The notes below the pieces were generated by a model. That model was not told where the DNA came from. It worked only from the letters and a program-made list of their open reading frames with translations, and did no database searches. A program made the translations under genes and the position numbers. Below, one piece after another: positions 1 to 64,000 of a DNA stretch of 64,000 bases; the stretch's first letter is position 1; the number at the start of each line of letters is the position of its first letter. The DNA lies in the NCBI GenBank assembly GCA_011389745.1, contig JAABTQ010000005.1, positions 1 through 64,000 on the forward strand, read 5' to 3'. Source of the DNA: Desulfobacteraceae bacterium. Its GTDB lineage: Bacteria; Desulfobacterota; Desulfobacteria; Desulfobacterales; SKZT01.

Positions 1-77
1 TTTGGGTTAAGTGATATGGTTTGGTTTCGAGTAGTTTGCCGTTCCGGAATAGCACTTTTTTCCTGCCTTGATTCATC

Positions 78-1735
78 GTAACGATTCACCTCCCCCTAGT
101 ATAAAAGACTTTTTATTCGATAGGCAAAGGCGCTAGTCCTTTACGTCCGCGGGAGATGCTTTGAGCAATATAATTCCAAGGCTCAATGTTTCGCAAACTA
201 CAGGTTTCAATCACGCTTATCAGCGCGGCAAAAGAGTGACTGCCCTCATCCGTGCGGGTGCCAAAGGTGATCTTTCGATATAATACCACCCAGCGCAACG
301 CACGTTCTGCTTCATTATTGGTTGCCGGCAACCCCGGATTTTTGACAAATGCCACCACCGCATCCCAATCATTCAAAATCTCTTTAGCCAAAGATTTCAG
401 TTTGGCATGATCTGACTGGCTTCCCAGGTTGCAGGCTCTTTTTAATCTGGCGAGTATGGGCCTGCATGGTTTCATGCCAGCCTCGCCCTGGGCCATTAGC
501 TTGATTAGGCTCCTGAGTTCACGCAGCAACCAATCACCGGCTTTCTGGGCCTGTTTATCGACAGCACCGGTTAACGCTATCGCCTTTCGGATTAAATGCG
601 CCAGACAGCGTTGTCGTTTTTCATAGCTTCGATAGGCCCCATAACCATCAGTGATCAACCAACCGAAAAATGCCTTGGTAATCAGATTCAACAACTGCTG
701 TTTTTTGCGCGTGCCGATCTGGTAAATCGCTATGTTTTGACTGATAGCCACCCAAACCCAGCAAAATACGCCTTTTTGGTACCATGGCGTTTCATCTATG
801 TGTACCTTGTCTTCGCGTTGCAACTGATCGATCAAGTCATCAACTACCGGATAGCAGGCAATGCCGGCTTCCCGTATCGATTTGCAAATCATGCCGATGG
901 AAAGATCAAAGCCAAACCAGTCGTGAAGAAATAGCCGGATCTTTTTGCGCGACATACCACTACGCCGGCTTAGCGAGGCAATGAAGGTTGCCAACATCGG
1001 ACCGACAATGGTATATTCACTAAGCTTAAGATTGCGTGTTCGTCCCTCGATGATCGATTCATAGCCCGAAGCCGGATGTTGGACATTTTCATGACCACAA
1101 TCGCAAGTCTGGCTGTAATAATAATGAAGCGTGCAGGTGATGGTCACCTCGTGCGGCCTTCTTTCTAACTCAAAGCTATAAAAGCCGGAGTGCGGATTGG
1201 CGCCTGGGGCAAGCAAGCGATTGCATATCACGCATTGTTGCGGATAATGGTGCTCAATTTGATAGTCGACAGGTTTTTCCCGGCGCCCAAAGCCTTGTGA
1301 GCCAGGTTGACGACCGGGGCTGCGTTTATGCTCACCACCGGCTGATGTGTTTTTGGTTTGACTGTCCGATGATGGATCTTTTTTGTTATCATCGGCGTGA
1401 TCTTGAATATCATTGGCAGACTGATTGGGGCTATCGGTATGATCATCCGCTTCTTTGATTTTTTGAAAGGGGCTGTCTGAAGATGGCGGCTTTGAACTGT
1501 TTTTAGAATTGAGCTTTAATTGTTCATACAGATCAATTGAAAAATCACGCAATCGAAGCGTCAGATCGATCATTTCGTGTTTTCGCAATCGATCAAGGGT
1601 CTCATGATTGATTTGGCTCAAATCTTTCTCTGTAAATTTATGTTTCACGCGTTAAGTTTATAAAACATAATCCGGTTTGTCTACATAAAAATGATTCCTT
1701 TGAACCATTTTTTCTAGGGGGAGGTGAATCGTTAC
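78..1735. mobile_element. IS66-family insertion sequence (single-ORF, ISBst12-like)
   Basis: The element is bounded by perfect 22-bp inverted repeats at 78-99 and 1714-1735. Both outer ends begin GTAACGATTCACC, matching the GTAA tips known for IS66 elements. It is 1658 bp and carries one long transposase gene, without the small tnpA/tnpB accessory genes, as in the ISBst12 subgroup. The 8 bases outside each end (gattcatc at 70-77 and gcctttgg at 1736-1743) do not match, so no target-site duplication is visible. This could mean one flank has been rearranged since insertion. Confidence 0.93.
113..1648 (-). CDS. IS66 family transposase (TnpC type)
   Basis: This 511-residue DDE transposase starts at a GTG with no clear Shine-Dalgarno. 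The N-terminus has the IS66 leader, with a leucine-rich helix followed by the motif LNSKNSSKPPSSDSP, then a low-complexity charged stretch. A zinc-binding region follows with CVIC and CDCGH cysteines near residues 140-190. The catalytic core includes HIDETPW, then ITDGYGAYRSY, and near the C-terminus the diagnostic TNNEAERALR motif with the catalytic Glu. Length and motif order are those of a complete protein, so it is probably functional. It fills almost the whole IS, ending 14 bases inside the left inverted repeat. Confidence 0.95.
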   Translation of the reverse strand: MKHKFTEKDLSQINHETLDRLRKHEMIDLTLRLRDFSIDLYEQLKLNSKNSSKPPSSDSPFQKIKEADDHTDSPNQSANDIQDHADDNKKDPSSDSQTKNTSAGGEHKRSPGRQPGSQGFGRREKPVDYQIEHHYPQQCVICNRLLAPGANPHSGFYSFELERRPHEVTITCTLHYYYSQTCDCGHENVQHPASGYESIIEGRTRNLKLSEYTIVGPMLATFIASLSRRSGMSRKKIRLFLHDWFGFDLSIGMICKSIREAGIACYPVVDDLIDQLQREDKVHIDETPWYQKGVFCWVWVAISQNIAIYQIGTRKKQQLLNLITKAFFGWLITDGYGAYRSYEKRQRCLAHLIRKAIALTGAVDKQAQKAGDWLLRELRSLIKLMAQGEAGMKPCRPILARLKRACNLGSQSDHAKLKSLAKEILNDWDAVVAFVKNPGLPATNNEAERALRWVVLYRKITFGTRTDEGSHSFAALISVIETCSLRNIEPWNYIAQSISRGRKGLAPLPIE

Positions 1736-2016
1736 GCCTTTGGAGTACGTTAAAAAAATAAAAAAAATATTTGAGTTTAGTATCTTTTTTTGTCGATAGA
1801 TAGAAAACGATTGCTTGTCAACGAAAATAAATAGAAGGTCAAGAAGTTGGCATTTTGGCGCAAGAGCAATAACTGAAAAAATAATAACCCTTGATAAAAA
1901 TCAATAACACGGTTGGAAAATTTCAACCGGGTTATTTTTATTCCCTGCTTTTCCCTATTTTTTATTAAGTGTGTGGGGAATAGTGTGGGGAACGATCTTT
2001 TTATGCCAAATAATTA
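1736..2016. other. Non-coding stretch between the IS and the tRNA
   Basis: No credible gene is visible in this AT-rich stretch. It holds one terminator-like hairpin (listed separately) and two direct copies of gtgtggggaa at 1971-1980 and 1983-1992, 12 bp apart, close to the 3' side of the tRNA gene. tRNA 3' flanks are common integration sites, so this may be the scar of a lost element, but nothing coding remains to show it. Confidence 0.5.
1904..1940 (+). terminator. Rho-independent terminator-like hairpin
   Basis: A stem of about 12 bp with one mismatch (ataacacggttg at 1904-1915 pairing with caaccgggttat at 1924-1935) has an 8-nt loop and is followed directly by TTTTATT. It reads as a plus-strand terminator. 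No intact plus-strand gene lies upstream, so it may be left over from a gene disrupted before or by the IS insertion. Confidence 0.55.
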
Positions 2017-2041
2017 GGGGTTACATTTATGATGTAACCCC
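2017..2041 (-). terminator. Hairpin downstream of tRNA-fMet, probable terminator
   Basis: A perfect 10-bp stem (ggggttacat, loop ttatg, atgtaacccc) lies 14 bp beyond the encoded CCA of the minus-strand tRNA. On the minus strand it is preceded by an A-rich run and followed by a modest T-containing stretch. The symmetry is perfect and the position fits termination of the tRNA transcript. The plus strand has the richer T tract, so it may work in both directions. Confidence 0.6.
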
Positions 2042-2054
2042 TTGTTTTTATTGA

Positions 2055-2131
<77 letters not shown>

Positions 2132-2154
2132 TCAGTGTTTGTGTGTAAAAAGTA

Positions 2155-2183
2155 TTTATAAGCAAAAACTATAGAAATGTCAA
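2155..2183 (-). promoter_or_regulatory. Sigma-70-type promoter for tRNA-fMet
   Basis: Read on the minus strand, a perfect -35 TTGACA (2178-2183) is separated by exactly 17 bp from TATAAA (2155-2160). The first tRNA base follows 23 bp later. This is the strongest consensus promoter noticed in the window. It sits just past the stop codon of the DUF167 gene, so the tRNA does not depend on the upstream operon. Confidence 0.8.
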
Positions 2184-2188
2184 GATGT

Positions 2189-2521
2189 TTATTGGGAAAA
2201 TAAAGAAAGAAAGTCAATGATGCGGCAGCGCTCATCCTGATTTGATTTTTCATCAGGAATACGGATCAGAATTCTTTTGGATTTTCCGGTATGTCCGGAT
2301 TTAATCTCGATACTTGATTTGGAAAGTTTAAGGCTTCTGGCCAGCAGGTCGACACAGGATTTATTGGCGGCTCCTTCCACAGGCGGTGCGGTAAGCTTTA
2401 TTTTTAATGCGTCTTTGTAAGTACCGACAATAACATTTTGAGCCGAGCGGGGTTGAACAAAAATATTGATCAGGATTCCTTCGGGTTTTTCTGTAAGAAA
2501 TATGGGTATTGGCTGAACCAA
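2189..2521 (-). CDS. DUF167 / YggU family protein
   Basis: This 110-residue protein matches the small DUF167 (YggU) family of unknown function. The conserved core is seen as IFVQPRSAQN, then LKIKLTAPPVEGAANK near residues 45-60, and later IEIKSGHTGKSKRI. No internal Met is available, so it must use the TTG at 2521 or another non-ATG start. It follows hldE by 24 bp and is the last protein gene of the minus-strand operon. The family fold is alpha/beta and its role is unknown. Confidence 0.85.
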   Translation of the reverse strand: MVQPIPIFLTEKPEGILINIFVQPRSAQNVIVGTYKDALKIKLTAPPVEGAANKSCVDLLARSLKLSKSSIEIKSGHTGKSKRILIRIPDEKSNQDERCRIIDFLSLFSQ

Positions 2522-2545
2522 TTTTTAATCCCGTACCTTCGGTTT

Positions 2546-4030
2546 TTAGCTTATGCTGTTTTTGATACTGTTGATAATCGTTGATGAAGAAACATCTTCG
2601 GTGAAATGGATAAGCCTTACTGCACCCCCATGTTTTTCCACCAGTCGGCGGCCATAAACTTCTTGCGTGGTATAATTACTTCCCTTGGTTAAAATATCCG
2701 GTCGGATAATGTCGATGAGGTTTAAAAGCTCATCAGATGAAAACACCACCACATAGTCCACCGTGTCTAAAGCGCTCAGGATTCTGACACGGTTGTTCTG
2801 GTTGATGATGGGTCTTCCTGGGCCTTTGAGTTTTCTGACGGACAAATCGTCATCGATGGCAATGATCAGTATGTCACCGAGTCTTTTGGACTCGGATAAA
2901 AGTTTGATATGCCCCTGGTGAAGCAAATCAAAACATCCGTTGGTCAAAACAATTCGTTTCCCATTTTTGCGAAGTTCGGAAATCAGGGTTTTTAATTCGG
3001 AAATTTCTTTATATTTTAAGGATATCCTTTGATCATTGGGTGTCAAGGCTGATGCCAGTTCTTTTTGAGTAACTGTTGCCGTTCCGATTTTTCCGACAAC
3101 AATCCCGGCTGCGGTGTTGGCCAATGAGGCCGCCTGCGGAAAAGTCGCACCTGTTGCCAGGGCAAGTCCAAGAACCGCCAGCACGGTATCACCCGCGCCG
3201 GAAACATCGAACACTTGTTTTGCCTCGGTATGAATTCGATAAGGGGAAGCATTTTTTTCAAACAGCACCATACCGTCTTTTCCACAGGTAATCAGCAGGT
3301 TTTCCATTTCCACTTTCTCAAAAAGAAGCGTCGCCGCTTTAAACAAAGAGTGCTCATCAGAAATTTCCACATTGGAAGCCAGTGACGCTTCTTTCTTATT
3401 GGGCGTAATCAGAGTAACACCTGAATATTTTGTGAAATCAAGTCCTTTGGGATCGACGATGATCATCTTTTTGTTTTTTTTACAAATGTCCACCAGCTTG
3501 GATAACAGTGGCCGTGTCAGGGTCCCCTTTCCGTAATCCGATACCAGAACCATGTCTGTTTGCGGTATTTGATTTTCCAGGCTTTTAACAATAAGCTCGT
3601 ATGTATTGTCGGAAATTTCCTTTCTGGTTTCCCGGTCGATTCTTAAAACATGCTGATTGGATGCAATAATTCGGGTTTTTCGGGTTGTGGGACGGTGAGG
3701 GTCCTGAATGATTCCTCCAGTGTTGACATTGAGCTTTTTGACCATGTCAGCCAGCACGTTACCGTCCTGACCGGCACCAACCACGCTGACAACAGATACC
3801 TGGGCCCCCAGCACCACAAGGTTGTGGATCACATTGCCGGCTCCCCCAAGGGTATATTCCTCACGGTTGACCTCTACAATTTGAACCGGAGCTTCGGGGG
3901 ATATACGATCCACATCACCCCAAAGATATTCATCGATCATAAGATCGCCGATTACAAGTATCCGGCATTGGGAAAACCGGGAAGGATCGTATGGGATCGG
4001 TGTGTTAATAGATGTATTTGATGAGGTCAT
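2546..4030 (-). CDS. hldE: Bifunctional heptose kinase / adenylyltransferase HldE
   Basis: This 494-residue cytoplasmic enzyme makes ADP-heptose for the LPS inner core. The N-terminal ribokinase-type domain (about 1-320) phosphorylates heptose 7-phosphate at O-1; it shows ILVIGDLMIDEYLWGD, the GGAGNV sugar site and the catalytic SGAGDT motif. The C-terminal nucleotidyltransferase domain (about 345-494) shows TNGCFDLLHQGHI (HxGH) and DVSSSTII. Both domains are complete, so this is the fused HldE form, not separate HldA and HldC. It lies 20 bp after the thioesterase gene in the operon. Its presence implies a heptose-containing outer membrane LPS. Confidence 0.95.
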   Translation of the reverse strand: MTSSNTSINTPIPYDPSRFSQCRILVIGDLMIDEYLWGDVDRISPEAPVQIVEVNREEYTLGGAGNVIHNLVVLGAQVSVVSVVGAGQDGNVLADMVKKLNVNTGGIIQDPHRPTTRKTRIIASNQHVLRIDRETRKEISDNTYELIVKSLENQIPQTDMVLVSDYGKGTLTRPLLSKLVDICKKNKKMIIVDPKGLDFTKYSGVTLITPNKKEASLASNVEISDEHSLFKAATLLFEKVEMENLLITCGKDGMVLFEKNASPYRIHTEAKQVFDVSGAGDTVLAVLGLALATGATFPQAASLANTAAGIVVGKIGTATVTQKELASALTPNDQRISLKYKEISELKTLISELRKNGKRIVLTNGCFDLLHQGHIKLLSESKRLGDILIIAIDDDLSVRKLKGPGRPIINQNNRVRILSALDTVDYVVVFSSDELLNLIDIIRPDILTKGSNYTTQEVYGRRLVEKHGGAVRLIHFTEDVSSSTIINSIKNSIS

Positions 4031-4050
4031 GTATGATAAAATCCGGATAT

Positions 4051-4479
4051 TTATTCTTCAGAAGACAGGTTTTGTTGAATATGTTCGTTGATAAGTTCCC
4101 TTAAAAATTTGGGAGGACGAACCACCCTTCCCTGTGGGTCCATAAAAGCATGCTTTGTGTAACCCGTGGTTAAAAGCTTTTCATCGGCCTGCCTGTATAC
4201 TTCATAGTCAAATTTCAAACCGGCTTTTAATCCGGTATTGAGAATTGTTCGGATTACCAAAATATCATCGTATTGGGCCGGGGCTAAAAACTTGCAAAAG
4301 GCTTCCGAAACCGGAAGAAATATTCCCCTGTCTTCAAAGCTTTTATAAGGAAGACCCCAGGAACGGATCATCTCTGTACGCCCGATTTCAAACCATCGAA
4401 GATAATTGCCGTAATAGGCAATTCCCATCTTGTCGGTATCGCCGTAAATCACTCTGTAGGTTGTCTGATGTTTAGGCAT
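4051..4479 (-). CDS. YbgC-type acyl-CoA thioesterase
   Basis: This 142-residue single hotdog-fold protein belongs to the 4-hydroxybenzoyl-CoA thioesterase/YbgC group, which hydrolyses acyl-CoA thioesters. The motif YGDTDKMGIAYYGNYLRWFE carries the catalytic Asp and the family signature near the N-terminus. The open frame extends 39 codons further upstream, but that part overlaps the end of thrH and is not conserved, so ATG 4479 is chosen. Its Shine-Dalgarno is weak, which suggests coupling to thrH 14 bp upstream. The physiological acyl-CoA cannot be told from sequence. Confidence 0.85.
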   Translation of the reverse strand: MPKHQTTYRVIYGDTDKMGIAYYGNYLRWFEIGRTEMIRSWGLPYKSFEDRGIFLPVSEAFCKFLAPAQYDDILVIRTILNTGLKAGLKFDYEVYRQADEKLLTTGYTKHAFMDPQGRVVRPPKFLRELINEHIQQNLSSEE

Positions 4480-4493
4480 AATTTTATTTGTGT

Positions 4494-5102
4494 TTACATG
4501 GACAAAAAAGCTTTTTCCAGAATTTGCCTTACCTGTCCATAATCGGTTGTTACGGGCAACTCCGGGAATTCGTCCATCACATTTTGCGGGGGACAAAACA
4601 AAATTCCCATGTCGGCTTCCCTTAACATATCGATGTCGTTGTAAGAATCGCCCATGGCAATAATATTGTATTTCAAAGATTTTAATGCCTGGACGGTCTT
4701 TTTTTTGCCTTCCTTCTGGCGCAGTTTATAACCGGTGACAGAGTTGTTTTCTGAGACTTCCAATGTATGACAAAAAAGGGTCGGGTAACCAAGCTTTTTC
4801 ATGAGCGGTCCGGTAAATTGCACATAAGTATCTGATACGACGATCACCTGTGTTTGGGAACGCAGCCAGTTTAAAAATCCCAATGCCCCGGGAAGAGGTT
4901 CCATCTCATGGATAACATCCTGAATATCTTTTAGTTTCAAATTATTTTGCTTTAGAATATCCAGGCGTTTTTTCATGAGCACATCATAATCGGAAATGTC
5001 CCGGGTTGTCAGTTTCAACTCATCGATTCCGGTTTTTTCAGCCACATTAATCCAGATTTCCGGTACAAAAACGCCTTCCAGGTCCGAACAAACAATATGC
5101 AT
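4494..5102 (-). CDS. thrH: Phosphoserine phosphatase / homoserine phosphotransferase ThrH
   Basis: This 202-residue HAD-superfamily enzyme matches the ThrH family, known to dephosphorylate phosphoserine and to pass the phosphate to homoserine. The N-terminal catalytic motif is DLEGVFVPEIW, where Glu replaces the second Asp as usual in ThrH, followed by KTGIDELKLTTRDISDYDVL. VVSDTY (motif II) and AMGDSYNDIDML (motif III) follow. ATG 5102 has a GGAG site 8 nt upstream and is preferred to the 13-codon longer frame. It lies 13 bp after hom, so it probably supplies phosphohomoserine for threonine synthesis in place of a classical ThrB. Confidence 0.93.
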   Translation of the reverse strand: MHIVCSDLEGVFVPEIWINVAEKTGIDELKLTTRDISDYDVLMKKRLDILKQNNLKLKDIQDVIHEMEPLPGALGFLNWLRSQTQVIVVSDTYVQFTGPLMKKLGYPTLFCHTLEVSENNSVTGYKLRQKEGKKKTVQALKSLKYNIIAMGDSYNDIDMLREADMGILFCPPQNVMDEFPELPVTTDYGQVRQILEKAFLSM

Positions 5103-5115
5103 AAGGTTTCTCCGT

Positions 5116-6432
5116 TTATTCTTCGTCGTTTTCATCTTCAATGCGAATCAAAGTCGGCGGATGGCTGATAACATTTAAAAAAGCAATTTCAGCCAGGGCC
5201 TGTTTCATGGCCGCTTCTTTTGCCCTGTGGGTTAACATGACAATAGGAACCGATCCCTTTTGTTTTCTTCCTTTTTGCTGCACCGATTTGATACTGATAT
5301 CATGGTTTCCCAATATCCCGGAGATTTTTGACAAAACACCGGGCTGGTCCAGTGCGGAAAAACGAATATAATAATGGGTTGAAATCCTGTCTATGGGTAT
5401 TACCGGGATTTGTTTAATATTGGCCATTTGATATGCCAGGAGTGGAACCCGTCCCGTGGCCCGGTTTAAGATGTTGCGGGCGATATCGACAATATCACTG
5501 ATAACCGCACTTGCCGTGGGCATCATTCCGGCACCGTAACCTGAAAGAAAAAGGTCTCCCACCGCATCTGCACTGATGGTCACGGCATTCAAGGATCCTT
5601 TGACGCTTGATAAAATGTTGCCTGAGGCGATCATCGTGGGATGCACCCTGGCCTCGATACCATTGTCCCTGATTTTGCCGATGGCCAGCAGTTTGATGCA
5701 AAAGCCGAATTCTTCGGCAATCCTGATATCCAAAGGCGTTATACTGGATATTCCCTCGATATAAATATCCTTGAAATTGATTTTCATGCCGAAAGCAAGG
5801 GAAGTTAATATGGCCAGTTTATGGGCCGTATCAAAACCCTCCACATCCATTGTAGGGTCGGCTTCGGCAAATCCGCCGGCCTGGGCACCTGCCAGGGCCG
5901 ATTCAAAAGGAATGCCTTCTTCGCTGATTTTGGTAAGGATATAATTGCAGGTTCCGTTTAATATACCGGTCATAGCGTAAATATGGTTTCCCACCAAGGA
6001 TTCGCGCAACAGCTTGATGATGGGCATACATCCGCCAACGCTTGGCTCAAAAGCAAGGTCGACTCCGTGCTCATGGGCCGCCTGAAATATTTGCTGTCCC
6101 TGATTGGCCAAAAGGGCTTTATTTGCGGTCACCACATGTTTTCCGTTTTCCATGGCTTTCAGGATCAGCTCTTTGGCGACGGTCTGACCACCAATCATTT
6201 CCAGGACTATATGGATATCGGGATCATTGACAATGCTCAGAGCATCGGTTGTAAATACGCCATTTTCCAGGGGGATATTTCGGGCGCGGCTGACATCGAT
6301 GTCTGCAGCACGTTTCAAATGAACAGGCGTACCTACCCGGGATCGGATCAGTTCCCGGTTTTTGATCAGCAGCCGGGCGACACCTTCACCCACAGTCCCC
6401 ATACCCAAAAGACCGACATTGATTTTTTGCAT
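5116..6432 (-). CDS. hom: Homoserine dehydrogenase
   Basis: This 438-residue NAD(P)-dependent enzyme reduces aspartate semialdehyde to homoserine, the branch point to threonine and methionine. The N-terminal Rossmann motif is VGLLGMGTVGEGVA; the central catalytic region contains FEPSVGGCMPIIK and AGAQAGGFAEADPTMDVEG; the C-terminal ACT domain (about 350-430, FSALDQPGVLSKISGILG) suggests feedback control by threonine. ATG 6432 has GGAG 8 nt upstream and is preferred to a start four codons earlier. It lies between alaC and thrH in one operon. Confidence 0.95.
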   Translation of the reverse strand: MQKINVGLLGMGTVGEGVARLLIKNRELIRSRVGTPVHLKRAADIDVSRARNIPLENGVFTTDALSIVNDPDIHIVLEMIGGQTVAKELILKAMENGKHVVTANKALLANQGQQIFQAAHEHGVDLAFEPSVGGCMPIIKLLRESLVGNHIYAMTGILNGTCNYILTKISEEGIPFESALAGAQAGGFAEADPTMDVEGFDTAHKLAILTSLAFGMKINFKDIYIEGISSITPLDIRIAEEFGFCIKLLAIGKIRDNGIEARVHPTMIASGNILSSVKGSLNAVTISADAVGDLFLSGYGAGMMPTASAVISDIVDIARNILNRATGRVPLLAYQMANIKQIPVIPIDRISTHYYIRFSALDQPGVLSKISGILGNHDISIKSVQQKGRKQKGSVPIVMLTHRAKEAAMKQALAEIAFLNVISHPPTLIRIEDENDEE

Positions 6433-6465
6433 GAACAACTCCAATAAAGAATCGTAACAAGATAT

Positions 6466-7635
6466 TTAATTCATTATTTTTCTTATACCACGAACTGCCT
6501 GATTGATTCGCTGGTTATTTTCAATAAGTGCGAAACGGACATAGTCATCACCGTACTCACCAAAACCAAGCCCCGGAGAAACAGCCACATGAGCTTCTTT
6601 GATTAAAAATTTGGAAAACTCGACAGACCCCATGTGTGAAAATTGATCGGGTATTTTTCCCCACACGAACATGGTTCCCAAAGGAGGTTTGATATGCCAT
6701 CCGACCCGCTCAAGTCCGGATATAAGGGCATCTCTTCGGGTTTTGTATATGTCGCAGTTATCAGAGACACATTGCTGTGGTCCGTTTAAGGCGATGATGG
6801 ATGCAATCTGGATGGGCTGAAATACGCCGTAATCCAGGTAACTTTTTATACGGCTCAAGGCGAAGATGGTCTCTTTGTTACCGACACAAAATCCAACACG
6901 CCATCCGGGCATATTGTAGCTTTTGGAAAGAGAAAAAAATTCCACGCCCACATCTTTTGCTCCTTTGACCTGAAGAAAACTTGGGGCTTTATAGTTGTCA
7001 AAAGTCAGATCCGCATAGGCAAAGTCATGGATGACCATGATTTTATGTTCTTTGGCATAATCCACAATTTTTTCAAAAAAATTTAGTTCCACGACTTCGG
7101 TGGTAGGGTTATGGGGATAGGAAATAATCAAAACCTTTGGTTTTGGCCAGGTTTGACGGGTGGCCGCCATCAAATTTTCGAAAAAATCATGTTCCGGCCC
7201 CACGGGAATTCCCCGGACATCGCCACCGGAAATAATTGCCGAGTATGGGTGAATAGGATATGTCGGGTTGGGCGTAAAAACAACATCTCCGGGCCTGATG
7301 GTCACAAGAATAAGATGGCTGAGCCCCTCTTTTACCCCGATAGTCACGATGGCTTCGGTTTCCGGATTGATATCCACCTCATATCTGCGCTTGTACCAGT
7401 CTGAAATGGCCATTCTCAGCTTCGTGATACCCTTGGAAGCAGAGTAGCGATGGTTATGGGGCTTCCTGGCCGATTCCGTCAGTTTATCCACGATATGCTC
7501 CGGCGTTGCCAAATCGGGATTACCCATTCCAAGATCTATAATATCGATCCCGGCACGTCTGGCTTCCATTTTAATTTCATTGACTCTTGCAAAAACATAA
7601 GGTGGCAGTCGGTCCAACCTTGAAAATTGTGTCAT
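6466..7635 (-). CDS. alaC: AlaC-type pyridoxal-phosphate aminotransferase
   Basis: This 389-residue fold-type I aminotransferase is closest by eye to E. coli AlaC (glutamate-pyruvate aminotransferase). Shared stretches include [37 protein letters not shown], and the PLP-lysine region [17 protein letters not shown]. The C-terminus has [12 protein letters not shown], which binds the substrate carboxylate. ATG 7635 has AGAGGT at proper spacing. It is the first gene of the six-gene minus-strand operon ending at 2189. A role with other amino acids (for example LL-DAP-like substrates) cannot be excluded. Confidence 0.88.
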
Positions 7636-7715
7636 GGGCTACCTCTTTCGAATTTTTCTGAACAGTAAAAATAATTTAATTACAATAGGATTGGGTAGAT
7701 GTCAAAAAAATTGTT

Positions 7716-7744
7716 TTGACATTTTAATCAAATCAATCTAATTT
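7716..7744 (+). promoter_or_regulatory. Candidate promoter upstream of purM
   Basis: A perfect -35 TTGACA (7716-7721) is followed after 17 bp by TAATTT (7739-7744), a partial -10. It lies 78 bp before the purM start in the 186-bp divergent region between alaC and purM. No PUR-box-like operator was recognised. Confidence 0.4.
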
Positions 7745-7821
7745 CCTGGTTATCTGAAGCTTAGACACCATTCCAAAAGAGTTATCCGAGAATCAGAGGT
7801 GTATATCAACGGGAGAAAATA

Positions 7822-8865
7822 ATGAGCAAATCGCTAACCTATGCGGATGCAGGTGTTGACATTGACAAGGCCAATAATTTTGTCGGCATGATTAAAAATA
7901 TCGTAAAAAAAACCCCCAGAAGCGGAGTCATGAGTGATATCGGCGGTTTTGGAGGATTATTTTCCTTAAATACCGGCATGTATAAAAGGCCCGTTCTGGT
8001 CAGTTCCACCGATGGTGTCGGCACCAAACTTAAGATTGCTTTTATGATGGACAAACATGATACAGTCGGTATCGATCTGGTGGCCATGTGCGTCAACGAT
8101 ATCGCTGTGCAGGGGGCAAAACCATTATTTTTTCTGGATTACCTTGCCGTTGGCAAACTGGAAACGAAAAAAGCCGTAGACATCATCAATGGTATTGCAG
8201 ATGGCTGTTGTCAGGCCAACTGCGCATTGATTGGAGGGGAAACTGCAGAGATGCCCGATATGTATGCACCAGGAGAGTATGATCTGGCCGGTTTTACCGT
8301 AGGCATAGTCGATAACGACAAGATCGTGGACGGTTCTGAAATAAGTGTCGGCCATAGCCTCATTGGTATCGGATCAAGCGGTCTTCATAGCAATGGGTTC
8401 TCACTGGTTCGAAAAATCTGTTTTGATGTTCTTAAAATGAAAATAGACGATCACGTGCCCGATTTCGGAAAATCCCTTGGAGAAGAACTGCTGACACCCA
8501 CACGAATTTACTCCGAAACAATCCGTAACTTAATTCGCGATATTCCTGTACATGGTCTTGCTCATATCACCGGCGGTGGAATCATGGATAACATTGTACG
8601 GGTGATTCCTGATGCCTGTGATGTGGTTATCCAATCAAACAGCTGGGAGATACCCCCTGTTTTTCAATTTTTAAAACAAGCCGGAAACATTTCAGATGAA
8701 GAAATGTTTCGTACATTCAACAACGGAATCGGTATGATTGCTGTAGTTCCCGAAAAAGCCGTGGATGAAATGGCCCTTCGGCTTAAAGCACTGGATGAAA
8801 AGTGCTATCTGATTGGAGGAATAGTCGAAAGAAAACAACACAACCCACGAATTCAATGGATATAA
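7822..8865 (+). CDS. purM: Phosphoribosylformylglycinamidine cyclo-ligase PurM
   Basis: This 347-residue AIR synthetase uses ATP to close the imidazole ring in step five of purine synthesis. Family motifs are clear: LTYADAGVDIDKAN at the N-terminus, then DIGGFGGLF, STDGVGTKLKIA, the nucleotide-binding VAMCVNDIAVQGAKPLFFLD, GGETAEMP, and HITGGGIMDNIVR in the C-terminal half. Length is typical. A GGGAG site sits 8 nt before the ATG. It is divergent from alaC and followed after 3 bp by a small ORF. Confidence 0.97.
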   Translation: MSKSLTYADAGVDIDKANNFVGMIKNIVKKTPRSGVMSDIGGFGGLFSLNTGMYKRPVLVSSTDGVGTKLKIAFMMDKHDTVGIDLVAMCVNDIAVQGAKPLFFLDYLAVGKLETKKAVDIINGIADGCCQANCALIGGETAEMPDMYAPGEYDLAGFTVGIVDNDKIVDGSEISVGHSLIGIGSSGLHSNGFSLVRKICFDVLKMKIDDHVPDFGKSLGEELLTPTRIYSETIRNLIRDIPVHGLAHITGGGIMDNIVRVIPDACDVVIQSNSWEIPPVFQFLKQAGNISDEEMFRTFNNGIGMIAVVPEKAVDEMALRLKALDEKCYLIGGIVERKQHNPRIQWI

Positions 8866-8868
8866 ATC

Positions 8869-9024
8869 ATGTCGAGTTCAAACAATGACATTATCAAACC
8901 GGCACAAACCGTCCATTACCCCCCTGCAAAATACTCCATAATCAAAAAAGTATTTAAGCCGGTTTTAGTCATTTTGAAATGGATTACCAAGGGTTGCGAA
9001 AAAGAAACCATTTGCCGTTCATGA
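8869..9024 (+). CDS. Small conserved-looking ORF, 51 codons, function unknown
   Basis: This frame starts at an ATG three bases after the purM stop and reads MSSSNNDIIKPAQTVHYPPA, then a basic/hydrophobic segment with KPVLVILKWITKG, and ends CEKETICRS. The C-terminal half could form one amphipathic helix followed by two cysteines. Close spacing to purM suggests translational coupling, since no good Shine-Dalgarno is seen. I do not recognise the family. It is too short for routine gene calling, and it fills an otherwise unexplained gap between purM and the next gene. Confidence 0.5.
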   Translation: MSSSNNDIIKPAQTVHYPPAKYSIIKKVFKPVLVILKWITKGCEKETICRS

Positions 9025-9066
9025 ACCAAAAAACCCTAAAGCACCCGTGAGGTGCAAATAAATAAA

Positions 9067-10944
9067 ATGACTTTTTTATCAGCTTTTTTTGCTTTTTTTT
9101 TAAGCCTTATGCTGACTCCATTGGTGCGCTCTGTTGCACTTAAAAGAGGGTGGATTGCCCAGCCCAGGAAAGAGCGATGGCACAAAAAACCCACAGCCTT
9201 GTCCGGCGGCATTGCAATTTATCTGGCTGCCGCCGGCTCTATTTTTTACTTTGCTGATTTTAAAAGCCTTATACCTCATCTTGTATTAGGAACAATTCAT
9301 CCGGAACCTCCTGATCTGGCGGCCGTTATATTTCTCGGCATGACTTTCATCTTTATACTGGGGGTCCTGGACGATTTTATCCACATCAAACCACACACAA
9401 AACTGGTGGGGCAGATTTTGGTGGCATCCATGGTGACTTTTCTGGGCTTGAGACTTCACTGGTTTGTCTCCCTTACCGGAGACACCATTGTCACCATTTT
9501 CTGGATTGTTGGAATTACCAATGCATTTAATCTGATAGACAATATGGATGGGTTATGTGCCGGCGTAGGCTTTATTGCTGCATGTTACCTGGCCCTACTT
9601 TTCCAGGGAACCTCTCCCGAAGCCTATCTGACTGCATTGATTTTAGCGGGAGCTTTCGGCGGCTTTCTTGTTTACAATTTCAATCCGGCCTCCATTTTTA
9701 TGGGGGACTCCGGAAGCCTGCTCATAGGCTTTACTCTTGCCACTCTATGCCTTTTTTATACCGGAGACCATGAGGTTAACAAATTGGCCTGGTATGCCGT
9801 GCCTGTTTTACTTCTGATGGTACCGATACTGGATACCACCATGGTAACGATCATTCGCCTGTTAAGCGGACGAAAGGCCTCTGTGGGCGGAAAGGACCAC
9901 ACATCACACCGGCTTGTACTGATCGGACTTTCGGAAAAAGGAGCAGTGCTCTTTCTTTATGGCGTGGGTGCTATTTCCGGGCTTTCCGCCCTCTATGTCA
10001 GCCAGAGTGATACCTTTACTTCTCCTGTAGTTATCATTCCTCTGACCATTTCAATTTTGCTCATGGGGATTTATCTTTCTCAAATCAGGGTGTATCCGGA
10101 AAGAGAATTTTGTATTCTCCGGGGAAAAGTTTATACACCGATTCTGATAGAATTGACATTCAAACGTCAGATTCTTCTGGTGATCCTGGATCTGTGCCTG
10201 ATCTCATTTGCCTATTATTTATCATACCGGTTGCGATTCGGCTCAGAGACCTTTCCGGTCTACTTTAATATCTTTTTAAAAAGCCTTCCGGCAGTCATCG
10301 CCTGTAAATTTATTGCCTTTTTTACCTTGGGCATATACCGGGGAATATGGCGCTATCTGAGCACCAATGATGTGTTTGTTTGTTTAAAAGCCTCCTTTTT
10401 TGGCACCGTTTTATCCTTTTTTGCCATAACTTTTATATTTTGGTCCGAGGATCTGTCCAACGGTATTTTTGTCATTGATTTTTTGCTGACTACCGGGCTT
10501 CTTTTAGGTACCAGAGGCTCTTTCCGGATATTTCTGGACACCATGAAAAGACGAACCAAAACCGGTAAACCCGTAATTATATACGGTGCCGGTCAGGGCG
10601 GAGAAATTCTTTTGAGGGAAATTCTGAACAACAAAAATCTCGAAATATCTCCCATAGGATTTATTGACGATGATGTCCTAAAAACAGGGAAAAAACTTCT
10701 GGGTTATACGGTTCTCGGCACATTTAATGACCTGGAAAAGCTGTGTAAAAAACAGTCTGTGAACGGCATTTTAAAATCATTCAACCACGATGACTCTGAA
10801 AATAAAAAAAAGATTGTTCAATTTTGCAAAAACCACGACCTTTTTCTGAAGCAATTTTCAATTCATTTAAGTGATGTGGAAACAGGGAATTCAGAACCTG
10901 ATCATGACAGGGAACAAACAACCGATGAAAATTCTTGGTATTGA
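9067..10944 (+). CDS. WecA-like sugar-phosphate transferase fused to CapD/FlaA1-type N-terminal region
   Basis: This polytopic membrane protein has about 625 residues. The first 350 form a MraY/WecA-family transferase that attaches a hexose-1-phosphate to undecaprenyl phosphate. Its signatures are the DDFIHI aspartates, NAFNLIDNMDGLCAG, FMGDSGSLLIGF, and the cytosolic KDHTSHRL motif. From about 370 come four more membrane segments (VILDLCLISFAYYLSYRLR onward) and a Rossmann-like domain with VIIYGAGQGGEILLRE, as in the N-terminal half of WbpM/CapD/FlaA1 proteins. The dehydratase SDR catalytic domain is absent. ATG 9067 is preferred to GTG 9052, which overlaps the GAGGTG ribosome site, though the spacing is long. 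It overlaps tsaD by 20 bp. Confidence 0.85.
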   Translation: MTFLSAFFAFFLSLMLTPLVRSVALKRGWIAQPRKERWHKKPTALSGGIAIYLAAAGSIFYFADFKSLIPHLVLGTIHPEPPDLAAVIFLGMTFIFILGVLDDFIHIKPHTKLVGQILVASMVTFLGLRLHWFVSLTGDTIVTIFWIVGITNAFNLIDNMDGLCAGVGFIAACYLALLFQGTSPEAYLTALILAGAFGGFLVYNFNPASIFMGDSGSLLIGFTLATLCLFYTGDHEVNKLAWYAVPVLLLMVPILDTTMVTIIRLLSGRKASVGGKDHTSHRLVLIGLSEKGAVLFLYGVGAISGLSALYVSQSDTFTSPVVIIPLTISILLMGIYLSQIRVYPEREFCILRGKVYTPILIELTFKRQILLVILDLCLISFAYYLSYRLRFGSETFPVYFNIFLKSLPAVIACKFIAFFTLGIYRGIWRYLSTNDVFVCLKASFFGTVLSFFAITFIFWSEDLSNGIFVIDFLLTTGLLLGTRGSFRIFLDTMKRRTKTGKPVIIYGAGQGGEILLREILNNKNLEISPIGFIDDDVLKTGKKLLGYTVLGTFNDLEKLCKKQSVNGILKSFNHDDSENKKKIVQFCKNHDLFLKQFSIHLSDVETGNSEPDHDREQTTDENSWY

Positions 10945-11932
10945 AAGCTCGTGTGATGAAACCGCCGCAGCGGTGGTTGTTGATGGACAGCATATTTTAT
11001 CTTCCGTGGTGGCCTCACAGGTTAATATACATCGTCCGTACGGTGGCGTAGTACCGGAACTGGCATCCAGAAAGCATATGGAAGCCGTGATACCCGTAGT
11101 TGATAAAGCCATATTGAAATCAGGTTGTCAGAAAGAAGAACTGGATGCTGTGGCTGTAACACAAGGGCCTGGGCTTGTAGGGGCACTTCTTGTTGGATTT
11201 TCATTTGCCAAATCCTTTGCCTATGCCATGGAAAAACCCTGGGTGGGGATCAATCATCTTGAAGCCCACTTGAATTCAGTGTTTTTAGAACCCGACCCGC
11301 CGCCGTTTCCGTTTATTTCACTGCTTGTGTCCGGAGGGCATACAGCCATATACGATGTTCGATCTCACACCAAAGCGAAACTCATGGGGCAAACCCGTGA
11401 TGACGCCGCCGGAGAAGCTTTTGACAAAGTGGCCAAAATGATGGGTCTGGGATACCCCGGCGGAGAAATCATTGACAGGCTTTCCAAAAATGGAGATCCT
11501 GAGAAGATCCAATTTCCCAGAGCTTATCTTGACAAGGACAGCTATGACTTTTCTTTCAGCGGCATAAAAACAGCGGTCAACCGATACATTCAAACCCAGG
11601 CGAATCATTATCAGGATCAAATTCCCGATATTGCCGCTGCTTTTCAGGAAGCCGTAATTGAAGTTCTTTGCTTTAAGCTGATTCATGCCGCCAAAAGCAA
11701 AGCATATCGCCATATCACAATAGTGGGCGGAGCTGCAGCCAACAGCCGGCTAAGACAAAAGGTGCGTCAGGAAGCCGATAAAAACAAAATATCCGTCCAT
11801 ATTCCCTCTGTTTCGCTGTGCGGAGACAATGCCGCCATGGTGGCCGCCGCCGGATATCATCGTCTTTTAATGGGGGAAACCGGCTCAATGGATGCTGATG
11901 TTTTTTCCAGAACCATCATCCCTGCGTGTTGA
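10925..11932 (+). CDS. tsaD: tRNA N6-threonylcarbamoyladenosine transferase TsaD
   Basis: This 335-residue ASKHA-fold protein transfers threonylcarbamoyl to A37 of ANN-reading tRNAs, with TsaB/TsaE partners encoded elsewhere. Signatures are GIESSCDETAAAVV at the N-terminus, the metal-binding HLEAH, SGGHT, DDAAGEAFDKVAKMMGLGYP and the FSFSGIKTAV segment. The frame is open 18 codons further up, but the family begins at MKILGIESSCDE, so ATG 10925 is chosen, with CAGGG about 12 nt upstream. The start lies inside the end of the preceding gene. The 3' end overlaps convergent nagZ by 48 bp. Confidence 0.97.
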   Translation: MKILGIESSCDETAAAVVVDGQHILSSVVASQVNIHRPYGGVVPELASRKHMEAVIPVVDKAILKSGCQKEELDAVAVTQGPGLVGALLVGFSFAKSFAYAMEKPWVGINHLEAHLNSVFLEPDPPPFPFISLLVSGGHTAIYDVRSHTKAKLMGQTRDDAAGEAFDKVAKMMGLGYPGGEIIDRLSKNGDPEKIQFPRAYLDKDSYDFSFSGIKTAVNRYIQTQANHYQDQIPDIAAAFQEAVIEVLCFKLIHAAKSKAYRHITIVGGAAANSRLRQKVRQEADKNKISVHIPSVSLCGDNAAMVAAAGYHRLLMGETGSMDADVFSRTIIPAC

Positions 11933-12925
11933 TAAGCATCTTTTTTTTATCTCCATGATACGGTTAATCGAGGCCATATATTTTGGGCCGAAGCGGTCCT
12001 TTTCCTGAATTTTTCGCTTAAAAACTTCAAAAGCCCGGTTAATTTTCGGACCTGGATGGCAAATGAGCGCAATATCGATATCGGCTTCAAATATCCTGTC
12101 AATGGACAACTCAATATCATAATTCTGGATAGCTCCCATGTCCAAATCATCTGTGATCACAAGCCCTTGAAAACCAAGATCGTTTCTTAACATATCCCTT
12201 GCAATGACGCTGGAAAGGCTGGCCGGCCAGACCTTATCGATTTTCGCATAGCGGATATGAGAAAGCATTATTCCGATGACATTTTTTTCTACTGCCGTCT
12301 TAAAAGGCGAAATATCAAAATTTTCAAGATCTCTTAAGGTCAAATCCGATACCGGAAGATCCAGATGGGAATCCAGGGTCGTGCGACCGATTCCCGGAAA
12401 ATGTTTCGCTACGGCCATGACACCTCCCTTTTGAAGACTATCAATGACTGCCCCACCCAGCTTTGATACCCATTCGGGATCATAACCGAACATCCGGTCG
12501 GCCATAATGCTTTTATACCCTTTTGGAGCAACATCCATAACCGGGGCCATATTCATGTTGATACCTGTCTGATTTAACTCCGAAGATGTTATTTCCCCGA
12601 ATTTAACAGCGTCCTCAATGCCCTGCATCATCGGATTTCCAGGAAATCGCGTAAAAGGCTCCTTAAGACGAGCCACAACGCCTCCCTCCTGATCTATTGA
12701 AATAAAAAGCGGTGGCTGACCGCAGGATTCGGCACAGGATTGAACCGAGCTGCATAATTTTTTTAATTGTCGGGGTGATGTAATATTTCTTGAAAAAAGA
12801 ATAATTCCACCGACTTTCAAAGTTTCAATATAAAATTTTAAGTCCGGGGTAAGGTCATAACCGTCAAATCCGACCATCAATCGTTGTCCGGCCAGCTGAT
12901 CGTCTGATAAATTGTATGAGTTCAT
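11885..12925 (-). CDS. nagZ: Beta-N-acetylglucosaminidase NagZ (GH3)
   Basis: This 346-residue glycoside hydrolase family 3 enzyme releases GlcNAc from muropeptides in peptidoglycan recycling. The N-terminus has RLMVGFDGYDL and FISIDQEGG. The loop normally written KHFPGHGDT reads KHFPGIGRT here, but the downstream catalytic dyad Asp-x-His is kept (TTLDSHLDLP). The nucleophile region is VITDDLDMGAI. No signal peptide is seen, consistent with a cytoplasmic NagZ. It lies 24 bp after mltG, which makes a functional pair for cell-wall turnover. The last 48 bp overlap the end of tsaD on the other strand. Confidence 0.9.
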   Translation of the reverse strand: MNSYNLSDDQLAGQRLMVGFDGYDLTPDLKFYIETLKVGGIILFSRNITSPRQLKKLCSSVQSCAESCGQPPLFISIDQEGGVVARLKEPFTRFPGNPMMQGIEDAVKFGEITSSELNQTGINMNMAPVMDVAPKGYKSIMADRMFGYDPEWVSKLGGAVIDSLQKGGVMAVAKHFPGIGRTTLDSHLDLPVSDLTLRDLENFDISPFKTAVEKNVIGIMLSHIRYAKIDKVWPASLSSVIARDMLRNDLGFQGLVITDDLDMGAIQNYDIELSIDRIFEADIDIALICHPGPKINRAFEVFKRKIQEKDRFGPKYMASINRIMEIKKRCLSTRRDDGSGKNISIH

Positions 12926-12949
12926 GTTATTTTAAGCTTCAACTTTCCA

Positions 12950-13954
12950 TCATTTGTTAAGCTGATATTTTCTCACCGCCTCCTTGTGATCATCATAATT
13001 GGTGGAAAAAAAATGGGTTTTGTCTTTTTTGGAAACAAAATATAAATAAGGAGTTTCCGCAGGTAAAATAGCCGCTTCCAGTGATGCTTTTCCGGGATTT
13101 GCTATGGGGCCCGGCGGAAGCCCGCTGGTTGTATACGTGTTATAAGAAGTGGGGGTGTTCAGATGTTTTCGGGTTAAATTCCCATCAAAATCCTCCACTC
13201 CGTAAATAACCGTAGGATCACTTTGAAGGCGCATATTTTTGTTCAGACGATTATGAAAAACCGATGATACCAGGGGACGTTCCTCTTCGGTACCAGTCTC
13301 TTTTTCAATCATCGAGGCCAGGGTTACAATTTCATGGATGGAAAAGGTTAAATCGGCAGGCCGTTTTTCCCAGATGGGATTGAATGTGATATGAAATTGT
13401 TTAACCATTGTGGATATTATGTTTCGGACCGAAACGTCCTTTGCAAAAAAATAAGTATCTGGAAACAGATACCCTTCAATATTTTTGGCATTGATTCCAA
13501 GTTGTTCTGTGAGAGTCGAATCGTTTGCAGCCTTTAAAAATTCCGAACCATTGAAAACACCTTTTTCATCCAGTAGTGAGGCGATCTGGTTAAGGGTATA
13601 ACCTTCCGGGATAGAAATGCGATAAAGATAAACCTTTCCATGTACAAGGGTTTCCAGAATTTTTTCCGGTGACATGGATGCAGCAAGCAAATATTCACCA
13701 GCTTTGACATTTCGGTCAAAGTTCATGAATCGGGCAATGAGCTTGAATTTAATAGGGTTCTGAATAATTTCTTTCTCATGAAGAATTCGGGTGACTGTAT
13801 CGAAAGTCTGCCCTGAACCGATTAATACCATTCGCGGTTCAGCGTTTAAGGAAGCAGGCTCTTTAAAGTAGAAACAGAGTTCCTGATAAACCACAAACAG
13901 GAGCAATATGATTATAACCAGGCTAATCCCAAATATACAAAGAAATTTTTTCAA
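12950..13954 (-). CDS. mltG: Endolytic murein transglycosylase MltG (YceG)
   Basis: This 334-residue inner-membrane protein has one N-terminal transmembrane helix (about 4-25) and a periplasmic YceG domain. The catalytic Glu lies in LASMIEKETGTEEERPLVSS, followed by VFHNRLNKNMRLQSDPTV and the family-specific SYNTYTTSGLPPGPIANPG. Family members cut nascent glycan strands and set their length. The predicted start is TTG 13954 because no ATG is in reach, with AAGGTA about 12 nt upstream. It is first in a two-gene operon with nagZ. Confidence 0.94.
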   Translation of the reverse strand: MKKFLCIFGISLVIIILLLFVVYQELCFYFKEPASLNAEPRMVLIGSGQTFDTVTRILHEKEIIQNPIKFKLIARFMNFDRNVKAGEYLLAASMSPEKILETLVHGKVYLYRISIPEGYTLNQIASLLDEKGVFNGSEFLKAANDSTLTEQLGINAKNIEGYLFPDTYFFAKDVSVRNIISTMVKQFHITFNPIWEKRPADLTFSIHEIVTLASMIEKETGTEEERPLVSSVFHNRLNKNMRLQSDPTVIYGVEDFDGNLTRKHLNTPTSYNTYTTSGLPPGPIANPGKASLEAAILPAETPYLYFVSKKDKTHFFSTNYDDHKEAVRKYQLNK

Positions 13955-14149
13955 ATGTTTATTTACCTTATCGGCTGAAAATTTAAATTAGAAGTTTATA
14001 TAAAAAACTATCACAGACCACAATGATATGACAAGATGTTAAGGTGCTTTCAAAAGGATATATTGACATTTCCATCACCTCAAGTTTATTTTAAATTAAA
14101 AGCTAATGACAATTTATTAAAAAAAACTATCAAATATGCCTGAAAAGAA

Positions 14150-15310
14150 ATGAAAAAAGACTATAAAGAAAAATATCAGGGTTTTGAGCAGGGCCCTATT
14201 CGTCCTCCCAGTGAGGCAAACAGCCTGTTGATACGGGTGACCCGAAATTGCCCCTGGAATTTTTGCACTTTTTGCCCTGTATACAAAGACAGACCTTTTT
14301 CTCTTCGTCCGGTGGAACATGTGATCGAAGATATCGATACTGTAGCACGCCATGTGGAAAGCCTTCGCAAAAATACGGATTCAAGTGGAATAATTGATCG
14401 CACGGTGTTAAACAAACTGGCTGAAAAAACTCCGGATGGGGAAGCTCAGGCACTTAATGCGGCCACACACTGGTTTTCCGGAGGAATGCGCTCCATTTTT
14501 ATTCAGGATGCCAACAGCCTTATCATTGCGCCTTCTGACATGGTCAAAATTTTGAAACACCTGAAAAAACAGTTTTACTGGGTGGAACGTATTACATCCT
14601 ATGCCAGATCCCGCACCATTGCAAAAATAAAGGATGAAGATCTTGCCTCCATGGCCGATGCCGGTTTGAACCGAATACATATCGGCATGGAATCCGGTGC
14701 CGACAGTGTACTCAAAATGGTTAAAAAAGGGGTAACCAAAGCGACTCACATTAAAGCCGGGTTAAAGGTGAAAAAAGCGGGCATGCAACTATCCGAGTAT
14801 GTCATGCCGGGTCTCGGCGGAAAAAAACTCTCAGAGGAACATGCTTTGGAAACCGCTGATGCATTGAATCAGATCGATCCGGAGTTTATTCGGTTGCGGT
14901 CTCTTGCGATTCCCAATATAGTCCCTCTGTTTAATGAATGGGAATCCGGCGGATTCGAAAAGTGTACGGATTTGGAAACTGCAAAAGAAATCCTGATTTT
15001 TATAGAGGCTCTCGACGGTATTTACAGTGAAATCAAAAGTGACCATATTTTAAATCTTTTCGAAGAAATTGAAGGCAAACTTCCCGGGGAAAAGGAAAAA
15101 ATGACAGGAGTCCTGCGGACTTTTCTGGCAATGGAACCAAACCAACAGTGTTTGTTTCAGGTTGGACGACGTCTGGGGATATTTCGACACTTAAGTGATA
15201 TGGATAGTCCCCGGAGACTGACTCGAGTGGAACAAGTCTGTAAAGAAAATTCAATTACACCGGAAAACGTGGACAGTATTATTGATGAAATGATGAAAAG
15301 GTTTATCTAA
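14150..15310 (+). CDS. Radical SAM protein with CX4CX2C cluster motif
   Basis: This 386-residue protein shows a radical SAM half-barrel: the cluster motif NCPWNFCTFCP near residue 38, an IHIGMESGADSVL segment that fits the GGE/E-x-S region, and VMPGLGGKKLSEEHALETA. The cysteine spacing is CX4CX2C, one residue longer than the usual CX3CX2C. The C-terminal 120 residues are helical with no extra Cys cluster, so no auxiliary iron-sulfur site is evident. The substrate is unknown. It is followed by two transporter-like genes on the same strand, but gaps of 72 and 35 bp do not prove co-transcription. Confidence 0.82.
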   Translation: MKKDYKEKYQGFEQGPIRPPSEANSLLIRVTRNCPWNFCTFCPVYKDRPFSLRPVEHVIEDIDTVARHVESLRKNTDSSGIIDRTVLNKLAEKTPDGEAQALNAATHWFSGGMRSIFIQDANSLIIAPSDMVKILKHLKKQFYWVERITSYARSRTIAKIKDEDLASMADAGLNRIHIGMESGADSVLKMVKKGVTKATHIKAGLKVKKAGMQLSEYVMPGLGGKKLSEEHALETADALNQIDPEFIRLRSLAIPNIVPLFNEWESGGFEKCTDLETAKEILIFIEALDGIYSEIKSDHILNLFEEIEGKLPGEKEKMTGVLRTFLAMEPNQQCLFQVGRRLGIFRHLSDMDSPRRLTRVEQVCKENSITPENVDSIIDEMMKRFI

Positions 15311-15382
15311 AAACGATATCCTACGTGGTTTCCAATATTTGGAGTAAAGTATAAACAAAAACAATGCTCAAAGATAAAAATC

Positions 15383-16492
15383 ATGAACCTCTCTTTTCAA
15401 AAAATATTCTTTGCATTAGCTAGTATTTTTGGCATCTTCGCAATTTTAATTTTGGCCAAATCCGTCCTTATCCCATTCGGGATGGCATTATTGATTTCTT
15501 TCATACTCCTTCCTGTTTCTAAAAAAATGGAATCCTGGGGCATCAATCAAATGCTTGCAGCATTTTTATCCATTTTATTGTTGTTTCTTATTCTTGCAGG
15601 AAGCATAACCTTGTTTTCATCACAGATCATTCGTTTATCGGATGAATTGAATAATTTCAGTGAAAAAATAATGGGAACATTTACAGATATCATCTTATTT
15701 ATTAATAAAAATGTAATATTTATTGATGATTTAAATAGAGATGAATTATTAACCCAAGGTAAAGAATGGCTTAAGAATTCCTCAGGATCATTGATTAAAA
15801 ATACCTTCAATAATTCTGCTTCATTTTTCACAGGATTATTAGCCACAACTGTGTTTACCTTCCTGTTCCTGATTTATCGAGCTGGTTTAACAAGGGCCTT
15901 CATGAAGTTTGCTTCCCCGGAAAATAGAGATAGAGTTTTTATAATGCTCAAAAATATTCAACAGGTTGGGCAAAAATATCTATCAGGTATGTTTGTGTTG
16001 ATACTGATATTAGGTTTTGCCAATAGCATAGGTTTGTGGATAATCGGCATTGACAGCCCGTTTCTTTTTGGATTTCTGGCAGGCATCTTATCCATAATCC
16101 CCTTTGTAGGTACCGCTATTGGAGCTACTATACCTGTGCTTTATGCTTTTATGTCTCATGATGCTTTATGGGTTCCTTTGGCCGTGATTGGTTTGTTTTG
16201 GTTTGTTCAAATCATTGAAAGTAATGTTCTGAATCCTAAAATTGTGGGCAGTAGCCTGAATGTAAATGCCTTAGCTGCTATATTAAGTTTATTGGTTGGC
16301 ACTTCTGTCTGGGGTATTGCAGGTATGATTTTATTTCTACCATTTACAGCCATGCTAAAGGTAATTTGCGAAGAATTTGAAGAAATAAAACCTATCGCTT
16401 TGTTAATTGGAAATGAGATATCCGGTGAAAGTGAAAAAAAGGATAAAAAATCTTCTCAATGGATTAAAAAAATGAAAGACTGGTTTTCTTAA
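15383..16492 (+). CDS. AI-2E family (PerM/YdiK-type) membrane permease
   Basis: This 369-residue polytopic protein belongs to the AI-2E/UPF0118 exporter superfamily. Two or three hydrophobic helices at 8-75 are followed by an extracytoplasmic stretch, then helices with the conserved region FGFLAGILSIIPFVGTAIGA and the C-terminal NPKIVGSSLNVNALAAILSL. The hydrophilic tail is lysine-rich. Family members export small molecules or ions; the substrate here is unknown. The gene is visibly AT-richer and favours A/T third positions compared with both neighbours, which suggests recent acquisition. Confidence 0.85.
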   Translation: MNLSFQKIFFALASIFGIFAILILAKSVLIPFGMALLISFILLPVSKKMESWGINQMLAAFLSILLLFLILAGSITLFSSQIIRLSDELNNFSEKIMGTFTDIILFINKNVIFIDDLNRDELLTQGKEWLKNSSGSLIKNTFNNSASFFTGLLATTVFTFLFLIYRAGLTRAFMKFASPENRDRVFIMLKNIQQVGQKYLSGMFVLILILGFANSIGLWIIGIDSPFLFGFLAGILSIIPFVGTAIGATIPVLYAFMSHDALWVPLAVIGLFWFVQIIESNVLNPKIVGSSLNVNALAAILSLLVGTSVWGIAGMILFLPFTAMLKVICEEFEEIKPIALLIGNEISGESEKKDKKSSQWIKKMKDWFS

Positions 16493-16527
16493 TATCTACG
16501 ATGGCTTTTCAGCCAGGCCACCCTTAA

Positions 16528-17700
16528 ATGAAATCTAACGAACAATCTTTTCCAGCAGAAAAAGATCCGAAGTTTCAAACCGGAAAAGTTTTCGGTTTGT
16601 CCGCTTGCCATTTTATACACGATATTTATACCAGTTTTCTTGCACCTCTTTTGCCGCTCTTGATTCAAAAGCTTTCCCTGTCTTTAACCCAGGCCGGTTT
16701 TCTATCGACAATCATGCAGATTCCTGCGCTGATGAACCCTTATATCGGAACTTTGGCAGATCGTTTTAATGCCAGGTATTTCATAGTGCTCACTCCGGCC
16801 GCAACAGCAATTCCCATGAGCTTGATCGGACTGGCGCCCAACTATGGCGTGCTTTTATTGCTGCTTTTTGTCACCGGTATCAGCATGGCCATTTTTCATG
16901 TGCCCATGCCCGTTTTGATCGCTCGTTTCTCAGGACCGAGCATGGGAAAGGGCATGAGTTTTTATATGGTGGGCGGTGAATTGGCCAGAACTGTGGGGCC
17001 ACTGGCAGCTGTGGCATGTGTTGCGTTATTAGGGCTTGAAGGCTATTATCCCACCATGGTTTTCGGTATTTTGGCATCCGTATGGCTTTTCTTTCGCTTT
17101 CGCCATGTTCCCCAGACCGTACAAGCTGCTAAAAGAGAGTCATTGGGTATTGTATGGAAACAAATCCGTTATTTTATGGCGCCCTTGATCGCCATATTAT
17201 GTGCACGGGGATTCATGCATGCCTCCATGACCGCTTTTTTGCCAACCTTTCTGGAACAGGAGACAGGAAATCTCTGGCTTGCAGGTATCGGACTGACAAT
17301 TTTTGAGGGAACCGGCGTGGTGGGTGCCCTTACAACGGGAGTACTAAGTGATCGGTTCGGAAGGCGAAGATTGCTTTTAATTTCTCTGGTGGGTGCACCC
17401 ATTGGGCTTTTCCTGTTTGCCGTCACATCCGGAGGGTTTCGATTTGCCATGCTGGCAGTTACGGGATTTACCATTCTTTCCACAACACCTGTGATGCTGG
17501 CCATGGTTCAGGAAAAGTCGAAAGGCAACCCTGCGGCAGCCAACGGACTCTTTATGATGTCCTCGTTTCTGGCACGGTCGGCTATCGTCGTTGCTGTGGG
17601 ATGGTTCGGGGATATGGTAGGCTTAAAAACAACTTACATCATCAGTGCTGCTATGGGGCTTTTTGCCATTCCTTTTATTCTTAAACTTCCCGAGAAATAA
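16528..17700 (+). CDS. MFS transporter, fosmidomycin-resistance (Fsr)-like
   Basis: This 390-residue major facilitator protein has about 12 hydrophobic segments. The N-terminal pattern LSACHFIHDIYTSFLAPLLP and then LADRF (loop 2-3) match the Fsr/YfkF group of drug and metabolite exporters. A second cytoplasmic motif, GVLSDRFGRRR, begins the C-terminal half. Substrate cannot be assigned. It ends 7 bp before the convergent thioredoxin-like gene, with no visible terminator in between. Confidence 0.82.
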   Translation: MKSNEQSFPAEKDPKFQTGKVFGLSACHFIHDIYTSFLAPLLPLLIQKLSLSLTQAGFLSTIMQIPALMNPYIGTLADRFNARYFIVLTPAATAIPMSLIGLAPNYGVLLLLLFVTGISMAIFHVPMPVLIARFSGPSMGKGMSFYMVGGELARTVGPLAAVACVALLGLEGYYPTMVFGILASVWLFFRFRHVPQTVQAAKRESLGIVWKQIRYFMAPLIAILCARGFMHASMTAFLPTFLEQETGNLWLAGIGLTIFEGTGVVGALTTGVLSDRFGRRRLLLISLVGAPIGLFLFAVTSGGFRFAMLAVTGFTILSTTPVMLAMVQEKSKGNPAAANGLFMMSSFLARSAIVVAVGWFGDMVGLKTTYIISAAMGLFAIPFILKLPEK

Positions 17701-17707
17701 CTGTTGA

Positions 17708-18700
17708 TCAGGAAAGCCTCTGAAGAATTGTGTTTATGGCTTCCTGGGCGGCTTCCTGAATAACGCTGCTGACATTTTCCTTCAAAAGGGTATCAATAAA
17801 TGAAAGGGTCTCTATGTTTCCTGTTTCACCCAATATATAAAGCATATCGCCTTTTACCGGATCTTCGAGAACCGGAAATCTTTCCCATAAAAATTTTTCC
17901 AATTGAACAGACAGTCCATGATCTTGAAAGATCATTTCTTCCACGGCAGCCATGGCTCCTAATCGGACCGTCCATTTATTGTGAATTAAAAGATCCATAA
18001 AATTAGGAAAAATAAACCCTTTTTGTACCATCATTTCAGCTACTTTAGAGGCTAACCCCTCCTGAAGCATCTTTTTTAATGACTCCGTACTGAGTTGGGC
18101 AGGATCACGGTTTTCAATAATCCTGATGATTTCATCCAGATCAACAGCGCCGGTCCAGCTAAAAGATTGATCCAGGAAAGTAGTGGGAACCGATCGAATC
18201 CCTCTGGCCGAAGCCAGGTCCGGAAATAAAGTCGCATCAATAACCGAAATCCGAATCAACTTGCCGGCAAATGCAAGCGGTGTCAATGCCTTTACAGTGA
18301 TGGGGCAAAATGGGCATTTGAGAGCAATAAACAGGTCAATTGAGGCTGCTGAAGTAAGTGCGGACAGCCTTTCCGTCATGTCAGTCACAACCTGATTTTC
18401 CTTGGCAATGCCTGACATTTTCATAGCCGTTAAAAATGGCTCCAGTTCCAGCCCCAGTGGAACAGCATGGTATTGAAGAGAGTTTCCGATAATAATTGCC
18501 GGAAGTTCCGTCTCATCATCTGTTTGTTCTTTTTTTATGATAACAGAGGGTACAAGATGAGACAGAGTTTCTCCAAATTCCTGAATTCTGGAGGATTGTG
18601 AATGATGACTCACCTTAAGGGTAATTTGAATCCCGGTGTCGGCGATTTCATGTTTGAAATTTGCGATTTGTTGTTTTTCCTGAGGTGTCATTTTTTCCAT
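17708..18700 (-). CDS. Thioredoxin-fold (PDO/AhpF-NTD-like) protein with HEAT-like tail
   Basis: This 330-residue cytoplasmic protein appears to have two thioredoxin folds. The first (about 1-105) lacks a CxxC. The second (about 110-200) has KCPFCPITVKAL, with C129 and C132 as the redox pair, and the cis-Pro loop at VPTTF (170-174). The arrangement resembles the N-terminal domain of AhpF. Residues 205-330 are helical repeats of HEAT type, with RLGAMAAVEEMI and VIQEAAQEAINTIL. The frame is open further upstream, but ATG 18700 sits one base after the stop of the reductase-like gene and is chosen by coupling. It is the likely electron acceptor of that flavoprotein. Confidence 0.75.
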   Translation of the reverse strand: MEKMTPQEKQQIANFKHEIADTGIQITLKVSHHSQSSRIQEFGETLSHLVPSVIIKKEQTDDETELPAIIIGNSLQYHAVPLGLELEPFLTAMKMSGIAKENQVVTDMTERLSALTSAASIDLFIALKCPFCPITVKALTPLAFAGKLIRISVIDATLFPDLASARGIRSVPTTFLDQSFSWTGAVDLDEIIRIIENRDPAQLSTESLKKMLQEGLASKVAEMMVQKGFIFPNFMDLLIHNKWTVRLGAMAAVEEMIFQDHGLSVQLEKFLWERFPVLEDPVKGDMLYILGETGNIETLSFIDTLLKENVSSVIQEAAQEAINTILQRLS

Positions 18701-18701
18701 G

Positions 18702-19613
18702 TTAATGTTTTTTGGCATAGGCTGCAGCTTCCAATCCGGCAATACAGCCTTCCCCCACAGCCTTGGCCACCTGCCAGGGAGGACCACAGATATCACCTGC
18801 CGCATATACGCCCGGGATATTGGTTTCCTGTTTCTTATTAGTAACAATATATTTAAAGTTTTCCGGATCCAGTGTAACACCCAGTTTAGATGCAAGCTCC
18901 AACGCACCCTTGGCTCCCAGTTCGATAAAAACACCGTCAGCATTCAAAATCTCGCCATTGTCCATGACGATGCGTTCAAGGTTGTTTTGACCATCGATAG
19001 CCTTAACCCAGCGACCGGAGTGTGCAATAATATCACTTTGTTCCACCTGATTTTTGAGAGAATCATTAACAAGAAGTTCCTGATATATCAGATGGACTTG
19101 TTCAGCTATCAGCAAGAGCGTCATGGCACCGGATGCTGCGGCACTTTCATTGCCCACCACCGCCACGGTCTGTCCTTTAAAAAATCCCCCGTCACAGTCA
19201 ACACAGTAACTGACACCTTTTCCCAGGAATTCTTTTTCTCCGGGTACATTCAACCGGTTCCTCGAAATTCCCATGGATAGTATCAATGCCTTAGTTTTCA
19301 GAATTTTTTCGGACTCGATGAGCACATTAAAATGTCCGTCATTATCATTGCCTATATCCAAAACGTCTTCTTCGTAAAAAACGGCTCCGGATCGAAGCGC
19401 CTGCTGTTTTCCCTGCTCGAGCAAGTCATTGCCCATCATTTTGTTATCCATACAGCAGTAGTTTTCCAGATGCGCCCTGTTCAAAGAGCTGTTTTTGAGT
19501 TTTCCCAGGACGGCAACATTTGCTTTCCGACGTCCTGCATGAAGAGCCGCCTGCAATCCGGCAGGCCCGGAACCGATAATAACAATATCATAATCAATCG
19601 TTACTTTTTCCAT
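18702..19613 (-). CDS. Thioredoxin-reductase-like flavoprotein lacking NADPH motifs
   Basis: This 303-residue protein has the low-molecular-weight thioredoxin reductase fold. The FAD dinucleotide motif is IIGSGPAG (13-19), the redox pair is CVDC (C137, C140) and the C-terminal FAD motif is YAAGDICGPPWQVAKAVGEG. The second nucleotide site, normally GxGxxA, reads VVGNESAAAS (152-161), and the HRRxxxR loop that binds the NADPH phosphate reads IYQELLV. Both changes resemble NADPH-independent reductases such as the ferredoxin-dependent FFTR type; that assignment is inference. ATG 19613 has GGAGGT 5 nt away. It lies 37 bp after prs and is coupled to the thioredoxin-fold gene. Confidence 0.8.
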   Translation of the reverse strand: MEKVTIDYDIVIIGSGPAGLQAALHAGRRKANVAVLGKLKNSSLNRAHLENYCCMDNKMMGNDLLEQGKQQALRSGAVFYEEDVLDIGNDNDGHFNVLIESEKILKTKALILSMGISRNRLNVPGEKEFLGKGVSYCVDCDGGFFKGQTVAVVGNESAAASGAMTLLLIAEQVHLIYQELLVNDSLKNQVEQSDIIAHSGRWVKAIDGQNNLERIVMDNGEILNADGVFIELGAKGALELASKLGVTLDPENFKYIVTNKKQETNIPGVYAAGDICGPPWQVAKAVGEGCIAGLEAAAYAKKH

Positions 19614-19650
19614 ATCCACCTCCAATTCGAATTTTTCAGTCTTCTTAGTT

Positions 19651-20556
19651 TTATACATTAAGTCTTCTGATGGCATTGGCAAGAAGCGTTTTAAGGCCGA
19701 CCACATGGATTGGGAGCGGAAGTTGATCTTTATTTTGTAAAATACTGTCCGTGACGATAATTTTGGAAACCGGAAATGAGGATATCCTTCCGGGACCATC
19801 ACCCACAAACAACCCATGGGTAGCGACAAGAATAATTTCAGGCCTGCACTTTTGGGCAATAAGGGCATCCATTGCCCTGATCATGGTTCCGGCGGTGCTG
19901 ATCATATCATCAACCAGAATCGGGCTGTATCCGGACACATCTCCAACGATATTTCTGATGGACACCTTGTCGCCGCTTTCGCGAACTTTATAAATGTATG
20001 CCACAGGGATATCTAAAATGTCAGCATAGGTATTGGCAAGTTTTGCAGCACCAAGGTCGGGGGCTACAAGAACCGGGTTATCGGGAAGCGACTTTTTCAG
20101 TGTTTCCGCGATCAGTTCAATGGCTGACAGGTGTTCAACCGGTACTGAAAAAAAGCCTTCAAGGGTAGGTTTATGAAGGTCAACACTAATGATTCTATCC
20201 AGACCGATAGAAAGGATATTGGCAGCAACGCGACCCCCGACGGGTTCACCCTGAGCACTTCTTCTGTCCTGCCTGGCGTAACCCAGGTAAGGAATAACAC
20301 CCGTAATGTGGGCGGCCCCTGATCGCCTTGCGGCATCCGACAGCAAAAGCAGCTCCAGTAAATTTTCGGCTACTGGGGGGCTTGTGGGTTGAATCAGATA
20401 GACATCACAGCCCAGAAGGTCTTCCAGAATCTCCACATGGATTTCTCCATCCGGAAAACTGTCAATTTTGCATTGTCCCAATTTCAAACTGAGAACTTGT
20501 GAAATATGCAGTGCCAGAACCGGATTGGCCCTGCCTGATATTAGAATTGGCTTCAT
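19651..20556 (-). CDS. prs: Ribose-phosphate pyrophosphokinase (PRPP synthetase)
   Basis: This 301-residue enzyme makes PRPP from ribose 5-phosphate and ATP. The catalytic flexible loop is visible as GYARQDRRSAQGEPVGG, the metal-binding DLHKPTLEGFF follows, and the PRPP loop is VDDMISTAGT. It is shorter than the usual 310-320 residues and differs in several conserved positions, for example SAQGEPV where RSREPI is usual. It may therefore be a second, divergent copy. It is the first gene of a three-gene minus-strand set with the two redox genes. Confidence 0.88.
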   Translation of the reverse strand: MKPILISGRANPVLALHISQVLSLKLGQCKIDSFPDGEIHVEILEDLLGCDVYLIQPTSPPVAENLLELLLLSDAARRSGAAHITGVIPYLGYARQDRRSAQGEPVGGRVAANILSIGLDRIISVDLHKPTLEGFFSVPVEHLSAIELIAETLKKSLPDNPVLVAPDLGAAKLANTYADILDIPVAYIYKVRESGDKVSIRNIVGDVSGYSPILVDDMISTAGTMIRAMDALIAQKCRPEIILVATHGLFVGDGPGRISSFPVSKIIVTDSILQNKDQLPLPIHVVGLKTLLANAIRRLNV

Positions 20557-20639
20557 GGCTTCAACCTCCCCCTGTTTAATACAACGCAGAAATCTTCATA
20601 AGTGGGTTTTGAGGTCATTAAAAAATTCTCCGGTTTTGA

Positions 20640-23600
20640 CTATTCCAGCACCTCACGTATTTTGACAGCCAGTTCCTTTTTGGAAAAAGGCTTCTGGATA
20701 AAATGAACGCCTTCATCAAGAATACCCCGATGAGCGATGACGTTGGCTGGATAGCCGGACATGAACAAACACTTCAGGTTAGGGTAAAGAGGTAACAAAC
20801 GGCCGGCAAGATCCCAACCATTAATATCAGGCATAACCACGTCGGTTATGAGCAAGTGGATCTCCCCGGAATGTTCCCTGGCCACCCGGATGGCTTCATT
20901 CGGAGTATTGGCGGTCAGAACCGAATAACCCAGGCCATCAAGAATTTTCACGGTAAGTTTCAGAATCGAAACTTCATCCTCCACGACCAACACGCTTTCA
21001 CCATGACTTATTGGGACTTCCGGGGCACTTTTTACAGTAGTATCCGTGGCCGCATCCGAGTTTCGTGATAAATAAATTTTAAAGGTTGTTCCTTTTCCAG
21101 GTTCGCTGTAGACATTGATGAACCCATTGTTCTGATTGACAATACCATACACGGTAGACAATCCCAGGCCGGTGCCTTGTCCTACTCCCTTTGTAGTAAA
21201 AAACGGGTCGAAAATTTTATCAAGGATTTCCTTTTCCATGCCGCAACCATCATCACTGATGGATAGCATGACATACTCGCCAGGTATGAACCCCCTATGG
21301 TCATTGCAGTAGTCATTGTCAAAACATTTGTTTCCCGACTCGATAGTTATTTTACCTGTATCTTTAATCGCATCCCTGGCATTGACACACAGGTTTGCGA
21401 GAATCTGTTCGACCTGTGCAGGGTCCATTTTTACCGTCCACAAATCAGTTCCGGGCATCCAGGCCAAATCAATGTCCTCGCCGATAAGCCTTCGCAATAT
21501 TCTTAGCATACTTTCAACGGTTTTGTTCAGATCTAATACTTTAGGTGCAACAGTCTGCTTTCGGGCAAAAGCCAGCAATTGCCGGGTAATGTCAGCGGAA
21601 CGTTTAGCGGCCGTAAGAATTTCCTGCAGATCGTCATACAGCGGTTCATCCGCATTTACCTTATCCATGGCCAGCTCGGTAAAACCGATGATCACACCCA
21701 GCATATTATTGTAATCATGAGCCACTCCACCGGCCAATCGTCCGATCGATTCCATCTTTTGGGCCTGCTGAAACTGGGCCAGCAACATGAGATGCTCAGT
21801 AATATCATGAGCCACTGCCACGTAATTGATGATTTTTCCTGAATGATCTTTTACTGATGAAATTGTCAACTCCTCGGTATAAAATATTCCGTCTTTGTTT
21901 TTGTTTATCATACGCCCTTTCCAGGTCTCACCGCTGGAAAGGGCTTTCCACATCTCTCGGTAAAATGTTTTGTCCTGTTGACCGCTTTTGAGGATACGAG
22001 GAGTTTGTCCAATGACTTCTTCTTTGGTATATCCGGTAATTCTTTCGAAGGCCGGGTTGACATACTGGATAGTGCCGTCAGGGTCGGTAATAAAAATGAT
22101 TTCGCCGGCATGCTCGATGGCCGCAATCAGCCGGTCACGGTCGGATTCGGCATGTTTACGTTCGGTGATGTCCCTGACAATACTTAAAACCACCGGGCTA
22201 CCTCGATATGTCAACCGGCTTGAACTGATTTCCACCGGAATGACAGACCCGTGTTTAGTTCTGTGCCGGGTTTCAAAGATCTGCTGTTTGTCCGTTTTCA
22301 TCCCTTCAACTAACCTTTTGATTTCTTCATTGGTCAAATATGGATCAATATCCTCAGGGCCCATGGAAAACAACTCTTTTCTGGAATAGCCCAGGACCTT
22401 AACAGCGGTTTTATTCACCTCAACAAACTTTCCATCGAAACCGATCACAAAAACAGCGTCATTCATCCCGTCGATCAAGTCTTTATATTCCTTTTCCCGC
22501 TGTTTTTGTTCAGTTAAATCCTGAGTAATATTCATCACTTCCAGAACATTTCCCTTTTCATTGAAAAGTGGTACGCAGGTTATTTTTAGATTGCGAATCC
22601 CGATTTTAGTCAATAAAAGGTCGGTTTCCAGAAATTGAATTCTACCTGTGTCAAGTGCTTTCTGAAGAATGGGCAGATAGGTTTGATAAACTTCCTTCGG
22701 CCAGATCTCTTCATCACGCTTTCCGATAAGATCAGATAAAGGACGTCCGATGAGTCGCAACGCCACCCCGTTAATAAACTGGATTTTTAAGTCAGGATCA
22801 TAGATTGCAACCATATCCGGGATATTCTCCAGTGCCCGGTGAAACCTCTCCTCACTTCTTCGTAGTGATTTTTCCGCACGATAGGCTTCTGTCACATCCC
22901 GAAAAACCAGGACCACGCCATTGATGTATTCGTGGGGATCCCTGATGGGTGCTGCACTAAAGGTAATATGGTATTCAGAACCGTTTCTTGCATTGAGCAG
23001 TGTGTGTGTGTCCGAACCGATAAAATTACCTTCGATCAGCACCTTTTTCGCTGGATCATCAATGTGCTCAAGGGTTTGTGGATTGACTAAATCGAAGATA
23101 TCCATCAAAAATTTTCCTCGGGCTTTCTCATTTTTCCAACCTGTGAGCGTCTCGGCCACGGGGTTCATCAAAACAACCCTGCCTTTCAGATCTGTAGATA
23201 TGACGGCATCACCAATAGATTGCAACGTAATATCCAGATTTTGCTTGGTTTGTTGCAGGTCCGCGACAAAACGAATGGCTGAAACCTGATCCGACAAAAT
23301 CTTGCCCACAAGAATTGTCGCCAGTGGATACAACAGCATCACAGGGGGACCAATTCGCTTCACAACAGATATGGCGATGGCTGAGGGCAATGCGAACATC
23401 ATGGCAAGCATTGCCAGATGCACAGCAATACCAAAAAGATAAAGCTGTTTGATGGACGGCGTCTCTTCTTCAGGCTTCAGCAAAAACCGCATCATTAAAC
23501 CGATTCCTGTTGATGACACAATAACCAGCACACCCATGAGCATACCCACACCACCCAGCCAGATACGGCACCCGATGGTCATTAGAGCCGCCAAAATTGC

Positions 23601-23840
23601 AGCCAAAGGACCGTAGAAAAGGGCACATAGGCTGACCATGACAGACCGACCGTCAAAGATAAGACCCGAACCCATGTCTAAAGGACGTAACATTCCGATA
23701 ACGGCTGCTCCGCCGAACAAAAGACCCTGCATCAAAACACCCATCCGGGTATGCCTTGGAAGGCGTTGCTCAATAAAGCCGGAAACAATGCTGAGAGCCA
23801 CCAGTAAAGCCAGATTGAAAATCAGGTCGATATAGATCAT
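20640..23840 (-). CDS. Hybrid histidine kinase: 5TM sensor, four PAS domains, receiver
   Basis: This 1066-residue membrane sensor begins with a 5TM-LYT-type multi-helix region (about 1-190). Four PAS domains follow (about 195-690), each ending near an [22 protein letters not shown] or VAHDITEH linker. The HisKA region has [16 protein letters not shown] with the phospho-acceptor His. The ATPase domain has [15 protein letters not shown] and [13 protein letters not shown]. The C-terminal receiver (948-1066) has the phospho-Asp at about D1000 in LLITDVVMP. No DNA-binding output is present, so phosphotransfer to another regulator is implied. It is divergent from hutU, which may be chance. Confidence 0.9.
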
Positions 23841-23891
23841 ATTTAAGGATAGTTCCTTATGATGAACGGTTCATTCTGATTGGTTAGCGAA

Positions 23892-23921
23892 GGGATAGTG
23901 TCAGTTTTTAACTTTTGTCAA
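23892..23921 (-). promoter_or_regulatory. Candidate promoter of the 5TM-PAS kinase gene
   Basis: On the minus strand a perfect TTGACA (23916-23921) is followed after 18 bp by TATCCC (23892-23897). It lies 52 bp upstream of the kinase start at 23840. The -10 is weak, so confidence is moderate. Confidence 0.4.
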
Positions 23922-23955
23922 CCTTTTTTTGAAAACAAATGGCTATATTTATAAT

Positions 23956-23984
23956 TTGACACCGGTAACCCAAAGGGTTAGTTT
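23956..23984 (+). promoter_or_regulatory. hutU promoter with inverted-repeat operator candidate
   Basis: TTGACA (23956-23961) is followed by a 17-bp spacer and TAGTTT (23979-23984), 34 bp before the GTG start. The spacer holds a perfect inverted repeat, TAACCC AAA GGGTTA (23966-23980), that reaches into the -10. A protein bound there would block RNA polymerase. This suggests repression of histidine degradation, but the regulator is not identified in the window. Confidence 0.45.
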
Positions 23985-24017
23985 TCAAATGTTTGATGAA
24001 TGAGGAGGGGCATTACC

Positions 24018-26042
24018 GTGATAAATAATGATCTTATCCAGAAGTCCATGAAAATCAGGATTGAGAATCCGTTGCCGGAAATGCCGGTTTTTGAGGAAGG
24101 GATCCGAAGGGCTCCTGATCGCGGATTTCGCCTGACGCCAGGTCAAACCATTACTGCTATCAAAAATGCCTTGCGTTATATTCCTGATCAGTTTCATTCA
24201 GTTTTAATACCCGAGTTTTTAAATGAGCTGAAAACCCGTGGACGGATTTACGGGTACCGGTTTCGGCCTGAAGGCCCGATCAAAGCCTTGCCCGTGGACC
24301 ATTACAAGGGCAAATGCCTTGCAGGCAGAGCCATTCAGGTGATGATCGACAACAATCTCGATGTTGACGTGGCCTTGTATCCTTATGAACTGGTGACATA
24401 CGGGGAAACGGGAAGTGTATGCCAGAACTGGATGCAGTACCGGCTGATTAAGAAATATCTGGAAGAACTCACCAAGGAACAGACATTGGTGATGCAGTCC
24501 GGGCACCCCTTGGGCCTTTTCAGATCTTCTCCTGAAAACCCTCGGGTCATCATCACCAACGGATTGATGGTGGGCTTGTACGACAACCCTGATGACTGGG
24601 AAATAGCGGCCCAGATGGGGGTTTCTTCCTATGGACAGATGACCGCCGGAGGATGGATGTATATCGGCCCACAGGGTATCGTGCATGGCACTTATAATAC
24701 TCTTTTAAATGCCGGGCGCAAGATGTGTAAAGTACCATCAGATTCCAATCTTGCCGGTCTTCTTTTTGTCTCCTCGGGACTTGGCGGCATGAGCGGCGCT
24801 CAGCCCAAAGCGGCTGAAATCGCCGGATCTGTCTCAATCATCGCGGAAGTAGATTATTCCCGTATCAAAACCCGTCATTCCCAGGGATGGGTGGATCATG
24901 TTTCCGACGATCCTGATCATCTTTTCAAGCAGGCCGCCAATGCAATTGAAACCAAAAGGCCTTTGTCCATGGCCTTTTATGGAAATATTGTGGATCTTCT
25001 GGAATACGTGGTTAAACACAATATCCATATTGATCTGCTTTCCGACCAGACCTCATGCCATGCCGCTTATGAAGGCGGATACTGCCCCCAGGGAATTACT
25101 TTTGAGGAACGAACAAGGTTGTTGGCCTCGGATCGCAAACATTTTCGACAAATGGTGGACCAGAGCCTTCAACGTCATTTCGCACTCATTGAAATCCTTG
25201 CGAAGCGCGGAGTTTTTTTCTTTGACTATGGCAATGCTTTTTTAAAAGCAGTCTTTGATACCGGTATGAAAAGAATTGCCAGGAACGGGTATGATACCAA
25301 AGACGGCTTTATCTTTCCCTCCTATTTTGAAAACATTATGGGACCGATTTTTGATTACGGTTATGGTCCTTTTCGATGGGTTTGTCTCAGTGGAAAATCT
25401 GAAGATCTCGCCAAAACCGACAGGGCTGCTATGGCATGTATCGATCCGAATCGGAGACCGGAGGATCGAGACAATTGGAACTGGATTCGCAATGCTGATA
25501 AAAATCGTCTTGTCGTGGGAAGTCAGGCCAGGATTTTATATCAGAATGAAGAGGGGCGAATACGCATTGCCCTGAAGTTCAATGAAATGGTAAGATCAGG
25601 TTTGATCGGCCCGATCATGCTGGGCCGGGACCACCATGATCCTGGCGGGGCTGATTCTCCATTTCGGGAAACCGCCAACATCCTGGACGGATCCAATGTA
25701 ACTGCCGACATGGCTTCCCACTGTTTTGCCGGAAATGCTGCACGCGGCATGACTATGGCAGTGCTCCACAACGGTGGAGGCACCGGAATCGGAAAGGCCG
25801 TTAACAGCGGGTTCGGACTGGTGCTCGATGGAAGCGAAAGGGTGGATCGAATCATTCGCTCGGCCATATCATGGGATGTCATGGGTGGCGTGGCTAGGCG
25901 AAGTTGGGCACGTAATCCCAATGCCATGGAAACAGCCATATTACACAATCAGAATAACGCGGATGACTGTCAAATTACCATTCCCTATTTGAGCGATGAC
26001 AGCATGGTTAAACAGGCGGTAACAAAACTGTTTAAAAATTGA
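24018..26042 (+). CDS. hutU: Urocanate hydratase (long form)
   Basis: This NAD-dependent enzyme converts urocanate to imidazolonepropionate, step two of histidine breakdown. It has 674 residues from GTG 24018, close to the length of the animal enzyme and longer than the roughly 555 of the Pseudomonas form. Recognisable regions include QTITAIKNALRYIP, MTAGGWMYIGPQGIVHGTY, LSDQTSCHAAYEGGYCP, and GRDHHDPGGADSPFRETANI near the C-terminal part. The upstream ATG 24000 overlaps the strong AGGAGGGG site at 24003-24010, which points 7 nt on to the GTG, so the GTG start is chosen. It heads the plus-strand hut cluster. Confidence 0.95.
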   Translation: MINNDLIQKSMKIRIENPLPEMPVFEEGIRRAPDRGFRLTPGQTITAIKNALRYIPDQFHSVLIPEFLNELKTRGRIYGYRFRPEGPIKALPVDHYKGKCLAGRAIQVMIDNNLDVDVALYPYELVTYGETGSVCQNWMQYRLIKKYLEELTKEQTLVMQSGHPLGLFRSSPENPRVIITNGLMVGLYDNPDDWEIAAQMGVSSYGQMTAGGWMYIGPQGIVHGTYNTLLNAGRKMCKVPSDSNLAGLLFVSSGLGGMSGAQPKAAEIAGSVSIIAEVDYSRIKTRHSQGWVDHVSDDPDHLFKQAANAIETKRPLSMAFYGNIVDLLEYVVKHNIHIDLLSDQTSCHAAYEGGYCPQGITFEERTRLLASDRKHFRQMVDQSLQRHFALIEILAKRGVFFFDYGNAFLKAVFDTGMKRIARNGYDTKDGFIFPSYFENIMGPIFDYGYGPFRWVCLSGKSEDLAKTDRAAMACIDPNRRPEDRDNWNWIRNADKNRLVVGSQARILYQNEEGRIRIALKFNEMVRSGLIGPIMLGRDHHDPGGADSPFRETANILDGSNVTADMASHCFAGNAARGMTMAVLHNGGGTGIGKAVNSGFGLVLDGSERVDRIIRSAISWDVMGGVARRSWARNPNAMETAILHNQNNADDCQITIPYLSDDSMVKQAVTKLFKN

Positions 26043-26046
26043 AAAC

Positions 26047-26102
26047 AGGAGTGCGAAAATCTTATTTTCGCATCTTTTGCAAAAAAAGATTTTCGCACTC
26101 CT
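26047..26102. repeat. 17-bp perfect inverted repeat between hutU and hutI
   Basis: Arms AGGAGTGCGAAAATCTT (26047-26063) and its exact complement (26086-26102) enclose a 22-nt loop that contains a second ATTTTCGCA motif. It starts 5 bp after the hutU stop. No U-run follows, so it is more likely an mRNA-stabilising or processing hairpin, or a dispersed repeat, than a full terminator. Confidence 0.8.
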
Positions 26103-26137
26103 TAAAATCAAAAACTCAGCAGACGAAAAATGAAACC

Positions 26138-27382
26138 ATGACCACCAAACTATTTCATAACGCACGAATTTATACTCCGGTGGATAAAGGCTATCCCAAA
26201 GGCGGGGTTGACCAGAACCATTCACGATTTTATGAAAACGGCGCATTGCTGGTTAAAAATGGTAAGATTGACAGTATTGGAGACACTTCCCAGGTGCTGA
26301 ATGGACTTTTTTCCATACCGATTGACCAGAAAATCGACTGTCATGGTGCCTGCATGATCCCCGGTTTTGTGGACCCTCATACCCATCTTTGCTTTGCTTA
26401 CCGGCGGGAGGAAGAGTTCAATATGCGGATTGCCGGTATGCCATACCTGGAAATCCTCAATCAGGGCGGTGGGATTCTCTCTTCGGTAAAAGCTGTCCAT
26501 GAAGCAACCGAAACCGAACTATTGAAAAACACAATGATCCACGCCCTTTCCGCTCTGTCTTTCGGGACAACCACGGTGGAAATCAAAAGCGGCTATGGTC
26601 TGGATACGCCCAATGAATTAAAAATGCTTCGAGTCATTGAACAGGTCGGACGATATTCCCCTCTGGATGTTGTTCCCACGTTTTTAGGTGCTCATGCTAT
26701 ACCTGAAGACTTTCAGGGAAGGTCCGACGATTTTGTTGACCTGGTGATTGAAGAAATGCTTCCTGCCGTGGCAAAACAAAAAATTGCCCGCTATTGCGAT
26801 GTGTTTTGTGAAAAAGGCGTATTTTCAATCGATCAGGGCCGGAAAATACTCACTGCCGCTAAAATTCTGGGATTGGGTATAAAGATTCATGCGGACGAGG
26901 TGCATGATCTGGGGGGAGCATCTCTTGCTGCTGACCTGGGAGCCATTTCAGCGGATCATCTTCTTGCCGCAGGCACCGGATCCATTGACAAAATGATCAA
27001 AGCGGGAGTCGTGGCCAATCTTTTGCCGGGTACTGCTTACAGTCTTCGAAAACCTTATGCTAAGGCAAGGGAGATGATCAATGCGGGGCTTCCGGTGGCC
27101 CTGGCAACCGATTGCAATCCCGGTTCCAGCTATACGGAATCCATGCCTTTTGTTTTCGGGCTGGCTGTTGTCAACATGATGATGACCCCGCTTGAAGCCC
27201 TAACCGCAGCCACGCTCAACGCGGCGTATGCCGCGGGGATGGCTGATCGGGTGGGAAGTCTCGATGCAGGTAAACAAGCCGATTTTCTTCTACTCGACGG
27301 GGGCACGCCGGCCATTATCGCTTACCACGCGGGAGTCAATCCGGTGATTGCTGTTTACAAATCAGGTGAAAGGGTGAAGTAA
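26138..27382 (+). CDS. hutI: Imidazolonepropionase
   Basis: This 414-residue amidohydrolase-superfamily enzyme opens the imidazolone ring to give N-formimino-L-glutamate. The metal-binding motif is FVDPHTHLCF, followed by the family-typical YRREEEFNMRIAGMPYLEIL, FGTTTVEIKSGYGLD, HADEVHDLGGA, and ATDCNPGSSYTESMPF, which carries the catalytic Asp. The frame is open 33 codons upstream through the hairpin, but the family begins near MTTKLFHNARIYTP, so ATG 26138 is chosen although its ribosome site is weak. Confidence 0.95.
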   Translation: MTTKLFHNARIYTPVDKGYPKGGVDQNHSRFYENGALLVKNGKIDSIGDTSQVLNGLFSIPIDQKIDCHGACMIPGFVDPHTHLCFAYRREEEFNMRIAGMPYLEILNQGGGILSSVKAVHEATETELLKNTMIHALSALSFGTTTVEIKSGYGLDTPNELKMLRVIEQVGRYSPLDVVPTFLGAHAIPEDFQGRSDDFVDLVIEEMLPAVAKQKIARYCDVFCEKGVFSIDQGRKILTAAKILGLGIKIHADEVHDLGGASLAADLGAISADHLLAAGTGSIDKMIKAGVVANLLPGTAYSLRKPYAKAREMINAGLPVALATDCNPGSSYTESMPFVFGLAVVNMMMTPLEALTAATLNAAYAAGMADRVGSLDAGKQADFLLLDGGTPAIIAYHAGVNPVIAVYKSGERVK

Positions 27383-27405
27383 CTTCTTAAAATGTTTGAT
27401 TAGTT

Positions 27406-27478
27406 GGGAAAGATTCTTCGTCGGCCTGAAATTTGGTGCCACCTGATAGACGGTGTGGTTGACCTCCTCAGAATGACA
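27406..27478 (+). repeat. 73-bp direct repeat, copy 1
   Basis: This copy begins GGGAAAGATTCTTCGTCGGC and ends CCTCAGAATGACA. It matches copy 2 at 27602-27674 at all but four positions, offset 196 bp. It lies just after the hutI stop. Confidence 0.9.
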
Positions 27479-27601
27479 TTGGCTTAAAACTTGTCATTCT
27501 GAGGGAGCAACTCGCAGCGGCTCAATGGTTGAAAAGAAAATGTTTCTTCAGATGCTGATTGAAACCACAGCTACTGAAGAATCTCAGGTTTCAAGTGGGC
27601 A

Positions 27602-27674
27602 GGGAAAGATTCTTCGTCAGCCTGAAATATGGTGCCACCTGACAGACGGTGTGGTTGGCCTCCTCAGAATGACA
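27602..27674 (+). repeat. 73-bp direct repeat, copy 2
   Basis: Same element as 27406-27478, with four substitutions. It lies 97 bp before the hutH start. The pair could recombine and delete the 196 bp in between. Confidence 0.9.
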
Positions 27675-27770
27675 GCACAAAGTGCCAGCAGGCAATTATT
27701 TTGATAAGTTACACTGTAAAGAGTTACCTGGATGCGAAAAATTGGAGAACTGAAAGCAGGGAGTTTAACA

Positions 27771-29318
27771 ATGCAAGCAATCTATCTGGATAAACAACCG
27801 ATCAGCATTGAAGACATGGTTTCAGTGGCACGGGACCATGCAAAAGCGCTGATAAGCGAAGAAGCCAAAACAAGGGTGGAAAACACCAGCGCTCTTATCG
27901 ATAAATGGGTAGCCCAAAAAAAAGTGATCTACGGTATCACTACCGGACTGGGGGCGTTGTGCAACATCACTATTTCCGACAAGGACGCCCGGCTGTTGCA
28001 GAAAAATATTCTCATGAGCCATGCCGCCGGTATCGGAGCGCCTCTTGCCGAAGATGTCGTTCGAGCCATCATGGCTTTGCGAGTTCACGATTTATCCATG
28101 GGCTATTCCGCCTGCCGTATGGAAACTATTGGGTATCTTCTGGAATTTTTAAACAAAAGGGTCATACCGATAGTACCGGAAAAAGGCTCGGTAGGCGCCA
28201 GTGGTGATCTTGCCCCCACCGCTCATCTGGGGTTGGTACTCATCGGCAAAGGTGAAGCCTTATTTAAAGGCAAGCGTCTTTCAGGAGCAGAAGTTCTCCA
28301 TCGTATCGGCCTTTCCCCTTTGCGTTTGGAGGCAGGTGAAGGCCTCGCATTAATTAACGGCACCCAGGTCATGACCGCCATCGGGGTACTGGTGGTTCAC
28401 GATGCGGTTCGATTATCCAAAACCGCTGATATTGCCTGCGCCATGACTTTGGAAGTGCTCATGGGAAGCAACTCTGAATTTGATCCGTTGATTCACAAGG
28501 TGCGACCCCATCCCGGCCAGGTGATCACGGCCGATAATATGCGCCGGCTCACAGCGGAAAGCGAAATTATCGCATCTCATGAGGGGTGTGCCAGGGTTCA
28601 GGATGCTTACACCCTTCGATGTTCACCCCAAATTCATGGAGCCGGCAAAGATGCGGTAGCTCATGCCCGTCGCGTGATTGATATTGAAATCAACAGCAGC
28701 ACCACCAACCCTCTTATTTTTCCGGAAATCGAAGATATTCGCCTGGGAGGCAATTTTCACGGACAACCTGTCGCTATGGCTGCTGACTATCTTTCAATGG
28801 GCCTGGCTGAGTTTGGAAGCGTTTCCGAACGTCGTATCGAACGTATGGTCAATCCACAACTCAGTGAGCTACCCGCCTTTCTGGTCAAAAATGGAGGACT
28901 CAACTCCGGTTACATGATCGGGCAATACGCCGCCGCCGCTCTGGTATCTGAAAACAAGGTGCTGGCCCACCCTGCGTGCGTGGATTCGATTCCCACATCC
29001 GCCAACAAGGAAGATCACGTGAGCATGGGTTCCATCGCCATGCGACAGACCAGGGAAATTCTTAACAATGTGGAACACGTTATCGCCATCGAACTGCTCT
29101 GTGCAGCCCAGGCCTATGATCTTCTCACGGAAAACCGTCCTATGAAAGCCGGCCTGGGCACCCGTGAAGCATACCGTATCATTCGCAGACATGTACCCTA
29201 TATGGACCGCGACAGGGAGCTTTATATTGATATAGAATCCATGGTCAAGGTGATTCAATCCGGGGAAATGGTTAAGGCTGTGGAAAATTCAGTAGGAGAA
29301 ATTAAAGGCATTGCCTGA
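27771..29318 (+). CDS. hutH: Histidine ammonia-lyase
   Basis: This 515-residue enzyme deaminates histidine to urocanate, the first step of the pathway. The MIO prosthetic group forms from A143-S144-G145 in GSVGASGDLAP, almost the same numbering as in Pseudomonas HutH. The Tyr region YGITTGLG, the NGTQ segment in ALINGTQVM, and QDAYTLRCSPQIHG are all present. An ATG 13 codons further up is possible, but ATG 27771 has CAGGGAG at 8-nt spacing and gives the standard length. It closes the plus-strand hut set, separated from hutI by repeats. Confidence 0.96.
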   Translation: MQAIYLDKQPISIEDMVSVARDHAKALISEEAKTRVENTSALIDKWVAQKKVIYGITTGLGALCNITISDKDARLLQKNILMSHAAGIGAPLAEDVVRAIMALRVHDLSMGYSACRMETIGYLLEFLNKRVIPIVPEKGSVGASGDLAPTAHLGLVLIGKGEALFKGKRLSGAEVLHRIGLSPLRLEAGEGLALINGTQVMTAIGVLVVHDAVRLSKTADIACAMTLEVLMGSNSEFDPLIHKVRPHPGQVITADNMRRLTAESEIIASHEGCARVQDAYTLRCSPQIHGAGKDAVAHARRVIDIEINSSTTNPLIFPEIEDIRLGGNFHGQPVAMAADYLSMGLAEFGSVSERRIERMVNPQLSELPAFLVKNGGLNSGYMIGQYAAAALVSENKVLAHPACVDSIPTSANKEDHVSMGSIAMRQTREILNNVEHVIAIELLCAAQAYDLLTENRPMKAGLGTREAYRIIRRHVPYMDRDRELYIDIESMVKVIQSGEMVKAVENSVGEIKGIA

Positions 29319-29321
29319 TGG

Positions 29322-31751
29322 TCAGAATGACATTGGGAAACTATTATTACTTCTGCCAAACGGGATCGTCAAAGGAATGTCATAGGAAATTAGGATGGCT
29401 GCCTGATCTTCTTTGGAATCTATCATATTCACCCAGCGTCCTTTAAAATTAATGTAATGATCATTCGGCAACTTATAAGACATGGTGGAGTTTAAGCTGT
29501 CCTGTTCCTGTTTTTTTCCAGAATGAATATATTTCTTCTCAAAAGCGTTGGAAAATATGAATCTATCGTTGAATTTCCAAGACATACTGGCTCCCGCGCT
29601 TTTGCTTCTTTCCAGATTTGCGAAATATTGCTCATGTCCGGACCGGGCATAAAAAGAATAATTTTGATTCCCGGTTGGATAAAAAGAAGAGTACAGACTG
29701 TACCGCTCGATTGTTTTTCTTTCAAAACCCGGCAGCAGTAGTCTGTCGTTCCGTTTTCCTGCTTCTATAATAGGCTTTATGGTGAATCTATTGAACTCCT
29801 GACTTATTCCCAGTTTCATTACTTTATCATTGAAGTTGTACTTTGATGGTAAAAGACGGTCTTTACGCTGAAAGTCTTCATAATCCAAGGAAAAAGCGGT
29901 GTTAAAGGAAGATGTGTAGGCAACTCCGGCACGATAAGATATTTCCTGGTTTGCTTTGGTTTTCAATGGATCGCGGTCAATATTGTTTTCAGCTCGGCGA
30001 TAGGAAACGTTTCCACGAAAATTCAGGTAAATGGGAAAAGTCAATGTCCCCGTTGTGTAATCGGCATCATTGTAGTATCCGAAAAATTTGGGTCCGGCGC
30101 GAGTCTTTTCAAAGGTATACCAGACTTGATCAGACAGGTTTCCTTTAAAGTCGACCCGATAGGCATGGTCGCTGTAATTTTTTTCACGTTTGCTCGGGGA
30201 AAACCCATATTCCAGACCAAAATTGAACATCTCATTCGGGCTCAACCTTCCCTGGAGGCTGTAGATCCGGTCATGAAATTTGTCAATGAGAGTGTTTGTT
30301 CTTGTAACCTTATTTAAAAAATTTCCTCGTAGTTGCAGAAAATCCTTGTGCTGATATGAGATAAACGCCCCTGTCTCGTTAACAGAAGAAGTTTTCCATT
30401 GATTTTTTAAATGATATGTTCCAGCTTCGAAAGCCCCGGGGCTGATATTTATTTCTGCCCCTCGTCCATACCGGTTAAACGCAGTCAAAGGGGAGAGAAA
30501 AAATTTTTTATCACCTAGGGCGAGCATCATAACTGAATCAGTATATTTAAATTTATATTCCTCGGGCATTCCGAAAATACTTATTTCCTGAGTATTGGGG
30601 GTGCGTATTAAAAAATCAACATTTTTTTCCCCTTGTTCGTCCAGACTGCCCGATCCGGTAATCTCAAGTTGATGACCTTTGTTATCGTCTCCGGCTACGC
30701 CGATAAAACTGATCTGTCCAGAAAAATAACCGTATAGATCCCTCTCCATGCCGCCCCAGGGAATTATCTCTGTTTCAATGGTCAACACGGCAACCTCCCG
30801 GGTTTCCACACCTTCACCTTCTTGTACTTGAATCGTGAGAAAATGAGTTGTTCTATGATTTAAAGTTTTGTCGGATTTTACTTCCATATGGACTAATTGG
30901 GATTTTCCTGCGTTAAGAATCAAATCAGATGGTTTCACTATGACAGGGTAGTCAGGATTCGCTTTAATTAAGAAATTTAACTTTGACTTTGTATTTCCGC
31001 GATTTAAGATCCGCATCCGCAAAAAAAAGACATCACCGGCAATGACCTTCTCCGGTTTATCTTCCAAAAGGATATCTACTTTTATTTTAGGCAAAACCAC
31101 AACTGAAAACATATCGTTGTCCGTATTGCTGTAATCTCCTTGACTCATGACCGAGTATTTTAGCGGATATTCTCCCTCAGGAGAAATTGCCGGTACGGAA
31201 AAGGCAATGATTTTGATTTGCATTTCAAAAGCCCTAAGTTTAATTGGAGATAGGGGCGTAATCATATGCCAGCCGGATGGAAGGTTCAAAGAATCGAAGA
31301 ATTCTTCTTGGCGATCGCTGTTATTTTTTATCTGAAACGTTGCCGTAACTATTTTTCCCGGCTCCACTTCCACGATTTTTGGAGAGACTATTATCACTTC
31401 GACTCCACATCCCTTAATCTGGGCCTGGGCAAACTGGACATCATTTTTTCCTTCACCGCTGCCTGATTCAAACAACTCAGCATTTGCTTGAACCGAATTT
31501 GTTTTATCTCCGGACAAGACTTTTTCAATCACCTGGTTTTTAATCGGAATGGTTTGTTTAAATTCCTGAACCTTAATTTCCGGGTCTGTAACAGTATCAC
31601 TCAATGTTTCAGGAATATCATGGTCAGCAAGCGATGCCATGGCAATCAACGGGTTGAAATACCCCAGCCCGACATTCCCAATCCATTGTGGAAATAGAAC
31701 AAAGGAGAGAAATATTAATAATGAAAGAACTAAACTGGCTTTACAAATCAT
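29322..31751 (-). CDS. Predicted outer-membrane beta-barrel protein with NEW3-like N-terminal domains
   Basis: This 809-residue protein is of unknown function. An N-terminal hydrophobic signal (about 5-25) is followed by a linker. Two Ig-like domains (about 115-225 and 228-330) resemble the NEW3 (alpha-galactosidase-associated) type: VSPKIVEVEPGKIVTATFQI, then LNRGNTKSKLNFLIKANPD. From about 340 to the end the pattern is alternating aromatic/polar strands with Tyr, Phe and Asn, as in a large barrel. It ends in Phe (FPMSF), the usual C-terminal signal for outer-membrane insertion. It converges on hutH with a 3-bp gap. A role in export or surface display is possible but not shown. Confidence 0.6.
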   Translation of the reverse strand: MICKASLVLSLLIFLSFVLFPQWIGNVGLGYFNPLIAMASLADHDIPETLSDTVTDPEIKVQEFKQTIPIKNQVIEKVLSGDKTNSVQANAELFESGSGEGKNDVQFAQAQIKGCGVEVIIVSPKIVEVEPGKIVTATFQIKNNSDRQEEFFDSLNLPSGWHMITPLSPIKLRAFEMQIKIIAFSVPAISPEGEYPLKYSVMSQGDYSNTDNDMFSVVVLPKIKVDILLEDKPEKVIAGDVFFLRMRILNRGNTKSKLNFLIKANPDYPVIVKPSDLILNAGKSQLVHMEVKSDKTLNHRTTHFLTIQVQEGEGVETREVAVLTIETEIIPWGGMERDLYGYFSGQISFIGVAGDDNKGHQLEITGSGSLDEQGEKNVDFLIRTPNTQEISIFGMPEEYKFKYTDSVMMLALGDKKFFLSPLTAFNRYGRGAEINISPGAFEAGTYHLKNQWKTSSVNETGAFISYQHKDFLQLRGNFLNKVTRTNTLIDKFHDRIYSLQGRLSPNEMFNFGLEYGFSPSKREKNYSDHAYRVDFKGNLSDQVWYTFEKTRAGPKFFGYYNDADYTTGTLTFPIYLNFRGNVSYRRAENNIDRDPLKTKANQEISYRAGVAYTSSFNTAFSLDYEDFQRKDRLLPSKYNFNDKVMKLGISQEFNRFTIKPIIEAGKRNDRLLLPGFERKTIERYSLYSSFYPTGNQNYSFYARSGHEQYFANLERSKSAGASMSWKFNDRFIFSNAFEKKYIHSGKKQEQDSLNSTMSYKLPNDHYINFKGRWVNMIDSKEDQAAILISYDIPLTIPFGRSNNSFPMSF

Positions 31752-31916
31752 TGCTTTTCAAACAGTTAGATAGTTTTTGCATCAACATGACTATGCCGGC
31801 TAAACTGCAGATCAATCCTACGACAATAAAATATTAATTTATTTTTATGGGCTAATTTAAAAACTGTTTAAGCAATAAATATGCCGGATTGAAAATTTTC
31901 AGGCTGGTTGGCCGAA

Positions 31917-32001
31917 AAATCCATGGTAAAGGTGGGTTCGATTCGAGGAAATTGTGGACGCTGTGGAAAATGCAGTGGGTGAAATTAAAGGCGTTGCCTG
32001 A
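31917..32001 (+). pseudogene. Fragment of a second hutH 3' end
   Basis: This stretch resembles the last 28 or so codons of the intact hutH. The stretch GCTGTGGAAAAT...GAAATTAAAGGC...GCCTGA encodes DAVENAVGEIKGVA against KAVENSVGEIKGIA in hutH, and CCATGGT.AAGGTG matches upstream. There is a one-base insertion between the two matching blocks, so the frame is broken. No other hutH sequence is found around it. It looks like a leftover of a lost or moved hutH copy. Confidence 0.75.
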
Positions 32002-32003
32002 TT

Positions 32004-32182
32004 GGAGAGGTCGGTGACCAAAAAGCAAATATGTTCAGGAGCGTGGCCGGGCGTGTGCACGACCGTGAATAGAATGTTTCCGATATTGAACAGCAAGACG
32101 CATGCCTTCCTTTCTAAGCAGTTTCAATATAGCGATCAACATCACGCTCGGGATCTATAATAATAGCTTCTTTTGTTTCTTT
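32004..32182 (-). pseudogene. Decayed metallo-beta-lactamase-fold (persulfide-dioxygenase-like) gene
   Basis: Two pieces of one family are visible on the minus strand. The first (about 32182-32127) reads KETKEAIIIDPERDVDRYIE, the typical N-terminal strand of rhodanese-linked MBL proteins, and runs into a stop. The second (about 32105-32004) reads LFNIGNILFTVVHTPGHAPE and HICFLVTD, the later metal-binding HTPGH segment. The central part with HxHxD is missing, so an internal deletion has occurred. The first piece begins at a palindromic repeat and the second ends at the hutH fragment. Confidence 0.7.
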
Positions 32183-32207
32183 GATTCCGGTCTTCGCCGG
32201 TATGATG
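32183..32207. repeat. Extragenic palindrome (TTCCGG..CGCCGG type), single copy
   Basis: This stretch reads GATTCCGGTCTTCGCCGGTA then TGATG. It is the same unit as the pair at 34803-34875. It marks the left break of the decayed MBL gene, so it may have inserted there or served as a recombination point. Confidence 0.75.
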
Positions 32208-32246
32208 TTATTGGCTTACCCAAATTGTAATGGTTTGATTTTAGAT

Positions 32247-33872
32247 TTAATTTTCCCTTTTTCCGATAATATCCAAAACCTCATCACATCTGTTTTTTGC
32301 ACGTGCAGCGATATCATCAGCCTCTTTAAGTACGGCGTTTTTATACGTTTCATCTCTGATGTCTTTAAGGTTAATCAAAACGTTACGCCAGGCTCCCCAT
32401 ATACCCAGTTCCATGGAACGGGCACCGACTTCCACATCGGATACCGAGGCAATATTGCCGAACCGGGCGATTTTGCTCAGTGCGTCCCAGGCGTCATCGG
32501 CAATGCGCATGGTGGAAAGGGGGACATCAATTGCCCTTTTTAAACCCTCCTGCATGGCCCGGGCACGTTTTTCTTTTTGTTGAGGATTGTCCTTAGGCAT
32601 TCTCAGGGCTGCGGCAAAATCCGAGTAGGCTTCAGAGTCCGCGTCGATCATGGGGATCAAGGCCTTATAAGCTTTATGGAGGGCGGGAATATTTTCACGC
32701 ATTTGGCAATCGACGGATTCAAATTTACGTACACCGTAGGTTAGTTTGCCGGCCATGGCACCCAGGGCAGCTCCCAACGCGGCAGCAGCAGCCGATACCG
32801 CACCTCCTCCGGGCGATGAACTCCGGGCTCCCACGGATTCGACAAATTGACGCAAACTCGAATCGGCCAACAGCAAATTGGGAGGTTCGGACACAACGTA
32901 TTCGATGATTTTCTCCTTTGGGTTGAACGATGCCACTGAATTTAAGCCGAGTCTATCGACAACCAGGCGAATTTTTTGTTTTTCCTCAAAAATAAATAGT
33001 TTTTCTTTATTGATGTAATAATCAGCAGCCATGAGCATGGCTTTCAAAGGGATAAGGCCTACAATTTCCGATCCGGCCACACCCACACTGAGCTTTTCGG
33101 CTTCGGCTTTCACCGCCTCAAAAAGCACGTGCGGCGGCGTTACCTGGTAATCGGTAAGATTGGCCGAAACCTGGGATAGGTTATATTCATCCACAAACCA
33201 CCCTATTCCCTGGACATGTTTCAGTTTGCCCGGCTGATCAGGGCCTCTTCCGGCTTCACGCAAATTCAAAGCAATGCGGTGGGCCTGATTGGAAGTGCCC
33301 AGCAAATTGACATTATAAGCGATCAGGAAAGATCTTGCTCCTGTAACGGTTGCCCCCCATTCGGGAATAAATTTTGCCGGTCCATAATCCGGTTTCCATT
33401 CAGGCAAAACGATTTTACCGGCAAAACCTTCATACTCACCTCGCCTTATCTGTGCAAGTGTTTTTCGGTATTCCCGGTCAGATGCGGCTTCGTACAGATA
33501 GATCGGAATGCCCAATTCTTCTGAGGCTCTCTCGGCAAAACAGCGCGAAATGACCACACATTCTTCTATGGTGGTATTGGTCACCGGTATAAACGGACAT
33601 ACATCCAGTGCTCCCATGCGCGGATGCCCGCCGGAATGACCTCTCATGTCAATTCTTTCCCGTGCAATGCGCGCCGCATTCAATGCACCTTCCACAATAC
33701 TTTCCGGGTTGCCCGTAAAAGTATACACTGTGCGGTTGGTGGATTCTCCCGGATCAACATCAAGGAGTCGGCAGCCTTTGGTTTTGCGGATCGCTTCAGC
33801 AATGGCCTCGATGGTTTCATTATTTCGGCCTTCGGAAAAATTCGGTACACACTCGATAATTTTATTGCTCAT
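32247..33872 (-). CDS. ftcD: Glutamate formiminotransferase / formimino-H4folate cyclodeaminase fusion (FTCD)
   Basis: This 541-residue protein has the same domain order and length as animal FTCD. The N-terminal transferase part (about 1-325) moves the formimino group from formiminoglutamate to H4folate; it shows ECVPNFSEGRN, MRGHSGGHPRMGALDVCPF and ATVTGARSFLIAYNVNL. The C-terminal cyclodeaminase (about 335-541) releases ammonia and gives 5,10-methenyl-H4folate; it begins SLRQFVESVGARSSSPGGG. ATG 33872 is chosen over an 18-codon extension that overlaps the upstream gene. It lies 8 bp after a methyl-H4folate methyltransferase homologue. Confidence 0.95.
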   Translation of the reverse strand: MSNKIIECVPNFSEGRNNETIEAIAEAIRKTKGCRLLDVDPGESTNRTVYTFTGNPESIVEGALNAARIARERIDMRGHSGGHPRMGALDVCPFIPVTNTTIEECVVISRCFAERASEELGIPIYLYEAASDREYRKTLAQIRRGEYEGFAGKIVLPEWKPDYGPAKFIPEWGATVTGARSFLIAYNVNLLGTSNQAHRIALNLREAGRGPDQPGKLKHVQGIGWFVDEYNLSQVSANLTDYQVTPPHVLFEAVKAEAEKLSVGVAGSEIVGLIPLKAMLMAADYYINKEKLFIFEEKQKIRLVVDRLGLNSVASFNPKEKIIEYVVSEPPNLLLADSSLRQFVESVGARSSSPGGGAVSAAAAALGAALGAMAGKLTYGVRKFESVDCQMRENIPALHKAYKALIPMIDADSEAYSDFAAALRMPKDNPQQKEKRARAMQEGLKRAIDVPLSTMRIADDAWDALSKIARFGNIASVSDVEVGARSMELGIWGAWRNVLINLKDIRDETYKNAVLKEADDIAARAKNRCDEVLDIIGKREN

Positions 33873-33880
33873 ATCAATGG

Positions 33881-34675
33881 TTATTCCAATTCCCCGGCCC
33901 TGAAAGCCTTCAAAAAATTCATACAATAGTTGTCTCTGCCGGCAAGAGCTTCAGCAGCTATGATACTTGCTTTCATCTTTCGGTCCAGCGGGTTCATAAT
34001 GGCACCGTCAAGCCCTTTTGTGATCGCCATGACCATAAATGTCCGGTTTAAAAATTTGCGGCCCGGAAGCCCGAAGGAGATGTTGGACAAACCGCACATG
34101 GTATGTATGCCCGGCCAGGTGGTAACAATTTTTTCAATACTATTGATAAACTCCATTCCAAAAGTACCATCCACGGATAAAGGCTGAACCAATGGATCCA
34201 TAAAAATATTTTCCAGGGCAATATTCTTACCTGTGAGACTGTTGACCAGTTTATCGGCAATTCTCATCCGATCGTCAACCGTCTTTGGCATACCCTCGTC
34301 ACTCATACAAAGAGCGACAACCTTCAGATCAGTACCGGCTATCAAAGGAAGAATTTTGTCAAAGCGCTCCTTTTCCAAAGAAATGGAGTTGATCATTGCC
34401 GTGCCTTTGTGAACTTTAAGTGCAGCTTCCAGGGCATTAGGGTCAGGGCTATCTAATGAACAGGGTACATCAGATGCCGACTGTACGGTTTTGGTCAGCC
34501 AGGTAAGATATTGGATTTCTTCATCAACAAATGTTCCGGCATTGACATCAATGTAATCTGCGCCGGCGGCAAACTGGTCGGAAGCGACCTTTTTGATGGT
34601 TTCGACATCCTGTGCCATGATGGCTTCGGCAATAACTTTGCGACTGGAATTTATCAACTCACCGACAATGATCAT
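33881..34675 (-). CDS. Methyl-H4folate:corrinoid methyltransferase homologue (AcsE/MetH pterin-binding family)
   Basis: This 264-residue TIM-barrel protein belongs to the pterin-binding family. The N-terminus has IIVGELINSSRK, then QFAAGADYIDVNAGTFVDEE, CSLDSPDPNALEAAL, and the pterin-site DPLVQPLSVDG with later CGLSNISFGLPGRKFLNRTF. These match AcsE-type enzymes that move methyl groups between H4folate and a corrinoid protein. It has an AAAGGAA site and is the first gene of a pair with ftcD. The pairing suggests that the one-carbon unit from histidine feeds a corrinoid-linked pathway; that is inference. Confidence 0.88.
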   Translation of the reverse strand: MIIVGELINSSRKVIAEAIMAQDVETIKKVASDQFAAGADYIDVNAGTFVDEEIQYLTWLTKTVQSASDVPCSLDSPDPNALEAALKVHKGTAMINSISLEKERFDKILPLIAGTDLKVVALCMSDEGMPKTVDDRMRIADKLVNSLTGKNIALENIFMDPLVQPLSVDGTFGMEFINSIEKIVTTWPGIHTMCGLSNISFGLPGRKFLNRTFMVMAITKGLDGAIMNPLDRKMKASIIAAEALAGRDNYCMNFLKAFRAGELE

Positions 34676-35130
34676 GAAAAGGTTCCTTTCTTTTTTAAAT
34701 CTGATTTTAATCTGAACTTATCATAATCCCGGAGACAAATCAAATTCAGCAATTGCAGACTCAAACCCAAACCCAAACTGATCGATTTAAGAGGGAATTA
34801 TCCGTCATTCCGGCGAAAGCCGGAATCCATGTGGTATAACCATCGGACTGGATACCGGCCTTCGCCGGTATGACGTCAATACATTCTTCCCCATGAAATC
34901 GCTCACTTTAGATCAAATATTTTTCATTTATTCCGTCAACTCTGCGGTCAGGGTTTTAACCTCTCAAAAAGTTGTGGTGAATGATTAACATCCGATTAAA
35001 TCTGGATTCCGGTTTTCTTCCAGTTGCATCAAGTTAAAAATTATAAAATATCTTGTTATTATGCCATGACAACATTAAAATGTTCCTGAAAGTTCAGAGT
35101 TATTGTCCAGGTATTCAAGGGGTATGTTTA
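34676..35130. other. Intergenic region with palindromic repeats
   Basis: These 455 bp lie between the divergent methyltransferase and SHOCT-protein genes. They hold the palindromic pair at 34803-34875. The rest is AT-rich with no gene that I can support. The AT-rich stretch near 35041-35075 may contain the promoter for the plus-strand gene, but no clear -35/-10 pair is seen. Confidence 0.6.
34803..34875. repeat. Pair of inverted extragenic palindromic repeats
   Basis: CGTCATTCCGGCGAAAGCCG at 34803 onward and GATACCGGCCTTCGCCGGTA up to 34875 are inverted near-copies of each other, 24 bp apart. Each is itself a GC-rich hairpin (CCGGC-GAA-GCCGG). A third unit lies at 32183-32207. Units of this CATTCCGGCGAAAGCCGGAA type are widespread dispersed repeats in bacterial genomes. 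Confidence 0.85.
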
Positions 35131-35694
35131 ATGAGATGGTTTAGAAAAAAAACACAAAGTGAATATATGCAAAGACAAATCCACATTCTTTCCAGTATAG
35201 GTCTTTTTTATCTTATCATTGTGGGATTGTTTGCGATTCCTTTATTGGCAACTTTTGTAGTGGTTTTAATCCAGGGCGTTTTTGATTTCCGGTATGTCAT
35301 TCTTGGTACAGGCGCTATTGTTGCAGGACTGGCGATTTTTTACACAGGTAAGCTTTGTTACAGACTGTTTCGAAAAATCAAACAAGATGGTACTATGGCC
35401 ATTGGCCATGCAAGGGAAAGGGCAAGGCGGGGAGAAACAGTTCAATTACAGCTTCTGGGCGGCCTTTTCAGCCTTTCTTATGGAGGAAACAATGGAAATA
35501 AAAACCCGGAGTCTATCGCTTATCACGACCAAATTCCCTTGTTGATCGAGGACATGAGAGAAAAACAGGCGTTTTTTATTGATCCCGTGCAGCAACTCAA
35601 AGAGTTATCAGCATTAAAAGACGAGGGTGTTATCAGTGAAGAAGAGTTTCGCAAATTAAAAGACACACTTATTCGCAATGTCTGTGAAACATAG
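35131..35694 (+). CDS. Two-helix membrane protein with C-terminal SHOCT domain
   Basis: This 187-residue protein has two hydrophobic segments (about 25-50 and 55-75), a basic cytoplasmic middle part and a C-terminal SHOCT motif, DPVQQLKELSALKDEGVISE followed by EEFRKLKDTL. SHOCT is a short C-terminal oligomerisation domain found on many unrelated membrane proteins. ATG 35131 has AGGGG upstream and is preferred to a 26-codon longer frame. Function is unknown. The last 26 bp overlap the convergent amidohydrolase gene. Confidence 0.75.
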   Translation: MRWFRKKTQSEYMQRQIHILSSIGLFYLIIVGLFAIPLLATFVVVLIQGVFDFRYVILGTGAIVAGLAIFYTGKLCYRLFRKIKQDGTMAIGHARERARRGETVQLQLLGGLFSLSYGGNNGNKNPESIAYHDQIPLLIEDMREKQAFFIDPVQQLKELSALKDEGVISEEEFRKLKDTLIRNVCET

Positions 35695-36481
35695 CCTGGT
35701 CATACAGATCTTTGCGCCGCTGCTCCAAAACCGGCATGCTTTTTCGAACACGATCCACTTCAGTTTTCTCAATATTACCCATAATTAAAGCCTCACGCTC
35801 TTCGGATGCCGAGGCAATCGTTACTCCGAAAGGATCTACGATCCTGCTTGATCCACAGAAGGTAACACCTGAGTTTTTACCTACATGATTGGCTGCGGCC
35901 ACAAAAACCTGGTTTTCGATGGCTCGGGCAGAGATAAGGGTATTCCAATGCCTCAGTCGAGGAAAAGGCCATGCAGACGACAACACCAGCACCTCTGATC
36001 CCTCCAGCGCCAAAAATCTCGAAACCTCAGGAAACCGAAGATCGTAACAGATCATCAGCCCCCATGTCATATCACCAATCTGAACGGTTTCAAGGGAATT
36101 TCCGGGAGTGAAAATCTTATCTTCATGAAGGGGCGAAAACGCCGCCAGATGAGTTTTTCGATATTTTGCCAATAGCTGCCCATCCGGACCGACCACTGCA
36201 AGCACATTATAAACCCGAGCATTTGCAAGCTCGGAAAGTCCGCAAATAACATAAATATTGCTTTGAATGGCATCTTTTTGTATACGTTCAATGGGTCCGC
36301 GGTCCCATGATGATGCATGTCTGGCAATTTGAGAGCCATCATACCCCGTATCCGCCATTTCCGGGAACACGACCAACCGGCATCCTGCCTCAGCAGCTTT
36401 CTTAATAAAAACCGATATCTTGTTTAAATTTGAACTTACATTGCCGATCATACATTCAATTTGCGCAATGGCTATTTTCAT
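35669..36481 (-). CDS. Carbon-nitrogen hydrolase (nitrilase superfamily, omega-amidase-like)
   Basis: This 270-residue cytoplasmic hydrolase shows the Glu-Lys-Cys triad: Glu in VVFPEMADTGYD, Lys in KYRKTHLAAFSPLHE, and Cys in MICYDLRFPEVSRFLAL. The length and the ICYDLRFPE motif suggest the omega-amidase/Nit2-like branch, which acts on small amides such as alpha-ketoglutaramate or deaminated glutathione. The substrate is not settled by sequence. AAGGTGA lies before the ATG. Confidence 0.87.
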   Translation of the reverse strand: MKIAIAQIECMIGNVSSNLNKISVFIKKAAEAGCRLVVFPEMADTGYDGSQIARHASSWDRGPIERIQKDAIQSNIYVICGLSELANARVYNVLAVVGPDGQLLAKYRKTHLAAFSPLHEDKIFTPGNSLETVQIGDMTWGLMICYDLRFPEVSRFLALEGSEVLVLSSAWPFPRLRHWNTLISARAIENQVFVAAANHVGKNSGVTFCGSSRIVDPFGVTIASASEEREALIMGNIEKTEVDRVRKSMPVLEQRRKDLYDQAMFHRHCE

Positions 36482-36520
36482 GAAAATATCACCTTATCCT
36501 AATCCTATTTTAGCAAACTT

Positions 36521-39145
36521 TTAATTATTCGATTTTTTCCGTTCCAGCACTTCACGCACTTTGGCAGCTAAGGTTTTGACTGAAAATGGCTTCTGAAGGT
36601 ACTGGACATCTTCTTCGATTACACCGTGGCAGGCGATCACATCAGCCGTATATCCGGACATGAACAGGACTCTGATTTCAGGAATAATGACCGTAATTCG
36701 CTCTTTTAACTCCTTGCCGTTCATCCCGGGCATGACCACATCGGTAAGCAACAGATGAATCGGCCCCTGATGCTCTTTTGCCAGGATTAATGCCTCGGTC
36801 GGACTTGACGCTACAAGCACCGTGTAGCCGTAACCTTCCAGTATCATTTTCCCAAGCCTCAGAATCGCTTCCTCATCCTCCACCAACAGAACAGTTTCGG
36901 CTCCGCAGGAAGGCTCCGGTTCGTTAGCTTCGATCTTAACTGTCTCCGACGTTTGTATGCGGGGTAAATATATCTTGAAGCTCGTCCCATCGCCCGGCTC
37001 GCTGTATACATTGATAAATCCGTTATTCTGTTTGACAATGCCATAGATCGTGGCCAAGCCAAGACCCGTTCCTTTTCCTACTTCCTTTGTGGTAAAAAAA
37101 GGCTCGAAAAGATTGTCGAGAACCTGTTTGTCCATGCCGCATCCGTTATCGCTCACCGCCAGCAAGACATACTCTCCCGGCATAAAACCGGGATGAGTCG
37201 AACTGTAGGTTTCATCAAAAACAGTGTTTTGAGTTGCAATGGTGAGATTGCCTGCCAATTCTATGGCGTCTCGGGTATTGACCGCAAGATTGGCCAGAAT
37301 CTGATCGATCTGGGACGGGTCCATCATCACCGGCCACAGATTTGCTCCCGGTTTCCACACCAGGTCGATGTTCTCGCCAATGAGACGCCGGAGCATTTTA
37401 AGCATGCCGGAAATCGTATTGTTTAAGTTTAGAAACTGGGGGCTGATGGTCTGCTTTCTGGCAAAGGCCAGAAGTTGACGGGTGAGATCCGCCGATCTTA
37501 GAGCAGCTTTTTGTATTTCCAGAAGGTCTTCATGCAACGGATGTGAGAAATCAACCTGGTCTATGGCCATTTCCGCATGGCCGAGAATCACCCCCAGCAT
37601 ATTGTTGAAATCATGGGCTACACCTCCGGCCAGACGCCCGACCGCTTCCATCTTCTGGGCCTGCATCAACTGGGCCTGCAGTTTCTCTTGTTCCTTTTCC
37701 ATCATCTTACGCTCAGTGATATCACGATTGCTCACTCTTCTGCCAAGTGAAGTGCCATCAGGTCTTGAAATTAAAATACAGTGATGATTGATCCAAACAA
37801 TTTGTCCGGATCGATGAATGATTCGGAAATCCAAGTCGCTAGAGTGTTCTTCACCTGTTTCAATTTTTTCAAGATGCTGTTTGAAAAGCGAAAGGTCTTC
37901 CTGGTACACTATGCGGTGCATGAGCTTTTGATCGGCCATGAACTCGGACGCGGTATAGCCGGTAATCCTTTTACATGATGGTGAGACCCATTGCAGAACA
38001 CCATCCGGCAAAAGCCAGTATTCCCAGTCATACGTGTAATCCGCGATGGTGCGCAGCATTTCCTGACTCTCGGATAGGGCATTTGCCATATCATCAAAGG
38101 CTTTGGCCAGATTACCAAGCTCTCCCGGCTGATCACTCAGTTCACTTCTAACGTGAAAATTTCCTCGGGCAAAGATTTGTGTGGTGGTCAAAATGCGTTT
38201 CATAGGTAAAATCAGTGTATTTTTACCAATCACCCATGATACGATAAGTGCCATCAATGTGGCAAATAACATAAGCATCAGGTTTCTCGCAAGAATTGCA
38301 TTGGCAGGCTTAAAAACCTGAGCTTCCGGGATTCCCGCCCATATATACATATAAGGCTCTTCATCAGGACCAAGACGAACCTGCTGAAAAGCGATTATCC
38401 GCCGAACCCCATCGGAACTGTGATGAATGGATATCCCCTCCCCCTGTGCTTTTTGAACACGTTCCCAGGCTTTGGAAAGGATCGGTTGGCCAATAGGGTT
38501 TGTGTCCTCATTAGACGGATAATAAAACAGACGGATTCCCTTGTGGTCCGTAACCGCCAGAAATGAGTTTTCAGGAAATTGTGCCACATCAAAAAAATGG
38601 GCAAAACGCTCCACCTTGAGTGCAATGTTCAGAACCGCCTTAAGATTTCCCTGGTTATCGAGAACAGGATAGGCAAAGGTAAACGCATGAAAGGTCCCAA
38701 CTCTGGTGACCACGTATTCTCCCGCGGCAAAGCCCTTGTTTGCCAAAGCTTCGCGGAAATGTTTACGATCGGCCAGATTAGATTTTGTAAATGGCAAAGC
38801 CGAAGCAAAAACCTCACCATTGATGTCCATTGCCATAATATTAAGATAATCAGGATTCTGTGCAATCACTGCGCGAAAAATTTCACTGCTTCCCTGGGAG
38901 TCCATGTTCCGGACTTCAGGCATATGGGCAAGAGTGGAAAGAATTTGCCTGGTAGAGTTGGTGATCCTTTTCTGAACTTCGTTTACGGTCCGGATGAAAA
39001 ATAAAACATCGCGCTTGGCGTTTTCAATAGAATGCCGGCGTTGTTCCAACCCGGAATAAAGAATCGTGGCCAAAGCAGGTAAAACCGCAAGAATAACCAG
39101 CAATGTCAAATTTTTACCTATAGATCCTAAATTTATATATTTCAT
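36521..39145 (-). CDS. Hybrid histidine kinase: Cache sensor, HAMP, PAS, receiver
   Basis: This 874-residue membrane sensor has a first helix at about 12-30, a periplasmic dCache-type sensor (about 35-280), a second helix near 285-310, HAMP (LPMKRILTTTQIFARGNFHV), a PAS domain, HisKA with [20 protein letters not shown], HATPase (NLAVNTRDAI, DNGCGMDK, GKGTGLGLATIYG) and a receiver with the phospho-Asp at about D802 (LLLTDVVMPGMNG). The kinase-receiver half is closely similar to that of the kinase at 20640-23840, so the two are paralogues with different sensors. It is divergent from glpK; Cache domains usually bind small organic ligands. Confidence 0.9.
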   Translation of the reverse strand: MKYINLGSIGKNLTLLVILAVLPALATILYSGLEQRRHSIENAKRDVLFFIRTVNEVQKRITNSTRQILSTLAHMPEVRNMDSQGSSEIFRAVIAQNPDYLNIMAMDINGEVFASALPFTKSNLADRKHFREALANKGFAAGEYVVTRVGTFHAFTFAYPVLDNQGNLKAVLNIALKVERFAHFFDVAQFPENSFLAVTDHKGIRLFYYPSNEDTNPIGQPILSKAWERVQKAQGEGISIHHSSDGVRRIIAFQQVRLGPDEEPYMYIWAGIPEAQVFKPANAILARNLMLMLFATLMALIVSWVIGKNTLILPMKRILTTTQIFARGNFHVRSELSDQPGELGNLAKAFDDMANALSESQEMLRTIADYTYDWEYWLLPDGVLQWVSPSCKRITGYTASEFMADQKLMHRIVYQEDLSLFKQHLEKIETGEEHSSDLDFRIIHRSGQIVWINHHCILISRPDGTSLGRRVSNRDITERKMMEKEQEKLQAQLMQAQKMEAVGRLAGGVAHDFNNMLGVILGHAEMAIDQVDFSHPLHEDLLEIQKAALRSADLTRQLLAFARKQTISPQFLNLNNTISGMLKMLRRLIGENIDLVWKPGANLWPVMMDPSQIDQILANLAVNTRDAIELAGNLTIATQNTVFDETYSSTHPGFMPGEYVLLAVSDNGCGMDKQVLDNLFEPFFTTKEVGKGTGLGLATIYGIVKQNNGFINVYSEPGDGTSFKIYLPRIQTSETVKIEANEPEPSCGAETVLLVEDEEAILRLGKMILEGYGYTVLVASSPTEALILAKEHQGPIHLLLTDVVMPGMNGKELKERITVIIPEIRVLFMSGYTADVIACHGVIEEDVQYLQKPFSVKTLAAKVREVLERKKSNN

Positions 39146-39239
39146 AGCCTATTCTCTGTTTAAAGATTTCCGGCCTGGTGTGTATGGTTGATATTATAGT
39201 AGACTCGAAAAATTACAGACAAGAATTATTTTATTCTTT

Positions 39240-39275
39240 TTGATACCATACCTGAAAAACTGTAACATGTTTACA
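39240..39275 (+). promoter_or_regulatory. Candidate glpK promoter with near-palindrome
   Basis: TTGATA (39240-39245) is followed after 17 bp by TAACAT (39263-39268). The near-palindrome TGTAACATGTTTACA (39261-39275) covers the -10. Downstream, GAGTTAAC occurs twice (39296-39303 and 39311-39318), 15 bp apart. Either could be a regulator site; none is proven. Confidence 0.35.
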
Positions 39276-39337
39276 TTTTTCTAAAAAAGAGTAATGAGTT
39301 AACCTATAAAGAGTTAACTGTCAAAAAGGAGACGATC

Positions 39338-40849
39338 ATGTCAAAATATATTGGAGCATTGGATCTGGGGACCACCAGCATTCGTTTCATCATCTTTGAT
39401 CACAGCGGGAAAATTGTCGGCTTTGACCAGATCGAACATAAGCAGATCTTTCCCCGCCCCGGGTGGGTAGAACATGATCCCATGGAAATCCGGAAAAATT
39501 CCGAGGCGGTTATCCGAGGTGCTATAAACAAAACAGGTATTTCCGGAAAGGATCTTCAGGCCATAGGTATTACCAATCAACGTGAAACCACAGTAATGTG
39601 GAATAAAGAAACCGGCGATCCTTTCTGCAATGCCATTGTCTGGCAATGCACCCGCACCGAGGGAATTTGTCGTAAATTATCTGAAGAATATGGCCAGGAC
39701 GGATTTCGAAAAAAGACCGGACTTCCATTGACCTCCTATTTTTCCGGTCCGAAAATTCGATGGATTCTTGACAATGTTCCTGAAGCTAAATCTGCTGCCC
39801 AAAAAGGACCGGCCTTGTTCGGTACCATTGAAACCTGGCTCATCTGGTGGCTGACAGGTGGTCCCAGAGGCGGGGCCCATGTTACCGATGTCACCAATGC
39901 AAGCCGCACCCTCATGATGAACCTGAAAACATTGCAATGGGATAAAGATATCCTTACAATTCTTGGAATTCCTGAACAGATATTACCTCGAATTGTTCCA
40001 TCCATCGATCAGAATACCTGGGGACATACCCAAAAAAACGGGGCATTTCAGGCAACGATTCCCATATGCGGAGCACTGGGTGATCAACAGGCCTCTTTGG
40101 TGGGACATGCATGTTTTGAAGTTGGAGAAGCAAAAAACACTTATGGTACCGGATGTTTTCTTCTCCTCAATACCGGCAACACAGCAGTAAGGTCTAGACA
40201 TGGGCTGCTGACCACACTCGCGTATCAAGTCAGGGGCCAAAAACCCGTATTTTGTTTGGAAGGATCTGTGGCTGTTGCGGGAGCACTGGTTCAATGGCTC
40301 CGGGACAATCTCGGAATAATTAAAGCAGCTCCTGAAATCGAAGAGCTTTCCCTTACTGTGGAGGATAATGGAGGGTGCTATGTTGTACCCGCATTTTCCG
40401 GACTTTACGCTCCCCATTGGCATTCAAATGCACGGGGTGCAATCATGGGACTGACCCGGTTTGTAAACAAAGGCCATCTGGCAAGGGCCGTACTGGAGGC
40501 CAATGCTTATCAAACCCGAGACATTGTCGAAGCGATGAACCAGGACTCCGGTGTGGATTTGAGCAAGCTTAAAGTGGATGGCGGCATGGTGAGCAACAAT
40601 CTTTTGATGCAGATTCAGGCGGATATTCTCAATGTGCCTGTGATAAGGCCCCGAATGACCGAAACTACAGCACTCGGAGCAGCCTATGCAGCAGGGCTTG
40701 CCACAAACTTCTGGTCAGGTTTTGAGGAGCTCAGAAAAAACTGGTCCGTGGATTGTATTTGGGAACCAAAAATGAATGAAGAAAATAGACGGGAAAATTA
40801 TCTCTACTGGCAAAAGGCCGTGAAACGAACCTTTAATTGGCTGGATTAA
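39338..40849 (+). CDS. glpK: Glycerol kinase
   Basis: This 503-residue FGGY-family kinase phosphorylates glycerol to glycerol 3-phosphate. Signatures include [16 protein letters not shown] at the N-terminus, [55 protein letters not shown], and [11 protein letters not shown] near residue 340, as in GlpK. Length is standard. A strong AAGGAG site lies before the ATG. No glycerol facilitator or glycerol-3-phosphate dehydrogenase is next to it. Confidence 0.96.
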
Positions 40850-40858
40850 TATGTTTTA

Positions 40859-41040
40859 TGCGAATAAATCCGCACCTACAGTTTGGCTGGTGATTCCGCA
40901 TTTAGGGGGTTAAAAAACCTTGCAGGTGCGAATTCATTCGCACAGAAAAAAGCACTTCACACCTCTATGCAACTGTGTATAGTTTGAATTTAGTGCAAAT
41001 GAGTCCGTTTTTTTATTGTGCGGATAAATCCGCACCTACA
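40859..41040. repeat. Three copies of a 22-bp GCGAATAAATCCGCACC-type repeat
   Basis: Copy 1 is at 40859-40880, copy 2 is inverted at 40921-40942 and copy 3 is direct at 41019-41040. Copies 1 and 2 can fold into a hairpin with a stem of about 22 bp and a 40-nt loop right after glpK. This may terminate or separate the convergent glpK and ydbL transcripts. The core TGCGGA-TAAA-TCCGCA of copy 3 is itself palindromic. Confidence 0.8.
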
Positions 41041-41078
41041 TTCCGAGGATAAATTTGCTATTTCAAAACATTATTCCA

Positions 41079-41450
41079 TTATTTCCGGTACCATCTGCCG
41101 GCATCATCCTGAACCCAGTCACCCGGATTTGCAAGGTCCTTCAACTGAAGCGCCCTTCTTTGTCCCACCGTTTGAACAGTGGTTCCTTGCTGTCTTGCGA
41201 TTCCTTCATATACGCTGCGACGATCCCTGTTTTCTGCATCAACAAGATCTTGCATTTGTCTGGTGCTGCCAAGAAACTCCAGGTATCCCTGATTGTTTTC
41301 ACCGATAATCCCTTGGGATTTCAACTCAATGATTTTTGGAAGGCGCTCCTTAAACCTTGCTTTGATATCCTGTGCAAAAGAGACCGAAGATATTGCGAAT
41401 AAAATAATGGTGAAAGTAAGTATCCAAACGACAAAGTTTCTATTTTTCAT
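41079..41450 (-). CDS. ydbL: YdbL-family (DUF1318) periplasmic protein
   Basis: This 123-residue protein has an N-terminal signal peptide (cleavage likely after VSFA) and matches the DUF1318/YdbL family: an IIELKSQGIIGENNQGYLEF segment, a central NRDRRSVYEGIARQQGTTVQ, and the C-terminal ANPGDWVQDDAGRWYRK. In E. coli the ydbL gene follows ydbH and ynbE, as here. Its exact role in the YdbH lipid-transport system is not known. AAGGAG lies upstream of the ATG. Confidence 0.88.
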   Translation of the reverse strand: MKNRNFVVWILTFTIILFAISSVSFAQDIKARFKERLPKIIELKSQGIIGENNQGYLEFLGSTRQMQDLVDAENRDRRSVYEGIARQQGTTVQTVGQRRALQLKDLANPGDWVQDDAGRWYRK

Positions 41451-41505
41451 GGTAACTATTTCTCCTTGAATTCATCTGATTGACCGATGGCCGGTTTTCG
41501 GTAGT

Positions 41506-41721
41506 TTATTTACCATCTGTTTTCTCAGAAGCTTTTTCAGCGGCTTTATCGATATCTCCGAAAAAGTCATCCAGCGCCCGGTCTACCCGGATATTAACAT
41601 CAATGGTAATATGAATCGGTTTGATCTCCACCGGAGCCACTTCGACCTTATGTTGGGTGGCGCATCCAAGTAAAAGAAGAACCATTAAACCCGTCGTTAT
41701 AATTGTTTTTTTTCCCGGCAT
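41506..41721 (-). CDS. ynbE: YnbE-like lipoprotein
   Basis: This 71-residue protein has a lipobox (VLLLLGC) at about residue 20, so it is a predicted lipoprotein. The mature part has the EIKPIHITIDVNIRVDRALD stretch typical of YnbE. In E. coli YnbE is an outer-membrane lipoprotein that binds YdbH. ATG 41721 has AGGAG at 8 nt; the frame is open further upstream but unconserved. It lies between ydbH and ydbL. Confidence 0.85.
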   Translation of the reverse strand: MPGKKTIITTGLMVLLLLGCATQHKVEVAPVEIKPIHITIDVNIRVDRALDDFFGDIDKAAEKASEKTDGK

Positions 41722-41779
41722 AGATATTTCTCCTGTTAGGTCCAAAATCCTGCGTTCAGATAATCCGTACCTGAAATGA

Positions 41780-41869
41780 ACCCCGATGTTGCAAAAAGAA
41801 AACAAGTTTATTTCAATTATAACAGCATTTCAATTTGTGCTGAGTAATTTCCAATGCAACACCGGGGTA
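41780..41869. repeat. Small inverted-repeat element, copy A
   Basis: The element has ends ACCCCGATGTTGCAA and TGCAACACCGGGGT, so its tips pair almost fully. It is about 90 bp long, non-coding, and sits 3 bp after the ydbH stop. Copy B at 56990-57070 shares both ends and the inner TTCCAATGCAAC. It could be a MITE-like element or a structured RNA between ydbH and ynbE. Confidence 0.7.
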
Positions 41870-41871
41870 AA

Positions 41872-44640
41872 TTATTTGTCAAGTTTAAACATATCCTGAA
41901 ACCCTTTTCCATATTTCAGAACCTGATCCAATGGCAGGTTAAAATTGACATCCAACCGAATGCCTTGAAACCTTGACCCGGGGCTTTCCGCATCCACCCG
42001 GATAAAACCTCCGAAATCCTGCCGGTATTCAAAAGGAAGCACCTCCACCGGCTTTCCATCCAGTTTCAATTGCATATACAGATTGTCACGCCGGGTGGTG
42101 ATTTCCAGTTTGGCCCAGTCGTAACTGTAATGTTTCAACGCCTCACGGGCAAGATCGATCTGGGAGAATTGCGGTGTTCCTTCAGGAATTCCTGTCATCA
42201 GGACATCCGTTTCTGTCAGTCGAATCGTGCCTCCATCTCCCGGTGTCGAATATAGAAATCCATCGTCGAATATAATTTTGCCATCTTCATATCTCACAGG
42301 AATGCGCCCGTTGACCGCCCCCTCCCCTTCACCTTTGACATCTCCGAGCTGTTCCAGCACCTGAGCCAGTTTTAATCGGTCACAATAAAATGTTACCCCG
42401 ACATTTTCAATCGGAATCGATAAGGTTACCGCGTTGGTATCCACATTGCCGTCACACCATTTAAAACTTGTTTTTTCGATAAAAAAGTGATCAACCGATT
42501 GCATCTGAAAATAAATACTGCCATTGTTTAATAGGATATTTCCTATAGTTGCTGAATCAAATTGAATTTGCTGATGAGGAAAACTTCTCAATTCGAACAA
42601 ATCAGTTAATGCAAAATCAATCCGAACATTATTGACTGCCACCTGTGGTTCTTCCATAAAAATATTGATATTCTGAGCATCGATATGAACTGAACTTTTC
42701 ATTTTTTGACCCAAATTATAAAAATCACCCTTTAACCCCACCTGGCCATTCAAAAAAATACCCTCGGCTCCCGGAAAAAAGTCTCCAAGATTTAAATTGT
42801 TCCGGGTTATATATTCAGGCACTTGAAAATTTATCCGGGTCTCCAAACCTTTTAGCGTAGTTCCCATGTGTCCGTCAAAATTTAAAGACAGACCCGGAAA
42901 TAGCCGACTGTCATATTTGCCTTTAATTTCACCTCCATGACCATCTTGTCGAAGGGTTGCCCGAATTTTTCCAAGATTTTTCTCCTTAAAACCAAGAAAA
43001 TCAATCCCAAAAGATCCGGCATCAGCTTTATGGCTTAACGGCCAAATTAATGGGAGGTCAAGGCTGATACCTTGTATCCTTGCATCAACCATAGAATCTG
43101 AAAGGTCGCCCCCCGAAATTTTAAACGTTGCATGAACCACGTTTTCCAAATCCAACAAAACAGTGCGACCCGATAAGGAAATGGCAGGAAATTTTGCGTT
43201 GGTCGCTCCCAGTCGTATGGCTGTATTTAATAATCGGGCATTGAAACTGAACTGCTGCGCTTTTTCATCTTCTTTTACATCAGGAACCATTTCAGCATTA
43301 AAGGTAAAAGAGGGCAATTCAGCAGAGAGGGCATGAGTATCCAGATAAATGCCCGACATTTTCAGATCTCCTCCGGCATTTCCTTTTTTCAGATTACCGT
43401 TTCCTGAAATCTTAACCGGAGGCATAAAAAATCCGATATCCATGCCGGCGCCTTCGGTTCGATACCATCCCGACGGCTGCTTATTTAAAAATTCCTCCGG
43501 AGGCGAAATATCCATATCCAATACCCAATCAGAATTATCATACAATTTGGCCGAGCCACTCCATTTGCGATGAAGGTGTGGGTTGATTTCAACATTTTGA
43601 TTTTCAAAGCCTTTTAAGACTGTATCCAATTGAAAAAGGCAATCCAGACTATCCGGTCTGATTAATAAATCAGCCTGTAACTCAGAAATCTCCAATAATG
43701 CCGGGGAGATTATTGTCATACCTGATGTGGTAATATTCCAATCAGTTAATCCTTCACCCTGAATCTTTATGAAAAAGGCCTCTTCATTTTTTTTTGCTTT
43801 TTCTAATTTTAAATTTTTCGATAAAAATAAGAAATCTTTAGAATCCAATAAAATATTGACGGTTGAGATATCAAAAGATTCAAGGTTGATTTCGCTATAA
43901 GCGATGAAGTTCATATCACCTTTTATTTGCAGGCTTTTTTCGGAGGTCAGAAATGAAAGGTAGTTTTCTAATCTGAGATTTTGACCATCAGAAAAAATTT
44001 TCAGGTTATTAGAGTTAAGATCGAATCGAACCTCCGCATGTATGGAGTTTTGGAAAGGATATAGATTAATTTCACACTTCAAATGGTTAGAATCCCCGTT
44101 TAGAGGCTCTAATATTACACTCAGGGGAAGTCTTAAAACTCTTTGATTCAATGTTGCCGTAATAACCGCCTGGTCAACGACAATGCGATCAAAGCTCACC
44201 GGTAAGGACAGTTTGGTTCCTGCATTGTTTTCGGCAGATGAATTGCTTTCCGTTAATACCTTATCCAGGTTAATTCCGGGAAAAAGCATTTTTCCCTCTC
44301 TCAATTCGAATTCGAGTGAAAGACCACAGATATGAATACTTTTTAAATGCCTTCTTATCAGGCCGAATAAACTGTAATTTATTTGTATTGAACTCACGGA
44401 AAGGATTTTTTCAGGTTGTTTGCCAATTCTGATCGCTCCGAAATCAGCCCCTGTAATACCGATCTTTCTGACATTCCAGGAAAACCCTTCGATTCCCGCC
44501 CGTTGCAAGAGATCCGGCATAAATATTTTCTCAAGGTAGACAGGGAGAACCACCGAGAAAGCAACGCAAGAGAAAACAATCGCGAGGGATAAGAATAAGA
44601 GAATAATGATTGTTATGGTTTTGGCTTTGGCTTTTTTCAT
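41872..44640 (-). CDS. ydbH: YdbH-family AsmA-like intermembrane lipid transport protein
   Basis: This 922-residue protein has an N-terminal membrane helix (about 8-36) and a very long periplasmic part rich in beta strands, as in the AsmA/TamB/YhdP/YdbH bridge proteins that carry phospholipids between membranes. The C-terminal region, with KHYSYDWAKLEITTRRDNLY and FNLPLDQVLKYGKGFQ, matches the YdbH family. The ydbH-ynbE-ydbL gene order is the same as in E. coli, which supports the call. It is the first gene of that operon. Confidence 0.85.
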   Translation of the reverse strand: MKKAKAKTITIIILLFLSLAIVFSCVAFSVVLPVYLEKIFMPDLLQRAGIEGFSWNVRKIGITGADFGAIRIGKQPEKILSVSSIQINYSLFGLIRRHLKSIHICGLSLEFELREGKMLFPGINLDKVLTESNSSAENNAGTKLSLPVSFDRIVVDQAVITATLNQRVLRLPLSVILEPLNGDSNHLKCEINLYPFQNSIHAEVRFDLNSNNLKIFSDGQNLRLENYLSFLTSEKSLQIKGDMNFIAYSEINLESFDISTVNILLDSKDFLFLSKNLKLEKAKKNEEAFFIKIQGEGLTDWNITTSGMTIISPALLEISELQADLLIRPDSLDCLFQLDTVLKGFENQNVEINPHLHRKWSGSAKLYDNSDWVLDMDISPPEEFLNKQPSGWYRTEGAGMDIGFFMPPVKISGNGNLKKGNAGGDLKMSGIYLDTHALSAELPSFTFNAEMVPDVKEDEKAQQFSFNARLLNTAIRLGATNAKFPAISLSGRTVLLDLENVVHATFKISGGDLSDSMVDARIQGISLDLPLIWPLSHKADAGSFGIDFLGFKEKNLGKIRATLRQDGHGGEIKGKYDSRLFPGLSLNFDGHMGTTLKGLETRINFQVPEYITRNNLNLGDFFPGAEGIFLNGQVGLKGDFYNLGQKMKSSVHIDAQNINIFMEEPQVAVNNVRIDFALTDLFELRSFPHQQIQFDSATIGNILLNNGSIYFQMQSVDHFFIEKTSFKWCDGNVDTNAVTLSIPIENVGVTFYCDRLKLAQVLEQLGDVKGEGEGAVNGRIPVRYEDGKIIFDDGFLYSTPGDGGTIRLTETDVLMTGIPEGTPQFSQIDLAREALKHYSYDWAKLEITTRRDNLYMQLKLDGKPVEVLPFEYRQDFGGFIRVDAESPGSRFQGIRLDVNFNLPLDQVLKYGKGFQDMFKLDK

Positions 44641-44841
44641 GAACCTTAAAAGGATATTTTGGGTTACTTGACTTTTTTAAACCAATCCACAATCTTCCTT
44701 GTTAAAGACAATTTTTTCAACAATACAATTTCACTTAATATCACCCTTTGAGAATTTTAGAACACTTTCTGACTAATATGTCACACAGACATGTATTCGT
44801 CCACAAGAGTTATCATAAAAAAAGTTTATAAGGAGGCTGTT

Positions 44842-45474
44842 ATGCCGGAAATTTTATATATTAAAGCATCACCCAGAGGTCAGCGTTCCTATTCTGTTGC
44901 TGTTGCCGACGCGTTTGTTCGTGCTTACAAAAAGAAAAATGCCGATGATCAGGTTGTTGAACTGGATCTTTTTGACACCGAACTGCCCAAATTTGACGGA
45001 TTTGCACTTCAGGCCAAATACAGCATCATGGGTGGGCAAAAACATACCCCCGAAGAAAAGAGCGCATGGGAGGCCGTGGAAAAGACTATTGAGAATTTCA
45101 AGTCCTTTGATAAATATATTCTTGCGGTTCCCATGTGGAACTTCAGTATTCCTTACCAACTTAAACATTATATCGATGTTATTGTCCAGCCGACATATGC
45201 GTTCAACTATTCGCCGGATAAGGGATATACCGGGCTTGTTACGGGTAAACCTGTGTTTATAGCCTGCGCCAGGGGCGGTGCTTATGGTCCGGGAACAGGG
45301 GCTGAAGCCTATGATTTTCAAAGCAAATACCTGGAGCTTATCCTGGGGTTTATCGGGTTCACTGATATTAGCACTCTGATAATTGAACCGACTCTTGAAC
45401 AAGGCCCGGAGATCGCCGAAAAAAAGAAATCCCAAGCGATTCTTAAGGCTGAAGAAATGGCGGCCCGATTTTGA
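44842..45474 (+). CDS. azoR: FMN-dependent NADH azoreductase / quinone reductase
   Basis: This 210-residue flavodoxin-fold enzyme of the AzoR family reduces quinones and azo compounds with NADH. The FMN phosphate loop is YIKASPRGQRSYS, followed by VPMWNFSIPYQLKHYIDVI and the later ACARGGAYGPGTGAEAYDFQ. ATG 44842 has a strong AAGGAGG site and is preferred to a 17-codon longer frame. It may serve in quinone detoxification. It stands alone between ydbH (divergent) and acnA. Confidence 0.92.
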   Translation: MPEILYIKASPRGQRSYSVAVADAFVRAYKKKNADDQVVELDLFDTELPKFDGFALQAKYSIMGGQKHTPEEKSAWEAVEKTIENFKSFDKYILAVPMWNFSIPYQLKHYIDVIVQPTYAFNYSPDKGYTGLVTGKPVFIACARGGAYGPGTGAEAYDFQSKYLELILGFIGFTDISTLIIEPTLEQGPEIAEKKKSQAILKAEEMAARF

Positions 45475-45558
45475 ATATCCTTGTCATTATTTAGCCACGT
45501 GTGATAGAAGAACAAATAAAAGTATGATTTAATTTTTCAAAAAATACACGGGGGTATC

Positions 45559-48318
45559 ATGGAAAAAACTCAATTTCGGAAAGAAATTGAAGTCAGTGGA
45601 AAAAAGATAACGATTTTTGACATCAGTCGGTTGGAAGAAGCAATGGGAGTTCGGGATATCAACAAGCTCCCTTTTTCCATCAAAATTCTTGTGGAAAATT
45701 TGCTTCGAAAATTCGATGGTCGAATTGTTACCGAAAAGGACCTTTTAAACATCGCACAATGGGCAAAACAATACGAGGCTCCCGTGGAAATACCGTATCA
45801 TCCGGCGCGCGTGCTCATGCAGGATTTTACAGGGGTTCCGGCGGTAGTGGATCTGGCAGCCATGCGTGATGCGGTCAAAGCACTCGGTGGTGACCCAGCC
45901 AAAATAAATCCTTTGGCACCGGTTGAGCTTATCGTCGATCACTCAGTGCAGGTGGATTATTTTGGAACCAGCGACTCCATTACCAAAAACGTGGCAAAAG
46001 AGTATGAGAGAAATCAGGAGCGTTACGAGCTTCTGAAGTGGGCTCAGAAAAGCTTTAAAAACTTTAAAGTGGTGCCGCCTAACTCCGGCATATGCCATCA
46101 GGTAAACCTTGAACATCTGGGACGGGTTTTTATCATTGATAAAGATTCACAGGGTGCCGTGGCCTACCCTGATACATTGGTGGGTACCGATTCCCATACC
46201 CCCATGATCAACGGTATCGGTGTTATGGGATGGGGTGTCGGTGGCATAGAAGCTGAAGCCGTTATGCTGGGGCAACCCTATTATATGTCTATTCCCGAAG
46301 TAATTGGTGTCAAGCTGACCGGTAGTTTGCAAAAAGGCGTGACAGCTACCGACCTTGTACTAACCATTACGGAAATGCTCAGAAAAGAAAAGGTGGTGGA
46401 GAAGTTTGTCGAGTATTTTGGTCCTGGGATGAAAAGCCTATCGGTAACAGACCGAGCCACCATTGCCAACATGACCCCTGAGTATGGGGCAACAATTGGC
46501 TTTTTTCCTATAGATGAAAAAACCATTGAATACCTTGAGCTGACCAACCGAGCAGACCAGGCTGCTGTGGTGGAAAGTTGTGCCAAAGCCCTCGGACTGT
46601 TTTACACAGGCGACATCGATCCGGAATATACCCGAGTGGTGGAATTGGATCTATCCACTGTTCGACCATGCCTTGCAGGTCCGGCCAGACCCCAGGATCG
46701 CATTTCCCTGTGCGATTTGAAAGCAGGATTTGCCGAAGTATTGGGATGTGAATATCACCGTGATGCTGAACCGGAAAATCTGTCTAAATTTATCGATGAA
46801 TCAGGGTGTGAAACCAGGCGTGCCCCAAAGTGTATTCCCGTCAGTATGCGCCGGATAGATCTGGAAATTAACGGAAACCCATTGAAGTTAGGTGATGGAT
46901 GCATTGTAATAGCAGCCATTACTTCATGCACCAATACTTCCAACCCATCGGTGATGCTGGGTGCCGGTCTTATTGCCAAAGCGGCCGTTGAAAAAGGCCT
47001 TAAAATTCCACCCTATGTAAAAACCTCAATGGCCCCTGGCTCAAAGGTCGTGGTTGATTACCTTGAGGATTCAGGACTTTTACCATACCTGGAGGCCCTT
47101 GGTTTTCACGTGGCCGGATTTGGTTGTACCACATGCATTGGAAACAGTGGTCCGCTTCATCCGGATTTCGAAAGAGCTATTTCCGAAAACAACTTAAACG
47201 TCGTTTCGGTATTGTCGGGCAACAGAAACTTTGAAGCCAGAATTCACCAAAGCGTAAAAGGCAACTATCTTGCTTCACCCATGCTTGTTGTGGCCTTTGC
47301 CATTGCCGGAAGAATCGATATTAACCTGAACACTGAACCTGTCGGACTCGATCCTAACGGTGAACCGGTGTATCTTAAAGATATTTGGCCGACAGATGAT
47401 CAAATCCGGGAGCTTGTTCAAAAGCATGTAAAACAGGAATTTTTTAAGAAAGAATATGATAAAATTTATGATGGAGACCAGTTCTGGCAGAGTCTTGATG
47501 TCAAAAAAAGCACCACATTCACGTGGGATGAACAATCCACTTACATTAAAAACCCCCCTTATTTTGAAGGTTTTAAAGTGGAAACAGACAAGCCGGGGAA
47601 TATCTCAGAGGCTAACGCACTTGTTTTATTGGGAGATTCGGTCACCACTGACCATATCTCTCCAGCCGGAGCAATCCCTGAAGATTATCCTTCCGGTAAG
47701 TATCTGATTCAAAACAAGGTCAAACCTGATGAATTTAATTCCTACGGCGCTCGAAGAGGAAATCACGAAGTCATGATGCGTGGCACATTCGGTAATATCC
47801 GGATAAAAAACCAGATGGTCAAACCCAGGGAGGGCAGTTTTACCTTGAAGTTTCCATCGGGTGAAGAAAAATTTATCTATGATGCGGCCATGGAATATCA
47901 AAAAGAAAAAAAGGCCCTGGTGATTTTAGGTGGAAAAGAATATGGTACCGGCTCATCGCGGGATTGGGCCGCCAAAGGAACAAACCTTTTAGGGGTTAAA
48001 GCGATCATCGCAGAATCATATGAACGGATTCACCGCAGCAATCTTGTCGGCATGGGTGTTCTTCCCCTGGTCTTCAAAGATGGTGAAAGCTGGAAAAGTC
48101 TTGGTCTGGACGGCTCTGAAACCTTTTCCATTAAAGGGATTGAAAACATGACGCCGCGAAAGACCCTGGAAGTCACCGCAAAAAAAGATGATTATACCCA
48201 TGTCAAATTTTCTGTCACTGCACGTCTGGACACGGTTGTAGATGTAGAGTATTTTGAAAACAATGGAATCTTGCCGTGTATTTTAAGAAAACTCCTGAAG
48301 ACAGAACCACATGTATAA
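45559..48318 (+). CDS. acnA: Aconitate hydratase A
   Basis: This 919-residue iron-sulfur enzyme interconverts citrate and isocitrate. Cluster ligands are visible in ITSCTNTSNPSVM and GFGCTTCIGNSGPL. The N-terminal VDHSVQVDYFG, TDSHTPMINGIGVMGWGVGG and the C-terminal swivel domain with YGTGSSRDWAAKG match the AcnA/IRP1 type, distinct from AcnB. GGGGGT lies before the ATG. It overlaps the next gene by 8 bp. Its role would be the TCA cycle, forward or in reverse. Confidence 0.96.
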   Translation: MEKTQFRKEIEVSGKKITIFDISRLEEAMGVRDINKLPFSIKILVENLLRKFDGRIVTEKDLLNIAQWAKQYEAPVEIPYHPARVLMQDFTGVPAVVDLAAMRDAVKALGGDPAKINPLAPVELIVDHSVQVDYFGTSDSITKNVAKEYERNQERYELLKWAQKSFKNFKVVPPNSGICHQVNLEHLGRVFIIDKDSQGAVAYPDTLVGTDSHTPMINGIGVMGWGVGGIEAEAVMLGQPYYMSIPEVIGVKLTGSLQKGVTATDLVLTITEMLRKEKVVEKFVEYFGPGMKSLSVTDRATIANMTPEYGATIGFFPIDEKTIEYLELTNRADQAAVVESCAKALGLFYTGDIDPEYTRVVELDLSTVRPCLAGPARPQDRISLCDLKAGFAEVLGCEYHRDAEPENLSKFIDESGCETRRAPKCIPVSMRRIDLEINGNPLKLGDGCIVIAAITSCTNTSNPSVMLGAGLIAKAAVEKGLKIPPYVKTSMAPGSKVVVDYLEDSGLLPYLEALGFHVAGFGCTTCIGNSGPLHPDFERAISENNLNVVSVLSGNRNFEARIHQSVKGNYLASPMLVVAFAIAGRIDINLNTEPVGLDPNGEPVYLKDIWPTDDQIRELVQKHVKQEFFKKEYDKIYDGDQFWQSLDVKKSTTFTWDEQSTYIKNPPYFEGFKVETDKPGNISEANALVLLGDSVTTDHISPAGAIPEDYPSGKYLIQNKVKPDEFNSYGARRGNHEVMMRGTFGNIRIKNQMVKPREGSFTLKFPSGEEKFIYDAAMEYQKEKKALVILGGKEYGTGSSRDWAAKGTNLLGVKAIIAESYERIHRSNLVGMGVLPLVFKDGESWKSLGLDGSETFSIKGIENMTPRKTLEVTAKKDDYTHVKFSVTARLDTVVDVEYFENNGILPCILRKLLKTEPHV

Positions 48319-49003
48319 ATTTTATTTTAACTCATCAATAAAAATTATTGACGATATCTGGCAGGTTGGCGGAAGCGATATTACGGAAAGCGGAGATGCT
48401 TCTGTTTATCTGGTTTGTTTCAAAAACCAGGCAGCAGTCATCGATGCAGGCTGCGGAAAAGGACATGAGCAATTAGTTGAAAATATTTCAGCTTGTCTCC
48501 CGGAAAATGTTGAACTAAGTCATCTTCTTCTGACACATTGCCATTATGATCACACCGGAGGTGCGGAATCTCTTAGAAAACAATTCGGATGTAAGGTTGT
48601 ATGTCATGAACTTGATGCCATTTATTTGGAAAAGGGGGATAATAACACAACTGCGGCTTCATGGTATGGTGCTGAAATTCAACCATTTCCCATAGATATT
48701 AAAATCAGACAACCAATCACAAAATTATATTTTGAACACGGCGAGATTCTGGCCTATCATAGCCCGGGGCATTCTCCAGGGTCTGTCGTGTATATGGTTG
48801 AAAAAGAAGATAAAACAATTTTGTTCGGTCAGGATATTCATGGTCCTCTTCACTCAATGCTTTTATCGAACAGGGAAGATTATCTGAATTCCTTAAAATT
48901 GATCATGGAGTTGAATGCGGATATTCTTTGCGAGGGACATTTTGGTATTTTTCGTGGTAAAAATGAAGTTCGACAATTTATCGGCTCTTATTTGGTATCA
49001 TGA
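48311..49003 (+). CDS. Metallo-beta-lactamase-fold hydrolase
   Basis: This 230-residue protein shows the MBL metal site: LLTHCHYDHTGG (HxHxDH), YHSPGHSPGSVVYM with the next His, and GQDIHG with the bridging Asp. A final His is in CEGHFG. This is the glyoxalase II-like branch, so thioester hydrolysis is likely, but the substrate is unknown. The start codon lies within the end of acnA, so the two are translationally coupled. Confidence 0.87.
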   Translation: MYKFYFNSSIKIIDDIWQVGGSDITESGDASVYLVCFKNQAAVIDAGCGKGHEQLVENISACLPENVELSHLLLTHCHYDHTGGAESLRKQFGCKVVCHELDAIYLEKGDNNTTAASWYGAEIQPFPIDIKIRQPITKLYFEHGEILAYHSPGHSPGSVVYMVEKEDKTILFGQDIHGPLHSMLLSNREDYLNSLKLIMELNADILCEGHFGIFRGKNEVRQFIGSYLVS

Positions 49004-49099
49004 TACATTCACACTGAGCCATATAATTAAAAAACAGGCATAGTTGTCTTGAATTGACAAAACGTCTGCTTAAGTTTGTCTTTTAACAGGTTTTACAAC

Positions 49100-49128
49100 T
49101 TGACAAACAAATTAGCTTTGTTTAAGTC
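49100..49128 (+). promoter_or_regulatory. Candidate promoter of the mla operon
   Basis: A perfect TTGACA (49100-49105) is followed after 17 bp by TAAGTC (49123-49128), 21 bp before the mlaE start. A second TTGACA lies at 49054-49059 with no good -10. Confidence 0.35.
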
Positions 49129-49149
49129 AGCTTTGGCTATGAATATAAG

Positions 49150-49971
49150 GTGCAAGGTGTTTCATTGAATCAGGAAACTAGCATATCCCGTAATCCTGTT
49201 GCAGCACTTGGGCGAATGGTTATTTTTCCCGTTCAAAAGATGGGGAGTGTTGCGATCTTTTTCTTCAAAAGTTTAATCCTGATTTTTTCTTATCCATTCC
49301 AGTTTTCCAAGATTATCCAACAGATTTATTTCATTGGCATGAAATCACTTCTGGTCATCTGCCTGACAGGTGCTTTCACCGGGATGGTCCTTGGTCTTCA
49401 GGGCTATTATACATTATCCCAATTCGGGTCGGAGGGTTTGCTCGGTGCAGCCGTGGCCCTGACCCTTATTCGGGAATTGGGTCCCGTGCTGACTGCAATC
49501 ATGGTCATCGGCCGTGCAGGATCAGCCATGGCGGCAGAGATTGGAATTATGCGAATATCTGAACAGATTGATGCGCTGGAAACTATGGACATCAATCCTA
49601 TCCGTTTTCTGGTAAGCCCTCGCCTGGCTGCCGCAGTTATCAGTTTTCCGCTTTTAACCGCTATTTTTGATACCGTCGGAATTTTCGGAGGATATTTAAC
49701 CGGATCGGGTCTTTTAGGGATCAACCCGGGAATTTATTTTTCAAGAGTGGAATCAAGTGTGATCATGCAGGATGTCATGGGCGGATTTTATAAATCCTTA
49801 GTTTTTGCCATCGTGGTTTCAACCATCTGCTGTTTTCAGGGGTATTATACACACTTACAGAGCGAAGGATTCGGAGCCAAAGGTGTCAGCCTTTCAACCA
49901 CCTCAGCGGTTGTTATTTCAAGTGTAATGGTTTTAGTGGCTGATTACGTTTTAACAACCTTTTTACTTTAA
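49150..49971 (+). CDS. mlaE: MlaE-family lipid ABC permease
   Basis: This 273-residue inner-membrane permease of the Mla pathway moves phospholipids between the MlaD ring and the membrane. It has about five helices. Family motifs are [56 protein letters not shown] and the C-terminal [20 protein letters not shown]. The start is not certain: GTG 49150, or TTG 49165 with AAGGTG before it. It is the first of five mla genes. Confidence 0.93.
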
Positions 49972-49976
49972 AAGAT

Positions 49977-51188
49977 ATGACAGAACCACTAATTCAATTA
50001 AAAGATGTTCATAAAAGCTTCGGACAGCAGCATGTTCTTAAAGGTGCATCTTTAAGCATACAGAAAGGTGAAGTCACTTCTATTATCGGAGGCAGTGGAA
50101 GTGGAAAAAGTGTATTGCTGAAGCACCTTATAGGACTTGCTAAACCGGATTCCGGTGAAATATTAATTGAAGGCAAACCCATTGGTTCCATGAGCAAGAA
50201 GGAAAGAAAGGCGCTTAAACAAAAATTCAGTTATATGTTTCAAGGATCCGCTCTTTTTGACTCGATGACAGTCTCTGAAAACATAGCGCTTCCGCTTAAA
50301 GAAAAAACTAAAATGACATCCACAACGATAAAAAAGAAAGTGGATGAAAAATTGCAACAATTAGAGCTTCAGGGAAATGAAAACAAAAACCCGTCTCAGC
50401 TTTCCGGAGGTATGAAAAAACGTGTAGCCCTGGCCAGGGCACTGGTGACTGATCCTGAGATTGTTTTATTTGACGAACCTACAGCCGGCTTGGATCCGGT
50501 CAAAAAAAACGCCGTTCACAATATGATATCAGACTACCAGCGAAAACTTGGTTTCACGGCCGTGGTAGTCAGCCATGAAATACCTGATATCTTTTACATT
50601 TCCCAAAGCATTGCCATGCTTTATGAAGGCAAGATATGGTTCCAGGGAAAGCCTGAAGAAATTCAACAATCATCGGACCCTGTCATTCAGAATTTTATCC
50701 TTGGCCTGGAAAGCAACAATGATGAGATGAATGGAATGGCGACTACCAAAAAGACCCAGCAGCGTTATCAGGAAGCCATGGTTCATCTGGAGCGTCACAA
50801 GATTGCATTTTCTTTAATTATTCTGACGTTGAACAATTTAGACGAACTCAATGAGAAACTAGGTTTTGTGGTAAGCCAGACAGTGTTAAGAAATTTTGTG
50901 AGCGCCGTTCGAAAAAAAATCAGTATCACCGATAGCTGTTCAATGTATGGGCTTAATAAAATCATGCTGGTGCTGTCCAGTACAAATCTGGAACAGGCCA
51001 GGGAATTTTGCACGAAACTTGCCAAAGAAATAAGAGGAAATAATATTGTTGATGTGCAACCTTATCCTGGATTTTGTTTTACAGTGAGTGCGGGATTTGC
51101 AGAAGCTCAGAAAGGGAGTTCTTTCAGGGAGGTGCTTAAAAGCGCAGAATCGAGTCAGAACATTTTCCACGAATTTCGGGTGTGTTGA
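49977..51188 (+). CDS. mlaF: MlaF ATPase fused to a degenerate GGDEF-like domain
   Basis: This 403-residue protein is much longer than the usual MlaF (about 260-270). Residues 1-250 form a complete ABC ATPase: Walker A GGSGSGKS, signature [14 protein letters not shown], Walker [14 protein letters not shown], and the switch His in VVVSHE. Residues about 262-403 resemble a nucleotide-cyclase/GGDEF fold: [20 protein letters not shown], then [13 protein letters not shown] where GGDEF should be, then [11 protein letters not shown] and [10 protein letters not shown]. The catalytic motif is lost, so it is likely a regulatory or binding domain. No mlaB lies in the operon. It is 5 bp after mlaE. Confidence 0.88.
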
Positions 51189-51203
51189 ATATACGGAGGA
51201 TTC

Positions 51204-51656
51204 ATGAAAAAAGCCACGCTGGAAACAGGTGTAGGAATATTTGTCCTTATCGGCCTTATATGTGTGGGATATTTAACGATTAAACTCGGCAAGATGGAAT
51301 TGTTGGGAGAAAATTTCCACTACTACAATGCCCGTTTTTTTTCAGTATCAGGACTTAAATCCGGTGCTGTGGTAGAAATGGCCGGTGTACAGATCGGACA
51401 GGTGGATTCCATGTCTTTGGATACTGACCGTTATGTTGCCGATATCAGGCTTAAGATTAAAAAAGATGTTAAACTTACCGAAGATGTTATCGCATCCATC
51501 AAAACCGCAGGACTGATCGGGGATAAATACGTCAAGTTGTCTCCTGGTGGATCCGATATCTATCTTAACCCCGGTGATACCATCTTTGAAACCGAATCAG
51601 CTTTGGACATTGAAGAATTGATCAGCAAATATGTTTTCGGCGGCATTGAAAATTAA
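51204..51656 (+). CDS. mlaD: MlaD-family MCE protein
   Basis: This 150-residue protein has one N-terminal membrane helix (about 8-26) and a single MCE domain, seen as VSGLKSGAVVEMAGVQIGQV and IKTAGLIGDKYVKLSPGG. In E. coli MlaD forms a hexameric ring on the permease. It ends SKYVFGGIEN. GGAGG precedes the ATG. It is 15 bp after mlaF. Confidence 0.93.
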   Translation: MKKATLETGVGIFVLIGLICVGYLTIKLGKMELLGENFHYYNARFFSVSGLKSGAVVEMAGVQIGQVDSMSLDTDRYVADIRLKIKKDVKLTEDVIASIKTAGLIGDKYVKLSPGGSDIYLNPGDTIFETESALDIEELISKYVFGGIEN

Positions 51657-51689
51657 AAATATATCTATAGAAAACAGGAGTATGTAATC

Positions 51690-52292
51690 ATGTTCAAACG
51701 AATTTTGCTTACGTTCACAATGTTGTTATTGTTTGCAGCCCCGTCATCCGCCGACACTCCCATGGATGTCATACAAACCGCGGTTGAAGAGATTGTTGGC
51801 TTGCTTAAAGATCCTCAATTCGATCCGCCTGAGAAAAAGGAAGAGCAGCGTGAAAAAATCTGGAATGTCGTTCATAATATTTTTGATTTTCAAACCATTG
51901 CAAGAGGAACAATTCGCCGCCACGATTGGGAGAGCTTTTCGGAAGAACAAAAAAAGGAATTTACCGATCTTTTCACCACACTTTTAGGTAACACTTATCT
52001 GGAAAGGCTTCAGAGTGATTACCGGGACGAACAAGTTGAATTTACGGAACAGGAAATGCTCTCAGACACCACAGCTATTGTGAGAACAAAGATTATCAGG
52101 GAATCTTTAGAAACTCCGGTTGATTACAGACTAATACTCAGGGGGGAAACCTGGCGCATCTACAATGTAATTGTTGAAAATATCAGCCTGGTGACCAATT
52201 ACAGAGATCAGTTCAGTCAGATGCTAATGCGTGATTCACCTGCGCAATTAATTGAAAAATTACGAGACAGGGTCAATAAAAACGAAAGTTAA
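51690..52292 (+). CDS. mlaC: MlaC-family periplasmic phospholipid carrier
   Basis: This 200-residue protein has a cleavable signal peptide (about 1-21, LLFAAPSSADTP). The mature domain shows the MlaC/Ttg2D pattern: FDFQTIARGTIRRHDWESFS, EEQKKEFTDLFTTLLGNTYL, then RLILRGETWRIYNVIVENIS in the C-terminal half. It shuttles lipid between MlaD and MlaA. CAGGAG precedes the ATG. Operon position is fourth of five. Confidence 0.93.
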   Translation: MFKRILLTFTMLLLFAAPSSADTPMDVIQTAVEEIVGLLKDPQFDPPEKKEEQREKIWNVVHNIFDFQTIARGTIRRHDWESFSEEQKKEFTDLFTTLLGNTYLERLQSDYRDEQVEFTEQEMLSDTTAIVRTKIIRESLETPVDYRLILRGETWRIYNVIVENISLVTNYRDQFSQMLMRDSPAQLIEKLRDRVNKNES

Positions 52293-52300
52293 GGTGTATT

Positions 52301-53107
52301 ATGCACTATAAGATTAAATTCCCGATTTTTTTTATCTTACCACTTATATTTATTTTGTGTTCAATACAAAATGTTGCCGGACAAGATAAATACCATGATG
52401 GTCATCTGTCTAATGATGGATTTCAGTTTCTCCTGACTCAATCCGATGCTGACAATGATGACTTTTATTTCCCTGATGAATTGTATGATGAAGAGCCTGT
52501 ATACCACATTGCAGATCCGCTGAGACCTTTTAATATCGCCATGTTCCATTTCAACGATAAGCTTTATTTCTGGGTGCTCAAGCCGGCGGCCCAGGGTTGG
52601 CGGTTTGTAGTTCCGGAAACAGCCAGAAAAGGTATCAATAATTTTTTCTATAACCTGGGCTTTCCAGTACGTTTTGTCAGTTCCATTCTTCAACTCAAAG
52701 GTGACAAAGCCACCGGTGAATTGGGACGATTTTTTCTTAACAGCATATTTGGTGTACTGGGTTTCGGCAACCCGGCAAAAAATTTTGACGAGCTGAATCC
52801 CGATGCCGAAGACCTTGGTCAAACTTTTGGGCATTACGGAGTTGGGCATGGTTTTTACCTTGTGCTGCCTTTTTGGGGACCATCTTCTCTTCGTGATGGT
52901 ATCGGCTTAGCAAGCGACCGTTTTCTCGATCCGGTTTTCTATGTTGATCCGTGGGAATTAAGAACTGGTGTCATCGCCACGGATACCGTCAATAAAACAT
53001 CCTTTCGCATTGGTGATTATGAAGCTTTTAAAGACGCGGCAATAAAACCTTATGATGCCATGAAAAGCGGCTATCTGCAGCGTCGGATAAAAAGTGTGAA
53101 CAACTAG
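52301..53107 (+). CDS. mlaA: MlaA (VacJ) outer-membrane lipid export/import component
   Basis: This 268-residue protein has a signal peptide (1-27, cleavage near NVAGQ). The MlaA core is clear: YHIADPLRPFNIAMFHFNDK, PETARKGINNFFYNLGFPVR, GFGNPAKNFDELNPDAEDLG, and FYLVLPFWGPSSLRDGIG. MlaA proteins are usually lipoproteins; here the only Cys near the signal (residue 20) is not in a good lipobox, so anchoring may differ. It is the last mla gene, 8 bp after mlaC, and 26 bp before the deaminase gene. Confidence 0.92.
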   Translation: MHYKIKFPIFFILPLIFILCSIQNVAGQDKYHDGHLSNDGFQFLLTQSDADNDDFYFPDELYDEEPVYHIADPLRPFNIAMFHFNDKLYFWVLKPAAQGWRFVVPETARKGINNFFYNLGFPVRFVSSILQLKGDKATGELGRFFLNSIFGVLGFGNPAKNFDELNPDAEDLGQTFGHYGVGHGFYLVLPFWGPSSLRDGIGLASDRFLDPVFYVDPWELRTGVIATDTVNKTSFRIGDYEAFKDAAIKPYDAMKSGYLQRRIKSVNN

Positions 53108-53133
53108 TTCAAATCCAGGGCGGCAATTTTGGT

Positions 53134-54468
53134 ATGCATTTCGACACGGTGATTCATAACGGTTTGATTGTTACAATGAATCCGGCCTTTGAAATTATCG
53201 AATCAGGTACCATAGGAATTCATGCCGGTAAAATTGCCTATCTGGGAAAAGAAACACCGGAAAGCCCGGTTCCCGAGGCGAGAAAAAAAATCGATGCAAA
53301 AGGCTGCATCGTCATGCCCGGCCTTGTGAACACCCATACACATCTGCCAATGACCCTTTTTCGGGGTATAGCAGATGACCTTCCTTTGGATCTTTGGCTG
53401 AATGAGCATATATTTCCGGCTGAAGCCAAACATATTCACCCGGAATCCGTCAGATGGGCAACGTTGCTTGCCGGCTGCGAAATGCTTCTTTCAGGCACCA
53501 CCACTTGCTGTGACGGCTATTTTCTTGAAGATAATGTGGCTACCGCATTTCAAGGATCATTCATGCGCGGGGTTCTGGGTCAAGGAGTCATAGATTTCCC
53601 TGCCCCAGGTGTGCCGGAACCTGATAAAAATGTGGATGAGGCCATTAAATTCGTCGAGAAGTGGAAAGAAAAATCACCATTGATCAGGCCATCCATTTTC
53701 TGCCATTCTCCTTATTCATGTTCTGAAAAAACACTTAAAAGTGCCAAAAAAGCAGCTCTGGACAACGGTGTTTTGTTTCAGATTCACGTATCGGAGACCT
53801 TTCGGGAAAGGCGGGATTGCCAAAAACAACACGGTACCAGCCCTGTGCGATATCTTCACGATTTAGGCATTCTCGATAAAAACACACTTCTGGTTCACGC
53901 CGTTTGGATCGATGACGCAGATCTTGAAATAATTTCCGCAACCGGTGCCTGCATATCCCATGTTCCCGAAAGCAATATGAAACTGGCATCAGGAATCGCC
54001 CCTTTACCAAAGATACTTAACGCCGGAATAACGACAGGTTTAGGCACAGACGGATGTGCCAGCAACAACACGCTGGACCTTTTCACAACAATGGATGTCT
54101 GTGCAAAGCTTCATAAGGTCAACACTTTAAATCCAACGGACGTTGATGCCCGAACCGTGTTGGAGATGGCCACTATTTCAGGCGCTAAAAGTATCGGACT
54201 GGATGATATAACCGGGTCTCTTGAGATAGGCAAAGCTGCTGATATTATCATCATCGATATAAAAAAACCCCATTTAACTCCGATCTACTCGCCTGTATCG
54301 CATCTGGTATATGCTGTTAACGGCTCAGATGTCACGGATGTTCTGATTGCCGGAAAACCCGTTGTCAATAAGCGAAAAATCATTGGGTTGAACACGGATA
54401 AAATCATTGAAAGGGTAAAAAAGCTCAGTGCTTATATCGGTCAGTCCAGCGATCAAAGAAGGGAATGA
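53134..54468 (+). CDS. mtaD: 5-methylthioadenosine / S-adenosylhomocysteine deaminase
   Basis: This 444-residue amidohydrolase deaminates MTA and SAH to the inosine forms. The metal-binding motif is PGLVNTHTHLPMTLFRGIAD, followed by the family-typical DDLPLDLWLNEHIFPAE, SGTTTCCDGYF, QIHVSETFRE, LVHAVWIDDADLEII, and GLGTDGCASNNTLDLFTTMD with the catalytic Asp. It lies 26 bp after mlaA and abuts ade, so the two purine deaminases are surely co-expressed. It fits clean-up of SAM by-products. Confidence 0.92.
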   Translation: MHFDTVIHNGLIVTMNPAFEIIESGTIGIHAGKIAYLGKETPESPVPEARKKIDAKGCIVMPGLVNTHTHLPMTLFRGIADDLPLDLWLNEHIFPAEAKHIHPESVRWATLLAGCEMLLSGTTTCCDGYFLEDNVATAFQGSFMRGVLGQGVIDFPAPGVPEPDKNVDEAIKFVEKWKEKSPLIRPSIFCHSPYSCSEKTLKSAKKAALDNGVLFQIHVSETFRERRDCQKQHGTSPVRYLHDLGILDKNTLLVHAVWIDDADLEIISATGACISHVPESNMKLASGIAPLPKILNAGITTGLGTDGCASNNTLDLFTTMDVCAKLHKVNTLNPTDVDARTVLEMATISGAKSIGLDDITGSLEIGKAADIIIIDIKKPHLTPIYSPVSHLVYAVNGSDVTDVLIAGKPVVNKRKIIGLNTDKIIERVKKLSAYIGQSSDQRRE

Positions 54469-56187
54469 ATGGCAAACAACCTTTCAGAAATCATTCAGGC
54501 TGCACGCGGAGATAAAGAATCCGATCTTTTGCTGACCAATGGAAAAATCATCAATGTTTTTAGTGGCGATATCCAAAATAATAGCATTGCCGTTTCTTCC
54601 GGACACATTGTTGGCTTTGGCGACTATCCGGCGGCAAAAATAATTGACCTGAAAGGACAATTTATATCACCGGGCTTTATTGATGCCCATGTTCATATTG
54701 AAAGCTCCATGACTTGTATATCGGAATATGCCAAAACAGTTACATGCCGTGGAACCACAACAGTGGTGGCCGACCCTCATGAAATCGCCAATGTACTTGG
54801 AATAGAGGGATTATTGTATATGATCGAGTCTTCCGAAAACCAGTTTCTCAATGTTTATTTTACGTTTCCATCATGTGTACCCGCAACAGATATGGAAACC
54901 TCCGGGGCAAAGCTTACCTCAAAAGACATAGAGGCTTTCATGGGTCATGAAAAATTTGTCGGCCTTGGAGAAATGATGAACTTTCCAGGAGTCCTTTTTC
55001 GTAACAAGGAAGTTCTTGCAAAAATCAATGCTGCAAAAAAACTCAAAAAACCTATAGATGGCCATTCGCCCGGGCTTTTGGGCCGCGACCTTTATGCTTA
55101 TCTTGCGGCTGGAATTTCGAGTGACCACGAGTGCACCGAAGAATCCGAGGGTCGTGAAAAACTCCTGGCGGGAATGCATGTGATGATCAGGGAAGGTACT
55201 GCCGCTAGGAATCTTCATGCACTTATTCCTTTGATCAATGATCACACTGTCTCTCGGCTTATGTGGTGTACAGATGACCGTCATCCCCATGAACTGATTA
55301 ATGAAGGTTCTATCGATGCCATTGTTCGTGAGGCAATTCGTTCAGGCGTCAACCCGATCAATGCAATCAAAATGGCGACAATTTCCGCGGCACATTATTT
55401 TGGGTTAAATGATATCGGAGCCATTGCACCGGGCAGACGAGCCGATCTCGTAATATTTGAAGATTTGAATTGTCCTGAACCTGCCATGGTCTTCAGTTTC
55501 GGGCAGCTTGTCGCAAAAAATGGACAAATGCTTTCAAAAAATCATATTCCATCGCCGGTTGTTCTTCCAACATCTATGAATGTTGACCTTTCATCACTGG
55601 ATTTCTCAATTCCCGCAGATGGGAAATATGCAAGAGTCATTGAAATTGTTCCATACCAGATCATTACCCGGCAAATAATTGTTGAACCTTTCATAAAAAA
55701 TCATTCTGCACAGTCTGATATCAGTCGCGATATCCTTAAAATCGCCGTTGTGGAGCGACATAAAAAGACAGGGAACATAGGAAAAGGTTTTGTCCGAGGA
55801 CTTGGCTTAAAGAAGGGAGCAATTGCATCAAGCGTAGCTCATGATTCTCACAATATCATCGTAGCTGGTGTCAACGATCTTGATATGTTAACGGCAGTCC
55901 ACGCCATAGTCCGAATGGGAGGCGGACTTGCGGTTGCTTGTGACGGCAAAATAATTTCCGCTTTAGAACTTCCAATCGCCGGTCTTATGAGTTCTGATTC
56001 GATCGAAATTATCAGGGATAAATTGGATCACCTGGTCCGCATTTGTCATGATCTGGGAGCAATACTTAAAGATCCTTTTATAACACTGTCTTTTTTGGCA
56101 CTCCCCGTGATCCCCGATCTGAAACTCACGGATAAAGGGCTTGTGGAGGTCGGTCAATTCGGCTTTGTTTCTCTTTTTGTATCCTGA
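54469..56187 (+). CDS. ade: Adenine deaminase
   Basis: This 572-residue enzyme deaminates adenine to hypoxanthine. The metal-binding region is SPGFIDAHVHIESSM, then RGTTTVVADPHEIANVLG, GEMMNFPGVL, HSPGLLGRDLYAYLAAGISS, DHECTEESEGREKL, and WCTDDRHPHELINEG. The C-terminal domain starts near residue 400 and ends with LSFLALPVIPDLKLTDKGLV, as in the Ade family. The ATG directly follows the mtaD stop, with AGGGA upstream inside mtaD. Together with mtaD it salvages adenine compounds. Confidence 0.95.
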   Translation: MANNLSEIIQAARGDKESDLLLTNGKIINVFSGDIQNNSIAVSSGHIVGFGDYPAAKIIDLKGQFISPGFIDAHVHIESSMTCISEYAKTVTCRGTTTVVADPHEIANVLGIEGLLYMIESSENQFLNVYFTFPSCVPATDMETSGAKLTSKDIEAFMGHEKFVGLGEMMNFPGVLFRNKEVLAKINAAKKLKKPIDGHSPGLLGRDLYAYLAAGISSDHECTEESEGREKLLAGMHVMIREGTAARNLHALIPLINDHTVSRLMWCTDDRHPHELINEGSIDAIVREAIRSGVNPINAIKMATISAAHYFGLNDIGAIAPGRRADLVIFEDLNCPEPAMVFSFGQLVAKNGQMLSKNHIPSPVVLPTSMNVDLSSLDFSIPADGKYARVIEIVPYQIITRQIIVEPFIKNHSAQSDISRDILKIAVVERHKKTGNIGKGFVRGLGLKKGAIASSVAHDSHNIIVAGVNDLDMLTAVHAIVRMGGGLAVACDGKIISALELPIAGLMSSDSIEIIRDKLDHLVRICHDLGAILKDPFITLSFLALPVIPDLKLTDKGLVEVGQFGFVSLFVS

Positions 56188-56403
56188 TCCTGATATCGGT
56201 ATCCAATGGAGGGACGCAGGAGCTGAAAGGAAACCATCACTAATTTCCTGTCAGCATCCTGCTTATCGGTTTCCTAATGGTTTGGCGATTTACCTGCTTG
56301 AAATCCAATATATTGGCTTCAAAATAAACTTGATTTTTATAAGGCCAAATCATTAGAACTGCCACACCGCTCTTGGATATTTTTCAGAGAGGTATAAGGG
56401 AAA
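56188..56403. other. Intergenic region with an imperfect hairpin after ade
   Basis: No gene is seen here. An imperfect stem (gcagga-gctga-aaggaaa pairing with tttcct-tcagc-tcctgc, 56216-56262) has a 10-nt loop. It is flanked by near-copies ATCGGTATCCAATGG and ATCGGTTTCCTAATGG. No U-run follows, so it may be an mRNA 3' structure for ade and not a classic terminator. Confidence 0.45.
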
Positions 56404-56673
56404 TTACTTGACAGCTTCTTTCAGAGCTTTGCCCGGAATAAATTTTGGTACACTTTTGGCTTCGATTTTCATTTCTTTACCGGTCTGCGGGTTTCTTCCC
56501 ATTCTGGCTTTTCGTTCGGTAACCTTGAATGTTCCGAAACCAACCAAGGTTACTGATTCTCCTTTTTTCATCGCGCCTGTAATTGCTGAAAGAACTGCAT
56601 CTACGGCTTTTTGAGCATCTTTTTTGCTACTCATGACTTCGGCCACCACGTTAATAAGATCTCCTTTGTTCAT
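56404..56673 (-). CDS. hup: HU-family DNA-binding protein
   Basis: This 89-residue histone-like protein has the HU fold. MNKGDLINVVAEVMSSKKDA starts the N-terminal helices, GESVTLVGFGTFKV the beta core, and RKARMGRNPQTGKEM the DNA-binding arm with the conserved RNPxTG. ATG 56673 has AGGAAAGG upstream; the 14 codons above it are lysine-rich and not family sequence. It is a single gene. Confidence 0.96.
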   Translation of the reverse strand: MNKGDLINVVAEVMSSKKDAQKAVDAVLSAITGAMKKGESVTLVGFGTFKVTERKARMGRNPQTGKEMKIEAKSVPKFIPGKALKEAVK

Positions 56674-57069
56674 AAAAACCTTTCCTTTCTTCTTTTTTTG
56701 TATCCCAGAGGACACTTTGTTTTTCGCACCCGAAAACCCTCAAGGTGCTTCAAATGATTGATTTTATCCCCTTTTCATGACGCTAACTCATAGAAATTCT
56801 ATTTTATATTTAAAAAATAAATAAATTGAAAAAATTAAGGAATAGAAATTTGGATGACGCAGCAATTAAATTATAATGTGATATAACCGGAACAGCTAAT
56901 GACCGTCAAGTCTTTGTTTGAGAATCTTTCCCTGAAAAACGATTTTTTCACTTCATTGTGTAAACACATGATCGACTCAACTAAAGTTTACCCCGATGTT
57001 GTAAAACAATAATGTGCTTCAATCCGGCACGTTCATATTATCTAAGTCAATTCCAATGCAACATCGGGG
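56674..57069. other. Gene-free stretch upstream of hup
   Basis: This stretch of 396 bp has no supported gene. It is AT-rich, probably with the hup promoter, and it holds copy B of the small inverted-repeat element, whose right tip meets the 3' end of the zinc-ribbon gene. Confidence 0.55.
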
Positions 57070-57070
57070 T
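56990..57070. repeat. Small inverted-repeat element, copy B
   Basis: Ends ACCCCGATGTTG (56990-57001) and CAACATCGGGGT (57059-57070) are perfectly complementary over 12 bp. It is about 81 bp long and shares its tips and the inner AATTCCAATGCAAC with copy A at 41780-41869. The middle differs more. It overlaps the stop of the minus-strand gene at 57070 by one base. Confidence 0.75.
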
Positions 57071-57390
57071 TAACTTTTGTGACCCAAATCTTCATATTCG
57101 TCATCCAATTGGACGCTTTTATGACAAATCGGACAATAAAAATAGTTAGGATAAGGATCTTTTCCACATTTTCTGCAAACTCGTCCTGAACTCATTTTTT
57201 CTTTAAGCTGACGGCAGGCCTTTTGATTAAAATTATCAGGTTCTCTGAACACTTTTTTGTTTTTAAAATGCCTGCGGGATGCTTTTAATTTTGTTTTTTG
57301 ACACTCCGGGTCGTTGCAGTATTCAGCAGATTGTTTATACATAGCCGGTATGAATTTCTTGCCGCAGGCCCGGCAATATTTGCTTTTCAT
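57070..57390 (-). CDS. Zinc-ribbon-like protein, four CxxC-type pairs
   Basis: This 106-residue basic protein is not assigned to a known family. It has four cysteine pairs: CRACGKK, YCNDPEC, CRKCGKD and CPICHK, which suggest two zinc sites separated by a lysine/arginine-rich linker (KLKASRRHFKNKKVFREP). ATG 57390 is preferred to GTG 57405 because AAGGGTGA lies 11 nt before it. It follows the TPR lipoprotein gene by 39 bp on the same strand and may share its transcript. Confidence 0.65.
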   Translation of the reverse strand: MKSKYCRACGKKFIPAMYKQSAEYCNDPECQKTKLKASRRHFKNKKVFREPDNFNQKACRQLKEKMSSGRVCRKCGKDPYPNYFYCPICHKSVQLDDEYEDLGHKS

Positions 57391-57429
57391 TGTTATTTGA
57401 TTCACCCTTGACCGGCAAAGAAATAAATT

Positions 57430-58467
57430 TTATTGGATTTGTCGTAGTTTTTCCAGAAGGCTTTTTGCATTTCCAATATCTTTTTGAGCCATTTCATTTT
57501 TCGGATCAATGGCCAACGTTCTTTCCCATTCCTTGATTGCTTTTTCAAGTTCCTCATTGACAAAGTAACGGACTCCACGACGATAATGCTGGTCAGCCTT
57601 ATCCTTGACCAGTTGTCTCAAGTGAGTAATATAACTTTTTGTGGATTGATTATCCGATTGGACCTTTAACATGGTATTTAATGCATCAGAATATTTTCCA
57701 AATCTTTCAAATTCCTGGGCTATTTGGTGATAAACGGCATTTTCAATATCCATGGCTTCAATGTTTTCAGGTTCATGTTCCCGAATTTTTGAAGTCATTG
57801 CAAGAGCCTGACTAAAGCGCTTTGAATCTAAATACAGGCGGGCTTTCTCAAGGTTTTCTTCAAGATCAAAGGGAACCGAAGATTTTTGGATCGGTACCCA
57901 CGGGATCATCAATATTGAACCAATTGCAGGGGCAGCATGTTCCTGAATATCATTGAAATAAGCAATTAAAAAGCTTTTTTCAGGATCATTATAGAACGCT
58001 TGAGCAATTGTTTTCAAATCTGTTTCTTGATTCACCTTAAAAGTGTTATATTCCGGTTTCTGAATTATTTCCACCAGGTATACTCTTGCTTTTTTATGGT
58101 CGGGATTGATCCGTAATGCTGTTAGGAATTCTTGTCTGGCCTTTTTAATTTCTCCATTTCCATAATAATCAAACCCTCGTTGAAAATGGATTTCAGATTC
58201 GGTTTTAATCTTTTCTTTCAAAAATGCTGTTTTCAACTCGATATCTTTGTTTTCAGGTTCGAGTTGATGTGCGATTTGGTATAAATATTCAGCCATATGC
58301 CAATCACTAACGGTTTCAGATTCTTGCGCTCTTTGCCAATAATGATAGTAAACTGCATATACCTCTTTTTCTTCGAATAAACGATGGCTTTTACCTATAC
58401 CGGAACAACCTGTTGCCACAGTTATCATAATTATTAAAAGAAACCATAAAATATTTTTAATCTTCAT
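57430..58467 (-). CDS. TPR lipoprotein with a LysM-like module
   Basis: This 345-residue predicted lipoprotein has a lipobox at VATGC (Cys21). Residues about 40-130 hold TPR-like repeats (WHMAEYLYQIAHQLEPENKD, KKARQEFLTALRINPDHKKA). About 140-195 is LysM-like (FKVNQETDLKTIAQAFYNDP followed by GSILMIPWVP). More TPRs follow to the end (KAIKEWERTLAIDPKNE). It overlaps the deacetylase gene by 4 bp (ATGA), so the two are coupled. It probably acts as an envelope scaffold. Confidence 0.72.
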   Translation of the reverse strand: MKIKNILWFLLIIMITVATGCSGIGKSHRLFEEKEVYAVYYHYWQRAQESETVSDWHMAEYLYQIAHQLEPENKDIELKTAFLKEKIKTESEIHFQRGFDYYGNGEIKKARQEFLTALRINPDHKKARVYLVEIIQKPEYNTFKVNQETDLKTIAQAFYNDPEKSFLIAYFNDIQEHAAPAIGSILMIPWVPIQKSSVPFDLEENLEKARLYLDSKRFSQALAMTSKIREHEPENIEAMDIENAVYHQIAQEFERFGKYSDALNTMLKVQSDNQSTKSYITHLRQLVKDKADQHYRRGVRYFVNEELEKAIKEWERTLAIDPKNEMAQKDIGNAKSLLEKLRQIQ

Positions 58468-59522
58468 TTAAGGGTAATGGTCTCCTCATTTGAAATCTTT
58501 TTTTCAAATTCATTCATATCAAAATCACCGTAAATTATCGAGCGACCAATATTAAAAGGATTTTCAAAAAATGGAGTGCTACCGCGGTTTATTGTGAAAG
58601 CTGCCCGATAACCGAGTTTTTTTACTAGCGATACTACAAGAGGATTGGTTTCACCGTAAGGATATGCCAGATAACGACAATCCAGGTTAAGATGACGACC
58701 AATAGCCATTTTCGATTCTTCGATTTCCTGAACTAGAAAATCAAAATAACTCTCGAAAGATTCGTCTTCTCTGATCATTGTCAGGCTTTGATAAGAATGG
58801 GTGTGGCTTTGAACATCAAATCCATTTTCAGTCATTTCTCTAAGCTGCGACCAGTTCATTGCGTGGTCCCTTTCGATAAAGTCTGTGTAAACAAACAGAG
58901 TGGCTGAAAACCCGAATTTTTTTAAAATAGGATACGCAATTTCATAGGTAGAAAGCCAGCCATCATCAATGGTAATGACAATGGACTTTTCCGGCAATGG
59001 GGTTTTAAATTCCATGAAATCAAGCAATTGATCAAGCCCGATCACCTTGTATCCATTTTCCTTTAAATATAGCATTTGTTCATAAAAATTTTCGGTTTTA
59101 ACCGTCAGTTTACCTGAGTGGTCATTTGAAAAATGATGATACACTAAAATCGGCACTGTCTGGTATGAATATTCCTTCAGGCCTCCAAGATAAATCGTTT
59201 TAAGAGGCACAATTAAAGGTTTTCCGGGTAACACCTGATCCTGGCGATTAAATTTTGCAATCACCCACCCTTTATTAGCGTCTCCTAAATAATGTGCAGC
59301 TAGGGAGTCAAACGTATCCAGAGTTCCGGGCCGAACTAAAACAAACCCGTCCATTTTTAATTCAGAACGTATAATATTTCCGGTACCATCATTTTGGTAA
59401 AAATTATCATCGTGTTTTGCTTGTCTGAAGGTGCATCCGTAAAAACCCAGTGCACAAATCAAAAAAGCCGTTATCAGTCGGCCTATCTTTCTTATTATAA
59501 AGATTTTCCTCTTAATTTTCAT
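58464..59522 (-). CDS. Polysaccharide deacetylase lipoprotein with LysM-like N-terminal module
   Basis: This 352-residue protein has an N-terminal hydrophobic segment ending in a possible lipobox (GFYGC, Cys29 or so). Residues about 55-110 look LysM-like (VRPGTLDTFDSLAAHYLGDA, then GKPLIVPLKTIYL). From about 120 comes a NodB-type deacetylase domain: VPILVYHHF, ITIDDGW with the catalytic Asp pair, SHTHSY with the metal His, and YLAYPYGETN. It may deacetylate a surface polysaccharide or peptidoglycan. It overlaps the cyclase gene by 11 bp and the TPR gene by 4 bp. Confidence 0.8.
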   Translation of the reverse strand: MKIKRKIFIIRKIGRLITAFLICALGFYGCTFRQAKHDDNFYQNDGTGNIIRSELKMDGFVLVRPGTLDTFDSLAAHYLGDANKGWVIAKFNRQDQVLPGKPLIVPLKTIYLGGLKEYSYQTVPILVYHHFSNDHSGKLTVKTENFYEQMLYLKENGYKVIGLDQLLDFMEFKTPLPEKSIVITIDDGWLSTYEIAYPILKKFGFSATLFVYTDFIERDHAMNWSQLREMTENGFDVQSHTHSYQSLTMIREDESFESYFDFLVQEIEESKMAIGRHLNLDCRYLAYPYGETNPLVVSLVKKLGYRAAFTINRGSTPFFENPFNIGRSIIYGDFDMNEFEKKISNEETITLK

Positions 59523-60894
59523 GAAAACCTAACACCTTATAGGTCCGGACCAGCTCGGATTTGCCTTTAACAACAACTGGCGGAAGTGCGATTGTATCGA
59601 GTTTTTCCCCAAGTTTTTCAAATATGGATTCACCTATGATGACTTCACCGGCTTCAGCAATACCATTGATGCGGGACGCCAGATTAACTGCGTCTCCAAT
59701 TACAGTATATTCCATCTTCACTTGCGATCCGATATTTCCGGATACAACCAGACCCGCATTTATACTTATACCGACGGAACTCATAAGCATATTGCCTTCC
59801 TTACCGGCTGTTTCCTTGAAAGTACTCTGCATTTCCATGCATGCGCTTACTGCACTTGCCTCGTGATCACTATGATATACCGGAACACCAAAGACTCCAA
59901 GCACGGCATCACCAATAAATTTATCCACATAACCATTATGCCTTATAATAATGTTAGTGGCGATTTCAAAAAATTCATTAAGTTCCTTGATGACTTTATC
60001 CGGTTCTGTCTGTTCCGAATATGAGGTAAATCCGCGTATATCAGCGAATATGATAGTTGCCTCGTTTTTTTGCCCGTCAAGCCAATTCATTTCAGGTGAT
60101 TTTAGAATCAGTTCCAGAATTTCCTGGCCCACATACTTACCAAAAGATTCCTTCATGAGTGACTTAATCCATAATTCATCGCTCATATGGTTAAAGGCTT
60201 TGGCAAGATTTCCGAATTCGTCTTTGCGCCGGAAATGAACCTTATGTTTAAAATTACCCCGACTAATCTCATGAGTCGCCTCTACCAGTTTCGAAATCGG
60301 TTTTGAAAAATGGATCCCCATGGAAACAGCTATCAGTACACCCAGACTAAGAATAATGAAAGTCATGCTAAGGATTTTTTTCGTTTCCTGCCAGATAACA
60401 TCTTCGATAAAATCAATTGAAATGCCTACATGTACCTCTCCCAGTTGTTTGTCTCTGTACTCAACCGGCCGGATCATATTGAGCGCATTTTTGCCGGAAG
60501 CTAAATGATAACTAAAGTGGGTAATACCATTTTCAAAGGTCAGGTTCTGTTTTTTTAAAATTGGCTCATGAGTTTTTCCGATTTCATTCAAATTGCTATG
60601 AGCTTGAATAATGCCTTCATTGTCTAAAATGTATGCATAAAGAATTCCCTCTACTAAAGTTGATTCTTTTAACAGGTTGTTTAAGCTTAAAATGTTGTTT
60701 TCCAACAAGGGAATGGGAGCACTGTTTGCAAAATAGTTCAATGATACCATGCCAATTTTAACAGTCTGGTCATACAGTTGATCCCTTTGACGATTTAAAA
60801 TACCAAAACTGAGTGTCAATACAATAACCACGATGAACAGTGCCACCGTGACCGAAAGTTGCAGCCAAATTGGGATTTTTAGATTCCGCGTCAT
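59512..60894 (-). CDS. Membrane class III adenylate/guanylate cyclase with HAMP
   Basis: This 460-residue protein has a first helix at about 10-30, an extracytoplasmic sensor region, a second helix near 175-195 and a HAMP segment (HFSKPISKLVEATHEISRGN). The catalytic domain (about 265-440) has ATIIFADIRGFTSYSE, with the metal Asp, then VDKFIGDAVLGVFGVP with the second Asp, and MEYTVIGDAVNLASRINGIA. The motifs are complete, so it should make a cyclic nucleotide, probably cAMP. ATG 60894 is chosen; the longer frame is unconserved. It starts an operon with two envelope lipoproteins. Confidence 0.86.
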   Translation of the reverse strand: MTRNLKIPIWLQLSVTVALFIVVIVLTLSFGILNRQRDQLYDQTVKIGMVSLNYFANSAPIPLLENNILSLNNLLKESTLVEGILYAYILDNEGIIQAHSNLNEIGKTHEPILKKQNLTFENGITHFSYHLASGKNALNMIRPVEYRDKQLGEVHVGISIDFIEDVIWQETKKILSMTFIILSLGVLIAVSMGIHFSKPISKLVEATHEISRGNFKHKVHFRRKDEFGNLAKAFNHMSDELWIKSLMKESFGKYVGQEILELILKSPEMNWLDGQKNEATIIFADIRGFTSYSEQTEPDKVIKELNEFFEIATNIIIRHNGYVDKFIGDAVLGVFGVPVYHSDHEASAVSACMEMQSTFKETAGKEGNMLMSSVGISINAGLVVSGNIGSQVKMEYTVIGDAVNLASRINGIAEAGEVIIGESIFEKLGEKLDTIALPPVVVKGKSELVRTYKVLGFHEN

Positions 60895-61165
60895 AACCCG
60901 TATCCACCAATTTGAGCATTTGTATCTTTCCGGGCAGCGCGTGTCATTTCGAGTATATACCCTTTTACCATAGTCCAAAGGATTCAATGGTGTAAAATAA
61001 ATTCAAAATCGATCACAGTGTTTTGTATCAAAAGTTACTGAACAACTCAATCATTAAACTGATTAGTTTTTCGAATGAAAAATCAGGTTAAAGATGCTAA
61101 AGAATGGAAAAACAATTCATTGTGAATCATTTTAACAAGGGATGCCTCTAAAGGGAAAAGATTTC

Positions 61166-61660
61166 ATGAAAATCAAATTTTTCACTACAGGCGGAACAAT
61201 CGACAAGATATACTTTGATAAAAAAAATGAATTTCAGGTGGGGGAACCATCCATTGCTGAAATTCTGAAAGAAGCCAATGTTACATTTTCGTATTCGATA
61301 ATGTCAGTCCTCCGTAAGGACAGCCTGGATCTTACCCATGAGGACCGGATGCTTATTTATGCTAAAGTCAAATCATCCACCCAATGCCATATTGTGATCA
61401 CTCATGGCACTGACACCATAATTGATACCGCCAGGGTGCTACAAAAAATAAACGGAAAGGTCATTGTTCTGACCGGGGCCATGCAACCTGCTAAATTTCG
61501 TTTTACGGATGCGGTCTTTAACATAGGATGTGCGGTAACCGCAGTGCAAATTTTACCGGAAGGGGTCTATATTGCCATGAACGGGCAGATTTTTAATTCC
61601 GGAAATGTTCGCAAAAATCAACTACAAAATCGTTTTGAACCACTTGGTCCTGATCTATAG
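61166..61660 (+). CDS. Short asparaginase-family protein (N-terminal domain only)
   Basis: This 164-residue protein matches only the N-terminal domain of L-asparaginases: KFFTTGGTIDKIYF with the nucleophile Thr, and VITHGTDTIIDTARVL with the second Thr-Asp pair, then VLTGAMQPAKFRFTDAVFNI. The C-terminal domain is absent, but the frame ends cleanly and the start has AGGGA upstream, so it looks like the known short single-domain group and not a fresh truncation. Its substrate may be asparagine or another amide. Confidence 0.82.
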   Translation: MKIKFFTTGGTIDKIYFDKKNEFQVGEPSIAEILKEANVTFSYSIMSVLRKDSLDLTHEDRMLIYAKVKSSTQCHIVITHGTDTIIDTARVLQKINGKVIVLTGAMQPAKFRFTDAVFNIGCAVTAVQILPEGVYIAMNGQIFNSGNVRKNQLQNRFEPLGPDL

Positions 61661-61785
61661 AAACTAAGCTGATCATACTTCTTTGGTTTTTTAATCATTT
61701 GACGAAAAATCATTTTTCAATTATTGTGCCTTCTCTAAACAAACCAAGCGTTTTCATGAGCTGATAAAAATTAAGGAGCGAATCA

Positions 61786-62712
61786 ATGCAAACATACATC
61801 TCCGGTTCTCTGGCATATGACCGGATCATGGATTTTCCGGGAAAATTTCAGGACCATATTCTTCCGGAAAAAATCCATATCATCAATGTCTCATTTACAG
61901 TAAACGGCATGAAGGAAAAATTCGGGGGTACAGCCGGAAATATTGCCTATAACCTTGCGCTTCTGGGCGAAAAACCCTTGATTCTGGCCACAGCCGGGAA
62001 AGATTTCGCAGTCTACGAACAATGGCTCCAAAAGCATCAGCTTTCCCTGGCCGGTATTCGTAAAATCCCCAACGAATTTACCGCCTGCGCTTACATTACC
62101 ACTGATGAAGCCGATAATCAGATTACCGGATTTAATCCCGGTGCCATGAAATTTCCATCGTTATACAGCTTCAACGGGTTGGCACCTGACAACACGCTGG
62201 CCATCATCTCACCAGGCTGTATCGAAGATATGCGCTCCTACAGCCGATTTTTCAAGGAACAAAAAATTCCTTATATCTTCGATCCGGGCCAGAGCATTCC
62301 CGCACTTTCCTCTGAAGATATGATGAACATGATTACCGGTGCACAAATATTGGTCTCCAATGACTATGAACTGGAAATGATTAAAAAAGGTACCGGGTGG
62401 AATAAAAATGACATACTTCAAAAAACCCCAACGGTAATTACCACACTGGGTGAACATGGTTCCATCTTAACTACGAACGGCAATGAAATAAAAATCCGGG
62501 CAGCCAAAGCCGCCACACTTCATGAACCCACAGGGGCCGGGGATGCCTATAGGGCAGGCCTTATTAAAGGGCTTTTGATGAAAAAAAGTTTGCTTGAATC
62601 GGCACAAATGGGTTCCACCTGCGCCAGCTATGTTGTTGAAAAACATGGCACCCAGGAGCACCAATTTACCCTGGATGAATTCTGGAAACGATATCGTGAG
62701 AATTTCCAGTAA
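61786..62712 (+). CDS. PfkB-family kinase, adenosine-kinase-like
   Basis: This 308-residue ribokinase-fold enzyme has GSLAYDRIMDFPGKF at the N-terminus, the GGTAGNIAYNLALLG substrate site, ITGFNPGAM, and the catalytic loop PTGAGDAYRAG near residue 250. The N-terminal pattern and ITTDEADNQI suggest the bacterial adenosine kinase-like branch. That would fit with the adenine and MTA/SAH deaminases a few kb away, but other sugars or nucleosides are possible. AAGGAG precedes the ATG. Confidence 0.82.
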   Translation: MQTYISGSLAYDRIMDFPGKFQDHILPEKIHIINVSFTVNGMKEKFGGTAGNIAYNLALLGEKPLILATAGKDFAVYEQWLQKHQLSLAGIRKIPNEFTACAYITTDEADNQITGFNPGAMKFPSLYSFNGLAPDNTLAIISPGCIEDMRSYSRFFKEQKIPYIFDPGQSIPALSSEDMMNMITGAQILVSNDYELEMIKKGTGWNKNDILQKTPTVITTLGEHGSILTTNGNEIKIRAAKAATLHEPTGAGDAYRAGLIKGLLMKKSLLESAQMGSTCASYVVEKHGTQEHQFTLDEFWKRYRENFQ

Positions 62713-62736
62713 TATTTGCCCGGACTTTCTGAGAAA

Positions 62737-64000
62737 TTAATGAATATTGGAAATCCAAAAAGGCATTGATAATACGCCCTGGTCGGCACCTAAGCCAAGT
62801 TCCGAAAAAACCTTTAGTTTGGGACGAACTTCTTCCAGAACACTTACCGCCAGGATTGAATTTGCCGATTCCTTTCCAAATAAGGGCATACTTTCGATCA
62901 AAAGGTTTATCATGGACTTTTTCCCCGGAAATTCCTTCAGTTCAATTTCTTCTTTTTCCCCGATTCCCGCTGATTTTTTTGCCAGACCAATAGCCTCCCG
63001 GTAACCTCCCAATTCATCCACAAGGCCTATTTTTAGTGCATCCTCTCCGGTCCAAATCCTGCCTTTGGCGATTTCCAGTACCTTTTCCATGGGGATTTTT
63101 CTTCCCTCACCCACCTTTACAGTAAAGTCTTCATATATTTGATCCAGAAAATTTTGAAAGAGTTCCCATTGTTCAGGGGTATAATCGTGTGTTCCGGTCC
63201 AGAACGTGGCATTTTTGCTGGTGTGAATTTCATCCCAGCTAATTCCCAGCTTTTCCCACAGTTCAGAAGTGAGCATTTTACCCGCAAATACTCCGATTGA
63301 TCCTGTGATCGTTCCAGGTTGGGCTACAATCTTATCGGCGGCCATGGCCACAAAATAACCGCCGGAGCCTGCCATATTGCCCATAGATACAATGACCGGA
63401 ACACCTTTTTCTCTTGCCCGGACAGTTTCCCTCCAGATGGTGTCGGAAGCTACATATGAGCCCCCTGGACTGTCGATTCGAAATATTATAGCTGAAACCT
63501 TGGCTTCATCCACGGCCTGACGGAAAGCTTTGGATACTGTTTCCGCCCCCATGGCCAGCTTTCCCGACATTGGAGAAAAGCCGCTTTTGCCCCTTTGCAC
63601 TGCCCCTACCCCGTAGATAAGAGCGACGGTCTTTCCTTTTTCATGGAGCACCCCCGCACGTTTTATATACTCAGACCATTCCAGTCGCTGAGCCGAAGAT
63701 CCGGCTTCTTTTTGCACAAAAGACAGCACCTCATCCGCATAATGAAGACCATCAACAAGACCCGCCTCCAGAGCTTCCTGGGCAGTAAACAAACCCTGAT
63801 CAAAAAGATTTATCACCTGTTCTTTTTTAAGCCCTCTATCGAAAGCAATATCCTTAACCATGTTTTGAAACCATGAATTCAATAAAGCTTCCAAAGCTTG
63901 TGTGTGAGGTTGGGTATAATGCTCCTCGGTAAAAGTGTTCATGGCGTTTTTGTACTCATATCGACTATCCATTCTGGCCGTAACACCAATCATATCCAAA
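62737..64000 (-). CDS. sppA: Signal peptide peptidase SppA, 67K type (5' end outside the window)
   Basis: This partial gene runs off the right edge, leaving about 420 C-terminal residues. It is a membrane serine protease that cleaves leftover signal peptides. The second repeat half is intact: FRIDSPGGSYVASDTIWRET, then the nucleophile Ser region MGNMAGSGGYFVAMAADKI, and PGTITGSIGVFAGK. The Lys base would lie in the N-terminal half, at or beyond the edge. It converges on the PfkB gene with a 24-bp gap. Confidence 0.92.
   Translation of the reverse strand, partial: LDMIGVTARMDSRYEYKNAMNTFTEEHYTQPHTQALEALLNSWFQNMVKDIAFDRGLKKEQVINLFDQGLFTAQEALEAGLVDGLHYADEVLSFVQKEAGSSAQRLEWSEYIKRAGVLHEKGKTVALIYGVGAVQRGKSGFSPMSGKLAMGAETVSKAFRQAVDEAKVSAIIFRIDSPGGSYVASDTIWRETVRAREKGVPVIVSMGNMAGSGGYFVAMAADKIVAQPGTITGSIGVFAGKMLTSELWEKLGISWDEIHTSKNATFWTGTHDYTPEQWELFQNFLDQIYEDFTVKVGEGRKIPMEKVLEIAKGRIWTGEDALKIGLVDELGGYREAIGLAKKSAGIGEKEEIELKEFPGKKSMINLLIESMPLFGKESANSILAVSVLEEVRPKLKVFSELGLGADQGVLSMPFWISNIH

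Follow-up and report, generated by a model that had tools for sequence, protein, structure and literature searches.

The 64,000-nucleotide stretch of DNA analysed here, which we call the window, carries an operon in the order mlaE-F-D-C-A, in which the open reading frame at 49977-51188 (+) encodes an MlaF protein of 403 residues. The ATPase fold of this protein is followed by a long C-terminal extension, hereafter the tail:

49150..49971, + strand: mlaE, permease of 273 aa without a fused STAS domain (Pfam MlaE 4.4e-80; TIGR00056 above cut-off)
49977..50708, + strand: ABC ATPase part of MlaF, residues 1-244 (Pfam ABC_tran 4.7e-37, residues 21-170)
50709..51185, + strand: degenerate GGDEF-fold tail of MlaF, residues 245-403 (Pfam GGDEF 7.5e-11; PDB and Foldseek matches)
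51204..51656, + strand: mlaD, short MCE protein of 150 aa (Pfam MlaD 3e-21; TIGR04430, the equivalog for outer-membrane-asymmetry MlaD, above cut-off)
51690..52292, + strand: mlaC (Pfam MlaC 3e-43)
52301..53107, + strand: mlaA (Pfam MlaA 9.2e-64)

MlaE, MlaD, MlaC and MlaA each score over their own Pfam cut-off, and by Pfam and NCBIfam the presence of MlaE, MlaD and an ABC ATPase in one operon identifies an Mla (MCE-type) transporter. The top NCBIfam model for the ATPase, PRK11831, reaches 198.5 bits and stays under its equivalog cut-off of 441; the protein is therefore named MlaF by synteny and best match and not as an equivalog of the E. coli type. The first-pass annotation had described an E-F-D-C-A operon without mlaB, and the profile assignments agree: the ORF list and profile search reveal no STAS gene in the operon and no remaining ORF that could encode MlaB, so that the operon does not encode the six-part system of the E. 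coli type with its MlaB STAS subunit. Directly 5' of the operon and on the same strand (45559-49003) lie genes for an aconitase (919 aa) and a metallo-beta-lactamase-fold protein, whose ORFs overlap by 8 bases. On the other side, mlaA is immediately followed by two amidohydrolase-family genes (53134-56187), the second of which encodes an adenine deaminase, and the nearest relative (L038) retains this gene pair.

The tail of MlaF is a real fusion with a degenerate GGDEF domain, both by profile and by predicted fold. Residues 248-392 match Pfam GGDEF (PF00990) at 7.5e-11 and 42.5 bits, well over the gathering score of 23.8, and a profile built from eight tails matches 35 PDB sequences with GGDEF domains at the top. 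An AF2 model of the tail is of moderate confidence (mean pLDDT 66); with this model the top 50 Foldseek matches in the PDB are all GGDEF-containing structures, at TM values of about 0.6. Comparison of the predicted structure with GGDEF domains had been proposed as a check on the original description, and it returns the GGDEF fold. Fusion, fold and the signature motif GLNKI thus stand as first described, whereas the extra part measures about 155-159 residues instead of about 140. The LYxAKxxGRNR segment, found near the end of canonical GGDEF domains, is absent from the tails in a comparison with 25 canonical domains of the phylum.

The positions that serve catalysis and nucleotide binding in canonical GGDEF domains read as follows in the window:

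50826..50828, + strand: T284, at the position of the metal-binding Asp (first D of DID, PleD D327; alignment to 3ign)
50877..50879, + strand: Q301, at the position of the guanine-binding Asp (PleD D344; alignment to 3ign)
50922..50933, + strand: S316-D319 (SITD), remnant of the inhibitory-site RxxD with the Arg lost in the window and the Asp kept (subfamily alignments)
50949..50963, + strand: GLNKI (residues 325-329) instead of GG(D/E)EF, with N327 in place of the catalytic Glu (alignment to 3ign)

With T284 and Q301 at the metal and guanine Asp positions, N327 at that of the catalytic Glu, and GLNKI in place of the signature, the tail, judged by its residues, cannot be a diguanylate cyclase. 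The same holds beyond the window: none of 89 tailed MlaF proteins has a GG(D/E)EF signature, which rules out an active cyclase, and the catalytic, metal and guanine residues are lost in all subfamilies of tails, which we designate A (to which the window tail belongs), B and intermediate. Among the residues listed for subfamily A, neither the metal Asp (0 of 41 tails) nor the catalytic Glu occurs. The replacements themselves are conserved, as position 301 is Gln in 75/85 subfamily A and 26/39 subfamily B tails, and position 327 is Asn or Asp in 78/85 subfamily A tails.

How widespread is the fusion, and how did it arise? We surveyed tailed MlaF within Desulfobacterota. Full-length orthologs with a tail of the window type (about 46-70% identity) occur in 86 of the 336 genomes searched in the class, and tailed MlaF proteins are also encoded in many other families of the phylum at about 39-57% identity, so the fusion is not a chance event. 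In a tree of the ATPase part every tailed protein lies within one clade with a support of 100 and the outgroups are tail-less, while the state of the tail changes 13 times on the best tree and at least four times on supported branches, which we read as one gain and several losses. The pattern fits an early gain of the tail in a single Desulfobacterota MlaF subfamily, inheritance together with the ATPase and repeated loss. In a tree of the tails themselves, a branch with a support of 100 sets all 41 tails tested apart from the phylum's own canonical GGDEF domains, 11 in number, although long branches can attract one another; these 11 come from 27 canonical loci, the other 16 having been left out of the tree, and 25 were used in the later comparison of residues. 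The deep split of the tail tree, with subfamily A on one side and the intermediate and B tails on the other, mirrors that of the ATPase part. Within one genus, five tail-less members are the sisters of two tailed ones. Tailed mlaF genes of subfamilies A and B apparently both lie inside one gene cluster in one genome (L141; G468, contig C15) and at separate loci in several others (for example G004, G089, G303 and G315), one locus (L071) has a 363-aa MlaD ORF and no separate mlaC, either a possible D-C merger or an assembly error, and another (L103) has a tandem pair of mlaC genes.

What might a catalytically dead GGDEF domain do at the end of a transport ATPase? We think it very improbable that the domain is a leftover of an earlier fusion in the course of decay. 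Loss of the active site everywhere and the complete, repeated loss of the tail would suit such decay, but the tail is under purifying selection, with dN/dS values of 0.05-0.31 and a median of about 0.12 over 16 close pairs, some with saturated dS, against about 0.08 for the ATPase part. The tail is the less conserved half (mean identity 37% versus 66%), yet it retains invariant positions and its length is conserved across the whole phylum. Losses are also clean, with no tail remnant downstream of tail-less mlaF bar two weak matches, and we disfavour the relic on these grounds and on the dN/dS values. A second possibility is that the tail is a receptor for c-di-GMP through a retained inhibitory site, as in degenerate GGDEF proteins of the PelD type. 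The organism itself probably synthesises c-di-GMP, as its genome encodes six strong canonical GGDEF domains, and within subfamily A the Asp of the site (position 319) is invariant (85/85), the Arg is kept in 54/85 tails and the full RxxD motif in 26/41. In the window and its nearest relative, however, Ser replaces the Arg, leaving SITD five residues before the signature, and the full motif is absent from subfamily B (0/39) and from the intermediate tails (0/7). Binding of c-di-GMP may occur in some tailed members and is unlikely to be the common function of the tails; as an account of the window tail we hold the receptor to be improbable. The earlier suggestion that the tail binds a nucleotide is weakened in the window itself, which has lost its metal, guanine and catalytic residues and the intact RxxD.

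The other role first proposed for the tail was to take over from MlaB as the partner of MlaF. Such a stand-in would dock on the helical subdomain of MlaF as E. coli MlaB does and permit assembly with MlaE. It would suit the requirement of E. coli MlaF for MlaB in order to associate with MlaED (PMC7367683) and the start of the tail, which coincides with the start of the extension that contacts MlaB. The expectation that mlaB would be absent each time beside a tailed mlaF in related genomes also came true, as no tailed operon examined has a STAS gene. Tail-less mla loci of the window's order, however, have the same gene order and lack mlaB as well in 20 of 20 cases, so the absence of MlaB does not predict the tail; a true substitute should appear where MlaB is missing and give way to MlaB where the tail is missing, whereas the tail-less operons do without both. 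A genome-wide STAS_2 search, with matches listed down to about E = 7e-4, gave none within 50 kb of mlaF among the matches listed for 20 tailed and 17 tail-less genomes with a known mlaF position, and for two genomes, the tailed G337 and the tail-less G005, no match is listed anywhere. Moreover, MlaB is sparse, mostly proteobacterial and a late addition in bacteria (PMC10665443), so that its lack outside Proteobacteria requires no replacement. We therefore rejected MlaB replacement as the main reading and consider it unlikely, if slightly less so than a c-di-GMP receptor; the simplest reading is that the lineage does without MlaB, rather than that the tail has taken over.

STAS domains do occur elsewhere. 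The only STAS_2 matches in the genome of the window are an anti-anti-sigma-like protein (contig C30) and a STAS-MlaE fusion (contig C1), both away from the contig of the mla operon (C45). The fusion, of 385 aa, lies beside a 258-aa MlaF-like ATPase in a second MlaEF locus (L170:7349-8506), which indicates that the genome keeps STAS-type control in another MCE-type transporter. With E. coli MlaB as a phmmer query no match was found among the neighbourhood ORFs, and a small custom STAS profile returned one convergent STAS gene (L061) besides a weak match to the STAS-MlaE fusion. The former (L061:9930-10265, - strand) is a free gene downstream of and convergent to the mla operon; its product is anti-anti-sigma-like (PF01740) and unlike MlaB in position or type.

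New here is a pair of cysteines found family-wide in the tails, to which the subfamily of the window adds two more:

50937..50939, + strand: C321, subfamily A cysteine (82/85 A tails)
51009..51011, + strand: C345, subfamily A cysteine (75/85 A tails)
51075..51077, + strand: C367, first of the family-wide pair, at the start of strand 368-377 (64/85 A tails at the exact site, 70/85 within 362-369)
51183..51185, + strand: C403, second of the family-wide pair, at the end of the last strand (59/85 A tails within 398-403)

All four occur together in 48 of 85 non-redundant subfamily A tails, and Cys is present at about 70-96% at these sites, whereas it makes up 0.3% of the remaining tail sites and 0.1% of the ATPase part in the subfamily A alignment. 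Among 25 canonical GGDEF domains of the phylum, positions 321 and 403 are never Cys, and 345 and 367 are Cys in just one domain each. Within the tails, C321 and C345 are restricted to subfamily A, whereas a counterpart of C403 is found in 7/7 intermediate and 35/39 subfamily B tails and one of C367, near residue 365, in 23/39 subfamily B tails, the B pair being shifted by 1-2 residues within the same segments. Allowing shifts of a few residues, 58 subfamily A tails have both members of the pair, 15 neither, 12 the first only and none the second only, so that both are present or both absent in 73/85 A tails, and likewise in 108/131 of all tails (Fisher 6.4e-8 over the family, not corrected for kinship). 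Lineages that lose one of these cysteines tend to lose the other, and of the 63 tail sites that could be compared, none is as strongly associated with C367 as C403. When kinship is corrected for, 5 pairs on supported branches remain, with 1.6 concordant versus 0.1 discordant, too few for significance.

A full-length model places strands at 368-377 and 396-402, and if these pair in an antiparallel manner C367 and C403 would lie side by side. This raises the tentative possibility, to which we give about one chance in four, that the tail acts as a switch operated by thiols or a metal, in which C367 and C403, with C321 and C345 in the subfamily of the window, would form a disulfide or hold a metal or cluster and so make lipid transport respond to conditions in the cytoplasm. 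The enrichment of Cys at the four sites, the co-occurrence of the pair and its retention in subfamily B argue for such a switch; the dozen A tails with just one cysteine of the pair and the small number of kinship-independent contrasts argue against it, and the cysteines may serve packing. The pattern is compatible with a switch and also with structural cysteines. In a GGDEF fold the positions of C321 and C367 should be at opposite edges of the sheet, and for this reason a single four-cysteine cluster in one monomer was set aside and is not claimed.

Taken together, we favour, with a probability of roughly 0.55, an ordinary MlaEFDCA transporter whose ATPase ends in a dead GGDEF domain that has been given a new role in regulation or dimerisation, perhaps as a thiol or metal switch, and we infer its mechanism. 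E. coli MlaF wraps its residues 247-269 around the partner subunit; they are needed for retention of MlaF on MlaE, and a GCN4 dimeriser can partly replace this extension (PMC7367683). The tail starts where the E. coli extension starts and could do its dimerising job, without being simply a substitute for MlaB; given the role of the extension and the shared start, we infer a dimerising or regulatory C-terminal domain to be its most likely role. The tail would lie beneath the two ATPase subunits as a non-enzymatic domain for regulation and dimerisation, much as the C-terminal domains of MetN or MalK do, and would govern the ease with which the MlaF dimer assembles or is retained on MlaE. Its input might be the redox state or a metal sensed by the cysteines, a ligand that fits the altered pocket, or a protein partner. 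Retention of the domain and its cysteine pair by relatives across the phylum makes it probable that the tail regulates or braces the transporter, and the conserved positions of subfamily A point the same way (D319 in 85/85, Q301 in 75/85 and C321 in 82/85 tails). Most tail-less relatives (MlaF of about 250 aa) end 2-20 residues past the ATPase fold, so the transporter itself cannot depend on the tail, and the domain is dispensable over evolution, as some 20 sister operons presumably function in the absence of both the tail and an extension of the E. coli type.

A regulatory role is plausible for the tail, and several known systems bear comparison. Like E. coli MlaFEDCB, the window operon combines an ABC ATPase with MlaE, MlaD and MlaC, and in both ATPases the extension starts at about residue 245. 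In E. coli this is a 23-residue extended handshake (247-269) that contacts MlaB, whereas the window MlaF ends in a folded domain of about 155 residues, MlaB is absent and mlaA lies inside the operon. PelD, FimX, GdpP and the like are degenerate GGDEF domains that have kept the fold, lost the cyclase signature and presumably serve a non-enzymatic role. The tail resembles them in all three respects and differs in its fusion to an ABC ATPase, the lack of LYxAKxxGRNR, the conserved cysteines and an RxxD that is not kept throughout. The minimal MlaEFD complex of Veillonella parvula also does without MlaB, but has a long MlaD and no MlaA or MlaC (PMC10665443); that paper nowhere uses the word GGDEF. 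The C-terminal regulatory domains of the ABC ATPases MetN and MalK (discussed in PMC7367683) are likewise folded domains after an ATPase with possible control of the dimer, and differ in fold. An ammonium transporter with a C-terminal GGDEF domain (PDB 8qj3, 8qpf) is similarly a transporter chain ending in GGDEF; it is not an ABC ATPase, and the relation drawn here is by sequence match only. In the open-licence literature we found no paper that describes an MlaF-GGDEF fusion.

The regulation of Mla-type transporters is an open question even in E. coli. Many families of this phylum have a built-in accessory domain on the Mla ATPase, and tail-less sister operons, even within one genus, provide natural matched controls. 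In the fusion, a pseudo-enzyme domain of second-messenger signalling has entered membrane-lipid homeostasis, and the conserved cysteines can be probed directly by biochemistry. A bolder proposal, which we regard as possible at distinctly less than even odds, is that the dead GGDEF domain was reused throughout the phylum to switch the Mla ATPase through its cysteines, in response to redox or metal. If this is true, anaerobic sulfate reducers and their relatives would tie outer-membrane lipid transport to redox or metal conditions in the cytoplasm.
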